A stretch of 36,768 nt of DNA, taken from NCBI GenBank assembly GCA_022684035.1, contig JAJHSB010000018.1:1-36768 (forward strand). Direction: 5' to 3'. Shown piece after piece: positions 1-36,768 of this stretch (the first letter of the stretch is position 1; each line of letters begins with the position of its first letter). This DNA comes from Candidatus Acetothermia bacterium (lineage in GTDB: Bacteria; Bipolaricaulota; Bipolaricaulia; UBA7950). A program made the translations under genes and the position numbers. The notes below the pieces were generated by a model, which saw only the letters and a program-made list of their open reading frames with translations, ran no database searches and had not been told where the DNA came from.

Positions 1-288
1 ACTTAAGAAGACAAGAATTGGAAGCAAGGTGAAAAAGAAGTATGATCAAACAAGAACTCCTTACAGAAGGGTCCTTGAGTCACCGTCGATATCTCAACAA
101 GCAAAGGAGAAGTTGAAACAGAACAGGAATATGATAAACTAAATCCGGTACAGTTGCAAAGGGAGATCACCAGAATGCAAGACGCACTGAGCAAGCTTGT
201 GCTGGCAAAGAGAGAATCAAGCAAGGAAGTCAAGCAAGATACCAAACCTTTGGAGTACATTTTAAATGAGGCAACAAGGTGTGTGTAA
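1..288 (+). pseudogene. C-terminal remnant of an integrase-core (DDE/rve-type) transposase, frameshifted
   Basis: Forward reading gives LKKTRIGSKVKKKYDQTRTPYRRVLESPSISQQAKEKLKQ, then after a frame change QEYDKLNPVQLQREITRMQDALSKLVLAKRESSKEVKQDTKPLEYILNEATRCV*. The two halves read as one continuous transposase tail in two frames. Family assigned from memory of the 'KKYDxxxTPYxRxLxSP' tail. Confidence 0.6.
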
Positions 289-532
289 TCTGAAAACCAA
301 ACGCCTTGTAAAACCCGATCACACTTTGCCATGTCTCCGTTGTTTCCAAAATTACTCTCCCGTAGCCACTCCGATATGCTCTCCTGCAAAGTTCACACAC
401 TCCATTAAAGATCTGACCCCAATAGCTTTTCCCCTGGAGTTCAAATCTCCCTTCACTGTCAAAGTCCTATTTTTCGGACAGCCTCTCTTATTCCCCAGGA
501 ATAAAAGTATAAATTTGTGGAACAGAAGCGCA

Positions 533-3232
533 TCAGAGTGCTACCTGAGCCTGTTGCCTCTTTTTAAGCAGAGAGGCAATGCGCTTCTGAATTTCCACGA
601 CGATAATGACTGTGAAAGCCAATGGTATGATTATCGCCCAATCCGCCAGGCTCAGTGGAACTATTCTAAAGGCAACTTGGAGGAATGGCACATACAATAC
701 CATTAGCAGCATCGCAAACGACGAGGCACAAGCATATATTAGCCATTTATTGGTAAATGGCCCGAGCTGAAATAGGGAGTAATCTGGTGAACGGCAGTTA
801 GACGCATTGGCTAGTCTGAGACAAATTATAGCGACGAAAAACATTGTCATCGAATATGCTAGGTCGCCAGTGGTGTTCAACATCCAGTTATACAGTAGCA
901 ATGCCGTGACACCAATCCACGCCCCAACGCCGGGAATAAACAACAATGCGTGGCGATTGAATATGCTACTTTTAGGGTTACGAGGCGGCTTCTTCATCAC
1001 CCCTTTCTCTGGTGGTTCTACACCTAAGGCTACTGCTGGCGCCCCATCCATAAGCAAGTTTATAAATAGAATTAAGACGGGAGTGAGGGGTATAGGTAAA
1101 CCTACAAGAAGGGCAGCTATCATGGCCAATACTGCGCCCGCATTGCCGCTGAGCAGGTATGTGAGGTACTTCCTTATATTGGCAAAAATAGTTCTCCCTT
1201 CCTCCACTGCTGAAACGATGGAGGCAAAGTTGTCATCGGTAAGAACCATATCAGAAGCTTCCTTGGTGACGTCAGTGCCGGTGATACCCATAGCCACACC
1301 AATGCCAGCTTTTTTCAAAGCTGGAGCGTCATTGACCCCATCTCCAGTCATAGCCACGATATGTCCTTTCTTGATGAGGGCTTCAACAATTCGCAGCTTA
1401 TGGGCTGGAGAAACTCGAGCATAGACTTCTATTTTTTCGACTAAGGTTTCAAACTCCTCATCACTTAAGCTATCCAGCTCAGCCCCACTCACGGCAACCC
1501 CTTCCTTAAGTAAGCCTAATTCCTTAGCAATGGCAATAGCAGTTAGCTTATGGTCACCGGTTATCATCACTGACTTTATGCCTGCCTGGTCGCAAAGCTT
1601 TACTGCTTCCTTAACTTCTTCCCGAGGTGGGTCAATCATCCCGGCAAGACCAACAAAGACCATATCTTGCTCTATGGCTTGGGTAACGGCAGGGTTAGTG
1701 GGCAACCGTCTATATGCCAAACCCAAGACACGCAGCGCGTCACCAGCCATCGTCTGAGCTACAGACAGGACATCATCTTTATCCTTATCAGTTAATTGTT
1801 TTTCTTCCCCGTTAGCATAGATATAGCGGCAAGAGTCCAGTATTACCTCGGGGGCGCCTTTAGAATAGGCAACCTTTCCTTGAGGCGTTTGATGGACGGT
1901 GGTCATTCTTTTTGTCTCTGAGGAAAAGGGGATTTCATCGATGCGAGGTGACTGGCTACTGAGTTCTTCTTGCCACAAACCAGCTTTAGCTGCGGCCACA
2001 ACGAAAGCACCCTCAGTAGGGTCGCCTTTAATCTCCCAACGACCATCACCTGAAGTCAAGGAAGTATCATTGCACAGACTGCCTGCCCTAAGTAGTGTTT
2101 CTAAAGCAGTGTCTTGCCTTGGCTCAACAACCTTGCCATCAAGATGAAACTCACCTTTAGGTTCGTAACCCGTCCCGGTAACATCAATTAGCTTACCAGC
2201 GGTATAGATGCGGCGGAGGGTCATCTCGTCCTGAGTGAGGGTGCCGGTCTTATCCGAGCAAATAAATGTGGTGCTACCTAAGGTTTCTACTGCCGGAAGC
2301 TTTCTTATTAACGCACGACGTTTTACCATCCGTCGGGCGGCAAGAGATAAAGTGACTACCACCACTGCCGGCAAGGCTTCAGGTATTATGGCTACTGCAA
2401 GAGCTACACCCCAAACGAACATCTCAAAGATGTCATATCCCCTTACCACCCCAGCGGTAGCTATTAGCACAGCTAAAACAAGTGCTATTGTTCCTATCAC
2501 TTTTCCCAGCCGGTCAATGTTAACCTGAAGGGGAGTCCGCTCTGTTTTGACTTCCTGGAGCCAGGTAGCAATTTTGCCAAATTCGGTAGCCATACCAGTG
2601 GCAGTTATAATTGCTTTGCCCCGACCATAAACAGCGGCTGTTCCCATAAACACCATATTTCGCCTGTCTCCCACACTTACCTCGCCTTCTATAGGCTCCC
2701 TTATCTTATCTATAGGAGCGGATTCTCCAGTGAGAGGAGCTTCCTCTGTCCTTAGGTTTACAGATTCAATAAGGCGAGCGTCAGCCGGTATCCGGTCGCC
2801 AGTCCTAAGCAAAATGATGTCTCCGGGGACAAGCTCTCTAGCAGCTATTTCTGTTTCTTTACCATCCCTCAATGCTGATGCCGTAGGTGCTGCCATCCTT
2901 TTTAGGGCTTCCATAGCCCTCTCGGCTTTATACTCCTGGATAAAGCCCAAGATGCCGGCAAGAAGGACGATGGCAAAAATAAGAATAGCTTCCCCCTCTT
3001 TTCCTTGAATAGCCGATATGACGGTAGCAATAAGGAGGATAAGAATCAGGTAGTTCTTGAACTGCTCAAGGAGAAGTAGCCAAGGAGAGATTTTCTTCTT
3101 CTTTGCCAGCTCATTGGGTCCGAATTGAGATAGTCGTTTCTGGGCTTCCTTCTGGCTTAAGCCGTCAGAACTTGCATTGAGGGAACTTATAACTTCGTCT
3201 GATTTTAGATTGTACCAATTCTCTTTAGGCAT
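533..3232 (-). CDS. P2-type cation-transporting ATPase (calcium-transporting-like)
   Basis: SDKTGTLT phosphorylation motif, PEALPAVV TM4 motif, TGES, MTGDGVNDAPALKKA. Start placed at MPKENWYN (ATG 3232) behind GGAGG; the ORF track start at 3397 is an over-extension. Confidence 0.93.
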   Translation of the reverse strand: MPKENWYNLKSDEVISSLNASSDGLSQKEAQKRLSQFGPNELAKKKKISPWLLLLEQFKNYLILILLIATVISAIQGKEGEAILIFAIVLLAGILGFIQEYKAERAMEALKRMAAPTASALRDGKETEIAARELVPGDIILLRTGDRIPADARLIESVNLRTEEAPLTGESAPIDKIREPIEGEVSVGDRRNMVFMGTAAVYGRGKAIITATGMATEFGKIATWLQEVKTERTPLQVNIDRLGKVIGTIALVLAVLIATAGVVRGYDIFEMFVWGVALAVAIIPEALPAVVVVTLSLAARRMVKRRALIRKLPAVETLGSTTFICSDKTGTLTQDEMTLRRIYTAGKLIDVTGTGYEPKGEFHLDGKVVEPRQDTALETLLRAGSLCNDTSLTSGDGRWEIKGDPTEGAFVVAAAKAGLWQEELSSQSPRIDEIPFSSETKRMTTVHQTPQGKVAYSKGAPEVILDSCRYIYANGEEKQLTDKDKDDVLSVAQTMAGDALRVLGLAYRRLPTNPAVTQAIEQDMVFVGLAGMIDPPREEVKEAVKLCDQAGIKSVMITGDHKLTAIAIAKELGLLKEGVAVSGAELDSLSDEEFETLVEKIEVYARVSPAHKLRIVEALIKKGHIVAMTGDGVNDAPALKKAGIGVAMGITGTDVTKEASDMVLTDDNFASIVSAVEEGRTIFANIRKYLTYLLSGNAGAVLAMIAALLVGLPIPLTPVLILFINLLMDGAPAVALGVEPPEKGVMKKPPRNPKSSIFNRHALLFIPGVGAWIGVTALLLYNWMLNTTGDLAYSMTMFFVAIICLRLANASNCRSPDYSLFQLGPFTNKWLIYACASSFAMLLMVLYVPFLQVAFRIVPLSLADWAIIIPLAFTVIIVVEIQKRIASLLKKRQQAQVAL

Positions 3233-3439
3233 ATCATACCTCCAAAAAAATTTTAAAGTCGGGTGATTACTGTCGACATATCGTAAGACCCCATGTCGTA
3301 ATGGCAGTAACTGCTGAGAAGAGCAAAAGCGTAAGTGGGTTAGGACGAGGTGATGAGATAATGTTATAATGTTAATGTTAAAAACGCAAGTATTCACGAA
3401 TAACAGTTAAGTTTTATTTTTAAAGTAGGAGGGATTTAC

Positions 3440-4558
3440 ATGATCGGTTTACTGAAGTTTGCGTTAAAGAACATTCTTCGCCGGCGCACCCGCACTCTGC
3501 TTACGATAGGAGGCATTAGTATAGGTATTGCAACAATTGTAACTCTCGGCATATTAGCAGCCGGGATTCAACATTCCATGGGAAGGGTACTAATGCCTGC
3601 TGGGGTTGATTTAACGATAACTGAAGCAGGTGTAGGTGATCTAATAATGAGTAGAATCACAACCAAGCAGTTGCAAAAGATACAAACAATTGAGGGAGTA
3701 GAAACAGCATTTGGCCAGCTTGTTTCAGTTACCCGAACAGATATAAGTCCATTTTTCATGATATTTGGCATGCATCGGCAAGATTTGAAGATAGCTGGGT
3801 TTGAAATAGTAGAGGGACGAGATTTTGCCGATGGCAGCAATGAGGTAATTATGGGGAGGATGGCCGCAACTAATTTTAATAAAGAGGTAGGTGATAATAT
3901 CGTTTTAGGAATTAGAACACACAAGATCGTTGGCATCTACGAATCAGGAAATCCAATACAAGATGGCGGCGCAGTCCTTCCGATAGATGTATTGTGGGCA
4001 AACAACAATGAAGCTCGTGAATTTACAATGGTTTTAGTTGACGTAGCTGATGTTGTAGATGTTGGTGGACTCGGGCAAAAGATCGAGGAAGTATTCGATG
4101 GAGAAGTCATTGCCCTATCTTCAATCGCTGAGCTTGGAAAGATCGATCAAGGAATGGAGATTATCAACTTTGCCGTATACGCAATATCACTCCTTGCTGT
4201 CGTAATCGGCGGAATAGGTGCCATGAATACTATCATGATGAGCGTCTTTGAACGGACAAGAGAGATAGGGATACTACGTGCGGTAGGTTGGTCAAGAAAA
4301 AGAGTTTTTGCCATGATCTTAAATGAATCCATAATCATAGGAATTTGCGCAACGGTTATCGGCGTTCTTCTAGGAATTCTGGTTATAGCTTTCATAATGA
4401 CCTTCCCCACAGCAAAAGCACTTATACAACCGGTTTATTCTGAAGTTATCTTTGTAATCGCAGTAATCGTAGGAATTCTAGTCAGCGTAATAGGCGGAAC
4501 ATATCCCGCTATCAGGGCTACTAAATTTGCTCCAACGGAGGCTTTGCGCTATGAATGA
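3440..4558 (+). CDS. ABC transporter permease, MacB/FtsX-type
   Basis: N-terminal TM after LRRRTRTLLTIGGISIGIA, C-terminal FtsX-like domain with GGIGAMNTIMMSVFERTREIGILRAVGWS; aggagg RBS. Confidence 0.9.
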   Translation: MIGLLKFALKNILRRRTRTLLTIGGISIGIATIVTLGILAAGIQHSMGRVLMPAGVDLTITEAGVGDLIMSRITTKQLQKIQTIEGVETAFGQLVSVTRTDISPFFMIFGMHRQDLKIAGFEIVEGRDFADGSNEVIMGRMAATNFNKEVGDNIVLGIRTHKIVGIYESGNPIQDGGAVLPIDVLWANNNEAREFTMVLVDVADVVDVGGLGQKIEEVFDGEVIALSSIAELGKIDQGMEIINFAVYAISLLAVVIGGIGAMNTIMMSVFERTREIGILRAVGWSRKRVFAMILNESIIIGICATVIGVLLGILVIAFIMTFPTAKALIQPVYSEVIFVIAVIVGILVSVIGGTYPAIRATKFAPTEALRYE

Positions 4559-5315
4559 TATTTATGCCAGAAATATCCATAAGCACTATGATAATGGCCG
4601 GATCAGGGCACTAAACGGTGTAAACCTGGATATAGCCAATGGTGAATTTGTTGCTCTCATGGGGCCTTCGGGCTGCGGTAAATCCACTCTTTTGCATATG
4701 GTCGGAGGCTTAGACAAACCGGACTTGGGCAAATTAGTTGTAGCTGACCAGGATCTTATAAAAACGAGGGATCTTACAAGTTTTAGAGCAAGAACTGTTG
4801 GGTTTGTTTTTCAACTGCATAACTTACTACCATCGCTTACAGCGATAGAGAATGTAATGATCCCGATGCATGAAATCAGACAGTCAGAAAGTTCAAGGAG
4901 AAAGCGCGCGCTCGAACTTTTAGACAAAGTAGGAATATCAAAGCGAGTATCTGGTTTACCATCTCAACTATCCGGAGGAGAGCGGCAGCGGGTAGCAATC
5001 GCCCGAGCCCTTGCAAACTCACCACCCATAATTCTGGCTGATGAGCCAACAGGAAACTTAGACTCAAAAAATGGCGAACAAATAATGGCACTTCTAACGC
5101 AAATTTGGAAGACAGACGGGACTACCCTGCTTATTATTACCCATGATATGTCAGTTGCGCAACGAGCCCAACGCATGTTGTACATGCGCGATGGTGAACT
5201 CTCTAATAATTTACCTCACTCCCTGTGCGATGACACAGGGTCAGCTATTAGCTTTGGGGGTTGTTTTCCAGGAACGAAAAGAGATTCGGAGCGCGATATC
5301 GAGGTCAGAAGCTGA
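4551..5315 (+). CDS. ABC transporter ATP-binding protein, LolD/MacB-type
   Basis: Walker A GPSGCGKST, signature LSGGERQRVAIARAL, Walker B ILADEPTGNLD. ATG at 4551 overlaps the permease stop, so start is placed inside the ORF-track interval. Confidence 0.9.
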   Translation: MNDIYARNIHKHYDNGRIRALNGVNLDIANGEFVALMGPSGCGKSTLLHMVGGLDKPDLGKLVVADQDLIKTRDLTSFRARTVGFVFQLHNLLPSLTAIENVMIPMHEIRQSESSRRKRALELLDKVGISKRVSGLPSQLSGGERQRVAIARALANSPPIILADEPTGNLDSKNGEQIMALLTQIWKTDGTTLLIITHDMSVAQRAQRMLYMRDGELSNNLPHSLCDDTGSAISFGGCFPGTKRDSERDIEVRS

Positions 5316-5336
5316 TGAAGAGTGACATGTAGTGAT

Positions 5337-5630
5337 ATGGGGTCAGGTCTTTACTTTTGATATTTCTCTCGTAACTGCTCAGGTTGTCAGGTTCACGGTT
5401 CAGAGATTCACAGTTGTCAAATTCATGCTTGATTGGTTTAACCCCTGGGCCTGGCCAGGGATAGGCCTTGAACTGTGAACCCGGAACCTTGAACCTAAAA
5501 ATGTTTTTCTCTCGTTTCCTCTGGAGGGCACGTGATATACTGCACCGTCATACTCTTCTTAGCGGTCTTGCCATGCAGTAAGCTCATATTGAAGCAAGAC
5601 TCAATGTCAAGATTAAAGACCTGACCCCAT
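5337..5630. mobile_element. MITE-like element with perfect 17-bp terminal inverted repeats
   Basis: ATGGGGTCAGGTCTTTA (5337-5353) and its exact reverse complement TAAAGACCTGACCCCAT (5614-5630) bound a 294-bp noncoding segment. Internal inverted repeats (ggttcacggttcag.../...ttgaactgtgaacc) and the hairpin CCCTGGgcctggCCAGGG. Confidence 0.75.
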
Positions 5631-5658
5631 GCCTTATTACAATGTAATCCTTATAGGT

Positions 5659-6861
5659 CTACTCATGCCTTAAGGCCTCAATCGGCCTCATTTTGGCGGC
5701 TCGTCTGGCAGGATAGAGCCCACTGATAATTCCGGTTACGAGAGCAATTATTAATCCTCCGACTAAGACATCAGGGCCGATGATAAGCGGCATATCAGCA
5801 ATGATGAATCCGGAAATAAATGTGCTCACAACGGCGCTAATAGCTACCCCTGCTAAAACGCCTAATAATCCCCCGATCAAACTAATAGTGGCCGCTTCCA
5901 CCAGAAACAGATAGAGAACATCTTCACTCGTTGCTCCGATTGCCTTCATAATGCCTATCTCTCGTGTCCTTTCGATTACTGATATTAACATAATATTTAC
6001 AATTCCTATGCCCCCTACAATAAGCGCAATGAAGGCGATACCGATAACAAAAGCTTGTATGATGAGAAAAACCGTCTCCACTCGACCCAACAATCCTTCT
6101 ACGGATGTTGCAGTAGTTAACCCAGTTACACCATGCCTTTCGTCCAGCAATTCTTCGATTTGGTCTTCGATTTCATCAACCCGGGCTAAGTCATCAATTC
6201 GTACCAGCATAAGCATCACATTGTCAGACTGTGTGATTTCTCTTGCTGTTTCTTTGGGAAGCAGCACCCGGTGACTAACATCCAGAGCGGCAAGGTCATA
6301 AGCCATAATGCCGACTATGGTGAGATCTACCCCATTAATTGTCAAGGTATCACCAACTTTCAGCTCTGCTTCAAGCCACCTGTTTAGATGTTTAAGGGTT
6401 GAGGCACTGACTATCGCTTCTCTAGTCGCACCTTCTCTGATTAGCCTTCCTTCTTTAAGTTGAACAGCACCTCCCAGAAATCTTCCGATATCGGCCGGAT
6501 CACCTCCCATTAATTCGACCGGTGCAAATCGCCCTTCATATCCTGCCTCGGCAATCTCAATCATCCAGCTGGAGACATCTGCAACCCCAGCAATCTCCTT
6601 CACTGCCTCCCCATCTTCTTCCGTAAACGAGCCATAAGAGACAAAGTCTCTACCGGGAATCACATGTCCAGGAAGCACTCTGATAATATCCACCGTTCCC
6701 TCAAACCTTTCTCCTACAGCCTGTACCATACTTTGGCCGATAATTATCAGAGAGACTATGGCAGCGATACCCACTGCTATGCTGAGGAGAGTTAAAAATG
6801 AACGCAGTTTGTGTTCTTTGAGATTTCTGTAGGCCAATCTTATCTTATTCAGTATTCTCAT
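5659..6861 (-). CDS. ABC transporter permease, MacB/FtsX-type
   Basis: LRSFLTLLSIAVGIAAIVSL N-terminus; GGIGIVNIMLISVIERTREIGIMKAIGAT; C-terminal PARRAAKMRPIEALRHE. Confidence 0.92.
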   Translation of the reverse strand: MRILNKIRLAYRNLKEHKLRSFLTLLSIAVGIAAIVSLIIIGQSMVQAVGERFEGTVDIIRVLPGHVIPGRDFVSYGSFTEEDGEAVKEIAGVADVSSWMIEIAEAGYEGRFAPVELMGGDPADIGRFLGGAVQLKEGRLIREGATREAIVSASTLKHLNRWLEAELKVGDTLTINGVDLTIVGIMAYDLAALDVSHRVLLPKETAREITQSDNVMLMLVRIDDLARVDEIEDQIEELLDERHGVTGLTTATSVEGLLGRVETVFLIIQAFVIGIAFIALIVGGIGIVNIMLISVIERTREIGIMKAIGATSEDVLYLFLVEAATISLIGGLLGVLAGVAISAVVSTFISGFIIADMPLIIGPDVLVGGLIIALVTGIISGLYPARRAAKMRPIEALRHE

Positions 6862-7547
6862 GTTTGTTCCTCCTGTTCTGATTGATTATTTATAAACTGT
6901 CCATCTTTCATCTGCAGAACCCTGTGGGCAGTGCCAGCAACCGCGGGGTCATGAGTAACTACTACCACTGTCCGCCCCTCTCTATTTAACTCCGTCAGTA
7001 TCTTCATTACTGCGGCACCGGTCTTGCTGTCAAGATTGCCGGTTGGTTCATCGCCGACAATGAGCAAGGGGTCATTACTTAACGCCCTGGCAATTGCCAC
7101 TCTTTGCTGCTCTCCACCGCTTAGCTCAGATGGCTTGTGCTTCATTCTCTCCTGCATTTCTACCATCTCAAGCAGTGTGGCTGCCCTTTCAGATGTCTTG
7201 TTATTATCTTTTCCGGCGAACATCATCGGAAGCATTACATTCTCAAGGGCATTCAATGTTGGGATTAAATTGTAACTTTGAAATATGAATCCAATCTTAT
7301 CTCGCCTGATTTTGGCCAGTGCCTTATCGCTCAGGTGCGCTATATCTATGCTATCAATGGAAATTGTTCCGCTCGTTGGCTTATCGATACAACTCAGTAC
7401 GTTCAAAAGCGTAGATTTCCCACATCCCGATGGCCCCTGTATTGCAACAAACTCCCCTTGTTTAACATTGAAATCAATACCATTTAAAGCTCTTATCTCT
7501 ATGGTGCCTATGCCATAGACTTTTGTGATGCTTGTTGCCTGAATCAC
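6858..7547 (-). CDS. ABC transporter ATP-binding protein, LolD/MacB-type
   Basis: Walker A GPSGCGKST, LSGGEQQRVAIARAL, GDEPTGNLD; overlaps the permease start by 4 nt. Start likely GTG at 7547 behind GAGG (ORF track extends to 7583). Confidence 0.9.
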   Translation of the reverse strand: MIQATSITKVYGIGTIEIRALNGIDFNVKQGEFVAIQGPSGCGKSTLLNVLSCIDKPTSGTISIDSIDIAHLSDKALAKIRRDKIGFIFQSYNLIPTLNALENVMLPMMFAGKDNNKTSERAATLLEMVEMQERMKHKPSELSGGEQQRVAIARALSNDPLLIVGDEPTGNLDSKTGAAVMKILTELNREGRTVVVVTHDPAVAGTAHRVLQMKDGQFINNQSEQEEQT

Positions 7548-7762
7548 TTTGACTCGCCTCTTGCATATGAGAACCGTTTGCAATACTTACAATATTCTTT
7601 TCTTTCCAAGATTCTTTATGTTGGCTAATATAGAGTACCACGCCCTCCACCGAGCTGTCAAGGACTCTTGAAATTGGTATACTGGAAGTCCGTTCAGGTT
7701 TTTGGAAAAACTTATCTGTTACATGGAAATGACCATACACTTTTTGGAGAGGAACCAAATAC

Positions 7763-8224
7763 TTAAACTCCTTTCCTCCCTACAATCTCCTCCATCTCTA
7801 CCGGAGATTTCACTATACGGTTATGATCTAGATATAGCTTCCGTAGCTGCTCTCGGGATTCGATCTTCAGGTCCGGATGCGGCGGGGGGGAAAATACCGC
7901 CACGAAACTCGCTGTCTTTCTCCCGGAGTTCTTTACTTCAAAAGGTGTCCCGAGTTCCAGGGGGACAAGAAGGGCCGTCTCTGGAGTAATCTCGAACTTC
8001 TCCTCTCCATAGGTAATCTCCAAAGTCCCATCAAGGATATAGATTGCCCGTTCAAGCATTTCCGCTTCCTTCTCCTTTTTAGAACCCATCACCATTTTTC
8101 TTCCCGGCAACAGATAGGTCACATTCATATAGAGATTTTTACCGAAGAGTAATGGCTTGTACCATTCCGGATCATGGAAATATCCCTCCACCTCGTTAAC
8201 CTTCACCAACTGTTTCTCTGCCAT
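7763..8224 (-). CDS. Cupin-like small protein
   Basis: Central ERAIYILDGTLEITYGEEKFEITPETALLVPLELGTPFEVKNSG resembles a cupin beta-barrel. ATG at 8224 preceded by aaggaggaacgtaag; overlaps the end of the P1B ATPase gene. Confidence 0.65.
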   Translation of the reverse strand: MAEKQLVKVNEVEGYFHDPEWYKPLLFGKNLYMNVTYLLPGRKMVMGSKKEKEAEMLERAIYILDGTLEITYGEEKFEITPETALLVPLELGTPFEVKNSGRKTASFVAVFSPPPHPDLKIESREQLRKLYLDHNRIVKSPVEMEEIVGRKGV

Positions 8225-8237
8225 CTTACGTTCCTCC

Positions 8238-10244
8238 TTACCTTTTAGTCTTTGTAACATCTCTTATCTTACTTCTATATCGTATCAACTGAGTTGAGTT
8301 TATCACTACTATCAGCGAGGCGAGGTTGTGTAACAGCGCTGCCATCACCGGCCCCACCGCGCCGTAGATTGCCAAGTACATTCCCACAATGTTAAGTCCC
8401 AACGAGAAAGCATAAATGTTTGCTTTAATAACTCGTAAGGCTTTGCGACTCAGAAGAATTGCCTGAGTAGCCTGCACCAGATCGTCGCCCAACAGGGCAA
8501 CGTCAGCCACTTCGATGGCAGCATCACTCCCAATGACACCCATCGCAATGCCGAGATCGGCCGTGGCCAAAGCCGGAGCATCGTTGATCCCATCTCCAAC
8601 GACCGCGACTTTATACTGCTCTTTCAACCGCTTCACCGTGTTCACCTTATCTTCGGGCAACTGGTCGGCGGCAAAGTCATTGATCCCAGCAAGCGAGGCG
8701 ATAGCCGCGGCCGTGCGGGAGTTGTCACCGGTAAGCATCACTATTTTGTTTATCCCGGCCTTCCTTAAGGTAGCGATCGCCCCGGCTGTTCCTTCCCGCA
8801 ACACGTCGGCAACGCTGAGCACCCCCAGAAAGCGCTTATTCTCGGCAAGTAACAAACAGGTCTCTCCGCTTGATTCCTTCTGGGCCAAATACTCCTCTTC
8901 CTCCGGGGACAAGGCGACGTGATGATCGGCCAACAGTCTTCTGTTGCCCAGAAGTATCTTTTGCTCACTGGCGTGTGCCACCACCCCGCGGCCTAAAATG
9001 ACCTGAAAGTTACTGGGGTCGGGAACCTTAAGCCCAAGTTCCTGGGCTTTGCTCATGATCGCCTTAGCCAGGGGATGCTCGGAGAATTTCTCGGCGATAG
9101 CTGCCCGCATCAGAACATCTGCTTGAGTCTTCTCGGTGAAACTCCTGATCTCAGTCACCTGTGGATTGCCATAGGTAAGGGTCCCGGTCTTATCGACCAC
9201 CACCGCATTCACCCGACCGGCTGCCTCGAGACTCCTCCCTCCTTTGATCAGAATACCTCGTCGGGCAGCGTTGCCGATAGCGGCAATCACTGCCGTCGGG
9301 GTGGCCAGCACCAGGGCACAAGGACAGGCGACGATCAGAACGGTAATTGCAGTGACTACGTCGCGCGTACCAAAGTAAGTGGCAAGAGCAATCGCCAGAA
9401 TGATCGGAGTAAAGTATTTAGCAAACCGATCAGCCACCCGCTGCGCCGGGGCTTTATCTGCCTGCGCCTCCTCTACCAGCTTAATTATGTGCGCCAGCGT
9501 GGTCTCGTGACCGACCTTAGTCGTCTCGATCTCTAAGATGCCCAATTCGGTAAGCGTTCCCTCAAATACTTCATCCCCGATACTCACTTCTACTGGAATC
9601 GATTCTCCGGTAAGAGAGGCCTGATTGACTGCAGCTTGGCCGGAGAGGACCGTTCCGTCGACTGGAATCCGCTCGCCTGGTTTGACCAGCACCCTATCTC
9701 CGAGTTTAACCTCTTCGATCGGCACCACTACCTCCCCATCAGCGCGGCGTACTCTCGCCGTCTTCGGTTTCAGATCCATCAATTTACGGATAGCGTTGCC
9801 CGTCTTAGCGACAGTAATGTTTTCCAACAACTCACCGACGTGCATGATGAAGACCACAAGAGCTCCAGCAAAATATTCTCCGATGAGGAGCGAGGCAATT
9901 AAAGCAATGCTGATCAGCACACCAACGTTCAGGTTCTTACGCAGTAACCCTTTTATTGCCCCAATAATGATCGGGATTCCTCCCACCACGGCTGCCAGCG
10001 TGAAAATATAGATGCCGAAGACCTCGCGCACCAGACCTGTTGCCCCCAGGACTATGAGCAAGCCTAACACAACGGGCAGCAGCAATTCCCTGTACTTAAG
10101 AGTTAGCCCTTTTATTTTCGATCTATCAGTGCTTAACCAAGCTTGATCCATGCATGGGCCATTTGGAGGGCAAAGGGCTTTTACTTTTGATCTATCACTA
10201 CTTAACCCTGTTTTCTCTTTCATCTGTTCTGTTTTCTCTTTCAT
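8238..10244 (-). CDS. Heavy-metal translocating P1B-type ATPase
   Basis: VACPCALVLATPTA, DKTGTLT, SEHPLAKAI, GDGINDAPALATADLGIAMG; no N-terminal HMA domain, instead a repeat-derived N-terminus. Confidence 0.93.
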   Translation of the reverse strand: MKEKTEQMKEKTGLSSDRSKVKALCPPNGPCMDQAWLSTDRSKIKGLTLKYRELLLPVVLGLLIVLGATGLVREVFGIYIFTLAAVVGGIPIIIGAIKGLLRKNLNVGVLISIALIASLLIGEYFAGALVVFIMHVGELLENITVAKTGNAIRKLMDLKPKTARVRRADGEVVVPIEEVKLGDRVLVKPGERIPVDGTVLSGQAAVNQASLTGESIPVEVSIGDEVFEGTLTELGILEIETTKVGHETTLAHIIKLVEEAQADKAPAQRVADRFAKYFTPIILAIALATYFGTRDVVTAITVLIVACPCALVLATPTAVIAAIGNAARRGILIKGGRSLEAAGRVNAVVVDKTGTLTYGNPQVTEIRSFTEKTQADVLMRAAIAEKFSEHPLAKAIMSKAQELGLKVPDPSNFQVILGRGVVAHASEQKILLGNRRLLADHHVALSPEEEEYLAQKESSGETCLLLAENKRFLGVLSVADVLREGTAGAIATLRKAGINKIVMLTGDNSRTAAAIASLAGINDFAADQLPEDKVNTVKRLKEQYKVAVVGDGINDAPALATADLGIAMGVIGSDAAIEVADVALLGDDLVQATQAILLSRKALRVIKANIYAFSLGLNIVGMYLAIYGAVGPVMAALLHNLASLIVVINSTQLIRYRSKIRDVTKTKR
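10106..10207. repeat. Pair of diverged 33-bp direct repeats within the P1B ATPase 5' coding region
   Basis: 10106-10138 gcccttttattttcgatctatcagtgcttaacc versus 10175-10207 gggcttttacttttgatctatcactacttaacc (27/33 identical). Confidence 0.85.
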
Positions 10245-10250
10245 CTGTTC
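10209..10250. repeat. Perfect 21-bp tandem duplication across the P1B ATPase start codon
   Basis: tgttttctctttcatctgttc twice in tandem; on the minus strand gaacagATGAAAGAGAAAACA x2. Confidence 0.95.
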
Positions 10251-10280
10251 CTCCCTCTAATCATGTTATTTAGCATCTTT

Positions 10281-10547
10281 TCAATGGAGAAACCGTGCCA
10301 GTGATTCCTTCAATTTGACAATCGCCTCCTCTTCAGATCCCTCTTTAATGGCCGCCACGATACAGGTGTCCAGGTGGTCTTCGAGGATAATTCTTCCTAC
10401 CTGGTCCAGGGCGGCGCGGACAGCCGAGATCTGCAAGAGCACCTCCGGACAATCTCGATCTCCTTCCACCATACGCTTGATGGCTCTTACGTGGCCATCG
10501 ATTTTGCTCAGTCTTTCCACTACTTCCTGACGGGTCCGCTCATGCAT
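10281..10547 (-). CDS. CsoR/RcnR (DUF156) family metal-sensing repressor
   Basis: RLSKIDGHVRAIKRMVEGDRDCPEVLLQISAVRAALDQVGRIILEDHLDTC; Cys-His-Cys ligand pattern typical of CsoR. Confidence 0.92.
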   Translation of the reverse strand: MHERTRQEVVERLSKIDGHVRAIKRMVEGDRDCPEVLLQISAVRAALDQVGRIILEDHLDTCIVAAIKEGSEEEAIVKLKESLARFLH

Positions 10548-10600
10548 CGTTGTTTCCCTCCACTTCTCTACTTATCCCATCCAGGGGGACGCGATATTAA

Positions 10601-10629
10601 AGTATAGCATACTCGGTCACTGCTGTCAA
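10601..10629 (-). promoter_or_regulatory. Sigma70-type promoter of the csoR/P1B ATPase/cupin operon
   Basis: Minus strand reads TTGACA (10629-10624), a 17-nt spacer, then TATACT (10606-10601), upstream of the csoR start at 10547. Confidence 0.75.
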
Positions 10630-11023
10630 GACCACCATTGCCTCATCAAAAAAGTACTCCAAATCGTAAGGCAACACTCTAATGTTGATGGTGAGGTAAG
10701 ATTTATTGAACAGTTGGAAAAATACTTTGCTAAGCAGAGATTTTTGGTACAACGGGTTTACCATAAACATCAAACTCTTGCTGAACCCGAGGCGAGGTAT
10801 AGCGACAGTTTTGGGGAAAAGAGTTATTGGTTTAATAACTTCGTTGATTTTTCAAGTAAAATCAGTTAATTTGAAGTTAATAAAATAAAAAATTATCGGC
10901 TCGCTCGCGAAGCGGATAAAATACGAACGAGCAAAAAAAGAAAAGGGAGGTTGAGGGGGAAGTGAGTTTTTGCCCGCCCGTCCCGTCTGGGATGGGAAGC
11001 GTTTCCGCAATTTCTGCGTTAAA

Positions 11024-13327
11024 ATGAACAAGCGCCTTATCTTTGCCGTCCTTGCCACCGGTTTCAGCGGTATGGTGGTACAACTCCTGCTGCTGCGGGA
11101 GTTCTTGGTGATCTTTCACGGCAATGACCTCGCGATAGGGATTATCTTTGCCAACTGGCTCGCCGTCGAAGCCTTCGGCGCATTTTTCATCGGGAAGAGG
11201 ATCGAGCAGTCGAGGAAAAGGATCGGATGGTTTATCGCTTTATCAGTCCTGTTCGTCCTTTCTGCGCCACTTGCTCTTTACCTTGTTCGGATAGTGCGAG
11301 ACTTGATCGGTGTCTTACCTGGCGTGGGGATGGGAGTATCCACCATTTTCTACTCCTCTCTTCTCATCCTCTTTTTGCCGAGCCTCCTGCACGGTGCGTT
11401 ATTTGTTTTTACCTGCAAGCTATGTGCCCAGTTTATTAGAGACCCTGAACATGATGCCCGGAAAGGCGCCTCCTCGGTCGGACAGGCATATGTGTGGGAA
11501 ACCATCGGCCATATTGCTGGAGCAGTGGTATTCACCTGTCTCCTGATTCTCCTGTTCCATTCATTTGCCATCGTCTTTGGGGTCGGTCTTTTGACCATCA
11601 TAGCATCGGTTGCCCTCGCCACTTTCCAGAGCAAGGCCGGGAAACGAAAAGCCCTCGCGGTGCTTATACCTGTTCTGGCAATATTCGTCTATCTGCTCGC
11701 TTCTGATGGGGATGAGCGGCTTCACTACCATGCGATTGCCCGTCAATGGCCGGACAAAGAGGTGATCCATCATCAACATTCACACTACGGTAACGTCGCA
11801 GTGATCTTCCGCAAAGGGGAATACACCTTCCTTACCGATGGTATCCCAACCTTCACTACTCCTACACCTGATATAGTGCGGGTGGAGGAATTCATCCATT
11901 TCCCGATGCTGGCACATCCCCGGCCGGAGAATGTGGCCATACTCGTCGGAGGAGCCGGTGGGAAGATCAGTGAAATTCTTAAACATCCTTTAGTAGAGCG
12001 GGTTGACTACACGGAGGTCAACCCTTTGCTCATTGACCTAGTGCGGAAATTTCCCACTCCGCTCACTGAGGCAGAACTCGGCGATCCACGCGTAAATACA
12101 CTGCATGTAGATGGGCGCCGCTTCCTTGAATTGACTCCGTATCAGTACGATCTGATCTTTGTCGGTATCTCCAATCCGGAAAACCTACAGGTGAACCGAC
12201 TCTTTACTGCCGAGTTCGCACGGATAGCCAAAGAGAGATTGCGGGAGGGTGGAATTCTAGCCGTCACCTTACCCGGCTCACTGACTTACTTAAGCCACGA
12301 GCTAAGGAACTTAAATGGAGTGATCATCAATACCCTAAAAAGCGTCTTTCCATATGTGCACATAATTCCGGGGTATCAAAATATTTTCCTATCTTCCACG
12401 ACGCCAGATGTTATCCTAATCAATGCCACCCTGCTCTATGAGAGACTAAGGAAACGTCAACTGGACCTCCGGCTCATCACCCGCCCTTATCTCGAAGTGA
12501 GGTTGGCTCCTCACTGGTTAAACTGGTTCTTAGAATCTATGCGCGGAGCAACACGAGAGATCAATCACGATTTTCGTCCCAAGGGCTTCTTTTACAGCCT
12601 TACCTATTGGAATGCGATGTTCTCCCCTTATTTAAGCGATTTTTTCAGGTGGCTGGAAGGTCTGGAGCTTGCGCTTTTTGCCATTGTGATTGCCGCGGTC
12701 ACCGCAATGCTACTTGCGCTCAGGTGGCGAATTACTCGCCTGCGCCGATTGACCATCCCTTATTCTATTGCCACCACCGGCTTTTCCGGCATGGCCTTCG
12801 ACCTGCTCCTCATCTTCGCCTTTCAAGTGCTTTTTGGATTCGTCTTTCACTGGATCGGACTGCTGCTGGCCGCGTTTATGGGTGGGGTTGCAGGCGGTGG
12901 CTTTGTGATGACTACTCTCTTACCGCGCATCAAGGACGACCGTGCCCTCTTTATCAAGCTGGAGATCGCGGTGGGACTATTTGCCGTCCTGTTGCCGCTC
13001 GTTATTCTCGTAGTGGCACCCTATTTAGGGAATATCGTCGTATTTGTCTTTGCACAACTGCTCTTTCTTCTGCTGGCATTTGCCGCCGGGGCACTCATCG
13101 GTCTTAAGTTTCCGCTGGCAAACAGAATGTATCTTGCCCTTTCTCCCAATTTAAGCCGCACAGCCGGACTCATCTATAGCGCCGATCTTGCAGGCGGATG
13201 GACTGGAGGGATCATCGCCGCAGTGGTGCTGCTGCCCGTTTTAGGACTGGTAGGAACCTCGTTAGTGATCGTGATGATCAAGGCAAGCAGCCTGATTATG
13301 CTGGCAACCTCATTCAGGGAGAAATAG
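11024..13327 (+). CDS. Multi-spanning membrane protein with a central spermidine-synthase-like (SAM-binding fold) domain
   Basis: Hydrophobic N- and C-terminal regions flank a domain with ILVGGAGGKISEILKH, DYTEVNP, HVDGRRFLE, NRLFTAEFARIAKERLREGGILAV. Start at MNKRL (11024); the ORF-track start is upstream. Confidence 0.8.
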   Translation: MNKRLIFAVLATGFSGMVVQLLLLREFLVIFHGNDLAIGIIFANWLAVEAFGAFFIGKRIEQSRKRIGWFIALSVLFVLSAPLALYLVRIVRDLIGVLPGVGMGVSTIFYSSLLILFLPSLLHGALFVFTCKLCAQFIRDPEHDARKGASSVGQAYVWETIGHIAGAVVFTCLLILLFHSFAIVFGVGLLTIIASVALATFQSKAGKRKALAVLIPVLAIFVYLLASDGDERLHYHAIARQWPDKEVIHHQHSHYGNVAVIFRKGEYTFLTDGIPTFTTPTPDIVRVEEFIHFPMLAHPRPENVAILVGGAGGKISEILKHPLVERVDYTEVNPLLIDLVRKFPTPLTEAELGDPRVNTLHVDGRRFLELTPYQYDLIFVGISNPENLQVNRLFTAEFARIAKERLREGGILAVTLPGSLTYLSHELRNLNGVIINTLKSVFPYVHIIPGYQNIFLSSTTPDVILINATLLYERLRKRQLDLRLITRPYLEVRLAPHWLNWFLESMRGATREINHDFRPKGFFYSLTYWNAMFSPYLSDFFRWLEGLELALFAIVIAAVTAMLLALRWRITRLRRLTIPYSIATTGFSGMAFDLLLIFAFQVLFGFVFHWIGLLLAAFMGGVAGGGFVMTTLLPRIKDDRALFIKLEIAVGLFAVLLPLVILVVAPYLGNIVVFVFAQLLFLLLAFAAGALIGLKFPLANRMYLALSPNLSRTAGLIYSADLAGGWTGGIIAAVVLLPVLGLVGTSLVIVMIKASSLIMLATSFREK

Positions 13328-15487
13328 ATGGAAGAGATGAATATCAGCAAAAGTAACGGACTCGCCTGGGTAGCATCGGCACAGCTTGCCGCCCTTTTGC
13401 TGGGGACAGCTCTCTGGCTGCTACTCGCGCTACTCATCCACCCACTGGCCTACGGACACTTAATCTGGCTGATATCGATTGCAACGATCCTCTCAACCCT
13501 CTGCACCTTCGGCTTGGGCAAAACCATAATCACCCATCTGCCGACAGAGAAAGATAGCAAGTTCTTGAGCAGCGCGGTGGCAGTCGTTATTCTTCTCAGT
13601 TTGATTGCTGGGACGATTCTCTCGATTGTATTGGAGCCGGCGATCGGTTTGCTCACTATTGGGCTATCGCTCTTCTCAATTACGGTACACCTATACCTGG
13701 CGAACCGGAAGTACGAAGGTTACCTCCGAGCGTGGGCCGGGGCACGGATTCTCGGCCTTCTCCTTCCTGTCCTGTTCTATCTCCTGTGGGGATCAATCAC
13801 TGGTATTCTGGTCGGACTGGCACTTGCCTATCTCTCCTTTGGGAGCAAGGCGCTGGCCCACCTTCGCACAAGGCCTGATTTTCGGAGAATCTTGAGGGTC
13901 CTCACATTTACGCTCGGTGTTCTGGGAACCGACCTCAACAGGGTCTTTATGAGTTTCCTCGACAAGATACTGATCGGAGAGCTCTTCGGAATGGAAGTGC
14001 TCGGATTATACCACTTCGCCTTTCGCATCTTTCTCCTCTTCGGAACACTACCTCAAATTATGCTCTTCTACCTCTTACCCGAGAAATCCGCTGGGAGGGA
14101 TACGGAAAAGATTGAACGGATCGCAGTTATCGCCTCTTTTGGCCTGGCTACGGCCACCTACCTTTTCGCACACTTCGTTGTTCCACTCGCCTTTCCGGCG
14201 TTTGCCGGGAGCGTGAATGCAATCCAAATCATGGGGCTGGCGATAATCCCGGCGACGCTGGTGGGAATAAAGACCTCCAGCCTTTATTCCGAAGGAAAGA
14301 CTAATGTCGTTTTTGGTTCCCACCTGCTTGCTCTGGGGGTCGGAATCATTGGAATAATCTTTCTGGGAAGGAGATTTGGGTTAGTTGGCATAGCGCTTAG
14401 TATGGTTGCGCTCCAATGGAGTTTAGCCGCCGCTTTATTCCTCTTCTCCAAACTTGCAGGGGAAACCCGCAAAATTGCGGCGGGCTCGATAGCGGCTCTC
14501 GTCCTGGTCGGTTTACTGCTGGGTTCTGTCGGCGCGCAACGGCCGCAGATTAAGATTCGTGGATATGCGCTGCGGGGAATGGTCATGGCAATGGGAACCG
14601 TAGTTAATATCACGGTGATTGACGAGGATACCCAGAGAGCAGAGGCCGCGATGCAGGATGCATTCAATGAGATATTCAGAATTGAGAGACTAATGTCAGC
14701 CACAGATGGGTATAGCGAAATTTATATTCTAAATCAGTCGAGGGGTGAGTGGGTGGATCTCTCCCCGGAGACCATCTATGTCCTTGAGCGAAGTCTGTAT
14801 TTCGCCAAGATCTCAGGTGGAGCCTTTGACCCAACGGTCAAACCCCTGGTAGATCTATGGATGGAAAAGGTGAAAACCTGGGGAAGGCTTCCGAGCACCA
14901 GCGAGCTGAGCGAGGCGCTTGCGCTGGTAAATTGGCGGAATCTGGAGGTTGATGTAAATAAGAGCAGGGCAAGATTTCTCAAAGAAGGGATGGCAATTAC
15001 TCTCGGCGGGATTGCGAAGGGTTACGCAGTCGATCGCGCAATTAAGGTACTCAAAGAAAGCGGTGTTAAGCGAGGACTGGTAGATATCGGGGGGGATATC
15101 AGAGGGTTTGGACCCAAAAGCTGGAGAATTGCGATTCAACATCCGCGCGATGAATACGAGTGGCTTGACGTGATCGATCTTAAAAACGCAGCAGTGGCCA
15201 CTTCCGGTGACTACAGGCGGTTCTTCTTGTTGGGGGAGAGAAGAGTTCATCATATCCTCAATCCGAAAACCGGTGAGCCGGCCGATAGAGTGATGAGCGT
15301 CACCATCATTGCCGCAAATTGCCTCGATGCCGACGCCCTCACTACACTCGTCTTTGTATTGGGCCCGGAGAAAGGAAAGGAACTGCTCAATTCCCTGGAG
15401 GTCGCCGGCTTGATTGTCGACTCTCACGGAGAGATTATCATCTCTGAGGCATGGGAATTGAAGCATCAACCAGCAAGCTCGCCTTAG
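13328..15487 (+). CDS. MOP/Wzx-like flippase domain fused to ApbE (FAD:protein FMN transferase)
   Basis: About 400 aa N-terminal polytopic region (PLAYGHLIWLISIATILSTLCTFGLGKTIITHLP...) followed by ApbE signatures: MGTVVNITV, GGAFDPTVKPLVDLW, TLGGIAKGYAVDRA, VDIGGDIRGFG, DADALTTLVFVLG. Confidence 0.85.
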   Translation: MEEMNISKSNGLAWVASAQLAALLLGTALWLLLALLIHPLAYGHLIWLISIATILSTLCTFGLGKTIITHLPTEKDSKFLSSAVAVVILLSLIAGTILSIVLEPAIGLLTIGLSLFSITVHLYLANRKYEGYLRAWAGARILGLLLPVLFYLLWGSITGILVGLALAYLSFGSKALAHLRTRPDFRRILRVLTFTLGVLGTDLNRVFMSFLDKILIGELFGMEVLGLYHFAFRIFLLFGTLPQIMLFYLLPEKSAGRDTEKIERIAVIASFGLATATYLFAHFVVPLAFPAFAGSVNAIQIMGLAIIPATLVGIKTSSLYSEGKTNVVFGSHLLALGVGIIGIIFLGRRFGLVGIALSMVALQWSLAAALFLFSKLAGETRKIAAGSIAALVLVGLLLGSVGAQRPQIKIRGYALRGMVMAMGTVVNITVIDEDTQRAEAAMQDAFNEIFRIERLMSATDGYSEIYILNQSRGEWVDLSPETIYVLERSLYFAKISGGAFDPTVKPLVDLWMEKVKTWGRLPSTSELSEALALVNWRNLEVDVNKSRARFLKEGMAITLGGIAKGYAVDRAIKVLKESGVKRGLVDIGGDIRGFGPKSWRIAIQHPRDEYEWLDVIDLKNAAVATSGDYRRFFLLGERRVHHILNPKTGEPADRVMSVTIIAANCLDADALTTLVFVLGPEKGKELLNSLEVAGLIVDSHGEIIISEAWELKHQPASSP

Positions 15488-15795
15488 TAAACAAAGACTC
15501 TGTTATTGAGAGAGTGCACAGAACTCGTGGCAATCTCATTGATAGGATCTATTGAGTTCATAGAGTTTATTTAATAAACGAGTTAGAGCGCAAACCCGGA
15601 CACAGAATGATGACTTGTCTTTTCATTGTCACTATTAAGAAAGAGAGTAAGTAAGAACAGCAACACAAATAAATAGAGGTAAGATTGACGATATCAGACT
15701 TTTGTATTATTTCAAAGGCAACAGCTCAACCAGTGCGTGGTAAATTACCCTCTTGCTGTGTGGTTAACCACTACCAAAACAGATAAGGAGTAGCT

Positions 15796-16380
15796 GTGAT
15801 CGATTATTTTGAGGGACGAATCGTTCGTTTGGAGAGAGATAGAATTGTCATTGAGGTTGGAAGCGTCGGTTATGCTCTATTAATGCCTCCGACAGCAATC
15901 GCTACTCTCAATCAAGGCGAGGTGGCGCAAATCTTTATCCATCTTATCCTCAGCGATAATTCGCTTGTTTTATACGGCTTTCTCTCTCCTAATGAACGCC
16001 GCTTGTTTCAACTTCTGCTGGGAGTACCGCAAGTCGGACCTCGGATAGCTTTGGAGACCGTCTCTGCTCTTTCGCCGGCGCAATTCACCGATGTACTGAA
16101 TAAGGGAGATCTCGGTCGTCTAATAGAGATCAAAGGAATCGGCCGCAAAATAGCACAACGGATCTTAATCGAGTTACGCGATAAAATGATAACTGATAGC
16201 AAGGAGATACATACTCTCTTACCATTGAGTGTCGAACAAGAGCAGGCATTGCAGATTCTTACCTCCAAAAGCCTCGGCTTCTCAGTCGGGGAAGCCAGAC
16301 GCGCAATCGAACAGGTGAAAGATAAGAAATTAACGCTACAAGAACTCGTCCGACAGGCGTTGGCCAATATGGGAAAATAG
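15796..16380 (+). CDS. ruvA: Holliday junction branch migration protein RuvA
   Basis: MIDYFEGRIVRLERDRIVIEVGSVGYALLMP; LLGVPQVGPRIALETVSALS; KGIGRKIAQRILIELRDK HhH motifs; GTG start after aaggag. Confidence 0.95.
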   Translation: MIDYFEGRIVRLERDRIVIEVGSVGYALLMPPTAIATLNQGEVAQIFIHLILSDNSLVLYGFLSPNERRLFQLLLGVPQVGPRIALETVSALSPAQFTDVLNKGDLGRLIEIKGIGRKIAQRILIELRDKMITDSKEIHTLLPLSVEQEQALQILTSKSLGFSVGEARRAIEQVKDKKLTLQELVRQALANMGK

Positions 16381-16382
16381 CA

Positions 16383-16802
16383 ATGAAAATCTGCGGATTA
16401 GATTACGGCCGTAAACGAATCGGAATCGCTGTAAGCGATGAGATGGAAATTATCGCCTATCCCCTCCCTTCTTACCAGCGAGTTTCCGCAGTAAAAGATC
16501 TTGCCTTCTTTGCTTCGTTGGTCGCCAAAGAGGAGATAAGAGCGATCGTCGTCGGATTTCCACTCAACATGGACAATTCAATTGGTGAAATGGCGCAAGA
16601 AGTATTGAATTTTTGTGCTCTTCTTCGTTCAGAATTATTATTGCCGGTCTACACATATGATGAACGGTGGACCAGTATCGAGGCCGCAAGGGTCCTCACG
16701 CAGGCCAATATCACACAACAACAGCGCAAAGACTTACGTGATAGCCTCTCTGCTGTCATCATTCTACAAGGATACTTGAACCTTTCCAAACAAGCTCATT
16801 AA
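16383..16802 (+). CDS. yqgF: YqgF/RuvX family putative pre-16S rRNA nuclease
   Basis: GLDYGRKRIGIAVSD; VVGFPLNMDNSIGEMAQ; YDERWTSIEAARVL; DSLSAVIILQGYL. Confidence 0.95.
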   Translation: MKICGLDYGRKRIGIAVSDEMEIIAYPLPSYQRVSAVKDLAFFASLVAKEEIRAIVVGFPLNMDNSIGEMAQEVLNFCALLRSELLLPVYTYDERWTSIEAARVLTQANITQQQRKDLRDSLSAVIILQGYLNLSKQAH

Positions 16803-16810
16803 TCTACTTA

Positions 16811-17903
16811 TCACTTTCCCCTATCGCTGTCTGTAATCATCGCTTCGATAAAGGAAGTCAGCTCTCCATCAAGGACTGCATCGACATTCCCTGTCTCCAA
16901 GCCAGTGCGATGATCCTTTACTAGCCGATACGGATGGAGAATATACGACCGAATTTGGCTACCCCATTCATTCTCTTCCAGTTTTCCTTGTAGTTCTTCC
17001 AATCTCTGCGTCTGTTGTTTATAAAGCAGCTCAGCAAGACGGGAATGCAAAACCTTCATTGCTATCTCTTTATTCTGATGTTGCGAGCGCTCATTCTGAC
17101 AGGAGACTACAATCCCGGTGGGAAGATGAGTTATCCGCACTGCAGAATCAGTGACATTGACATGTTGGCCCCCTGCGCCGCTGGAGCGATAGGTATCGAT
17201 CCGCAGATCGTCAGAGAGAATATTTACTTCTCCGGTTTCAATCTGTGGTATGACAGTGACCGCAGCAAATGAAGTGTGGCGACGGTGGGCTGTATCAAAT
17301 GGTGAGAGACGGACCAATCGGTGGACCCCTTTTTCCTGTTTGAGATAGCCAAATGCATAGTCCCCGTTGATCTCTAATGTGGCGCTCTTTATTCCTGCCA
17401 TCTCACCTGGACTGGCAGTAAGCAATTTTGCCGTGAAGCCGGATCGTTCACACCAGCGCCCGAACATGCGCAGCAGCATTGCTGCCCAATCTTGTGAGTC
17501 AGTTCCTCCTGCTCCGGCATTAATTGATAGATAACAATCGTTTCTGTCATAAGGGCCGGAGAGGAATACTTCTATCTGAAAAAGACGGAGTCTTTTCTCG
17601 AGGTCAGCGAGCTGGGCGATCAGTCCCTCAATCTCATCATCCTCGTTCAAATCAGTCGCTATTTGATAAAGGGTATCGATCTCTTGCAGCTCATCGCGGA
17701 AAGTTTGATAACGTGTGAAGCGGGAGCGGTGTTGCTCAAGGTTTTGCATCACTTTCCGCGCATAAGTCGGATTATCCCAAAAAGAGGGAGAAGCTATCTC
17801 TTCCTCTAACCGTGCGATAGTCGCTGCGAGCGCGGCTACGTCAAAGATGATCACCAATCCGCATTAGAAGAGCAGTAACCGCAGCAATTTTTTCTCGTTC
17901 CAT
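16811..17903 (-). CDS. prfB: Peptide chain release factor 2, with programmed +1 frameshift at CTT TGA C
   Basis: GGQ motif (SSGAGGQHVNVTDSAVRITHLPTGI) and RF2-type C-terminus. Frame 0 ATG (17903-17901) encodes MEREKIAAVTALLMRIGDHL then UGA (17843-17841); +1 slip gives DVAALAATIARLEEEIASPSFWDNP. Confidence 0.93.
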
Positions 17904-17940
17904 AAGTATCTCTCTTTTATTAAGCCACAAAGACCTTAGT

Positions 17941-18417
17941 TTAAGTATGCCTGTCAGCAACAGATGAAGCGGCATAAGCATGTGGTTTGATCCGGACAGC
18001 AAAACCGCTGCCAATGATCATTCCAACTACCTCATCGATCATCTCTTTGGTACGGCCGTTTTCACCGATATCAATATGAATTTCCAAATTGTGGACGAGA
18101 GCGACGCGCTCGGCAAGCATTGCAATCAGGCTTTGTGCCAATTCAAATGAGAGTAAGGCTTCATGCCAGATCTTCTGGCGCAGAGAATGAACCCGGTGAG
18201 TCTTCTCCCGTGTCCAAAAATAGCGTCCGCCTTTACCGATTTTATGTAAAACGATTGCGCTGACAAAATCAATATCCCTCATGCCGGATGCAGCATCAGT
18301 TCCGACAAAGATCGCATAACGAGCCGCTGCATCTTCTTCCATTGTCGTAACCAAAGTATTAACGACCTCAGAAAAGCTCATCTCTCCGTGCTGGGGGTTA
18401 TAGAATCGTTTATCCAT
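17941..18417 (-). CDS. DUF458/YkuK-type RNase H-like protein
   Basis: AIFVGTDAASGMRDIDFVSAIVLHKIGKGGRYFWTREK and C-terminal VVGMIIGSGFAVRIKPHAYAASSVADRHT. Start at MDKRFYN; the ORF-track N-extension translates a tandem repeat. Confidence 0.75.
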   Translation of the reverse strand: MDKRFYNPQHGEMSFSEVVNTLVTTMEEDAAARYAIFVGTDAASGMRDIDFVSAIVLHKIGKGGRYFWTREKTHRVHSLRQKIWHEALLSFELAQSLIAMLAERVALVHNLEIHIDIGENGRTKEMIDEVVGMIIGSGFAVRIKPHAYAASSVADRHT

Positions 18418-18424
18418 TTCACTT

Positions 18425-18466
18425 AAACTTATCACAAAATGGTATAAACTTACCACAAAATGGTAT
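18425..18466. repeat. 21-bp tandem duplication immediately upstream of the DUF458 gene
   Basis: aaacttatcacaaaatggtat / aaacttaccacaaaatggtat, one mismatch. Confidence 0.95.
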
Positions 18467-18479
18467 AAGAATCAATCGA

Positions 18480-19007
18480 TCAAGAAGAAATCGGCGGCAA
18501 ATTTAGAAATTTCTTCGCGAGAAAATCAGCGATCGCTTCTAATTGATCAGGCGAAAATAGCGGAATATTGCCAGGCAAAAAATCATCTTGATCAGTAATA
18601 ATTGCAATAACATCGATCGTTTCGGCAAGTGGCTTATTTACACCGCGATAGATCTCGATCTTTGGCAAAGCGCTCTGTTTAAACCCCTCTACCAACACGA
18701 TAGAGAACCCCTGGAATAGTCGGGTTATAGTCTCTTCAATCTTCTCAGTAAAAAGCGGCTCGCCGATCAGCGCATATTCTCTATCACTGTAAATCAATAC
18801 CTGTTTGGCACCGGCCTGCCGGTGCTGGTCGCTGTCGGTTCCTGCTCGGTCCAATTCAACTAAAGGGGATACATGTTTCACCGTTCCCACTCGATATCCT
18901 CGCTGAAGTAAAACAGGGATTAATCGCGTCAGAAAAGTCGTCTTGCCGCTCTTACGATGGCCGATGAAAGCGATAATTGGGATCATCGATTGATTCTCTC
19001 TCTTCAT
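18480..19007 (-). CDS. mobB: Molybdopterin-guanine dinucleotide biosynthesis protein B (MobB)
   Basis: PIIAFIGHRKSGKTTFLTRLIPVLLQRGYRVGTVKHV; DRAGTDSDQHRQAGA; LVEGFKQSALPKIEIYR. Confidence 0.92.
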   Translation of the reverse strand: MKRENQSMIPIIAFIGHRKSGKTTFLTRLIPVLLQRGYRVGTVKHVSPLVELDRAGTDSDQHRQAGAKQVLIYSDREYALIGEPLFTEKIEETITRLFQGFSIVLVEGFKQSALPKIEIYRGVNKPLAETIDVIAIITDQDDFLPGNIPLFSPDQLEAIADFLAKKFLNLPPISS

Positions 19008-19112
19008 ACTGCTCCTCTTTTTAATTGGTCTGAAGGTAGAGACGCACGCTTACTCTGTATAAACCTATTTCACTGAGTCTGCTCCTCCTACCACGCTATC
19101 GCACCAGCTTTG

Positions 19113-19568
19113 CTATTTTCGCTCGAATCGCTTGATCTCTTCTTGAACTCTGCGTTGCTCATCTCTTTCCTGTAGTTTGCGCCGTTTATCATATAATTTT
19201 CGTCCTTTTGCTATTCCAATTTCTACTTTGGCATACCCGCGTTTAAAATAGAGGCGCAGAGGGATCACTGTATATCCTTTTTGTTGAATCTTATTACGTA
19301 TCCGCTCAATTTCGCCCCGGTGAAGCAGTAATCTCCGCTCCCTTTCAGGGTCAACATTATAAATATTCCCCTCTTTATAGGCCGAGATGTGAACATTGAG
19401 CATAAAGACTTGTTCGCCCTTAATAATAATGTATCCCTCACGCAAGGAACACTGGCCGACCCGCAAGCTTTTGACTTCTGTTCCGCGCAGCTCGATCCCC
19501 GCTTCGATGCTCTCTTCGATCTCATAGTTATGGTGCGCTTGTTTATTAGTAGCAATAACTCTTATCAT
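19113..19568 (-). CDS. smpB: SsrA-binding protein SmpB
   Basis: IATNKQAHHNYEIEESIEAGIELRGTEVKSLRVGQCSLREGYI and C-terminal GIAKGRKLYDKRRKLQERD. Confidence 0.97.
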   Translation of the reverse strand: MIRVIATNKQAHHNYEIEESIEAGIELRGTEVKSLRVGQCSLREGYIIIKGEQVFMLNVHISAYKEGNIYNVDPERERRLLLHRGEIERIRNKIQQKGYTVIPLRLYFKRGYAKVEIGIAKGRKLYDKRRKLQERDEQRRVQEEIKRFERK

Positions 19569-19850
19569 CGTACATTAAGGCTACCCACCGCCTGCTGGTT
19601 ATGCAAGAAAAAAATTGTAAATACCCCGGTTCTCAGATTTATGGTTCACAGTTGCTCCCCTTATCTCCATCCTTCTCCTTAAGATTGTCAGGTTCACAGC
19701 TCGGAGGTTTGCGATGGATCACTGTGCTGTTTACCCGTTAACTTGAGTAATGACGTAAAAATCAGTTCTGTTACCACAAAGATCCTTTACCATTTTTATT
19801 TCAATGACCTTACCGCTTGATCTCTTCTTTGCATGCGAGGTTTCTTCCGC

Positions 19851-19880
19851 TTGACTCCCCCGCTATATTTAGGCTATCCT
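19851..19880 (+). promoter_or_regulatory. Candidate dnaA promoter
   Basis: TTGACT (19851-19856), 18-nt spacer, TATCCT (19875-19880), 29 nt before dnaA ATG; aaggagg RBS follows. Confidence 0.45.
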
Positions 19881-19908
19881 TATCTATTGATCGGTGTAAG
19901 GAGGCCAA

Positions 19909-21249
19909 ATGGCAGATAATCATCTCTCTTTATGGGCAACTATTCAATCCGCTTTACGAGAAGAAATTTCTCTCACAAGTTATGAGACATGGTTTGCCAA
20001 TACAAACTTAAGCTCTATTAATGATTCCGCTCTTACAATAACCGTCCCCAACACGTTTACTAAAGATGGATTAGAGAAGCGCTACCGGCCTCTACTTGAA
20101 CAGACTGTCGCGTCTATTTGCGGTCGTCCGATGACGATAAATTTCACTATAAAAGAAACAGCTTCAGTTGAACCTACTCTCATCGTCGGCCCGGAAATAA
20201 CTTCGCGTGAAGAGCCACTTCCTCTTAACCCAAATTATACTTTCGCCCACTTTGTGCGTGGAAGTAATAATCATTTAGCCTATGCCTCCTCAATCGCTGT
20301 TGCGGAAGCTCCTGGAAAAGCATATAACCCGTTGTTTATTTACGGTTCAGTTGGATTGGGTAAGACCCACCTTCTACAAGCGATCGGAAATCATATCTCT
20401 GCTAATAAGACTTTGCCGCGGAATGTTATGTACACAACTTCTGAACGGTTCTCAATTGAAATGATCTCTTCCATCCGCAATAATACCACTGCCGCTTTTC
20501 GTGCCAAGTTCCGTAAGCTCGATATCCTTCTCATCGATGATATCCAGTTTTTAGAAGGTAAAGAAGGAACCCAAGAAGAACTGTTCCACACCTTTAATGA
20601 ACTCTACGGACAAGAGAAACAGATTGTTTTTTCCAGTGATCGCTCGCCAGAGAAGCTATCCGGGTTACAAGACCGGCTGGTCTCTCGCTTCCGCTGGGGA
20701 CTTGTCGCTGATATCCAGGCGCCTGTTTTGGAAACGCGAATCGCTATTTTACGTGAGAAGGCACAGCTCCGTGGAATTGAAGTTGATGACTCGATTATAA
20801 AGTTGATCGCCTCTCGTATTTCTTCTAACGTGCGCGCATTAGAAGGAGCATTAATAAAAGCAATCGCGTATTCCGAACTTCAAGGAACCCACCTATCTGT
20901 AAGCAACCTTGAAAAGATACTTCCCGAAGAAGGTAAGCGTCCTCCACTTACCGTTGAAGCAATTAAAGAAGAAGTAGCTACCCAGTATAATTTAAAACGC
21001 CGTGATTTAGAGGGATCAAGTAGAAAAAAGGAGTTAGTGCAAGCACGCCAGATTGCAATCTACATCGCTCGCGAAATGACAGAGAGTTCTTTTCCGTCAC
21101 TTGCAAAATCCTTCGGAAATCGTGATCACAGCACTATTATGCATTCTTATATAAAGATAAAAAGCCTCCTTGAAGATACCCCTTTACTCTATAGTGAGAT
21201 TAAAGAGATCCAAGAAAACATTTTATCAAAATATACTACCCGCCGATGA
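19909..21249 (+). CDS. dnaA: Chromosomal replication initiator DnaA
   Basis: GSVGLGKTHLLQAIGNH Walker A; ILLIDDIQFLEGK; C-terminal FGNRDHSTIMHSYIKI DnaA signature. Confidence 0.98.
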   Translation: MADNHLSLWATIQSALREEISLTSYETWFANTNLSSINDSALTITVPNTFTKDGLEKRYRPLLEQTVASICGRPMTINFTIKETASVEPTLIVGPEITSREEPLPLNPNYTFAHFVRGSNNHLAYASSIAVAEAPGKAYNPLFIYGSVGLGKTHLLQAIGNHISANKTLPRNVMYTTSERFSIEMISSIRNNTTAAFRAKFRKLDILLIDDIQFLEGKEGTQEELFHTFNELYGQEKQIVFSSDRSPEKLSGLQDRLVSRFRWGLVADIQAPVLETRIAILREKAQLRGIEVDDSIIKLIASRISSNVRALEGALIKAIAYSELQGTHLSVSNLEKILPEEGKRPPLTVEAIKEEVATQYNLKRRDLEGSSRKKELVQARQIAIYIAREMTESSFPSLAKSFGNRDHSTIMHSYIKIKSLLEDTPLLYSEIKEIQENILSKYTTRR

Positions 21250-21319
21250 TAGCTAAGAAATACCGATAAATAAAGGGTTTTAAATTATAATATAAAGGGA
21301 TATAGATGAAAGGATTAGG

Positions 21320-21473
21320 GGTGGATAACTCTGGGGATAAGCTGGTTTTAACAGGTTAATATCATCTCTTTGGTAAGGAAAAGACTATTAAAAATCGGTC
21401 AATAAAGAATAATAAACAAAGTAATCAACAGTTTTTTATCAAAAACCACAGGTTATCCCCAAACTTATCCACA
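21320..21473. promoter_or_regulatory. oriC: Candidate oriC: two inverted pairs of DnaA boxes flanking an AT-rich core
   Basis: Minus-strand boxes TTATCCACC (21320-21328) and TTATCCCCA (21332-21340); plus-strand boxes TTATCCCCA (21453-21461) and TTATCCACA (21465-21473); equal 12-nt start-to-start spacing in each pair; AT-rich core 21341-21452. Confidence 0.8.
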
Positions 21474-21547
21474 AGTATAAGGTAGGAGAGAATATAAATT
21501 TAAGAAAGTTTTCCTTTAAACAAAGAAGGAATTCAATAACAACTATC

Positions 21548-22084
21548 TTGAATAATAAAATAGATTGGTTTGATATAATTAACCGACAGTGTGGGCTTGG
21601 GACCGCTCTGTCCATACTTAAAATAATTGAATACTGGCCTCAACTCATTAGTCCGCTTCTTACTTCGCTGACAAGGATTAGTTCATTTAAAAATAATCTC
21701 CTTACAATTGAAGTTGCCTCGCCTGTTATCAGTCAGGAACTTTCGCTAATCTCTACTCAAATTATCGAAAGACTAAATTATTTGATTCCCGCACATCAAA
21801 TTAAAGAAATAAGATTAATTCCTGGAATATTTGAAAAAAACAGCTGTTCTCCCTTTATTCCTTCTTCTCAAACAGAAGTAAAGAATGGTGTTTTAAATAT
21901 TAAATATCTATATAAAAATACTTTAGGCGAACCTTTTAAGTGTTTAATTGATGCTTCTACACTACGGACTAACCGCAATCTCAATAAAGGAGCTGTACAA
22001 TGCAAGTTATGTGGTTGTCCAGTGACTATTTCAGGAGATAGTATCTGCAGTGGCTGCCGGTTCGATGGATCTCTTTTCCTTTAA
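21548..22084 (+). CDS. DUF721/DciA-like protein with C-terminal zinc ribbon
   Basis: ALSILKIIEYWPQLISPLLTSLTRISSFKNNLLTIEVASPVISQELSLISTQIIERLNYLI matches the DUF721 pattern as remembered; C-terminus CKLCGCPVTISGDSICSGC. Start uncertain (TTG at 21548). Confidence 0.7.
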   Translation: MNNKIDWFDIINRQCGLGTALSILKIIEYWPQLISPLLTSLTRISSFKNNLLTIEVASPVISQELSLISTQIIERLNYLIPAHQIKEIRLIPGIFEKNSCSPFIPSSQTEVKNGVLNIKYLYKNTLGEPFKCLIDASTLRTNRNLNKGAVQCKLCGCPVTISGDSICSGCRFDGSLFL

Positions 22085-22146
22085 CCCAGACAAGCCGGAA
22101 ATCCCAATAACCAAATCTCAATTTAAAAAACAATAACCGTGACTAC

Positions 22147-22289
22147 TCAGGAGTCAGAAGTCAGAAGCCAGAAGCCAGAATAGAGGATAAAACGAATTGA
22201 TGAGCCTTTTGACAAACAATCCAGTTTTGAAAATGCTTGGCTGGATCCCTTTTCATTCTGACTCCTGAATTCTGTCTTCTGTCTTCTGA
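22147..22289. repeat. Inverted repeat built from tandem heptamers
   Basis: Left arm actcaggagtcagaagtcagaagccagaagccagaat; right arm attctgactcctgaattctgtcttctgtcttctga. Confidence 0.85.
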
Positions 22290-22430
22290 TTTATTTGGAT
22301 ATTGTTGCTTGGAACTTTTGATTTCGACTTCTTTCCATTTTGCGCAAGAGTTCAGATGTTATGGCCTAACGATAAAGCAAAAAGTTCTCATAAAGTGAGT
22401 CTCTTGAAGCGAGGGCAACTCCTCGCTAAA

Positions 22431-22982
22431 ATGAGCTTTGATATGATAAGAAGCACAACGATTATTGCCCTCCGTTCAACGATTGAAAGACGCGCTGTCA
22501 TTGCCTGTGACGGGCAAGCTACGCTTGAAAACGTGGTAATTAAGAGTAAAACGAGAAAAGTGCACCGTCTTTATGATGGAACAATCATTGGCGGATTTGC
22601 AGGAGCTACTGCTGATTGTTTATCGTTATTGGATAGATTTGAAGAACACTTAAAAGAGTACGACGGACAATTAAGAAGAGCGGCAGTGGAATTATCAAAA
22701 GAATGGAGGATGGACCGTACGTTAAGATATTTAGAAGCGATTATAGTCTGTGCGGGAAAGGAAGGTCTTTTAATGCTCTCTGGCTCCGGAGATGTTTTGG
22801 AATCCGATGATAATATCTTCGGAATTGGGTCAGGAGGAGCTTATGCACTTGCAGCGGCGCATGCGATCATTTCTGTCACAGAACTTCCGATTATTGATGT
22901 TGCGAAAAAAGCATTGGAAATTGCCGGGAAGATCGATATTTATACGAATAATCACATCACTTTAGAAGAAGTTTCGTGGTAA
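22431..22982 (+). CDS. hslV: ATP-dependent protease peptidase subunit HslV
   Basis: STTIIALRS...DGQATLENVVIKSKTRKVHRLYDGTIIGGFAGATAD; GIGSGGAYALAAA; IYTNNHITLEE. Start at 22431 or 22443; the ORF-track extension to 22302 is unlikely. Confidence 0.93.
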   Translation: MSFDMIRSTTIIALRSTIERRAVIACDGQATLENVVIKSKTRKVHRLYDGTIIGGFAGATADCLSLLDRFEEHLKEYDGQLRRAAVELSKEWRMDRTLRYLEAIIVCAGKEGLLMLSGSGDVLESDDNIFGIGSGGAYALAAAHAIISVTELPIIDVAKKALEIAGKIDIYTNNHITLEEVSW

Positions 22983-22995
22983 GAAGGAAGGACTG

Positions 22996-24369
22996 ATGCA
23001 GATCATCGAGGTTAAAGAGAGAACAATATCTGGTTTGACACCACGGCGAATTGTCGCTGAGCTCGATAAGTATATAGTCGGACAAAGAGAGGCAAAACGA
23101 CAAGTCGCAATCGCACTCCGCAATCGAATGCGAAGGCAGCTAATAACCGGCGAAATTCGTACTGAGATAAAACCGAAGAACATCTTAATGATTGGGCCAA
23201 CCGGAGTGGGAAAAACAGAGATATCGCGCCGCCTGGCAAAACTAACTACCTCTCCTTTTTTAAAAATAGAGGCGACTAAATTTACCGAAGTCGGATATGT
23301 CGGTCGGGATGTTGAGTCGATGATTCGAGATCTGGTCGATATTGCGATTGACATTGTCTATCAAGAGGTGATCCTTCAGAAAGAGGATGAGATATCCGAG
23401 ATGGTGGAAGAGCGGCTTCTCGATGCTCTGCTGCCGATTGATAAAGATAACACAGAAGAAAATGCAGACCGTAATGAACGGATACAGCGGACACGAGCTA
23501 AGCTGGAGCGTAAACTGAGCCAAGGAGATTTAGATGAACGATACATCGAAATCAAGGTAGAGGCACAGATCATTCCCCAGTTTGAGGTCTTCAGTCAAGA
23601 AGGAATGGACCAAATTGGAATAGATATTACTGATATGCTTTCCGGAATAATCCCTCCTTCCACCCGTAAGCGGCGTGTAAAGATTAAAGAGGCGCGGCCA
23701 ATTCTCTTCGACCAACTGGTCAATGAGACGATCAATATGGAGGAGATCCGGCAGAAAGGGATTAAGTTGGCGGAAGAGACAGGGATCATATTCCTTGACG
23801 AGATCGATAAAATTGCTGCCGGCGGCCGAGAAGAAAGGGGAGGACCGAGTGTTTCGCGGCAAGGAGTGCAACGCGATCTATTACCTCTCCTTGAGGGAAC
23901 GACGGTACGAACGCGCTATGGAAATGTGAACACGGAGAATATTCTCTTTATCGCTGCCGGGGCGTTCACCATGTCCAAGCCGTCTGATCTGATCCCTGAA
24001 CTACAGGGACGCCTTCCGATCCGGGTGGAATTAGAGGATCTCACAGCAGAGGATTTTATGACTATTCTCACTCATCCTAAAGATGCATTGGTGAAACAAT
24101 ATAAAGCACTTCTCGCGGTAGAAGGAGTGGAACTTGAGTTCGACGAAGAAGCGATTGCCGAGATAGCGCAGATCGCGTATCGTCTCAATCAGACGACAGA
24201 GAATATCGGAGCACGACGTCTTGCTACGGTGATGGAGAAACTGGTAGAGGAGATTTCATTCGACGCGGATAGAAGGAGAGGAGAAAGAATAGAAATCGAC
24301 AGTGAGTACGTAAGGAGTCGTCTGGAAGGAATCGTTGAAGATCCAGATCTGTCGCGATATATCCTATAG
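22996..24369 (+). CDS. hslU: ATP-dependent protease ATPase subunit HslU
   Basis: LTPRRIVAELDKYIVGQREAKRQVAIALRNRMRR; GPTGVGKTEISRRLAKL; FLDEIDKIA; C-terminal DLSRYIL. Confidence 0.98.
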   Translation: MQIIEVKERTISGLTPRRIVAELDKYIVGQREAKRQVAIALRNRMRRQLITGEIRTEIKPKNILMIGPTGVGKTEISRRLAKLTTSPFLKIEATKFTEVGYVGRDVESMIRDLVDIAIDIVYQEVILQKEDEISEMVEERLLDALLPIDKDNTEENADRNERIQRTRAKLERKLSQGDLDERYIEIKVEAQIIPQFEVFSQEGMDQIGIDITDMLSGIIPPSTRKRRVKIKEARPILFDQLVNETINMEEIRQKGIKLAEETGIIFLDEIDKIAAGGREERGGPSVSRQGVQRDLLPLLEGTTVRTRYGNVNTENILFIAAGAFTMSKPSDLIPELQGRLPIRVELEDLTAEDFMTILTHPKDALVKQYKALLAVEGVELEFDEEAIAEIAQIAYRLNQTTENIGARRLATVMEKLVEEISFDADRRRGERIEIDSEYVRSRLEGIVEDPDLSRYIL

Positions 24370-24572
24370 TAATTTCCATCAGTGTCGATCGTTGGGCGGC
24401 ACAGAAGAGGCACAAAGGCTGCTGAGAATTGAGAATAAGAAGTTCAAGGGAATAGGTTTTAGGGATAAATAAGGTTCTGATCGATATCCATTTATGAACC
24501 CGTAATCCTTTGGCGTCAAGAATAATCATATAAGCGATAAGTGCAACGTCTCTGCTTAGAGGTAGTTAAGAG

Positions 24573-26510
24573 ATGATCCAGCTCGTATTGCCTGATGGCA
24601 ATAAGAAGGAGTTTAAAGCAGGGGTTTCCCTATATGAGGTAGCGCAGGCTATCGGGCCAGGATTGGCCAAGGCCGCGGTTGGTGCTCTCGTTGACGGCGA
24701 ATTGCACGATTTACGCGAACGAGTATATAAAAATTGCGCGATTAATATTATTACCACTTCATCGCCGCAAGGACGCGAAATATTATGCCATACCACAGCG
24801 CATATCATGGCGCAAGCGGTCAAAAATCTTTTTCACGCTGTCAAGCTGGGAATAGGACCAGCGATTACGGATGGGTTTTACTATGACTTTGACCTTCCGC
24901 GCAGGCTTTCAAGTAGTGATCTGGAAAAGATTAGCGAGGAGATGAGGCGAATAATCGCTGATGACCTGTCGATTGAGCGATGGGAGAAATCAAGAGAGGA
25001 AGCAAAAGAGATCATGCAGGAACGCGGCGAGGAACTGAAACTCGAGTTGATCGATGAGCTCGATACAGAGACGGTGACATTCTATCAACAAGGCGATTTC
25101 ATCGATTTATGCCGCGGACCGCACTTGCCGTCCACCTCTTACGTCAATCCCAATGCGTTTAAATTGATTTCTGTTGCTGGGGCATACTGGAAGGGAGATG
25201 AGAGCCGTCCGATGTTGCAACGAATCTACGGAACGGTTTGGAACAAGAAGACAGAACTCGATACCCATTTAGAAAGATTGGCCGAGATAGAGAGACGCGA
25301 CCATCGCAAGTTGATTAAGGAGCTTGACTTAGTCAGTTTCAACGATGAAGGAGGAGCCGGACTCGCCTACTGGCATCCAAAGGGCGGGCGGATGCGTGTC
25401 CTGATTGAAGATTACTGGCGAAAGCTCCACTATGAAGGCGGCTATGAAATCATCTTCACGCCTCACATCGGCCGTGCACAGCTATGGGAGACCTCTGGTC
25501 ATCTCGATTTCTATCGCGACGGGATGTACTCTCCAATGGAGATCGAAGGGCAAGATTACTATATTAAGCCGATGAACTGCCCGTTCCATGTGATGATCTA
25601 TAACTCACGCACCCGTTCGTACCGCGAGCTGCCACTCCGCTGGGCTGAATTGGGGACAGTCTATCGTTATGAGCGGAGCGGCACATTGCATGGGATGTTA
25701 CGCGTGCGCGGGTTTACTCAGGATGACGCGCACATCATCTGTACCCCAGAACAGATTGACGAGGAGATTTTGCGAGTGCTCGAATTCAGTCTGAACCTGT
25801 TGCGCGGGTTTGGGTTTACCAAGTTCAAGATCGAACTCTCAGTCCGCAATCCTAAGACTCCGGAGAAGTATGCCGGAGAGGATTTGATGTGGGAAGAAGC
25901 AGAAGCCTCTCTCGTTAAGGCGTTGGAGGCTAAGAATTTTTCCTACCACCGGATGGAAGGCGAGGCGGTCTTCTATGGCCCTAAGATCGATATCAAAATA
26001 GAGGATGCACTCGGCCGCACGTGGCAGTGCACAACGATCCAGTTTGATTTCAATATTCCCGGGCGGTTTGATATGATGTACATTGGCGAGGATGGGAAGG
26101 AGCACCGTCCGTACATGGTCCACCGGGCGCTATTGGGGTCTATCGAGCGATTCTACGCTCTGTTGGTGGAACACTATAACGGCGCGTTTCCTGTCTGGCT
26201 CTCTCCCCTGCAGGTTGTGGTCTTACCGGTCAGTCAGGATAACAGCGGCTATGCACAGTCGATTGCGCAACAGTTAAGAGCAGTAGGAATTCGGGTTGAG
26301 GCAAGGACTGAACGCGGACGGACAATAAATTACCTGATCCGACAAGCGCAACTGGAGAAGATTCCATATATGCTTGTTGTCGGTAAACGCGAAGAGGAGC
26401 AAGGGACTGTTGCAGTCAGGTTGCGAACAGAAGAGGATTTAGGACCATGCCGGTTGGACCAATTTATTGAATTGATTACCGAGAAAATTACTCGTAAAGA
26501 GCTGATATAA
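24573..26510 (+). CDS. thrS: Threonyl-tRNA synthetase
   Basis: N-terminal TGS-like domain, HTTAHIMAQAV, class II motifs (YRYERSGTLHGMLRVRGFTQDDAHIIC), C-terminal anticodon-binding domain. Confidence 0.98.
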   Translation: MIQLVLPDGNKKEFKAGVSLYEVAQAIGPGLAKAAVGALVDGELHDLRERVYKNCAINIITTSSPQGREILCHTTAHIMAQAVKNLFHAVKLGIGPAITDGFYYDFDLPRRLSSSDLEKISEEMRRIIADDLSIERWEKSREEAKEIMQERGEELKLELIDELDTETVTFYQQGDFIDLCRGPHLPSTSYVNPNAFKLISVAGAYWKGDESRPMLQRIYGTVWNKKTELDTHLERLAEIERRDHRKLIKELDLVSFNDEGGAGLAYWHPKGGRMRVLIEDYWRKLHYEGGYEIIFTPHIGRAQLWETSGHLDFYRDGMYSPMEIEGQDYYIKPMNCPFHVMIYNSRTRSYRELPLRWAELGTVYRYERSGTLHGMLRVRGFTQDDAHIICTPEQIDEEILRVLEFSLNLLRGFGFTKFKIELSVRNPKTPEKYAGEDLMWEEAEASLVKALEAKNFSYHRMEGEAVFYGPKIDIKIEDALGRTWQCTTIQFDFNIPGRFDMMYIGEDGKEHRPYMVHRALLGSIERFYALLVEHYNGAFPVWLSPLQVVVLPVSQDNSGYAQSIAQQLRAVGIRVEARTERGRTINYLIRQAQLEKIPYMLVVGKREEEQGTVAVRLRTEEDLGPCRLDQFIELITEKITRKELI

Positions 26511-26545
26511 AAAGTCACAAGTTGAGGATTGAGAAATATGAATAG

Positions 26546-26608
26546 ACCGCAGAGAACGCAGAGAGCGCTGTGAGAGATAAAAAATAAGAGCTCTGTGTGC
26601 TTAGCGGT
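26546..26608. repeat. Imperfect inverted repeat (accgcagagaacgcagagagc ... ctctgtgtgcttagcggt)
   Basis: Arms 26546-26566 and 26591-26608 approximately complementary; no supported CDS. Confidence 0.65.
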
Positions 26609-26680
26609 AAAAAAGAGAAGGTCTTGGTAAGAAAAATTATAGTCAACTGCATAAATCATTGCAAAAAGCTAACAACACGC

Positions 26681-26873
26681 AAATCCTAAATTCTAAAACC
26701 CAAATCCCAAACAAATCCAAATGACCAAAATGACACTTCAGTGTCACCCTGAGCCAAAGGCGAAGGGTCTAATGATGAGATTCTTCGCTTCGCTCAGACT
26801 GACAACTTCGTTGTCAGTTTTGAACATTCGGATTTTGAATTTGTTTAGAATTTAGAGTTTCGAATTTAGAGTT
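26681..26873. repeat. Composite nested inverted-repeat element
   Basis: Outer A/T-rich arms (26681-26730 versus 26819-26873), hairpins TGACACttcaGTGTCA (26731-26746) and ACTGACAACttcGTTGTCAGT (26798-26818), and an internal CTGAGC...GCTCAG arm pair. Confidence 0.8.
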
Positions 26874-26959
26874 TTATACTTTGCATGCACAAAGATTTTT
26901 GCAAGACACTATAAATGGACAGAGAAAGAGCGGTCTTCTACTTCGCCTTCACCTTCACC

Positions 26960-27331
26960 TTAATCGGTGAGAGTGATCCGGTCGCGGATCTTTTCCAGCA
27001 ACTTCGATCTGATACCGCGGACGCGGAGCAGGTCTTCAACAGAGTTAAACGGACCAAACTCGGTACGAAAGGCGATGATCCGTGCCGCCAGGGTCGGTCC
27101 GATTCCCGGTAAAGTGATTAATTCATCGACAGAGGCAGTGTTAATATTGACCAAAGGTGGCTGGGGTACAATAAAGAGAGGCGTAATTATCTCTGCTCCG
27201 ACAAGCAAGATCGGTTGTGGGAGGAGTGGTGTACGCGGCAAGGGAAAGAGGATAATTCCGCATATAAGCAGTGCGGTGGCGAGGAGTGCTACTATCGCTA
27301 TCTCTTGGTTGCGGGTTAAATAGGGTTTCAC
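26960..27331 (-). CDS. comEA: ComEA-like helix-hairpin-helix DNA-binding protein with N-terminal TM
   Basis: IAIVALLATALLICGIILF TM; VNINTASVDELITLPGIGPTLAARIIAFRTEFGPFNSVEDLLRVRGIRSKLLEKI. Confidence 0.88.
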   Translation of the reverse strand: MKPYLTRNQEIAIVALLATALLICGIILFPLPRTPLLPQPILLVGAEIITPLFIVPQPPLVNINTASVDELITLPGIGPTLAARIIAFRTEFGPFNSVEDLLRVRGIRSKLLEKIRDRITLTD

Positions 27332-27861
27332 TTAAATAGTTCTCTGATTTTGACAATCCCTGCTTGTTCCAATTGAATGCGCATCGGCTCAGCCAGCCGT
27401 TCGTAGTGTGGGCGACTAAATTTATCGGAGAATCCTTTAATAAAGATGGTCCGTAGTTTATTGCTCAGCTCGGGGGAAGAGCGTAGTAGAGCGGCGTACT
27501 TGTGACAGAGCGCCTCCACTTCTGGAATATAAACCTCTAGTTGAGCCGAGCGGTCAAAGAGAGAGAGCGCTTCTTTCTTATCAGAAGCAAGTGCTTGTTC
27601 AGCGGCAGAGAAGAGCTGGCGACGGACCGACTCTCGTTTGGCGACCGAGCGCATCTTCTTCTCTTGCTTTCGGTTCTCCTTGAGTTCGCGGTGGGGAAAC
27701 TTCAGGATATGGCGTGCGCAACCGCGAGGACAATCCAGGAACTCAGAGGGTGATTTGGCAATTTGACCATGTAAAGAGAGGCAGGCAGAGCAGGTGCTGT
27801 AAGTGACATTTGTGTAATATTGATAGTAGGTGCCTGTTCGCCGCAGCGGCCATATGGTCAT
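27328..27861 (-). CDS. Hypothetical protein with Cys-rich (zinc-ribbon-like) N-terminus
   Basis: CSAC...CPRGC near N-terminus; 4-nt overlap with comEA; no strong overlapping alternative ORF. Confidence 0.7.
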   Translation of the reverse strand: MTIWPLRRTGTYYQYYTNVTYSTCSACLSLHGQIAKSPSEFLDCPRGCARHILKFPHRELKENRKQEKKMRSVAKRESVRRQLFSAAEQALASDKKEALSLFDRSAQLEVYIPEVEALCHKYAALLRSSPELSNKLRTIFIKGFSDKFSRPHYERLAEPMRIQLEQAGIVKIRELFK

Positions 27862-28052
27862 GAATCTCTCTCCTTATATGAATCAGGAATTATTTTGAAT
27901 CCTCGTGATCTTACCAACTTTTTTGGAGATGCTCCATCATTATAAATAATAAGCGGTGATGTAGCAACTTTAGTGAGTAAACTTGCAACGCACCCATCGG
28001 TACAGGTATTATCTATCTGTTATGGCAACTGAACCGTCAGAGGAGGTTTCTT

Positions 28053-29495
28053 GTGCGAGATTTTACTGAACGAGCGCTAAATCGAGCCTGTGCAGCAGGC
28101 GCAACATTTGCTGAGATACGGATCGTAGACCGGAGATCAGAGAGCATAGAGATCAAGAATGGATCGACGGAAGCGATCAGTAACAGGACCAGTTATGGTT
28201 GGGGCGTACGGGTAATTGTTGACGGAGGATGGGGGTTTGCCTCCAGTTTTCGCATCGAAAAGGGTGAGATAGCCCGGGTCGTTGATTTGGCAATAGAGAT
28301 AGCCCGTGCAAGCGCAATGAATAAAAAAGAAGATGTCAGGTTAAGCCCGAGCAAGAAGATTCAACAGAACTATCGTACTCCGCTTGTGATTGATCCATTC
28401 ACTGTTCCTCTCGCGCAGCGGATCGATCTTCTTCTTGCCGCCGAGGGCCGCTTACGTCAGGAGAAGGCAGTCAAGATATCACAAGCATTTATGACTCTCT
28501 TTGGCGAGAAAAAGTTCTTCGCCAATAGCGAGGGGAGTTACATCGAGCAAGAGATAATCGAATGTGGAGCAGGGATAACTGCTACAGCGGTTAAAGATGG
28601 TGAGGTTCAGGTGCGTTCCTATCCCAACTCGTTCCGCGGTAACTTTGCCACCAGTGGGTATGAGTTTATCGAGTCGCTCAACCTAGCCGAGCACGCTCCT
28701 CGTGTTGCCAGCGAGGCAGTGGCACTTCTCTCTGCGCCGCAATGTCCATCCAAAGAGACGACATTGATCATCGATGGATCGCAGTTGGCACTCCAGGTTC
28801 ATGAATCGTGCGGTCACCCAATTGAACTCGACCGTGTCTTCGGCAGTGAAGCGAGTTATGCTGGTACGAGCTTTCTCACCACAGAAAAACTCGGTAAATT
28901 CCGTTATGGCTCGGAGATTGTAAATATCATTGCCGATGCTACTATCCCCGGCGGATTAGGGACGTTCGGATTTGATGATGAAGGCGTGCCGGCACAACGG
29001 ACAAAAATTATCGATAACGGAATCTTTGTCGGCTATCTTACATCGCGTGAAACAGCAGTTAAGTTAGGACAGTTGAGTAATGGGACGATGCGTGCCGATG
29101 GCTGGAACAATATCCCACTGATTCGCATGACAAATATCAATCTCCAACCAGGAGAATGGAGATTCGATGATCTGATTGCCTCCACCGAAGACGGACTTTA
29201 TGTTGAAACAAACCGTAGTTGGTCGATCGATGATCGTAGGCTCAACTTTCAATTCGGTACCGAAATCGGATGGGAGATTAAAAACGGTAAGCTGGGGCAG
29301 ATGTTTAAAAACCCAACCTATACCGGAATTACCCCCCAGTTTTGGGGTAATTGTGATGCTATTTGTAATGATGACCATTGGCAGATGTGGGGAACGCCCA
29401 ATTGCGGTAAAGGAGAACCAGGACAGGCAGCCCATGTGGGACATGGAACCGCACCGGCTCGGTTTAGAAATGTGCGCGTAGGAGTGATGAAATGA
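28053..29495 (+). CDS. tldD: TldD metalloprotease
   Basis: HESCGHPIELDRVFG (HExxxH); GTFGFDDEGVPAQRTKIIDNGI; GTG start after gaggagg. Confidence 0.95.
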   Translation: MRDFTERALNRACAAGATFAEIRIVDRRSESIEIKNGSTEAISNRTSYGWGVRVIVDGGWGFASSFRIEKGEIARVVDLAIEIARASAMNKKEDVRLSPSKKIQQNYRTPLVIDPFTVPLAQRIDLLLAAEGRLRQEKAVKISQAFMTLFGEKKFFANSEGSYIEQEIIECGAGITATAVKDGEVQVRSYPNSFRGNFATSGYEFIESLNLAEHAPRVASEAVALLSAPQCPSKETTLIIDGSQLALQVHESCGHPIELDRVFGSEASYAGTSFLTTEKLGKFRYGSEIVNIIADATIPGGLGTFGFDDEGVPAQRTKIIDNGIFVGYLTSRETAVKLGQLSNGTMRADGWNNIPLIRMTNINLQPGEWRFDDLIASTEDGLYVETNRSWSIDDRRLNFQFGTEIGWEIKNGKLGQMFKNPTYTGITPQFWGNCDAICNDDHWQMWGTPNCGKGEPGQAAHVGHGTAPARFRNVRVGVMK

Positions 29496-30829
29496 CGAAG
29501 ATCAACGAAATGCTCACTGAAATTTTGCAGTTGTCTCGTGCGGAGCAGACAGAGATAGTCTATATGGGAACGGATTCTGCTCTCACCAGATTTACCAATA
29601 ATTATATTCATCAGAACGTAGCCGAGAAGGATGGTACCGTCTCAATTCGCGTTGTGATAGGGAAGAAGATCGGCACAGCTGCTACTAATCAACTGGATAA
29701 AGAGTCACTGCGTAACACAGTGGAAAAAGCAGTAGAGATTGCCGCCACCCAACGTGACGATCCATATTTTCAGTCTCTTCCCATGCCGACACCGCTCCAA
29801 AAGATCAAGACGTATGTTAGTGCGACCGCAAAATTTACCCCGCAACAGCGGGCACAAACTGTAGCAACGATCGTGAAATTAGCCGAACAAAGTAATCTTA
29901 TTGCCTCTGGTGCAATCTCCACTAACACAATCGAGACCGCAGTCGTTAATTCGCTGGGAGTAAACGCCTATCAACGGGGGACCAGTGCTGATCTTAATTT
30001 AATTATCAGCAGCAATGATGGGGCATCTGGCTATGCTACTTACTTAACGCGCGATGTCACTCAGATCGATATCGATGCGTTAGCTAAGCAGGCGATTGAC
30101 AAATGCTTACAAGGAAAAGATCCGATTATGATTGAGCCAGGAGAGTATGTAACGATCCTTGAGCCCGATGCTGTAGGAACATTTGTCTCTTTCCTCGGAT
30201 ACCTCGGAATGGGAGCGCTGGCATTACAAGAGGGACGTAGTTTTATGACCAATAAGCTGGGCCAACAGATTACCGGTAGTAATATCACTATCTGGGACGA
30301 TGGGCTTAATCCCCAAGGGATGCCGATACCATTTGATTTCGAAGGAGTAGCGAAAAAGAAGGTGAGCTTGATCGAAAAAGGAGTAGCCAAAGGGGTCGTC
30401 TATGACTCTTATACTGCCGGGCGTCAGCCGGGAAAAGAATCGACCGGCCATGCTCTCCCTGCTCCGAATAGTTCCGGCCCCATGCCGCTCCATCTCTTTA
30501 TGAAAGAAGGGGATTCTTCTTTAGCAGAGATGATCGCTTCCACAGAGCGAGGGATCTATGTCACCCGTTTCCACTACACCAATCCAGTTGAACCGATGAG
30601 CACCACGATAACTGGCCTGACGCGCGATGGAACGTTCTTGATCGAAGAGGGAAGGATTACCTCTCCTCTTGTAACGTTGCGGTTTACCGACAGTATCTTA
30701 ACAGTTCTTTCGCATGTCTCCCAGATATCGAAAGAGACGGTGCTCGTAGGAAGCTACTTCGGCGGCAGCCGCGTGCCGGCAATAAAGACTGATCGATTAA
30801 GATTCAGCGGCTCAGCAGCGAAAGCGTAG
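29492..30829 (+). CDS. pmbA: TldE/PmbA partner protein
   Basis: PmbA/TldE-like organisation with NPVEPMSTTITGLTRDGTFLIEEGRI; 4-nt overlap with tldD. Confidence 0.92.
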   Translation: MTKINEMLTEILQLSRAEQTEIVYMGTDSALTRFTNNYIHQNVAEKDGTVSIRVVIGKKIGTAATNQLDKESLRNTVEKAVEIAATQRDDPYFQSLPMPTPLQKIKTYVSATAKFTPQQRAQTVATIVKLAEQSNLIASGAISTNTIETAVVNSLGVNAYQRGTSADLNLIISSNDGASGYATYLTRDVTQIDIDALAKQAIDKCLQGKDPIMIEPGEYVTILEPDAVGTFVSFLGYLGMGALALQEGRSFMTNKLGQQITGSNITIWDDGLNPQGMPIPFDFEGVAKKKVSLIEKGVAKGVVYDSYTAGRQPGKESTGHALPAPNSSGPMPLHLFMKEGDSSLAEMIASTERGIYVTRFHYTNPVEPMSTTITGLTRDGTFLIEEGRITSPLVTLRFTDSILTVLSHVSQISKETVLVGSYFGGSRVPAIKTDRLRFSGSAAKA

Positions 30830-30837
30830 TAAAGAGA

Positions 30838-31920
30838 GTGGAAAAACGAAACCGAGCCCGCGAGTTGGGAGTCACAATTGGCACGCTTACACCGGGCCAA
30901 ATGAATTCCATTACTGATGTACCAGGGGTAGAGGTAGGACATCTTTCGCTTATTTGCGGTGAAGGGAAGTTAGTTCCAGGGAAAGGGCCGGTGCGAACCG
31001 GTGTCACAGTGATCAAGCCTCATCCAGGAAACCTTTTCTTAAATAAAGTTCCTGCTGCTGTCCATGTGATCAATGGAGTCGGCAAAACAATCGGATTGGT
31101 CCAGATCGCCGAATTAGGGGTGATCGAAACGCCGATCGTCCTTACTAATACGTTAAGTGCTGGACTGGCGGCAGATGGCCTTATCGAATATATGTTGAAC
31201 CAGAATCCCGACATCGGAGTGACGACCGGTTCGGTAAACCCGGTAGTGGGAGAATGTAACGATAGTTTTTTGAATGATCTGCGGGGCCGCCATGTGCGAC
31301 AGGAGCATGTCCTTGCTGCGCTGGCACAGACTTCTTCCGGGCCGGTGGAAGAGGGATCGGTCGGCGCCGGTGTAGGGATGTCGGCCTTCGGCTATAAAGG
31401 AGGGATCGGTACATCATCGCGGATAGTGAGTGGCTATACCATCGGCGTGCTTGTCCTCGTTAACTGCGGACGGAAAGAGGAACTGACGATCGCCGGCTCG
31501 CCAGTGGGCAGTCTCCTTTCCAAGAGAACTGCAACGATGGATAATTACGGCTCGATCATGATTATTGTTGCTACTGACGCACCGCTCTCAGCACGCCAAT
31601 TAGGGCGATTGGCCAAACGTGCGACACACGGGTTGGCACGGACCGGTGCTAATTCATCCCATGGCAGCGGAGATATTGTTATTGCATTTTCCACTGCCGA
31701 GCCTATCCCTCATTACTCTGCCAGTTCAACGCTGAGATTGACCAGATTACACGAATCCGGCCCAGATATATCCAGACTCTTCTGCGGTGTGGCCGAGGCG
31801 ACAGAAGAGGCGATCGTAAATGGATTATTTACCGCGCAGACAGTCATTGGGCGTGATGGGAATCGACGCGTGGGATTACCGATCAGTGAGACTTTAGCAT
31901 TGATTACGATCAAAACATAA
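30838..31920 (+). CDS. P1/S58 family aminopeptidase, DmpA-like
   Basis: NSITDVPGVEVGHLSL; NKVPAAVHVINGVGKTIGLVQIAELG; EEGSVGAGVGMSAFGYKGGIGTSSRI; GANSSHGSGDIVIAFS. Confidence 0.92.
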   Translation: MEKRNRARELGVTIGTLTPGQMNSITDVPGVEVGHLSLICGEGKLVPGKGPVRTGVTVIKPHPGNLFLNKVPAAVHVINGVGKTIGLVQIAELGVIETPIVLTNTLSAGLAADGLIEYMLNQNPDIGVTTGSVNPVVGECNDSFLNDLRGRHVRQEHVLAALAQTSSGPVEEGSVGAGVGMSAFGYKGGIGTSSRIVSGYTIGVLVLVNCGRKEELTIAGSPVGSLLSKRTATMDNYGSIMIIVATDAPLSARQLGRLAKRATHGLARTGANSSHGSGDIVIAFSTAEPIPHYSASSTLRLTRLHESGPDISRLFCGVAEATEEAIVNGLFTAQTVIGRDGNRRVGLPISETLALITIKT

Positions 31921-31944
31921 ATACTTCTAATTAGGAGAATACAG

Positions 31945-32934
31945 ATGCAAATTGGAAAGTTGCCGCGTAAACGGATTGCCGTTCTACCGACTCCGCTCTA
32001 TGAGCTTAAATCATTGAGCAGGAAACTGAACGGACCACGGATATTCATCAAACGAGATGATCTTACCGGGCTTGCGTTTGGAGGAAACAAGGCCCGCAAG
32101 CTGGAATTTATTCTCGGCGATGCAATCGAAAAAGGAGCAGATACGGTACTCACCGCAGGCGCGCTGCAGTCGAATCATGTCCGGATGACAGCGGCAGCAG
32201 CAGCTCAGTTCGGCTTACGAGCCGTTCTCTTTCTCCGGGGTAAAGAGCCGAGTGCATATAAAGCAAATCTCCTTCTCGATCGACTGTTGGGAGCAAAGAT
32301 TGAGTTTATCGACTTTGATGATCGCGAAGAGATAATCCGCCGGATGGAAGCAGCAGCCGAAGACCTTAAAAGTAGGGGGAGTAATCCGTATATCATTGCT
32401 GCTGGCGGTTCAACGCCGATTGGTTGTACAGGTTATTACGTAGCGCTGACCGAGCTGCTTACGCAGGTTAATGAGATGGGAATTCATATTAACCATCTTC
32501 TTCTTGCCAGCGGCGGCGGCGGCACTCACGCTGGAGTTGTGCTAGGAGCAAAAGCACTTAATTTTGCGCTCAATGTAATTGGGATCAGCGTGTCGCGGCC
32601 GGCAGACGCGATTGTCGAACGGGTCAGCCAGCTATCAGAGGAGACGGCCTCGCTGTTAGGTCATAAGCTTCGTTTTTCGGCGGTGGAGATGGAAGTTTAT
32701 GATCAATACATCGGTGATGGGTATGCTATACCCACTCCGGAAGGACTTGCTGCAATCAGACTCGTTGCACAGACAGAAGGGATTTTTCTCGATCCGGTCT
32801 ACACTGGAAAAGCAATGGCCGGCTTAATTGACTTGATCGCTAACCAGCGATTTCACCGCGATGAGGCAGTCGTCTTTTTACATACCGGTGGAACGCCCGC
32901 GCTCTTTACCGATGAAAAGATCTGGAACAGATAA
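31945..32934 (+). CDS. D-cysteine desulfhydrase/ACC deaminase-family PLP enzyme
   Basis: PTPLYELKSLSRKLNGPRIFIKRDDLTGLAFGGNKARKLEFILGDA; ALQSNHVRMTAAAAA; LASGGGGTHAGVVLGA; HTGGTPALF. Confidence 0.9.
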   Translation: MQIGKLPRKRIAVLPTPLYELKSLSRKLNGPRIFIKRDDLTGLAFGGNKARKLEFILGDAIEKGADTVLTAGALQSNHVRMTAAAAAQFGLRAVLFLRGKEPSAYKANLLLDRLLGAKIEFIDFDDREEIIRRMEAAAEDLKSRGSNPYIIAAGGSTPIGCTGYYVALTELLTQVNEMGIHINHLLLASGGGGTHAGVVLGAKALNFALNVIGISVSRPADAIVERVSQLSEETASLLGHKLRFSAVEMEVYDQYIGDGYAIPTPEGLAAIRLVAQTEGIFLDPVYTGKAMAGLIDLIANQRFHRDEAVVFLHTGGTPALFTDEKIWNR

Positions 32935-33715
32935 AATAATTTTGGGGGCAAGCACGCTCGCCTTCTTCCATAATCAAGATTATACATGGAAAATGGTAGC
33001 AGAGGCGACGCAGAGAATCATCTCGCTCAACCTCGGTGTGGAAATATGGACTTGCCCGCAGAGAGTAGGGCGAATCTTGTCTAATACAGATTACGCGGCA
33101 CTTCGTGTGGCTGGAACCGATGCACCATTCATCTCAATGCACACCCAGCTTAACAGGTGGGATCGTGGGGCATTATCCCAAGAGATAGATCAATGCACTG
33201 CTCTCGGTGCCATGACGCTTGTCCTCCATAACGTGACGCTCGACTGCCATCACCCGGCTTCACAACCGGACTACCCGGAGATAATGCGCTTGGCACAATT
33301 AGCGCGTGCTCATGGCATTACACTCGCGATCGAAAACGGCCCCGACCAGTTGTGGTTCCTTGATCAGATCCTTGACCGCATCGGCGATGATCCCAAAAAG
33401 ACGAATATCGGAGTCTGTATTGACATTGGCCATGCGTATATGTCGAAAGATGCAGGGCGGCAGCCGATCCGCGCTTATCTTGAGCGGTATAAAGAACAAT
33501 TGATTCACCTCCATTTGCACGATAACGACGGGCAAGGAGATTTGCATCGCATACCAGGCGAGGGGTTAATTAAGTGGCCTGAGGTGCTGGAGACGATTAA
33601 CAAAATAGATTATCACGGACCAGCGGTAATCGAACTCCATTCGACAGGTGATCCGATTGACGATATACGGCAAGCAACAGAACTTTTTGATCATCTTAAT
33701 TACCGCACAACTTAA
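32912..33715 (+). CDS. Sugar phosphate isomerase/epimerase-like TIM-barrel protein (AP endonuclease family 2 fold)
   Basis: LAIENGPDQLWF, VCIDIGHAYMSK, LIHLHLHDNDGQGDLHRIPGEGLIKWPEVLETI; ATG at 32912 overlaps the previous gene. Confidence 0.82.
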   Translation: MKRSGTDKIILGASTLAFFHNQDYTWKMVAEATQRIISLNLGVEIWTCPQRVGRILSNTDYAALRVAGTDAPFISMHTQLNRWDRGALSQEIDQCTALGAMTLVLHNVTLDCHHPASQPDYPEIMRLAQLARAHGITLAIENGPDQLWFLDQILDRIGDDPKKTNIGVCIDIGHAYMSKDAGRQPIRAYLERYKEQLIHLHLHDNDGQGDLHRIPGEGLIKWPEVLETINKIDYHGPAVIELHSTGDPIDDIRQATELFDHLNYRTT

Positions 33716-33744
33716 ATAACATTTTAACCCAGCAACTAAATTGA

Positions 33745-33890
33745 TATAATGGTGATAGAGAACGATTGCTGGCATAGATATTTTTCGGAGGAGGTTAATC
33801 AAGTCTTACAAGCGGGCAAAAGCAATAAACCGCTGTAATTTCTTCAACGGCCTAACCCAGTGATGCCAAGCTAAAAAGGAGAGATAGACA
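33745..33890 (+). promoter_or_regulatory. Promoter -10 (TATAAT) and leader of the metal ABC transporter operon
   Basis: TATAAT 33745-33750 with weak -35 TTTAAC 33723-33728 (16-nt spacer); leader of about 130 nt before ATG 33891, with long-range pairing GCTGGCAT (33768-33775)/ATGCCAAGC (33863-33871) and AGCGG/CCGCT (33811-33834). Confidence 0.45.
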
Positions 33891-34796
33891 ATGAGAGATA
33901 AGAGAACGAAAGTGGGGTTAACCGTCGCATTAGTAGTGCTACTGACGGTGGTATTTTGGGTAGGAGCGGGTACAGCAGGTCAGACTGCTATAGAAGATAG
34001 GCTCAACGTTGTAGTCAGTTTCGCTGTTTTACATGATTTTGTCACCTTCATTGGCGGTGATAGAGTAGAGGTCACCACAATGCTCACATGGGGCTTAGAC
34101 CCGTGCGGCTGGGATCCATCGCCGAGCGATATCAAGAAACTTGTCGGTGCCGACATATTTATTCACCTCGCTGATTTTGTCGATCCATGGATTGACAGAG
34201 TCCTTGCCGCGGCGGGCAGTCCTTATTTGGTCGTCGTTGAAGCAGCAAAGGGGTTGCCAATTCGCTTGATCGGAGGGGTCGGAGACCCACATGTATGGCT
34301 TGATCCAGTCAATGTCAAGGTGATGGTCAACACGATTATGCACGCCTTAATCGATCGCGATCCGGCTGGCGAAGCGCTCTATGTGGAGAATGCAACTCGG
34401 TTGCAGCAGCAGCTAAACGATTTAGACATCGCCTTCAGAACCCGATTAGCCGATCTTCCTCTGCGGGAGTTTATCGTCTTTCATCAGGCGCTCGATTACT
34501 TTGCGGTGCGGTACGGCCTTGTTGCTCATCCCTTAGTTATGTTTTGGCTTGACGATCCAGTGCCAGGCAGGATGGTCGAGCTAATTCGTCTCGGCCGTGA
34601 GCTTGGGGTAAGGTATATATTTACTGAAAAACCGGGAGAAGAGCTGTTCGAAGTCCTTGCAACAGAGATCGGCGCTGAGGTATTGCTGTTTCATATCTCA
34701 CCGCTTGCCCCGCGGGCGGAAGGAGAGGAATTGAGCGCCTATGTGGCGATGATGTTCGATTTCTTAGATAATCTTATGCGTGCGCTGAGAGGTTAA
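33891..34796 (+). CDS. Metal ABC transporter substrate-binding protein, ZnuA/SBP cluster A-I-like
   Basis: Signal-like N-terminus; DPSPSDIKKLVGADIFIH; GDPHVWLDPVNVKVMVNTI; FHQALDYFAVRYGL; aaaaaggagag RBS. Confidence 0.88.
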   Translation: MRDKRTKVGLTVALVVLLTVVFWVGAGTAGQTAIEDRLNVVVSFAVLHDFVTFIGGDRVEVTTMLTWGLDPCGWDPSPSDIKKLVGADIFIHLADFVDPWIDRVLAAAGSPYLVVVEAAKGLPIRLIGGVGDPHVWLDPVNVKVMVNTIMHALIDRDPAGEALYVENATRLQQQLNDLDIAFRTRLADLPLREFIVFHQALDYFAVRYGLVAHPLVMFWLDDPVPGRMVELIRLGRELGVRYIFTEKPGEELFEVLATEIGAEVLLFHISPLAPRAEGEELSAYVAMMFDFLDNLMRALRG

Positions 34797-34802
34797 CTGA
34801 TC

Positions 34803-35600
34803 GTGGTACAGCCGGTCATTCTGGTAAACGGTCTTTCATTCAGCTATCCGGCCTCTCCACTTGTGCTGGAGGACGTCTCTCTCACTGTTGCAGGGGGGAG
34901 CATCCTCGGATTGGTCGGTCCGAATGGAGGTGGCAAGACAACTCTGCTTAAGTTGATCTTGAAACTGCTTCCGTTGCAACGAGGGACAATTGAGCTTTTC
35001 GGGCGACCGGTGGCGCAATTCGAAGAATGGCACCGCATCGGGTATCTTAGTCAGAAGATGTGGAGTTCTGATCGTAATTTTCCGGCATCAGTGGAAGAGG
35101 TCGTCTCAAGTGGGAGGGTGCAGCAGCGCGGATTACTGCGGCGACTGCATGCGAGCGACCGACAGAAGATCCAGTCAGCTTTAGAACGGGTCGGTATGTG
35201 GGCATATCAACATCGCAACATCGCTCAATTATCTGTCGGTCAACAGAGGCGGGTCTTCTTAGCACGCGCACTCGCCAGTGGAGCAGAACTCCTTATGTTG
35301 GATGAACCGACCTCATCAATGGATCCGGGAATTCAGGAGGATTTCTATCATCTATTGGAAGATCTGAGCAAAGAGCAGGGGGTCACCATTGTGCAGGTGT
35401 CGCACGACCTTGCCGGAGCGACAGCTCATGTTACGCATGTTGCGTGCCTCAACCGCCGCTTGCTGTACTGCGGAACGATCGAAGAGGGTTTGATTAGCGA
35501 CACCTTACCGCAGCTCTATGGTGAGATGCGCGATACTCTCCTTAGCGAACTGATCGCAATCCGCAACAGCAGAGCGTCGACACCATCCGTTTGTGGTTAA
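34803..35600 (+). CDS. Metal ABC transporter ATP-binding protein, ZnuC-like
   Basis: GPNGGGKTTLLKLILKLLPLQRG; LSVGQQRRVFLARALAS; LLMLDEPTSSMD. Confidence 0.92.
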   Translation: MVQPVILVNGLSFSYPASPLVLEDVSLTVAGGSILGLVGPNGGGKTTLLKLILKLLPLQRGTIELFGRPVAQFEEWHRIGYLSQKMWSSDRNFPASVEEVVSSGRVQQRGLLRRLHASDRQKIQSALERVGMWAYQHRNIAQLSVGQQRRVFLARALASGAELLMLDEPTSSMDPGIQEDFYHLLEDLSKEQGVTIVQVSHDLAGATAHVTHVACLNRRLLYCGTIEEGLISDTLPQLYGEMRDTLLSELIAIRNSRASTPSVCG

Positions 35601-35656
35601 TTTTCTGTGGTTAGTTGTTGTCATTACCAGTTACACTACCAGGAGGCATCAGTAAC

Positions 35657-36484
35657 ATGGAGCTTGAGATATTCGAATTTGCATTCATGCAGCGGGCGTT
35701 CCTTGCTGGCTTGGTCATTGCTGTTGTTTGCCCCTCGATCGGACTCTTTTTGGTATTGCGACGGTATGCGTTGCTTGCCGAGGGGTTGGGCCATATCGCA
35801 TTCGGCGGAGTCTCGGTAGGGTTTTTAGGAGGAATAGATCCGGTCCTCGGTGCATTTGGCATGACTGGAATCAGCGCGATCGCCATCGAGCAGTTGCGCC
35901 GACAGGGAAAACTAGGAGGAGATACTGCAATCGGAGTTCTTATTGCATTGGGGCTGGCTATCGGAGTAGTTGCCAGCAGTGTAGCCGGTGCATTTAATGC
36001 CCGGTTGCTCGGATTTCTCTTTGGAAGCATCATTCTTGTTGCGCCCCGCGATCTCTATCTGATTACGGCCATTGGAACTGTCGTGATGCTCATCGTCACG
36101 CTGTTTGGTAAAGAGCTGTTCTATATCTGCTTCGATGAGGAAGCAGCGCTTGCTGGCGGTCTTCCGGTGAAGTTTTTCACAATGCTTCTCACGATCATGA
36201 CCGCACTGACCGTTGTCGCTTCGCTGCGTATCGTCGGCGTGTTGCTGGTATTCGCGTTGATCATTCTGCCGGTGGCGACAGCGATGCAGATCGCGCACAG
36301 TTTCCGGCAAGCCCGCTTGCTCTCGGTGCTGTTCGGACTTATTTCCGTTATCTCCGGACTGTTCGCCGCCTTTTATCTCGATCTACCCGCCGGCGGGGCG
36401 ATCGTTCTTATCGCTGGAGTTCTCTTTGTTATAGTGAGCGGGGTAGCAACGATTATCGCCAAGTCTGCGGCAGAAGGGTCATAA
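35657..36484 (+). CDS. Metal ABC transporter permease, ZnuB-like
   Basis: FMQRAFLAGLVIAVVCPSIGLFLVLRRYALLAEGLGHIAFGGVSVGF; LRIVGVLLVFALIILPVATAMQIAHSFRQ. ATG 35657 after aggagg. Confidence 0.93.
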   Translation: MELEIFEFAFMQRAFLAGLVIAVVCPSIGLFLVLRRYALLAEGLGHIAFGGVSVGFLGGIDPVLGAFGMTGISAIAIEQLRRQGKLGGDTAIGVLIALGLAIGVVASSVAGAFNARLLGFLFGSIILVAPRDLYLITAIGTVVMLIVTLFGKELFYICFDEEAALAGGLPVKFFTMLLTIMTALTVVASLRIVGVLLVFALIILPVATAMQIAHSFRQARLLSVLFGLISVISGLFAAFYLDLPAGGAIVLIAGVLFVIVSGVATIIAKSAAEGS

Positions 36485-36532
36485 CTTCCTTAGACAGCAA
36501 GAAACCCCTGCCGAAAATCGGGGACACCATAC

Positions 36533-36768
36533 TTATTTCTCCTTGCCTCTTTTCTTTCTCCCCGGGTTTTGTTTTTGCCGAATCCTATCCACAGTTTTTT
36601 CAAGCTGTTTCACAAATCTCTCGCTTTCCAAAGGTCTTCCTGTTCGTTCGTGTGGCACAGTTCTTCTATATATCTCGTTGATTCCTGAATAACAAGAATT
36701 ATCGCCAATCCCTAACGGTTTCAAGTAAGAAGTTACTTTTTATGTGCGCTTACACGCTGCTCCAATAA
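36533..36768 (-). pseudogene. C-terminal fragment of a REP-associated/Y1-type (IS200-like) transposase, truncated by window edge and degenerate
   Basis: RTGRPLESERFVKQLEKTVDRIRQKQNPGRKKRGKEK matches the C-terminal 'TGRPLGSExFxxxLExxxGRxLxPxxxGR' pattern from memory; upstream of TTG 36724 the same frame has a stop. Followed by GGGGACACCATACTTATTTC and a short hairpin (36505-36523). Confidence 0.6.

Follow-up and report, generated by a model that had tools for sequence, protein, structure and literature searches.

ApbE enzymes act outside the membrane on FAD that is made inside the cell, and the MATE transporters form part of the MOP superfamily. The literature describes the supply of FAD to ApbE as an open issue; the flavin exporters known so far, Bfe of Shewanella and YeeO of E. 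coli, are MATE proteins (PMC5655446). Known ApbEs are lipoproteins, secreted proteins or proteins with a single anchor. Some occur as natural fusions: in ApbE::DUF2271 the fusion revealed the functional partner of the enzyme, which is an acceptor (PMC8238504), and in the kinetoplastid fumarate reductase the enzyme is likewise joined to its acceptor (PMC12052999). Flavin transport across the membrane is coupled to an ApbE-type enzyme, FmnB, in Listeria, where separate proteins and an ECF-type transporter are used (PMC9973259).

The locus described here lies in a stretch of 36,768 nucleotides of a Candidatus Acetothermia bacterium (hereafter the window), and encodes on the + strand, at 13328..15487, a 719-aa protein in which a 12-helix transporter stands in front of an ApbE. 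The gene is recognized by its open frame, by Pfam and by a full-length homologue in another genome (see below). A reading of this DNA made from its letters (the sequence-only reading) had claimed a single unbroken ORF of 719 codons, and translation of 13328-15487 indeed meets no stop. The architecture that it proposed, a MOP flippase and an ApbE in one protein, is also right according to Pfam, a class-specific MOP HMM and fold matches. Both parts belong to known families; what appears to be new is their combination. The fusion resembles ApbE, FmnB and Ftp (PF02424) in having the whole catalytic domain, the conserved motifs, a predicted location outside the membrane, and likely FMN_bind and Rnf substrates that its own genome encodes, but differs from them by the transporter in front. 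It also differs from the natural ApbE fusions mentioned above, and from an ApbE::FMN_bind fusion that we found in a related genome (G020), in that the partner is a membrane transporter and not an acceptor. The MOP::ApbE architecture was not found in the literature searched or in plasmid records, where none of 624 matching records covers 80% of the fusion query.

The MOP half comprises residues 1-378 (13328..14461, + strand), and its helices 1-12 span approximately residues 8-377 according to hydropathy and the models. The polytopic MOP part was thus correctly anticipated in the sequence-only reading, but its length, given as ~400 aa, was not, since residues 381-402 are the anchor helix of ApbE itself. 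In Pfam, Polysacc_synt_3 gives a short, weak and partial match to residues 152-237 (26.8 bits vs. a cut-off of 23). This match is backed by the agreement of three further results, namely: an HMM built from 19 further class MOP proteins, which matches the fusion ORF with an E value of 9.7e-12; a structural model of the N-half; and the fold matches of that model. The N-half was modelled separately, as flippases had spread onto the C-half in the alignment of the first full-length model. Built on a 20-sequence alignment, the model has a pLDDT of 84.7 and a pTM of 0.84, and shows an additional helix after the 12 of the MOP fold. In the PDB, it comes nearest to WzxE, with an E value of 1.2e-9 and a TM-score of at most 0.74, and to MurJ, with a TM-score of at most 0.75, while MATE proteins rank next; the WzxE and MurJ matches range in E value from 1e-9 to 1e-6, with the best TM-score of each at 0.73-0.75. 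A PDB sequence search with the N-half gave no match, and a Pfam search of the fusion gave no match to MatE (PF01554).

In sequence, the MOP half is far removed from ordinary flippases, its best blastp matches being ~20% identical. It shares the 12-helix fold with the lipid-linked-oligosaccharide flippases WzxE and MurJ, which are its best structural matches, but is ~15% identical to them and is joined to ApbE, and a look at its surroundings in the window identified no genes for glycan biosynthesis. With Bfe and YeeO it has in common the superfamily and the proposed cargo, FAD, whereas it is non-MATE-like by Pfam and nearer to WzxE and MurJ in fold, and its transport activity is putative. Charged residues are conserved in TM7, where the segment DLNRVFMSFLDKILIG (residues 202-217; 13931..13978, + strand), with D202, R205, D212 and K213, is kept in the homologue from AH-958-E22; in helix 10, the two proteins share 97% identity.

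The ApbE half matches the Pfam domain over residues 422-692 (14591..15403, + strand; 2.2e-87, 293 bits vs. a cut-off of 25.6), which covers profile positions 1-262 of 266. The FAD- and metal-site motifs GGxFDxT, GGIAKGYxxD, HxIxPxTG and DAxxTT are all present and align with those of TM1553, FmnB and E. coli ApbE. In translation and alignment, GGAFDPTVKPLVDLW occupies residues 497-511 (14816..14860, + strand), LGGIAKGYAVDRA residues 559-571 (15002..15040, + strand), and the metal-site Asp/Thr motif DADALTT residues 667-673 (15326..15346, + strand), while HHILNPKTG at residues 641-649 (15248..15274, + strand) corresponds in the alignment to the histidine segment (HxIxPxTG) conserved in solved ApbEs. 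The four motifs quoted in the sequence-only reading, VDIGGDIRGFG included, can all be found in the translation. The pLDDT of this half is mostly 95-98, and its fold matches TM1553, FmnB, Ftp and other ApbE structures. Judged by its domain and motifs, the ApbE half is a complete FMN transferase.

Between the two halves lies a 13th transmembrane helix (TM13; residues 381-402; 14468..14533, + strand), identified by hydropathy, alignment and the model. In the alignment, it falls on the single N-terminal anchor helix of the class's stand-alone ApbEs; thus, the fusion consists of a complete MOP protein followed by a complete anchored ApbE. The predicted cytosolic loops hold positive charges and nearly all of the outer loops hold none, the exception being the outer loop at residues 346-354 with two arginines. 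Based on the 13 helices and this positive-inside distribution, the ApbE domain is predicted to be outside the membrane. The earlier suggestion that the flippase region might be a pure membrane anchor is weakened by these results, since ApbE brings its own anchor, which makes a 12-helix one superfluous, and since the two halves show about equal conservation.

The same fusion is found in the Dehalococcoidia genome AH-958-E22 (L026), with 81% identity over residues 1-714. There, its neighbourhood differs from that of the window, with a cobyric acid synthase upstream and a cysteine synthase downstream as read from the translations. In AH-958-J08, the C-terminal 196 residues of the fusion lie at one contig end and the first 286 residues at the end of another contig, which is consistent with a third copy split by assembly. 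The AH-958 records look like single-cell genomes, judging from their naming. In a codon comparison of the window with AH-958-E22, dN/dS is 0.116/0.537 (~0.22) for the MOP half (residues 1-382), 0.207/0.597 (~0.35) for the junction (residues 383-421) and 0.103/0.613 (~0.17) for the ApbE half (residues 422-719), by which measure all three are under purifying selection and held in frame.

These results bear on whether two adjacent genes were falsely joined by assembly or annotation. The unbroken fusion recurs in an independent assembly and in different surroundings, and selection acts in frame across the junction; we therefore reject such an artefact, whose probability we consider practically nil. 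A lost stop or frameshift through misassembly is very unlikely for the reason that AH-958-E22 holds the same unbroken fusion. The sequence-only reading had itself allowed for an assembly error at the junction, for a lack of homologues sharing the fusion and for an N-terminal region unlike MOP proteins. Of the first there is no sign, while the homologue exists and the N-half has the MOP fold.

Within the class, 26 of the 100 searchable genomes carry ApbE, and among these 100 the fusion occurs only in the window's genome; it should be noted that the phylum-level set consists of the identical 100 genomes. None of the other class ApbEs seen is fused to a transporter. A MOP gene adjoining the stand-alone ApbE was also looked for, and none was present within ~8 kb in 20 related neighbourhoods. 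G001, the genus neighbour, with a completeness of 81%, encodes RnfG but gave no ApbE match. The peptide patterns of our wide genome scan came from one query and pick up only close relatives, and so more distant fusions may exist elsewhere. An origin of the fused ApbE from the rnf-linked apbE of the order was considered and is unsupported, as the fused domain falls outside that clade in the tree, although its exact placement is unsure because long branches meet.

No ApbE other than the fusion was found in the window's genome, AH-958-E22 or AH-958-J08, and all three genomes encode an RnfG-type protein and a second FMN_bind protein. The latter carries the canonical TGAT motif. In the window's genome, acceptors with an [S/T]GA[S/T]-like motif are thus represented by the Rnf operon, located on contig C40 and including RnfG, and by the TGAT-bearing FMN_bind protein, the genome's own RnfG having the variant TAAT. 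Stand-alone ApbE adjoins rnf genes in 11 of the 20 related neighbourhoods, which indicates that service to Rnf is the usual role of ApbE in this class. From this gene content, RnfG and the second FMN_bind protein are likely substrates of the fusion. In G001 and the genomes with the fusion (L032, L067, L068 and L069), RnfG has the motif ITAATIS, vs. ITGATIS in most relatives. As a separate observation, contigs C17 and C47 of G000 (start of L033 and end of L034) share near-identical FMN_bind 3′ ends and then continue into different DNA, reflecting either a duplication or an assembly fork.

Upstream of the fusion, its operon partner encodes a polytopic spermidine-synthase-like protein with a Spermine_synth domain by Pfam (11024..13327, + strand), whose TAG stop directly abuts the ATG of the fusion. 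The junction is identical in AH-958-J08, where this gene pair closes a cluster headed by an FMN_bind gene. The cluster spans L127:3-10393 and L140:860-12640 in AH-958-E22 and AH-958-J08, and encodes, in addition to the TGAT-bearing FMN_bind protein at its start and the spermidine-synthase-like protein at its end, a DsbD_2 membrane protein, a SagB-type lipoprotein of the nitroreductase family and at least four radical-SAM proteins. The AH-958-E22 radical-SAM proteins tested score above the TIGR04337 AmmeMemoRadiSam cut-off and have CxxxCxxC together with an N-terminal membrane anchor or lipobox. In this genome, the fusion is on a different contig from the cluster. In G020, a cluster of the same kind is headed by the 531-aa ApbE::FMN_bind fusion (L106:8309-9901, - strand). 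Being joined to ApbE marks this homologous FMN_bind domain as a likely substrate; and as the cluster's ApbE is joined to an acceptor in G020 and to a transporter elsewhere, ApbE has been tied to the cluster repeatedly. The composition of the cluster suggests radical-SAM chemistry outside the cytosol. DsbD-linked flavinylation clusters are described in the eLife flavinylation survey, the text of which, when searched, does not refer to radical SAM, spermidine synthase or nitroreductase. The membrane-anchored radical-SAM cluster is a stranger observation than the fusion.

Our preferred reading, held tentatively and at somewhat less than an even chance, is that the MOP half exports FAD for the tethered ApbE. 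The sequence-only reading had raised a coupling of FAD presentation to flavinylation, which may well exist and fits the FAD supply question. The 12-helix transporter would sit in the membrane, with TM13 anchoring the ApbE domain outside; the MOP half would move FAD out of the cytosol and pass it to ApbE, which would consume the delivered FAD on the outer side of the membrane. As the sole ApbE found, the fusion would then put FMN on the Rnf subunits and on the FMN_bind protein of the cluster, to go by the gene content. FAD export is supported by the fact that FAD supply is an open issue and that Bfe and YeeO belong to MATE, another MOP family (PMC5655446). Purifying selection on both halves, the TAG-ATG junction kept in AH-958-J08 and the anchor supplied by TM13 count in favour of the reading as a whole. 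Against FAD export count the resemblance of the MOP half to WzxE and MurJ and not to the MATE branch of YeeO and Bfe, and the unfused state of the other class ApbEs, with a nearby MOP gene in none of 20 cases. The TAAT of RnfG in the genomes that carry the fusion, in place of TGAT, also speaks against the reading. The presence or absence of a MATE exporter is uninformative as a test of the FAD route, as MatE occurs in 98 of the 100 class genomes, the window's included; with MATE proteins nearly universal, FAD could leave the cell by another route. A more extended version, which makes the fusion a cofactor-delivery unit for an extracytosolic electron-transfer and radical-SAM pathway, exporting FAD and fixing FMN onto the cluster's FMN_bind protein, is a long shot.

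The MOP half may instead be a working flippase or exporter of cargo other than FAD, either a lipid-linked glycan or a cofactor such as SAM for the membrane-anchored enzymes of the cluster, with tethering serving to co-localize both activities in the envelope. The nearest folds, WzxE and MurJ, favour this, as do the operon neighbours in AH-958-J08 (membrane-anchored radical-SAM, SagB-like and spermidine-synthase-like proteins), which may need cofactors outside. However, the surroundings of the fusion in the window lack identified glycan genes, three other Polysacc_synt_3 proteins in the window's genome could serve glycans, and we know of no reason for joining a glycan flippase to ApbE; we regard a cargo other than FAD as rather unlikely, if far from negligible. 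That the MOP half has lost transport and became a scaffold placing ApbE beside its substrates (Rnf, the FMN_bind protein and DsbD-like partners) would agree with its divergence and with the occurrence of class ApbE without a linked MOP gene. The similar dN/dS of the two halves, the charged and polar residues retained in the transmembrane segments and the anchoring already provided by TM13 argue against a scaffold, which we consider somewhat less likely still. Finally, signal peptidase might cut after TM13 and free two proteins, a possibility that conflicts with none of the cargoes. In both homologues, TM13 is followed by V/I-G-A and then Q (VGA|Q in the window), which resembles a cleavage site, but the corresponding helix in stand-alone ApbEs of this class has the appearance of an uncleaved anchor and the hydrophobic stretch of ~18 residues is more like a helix than a signal. 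We give such processing a slim chance.

If FAD export is correct, the flippase-type MOP proteins would extend to nucleotide cofactors. A natural covalent MOP::ApbE fusion points to a specific transporter class for the FAD supply question (PMC5655446), and a single protein allows transport and FMN transfer to be assayed jointly and separately, making this question directly testable. The linked cluster, in turn, suggests extracytosolic chemistry that is undescribed in the literature searched.

Two other features of the window were noted. A proteasome-family subunit gene followed by a gene for an AAA ATPase of the Cdc48 subfamily (22302-24369) is probably an HslVU pair, and two PmbA/TldD metallopeptidase genes are followed by a gene for a peptidase of family S58 (28053-31920).
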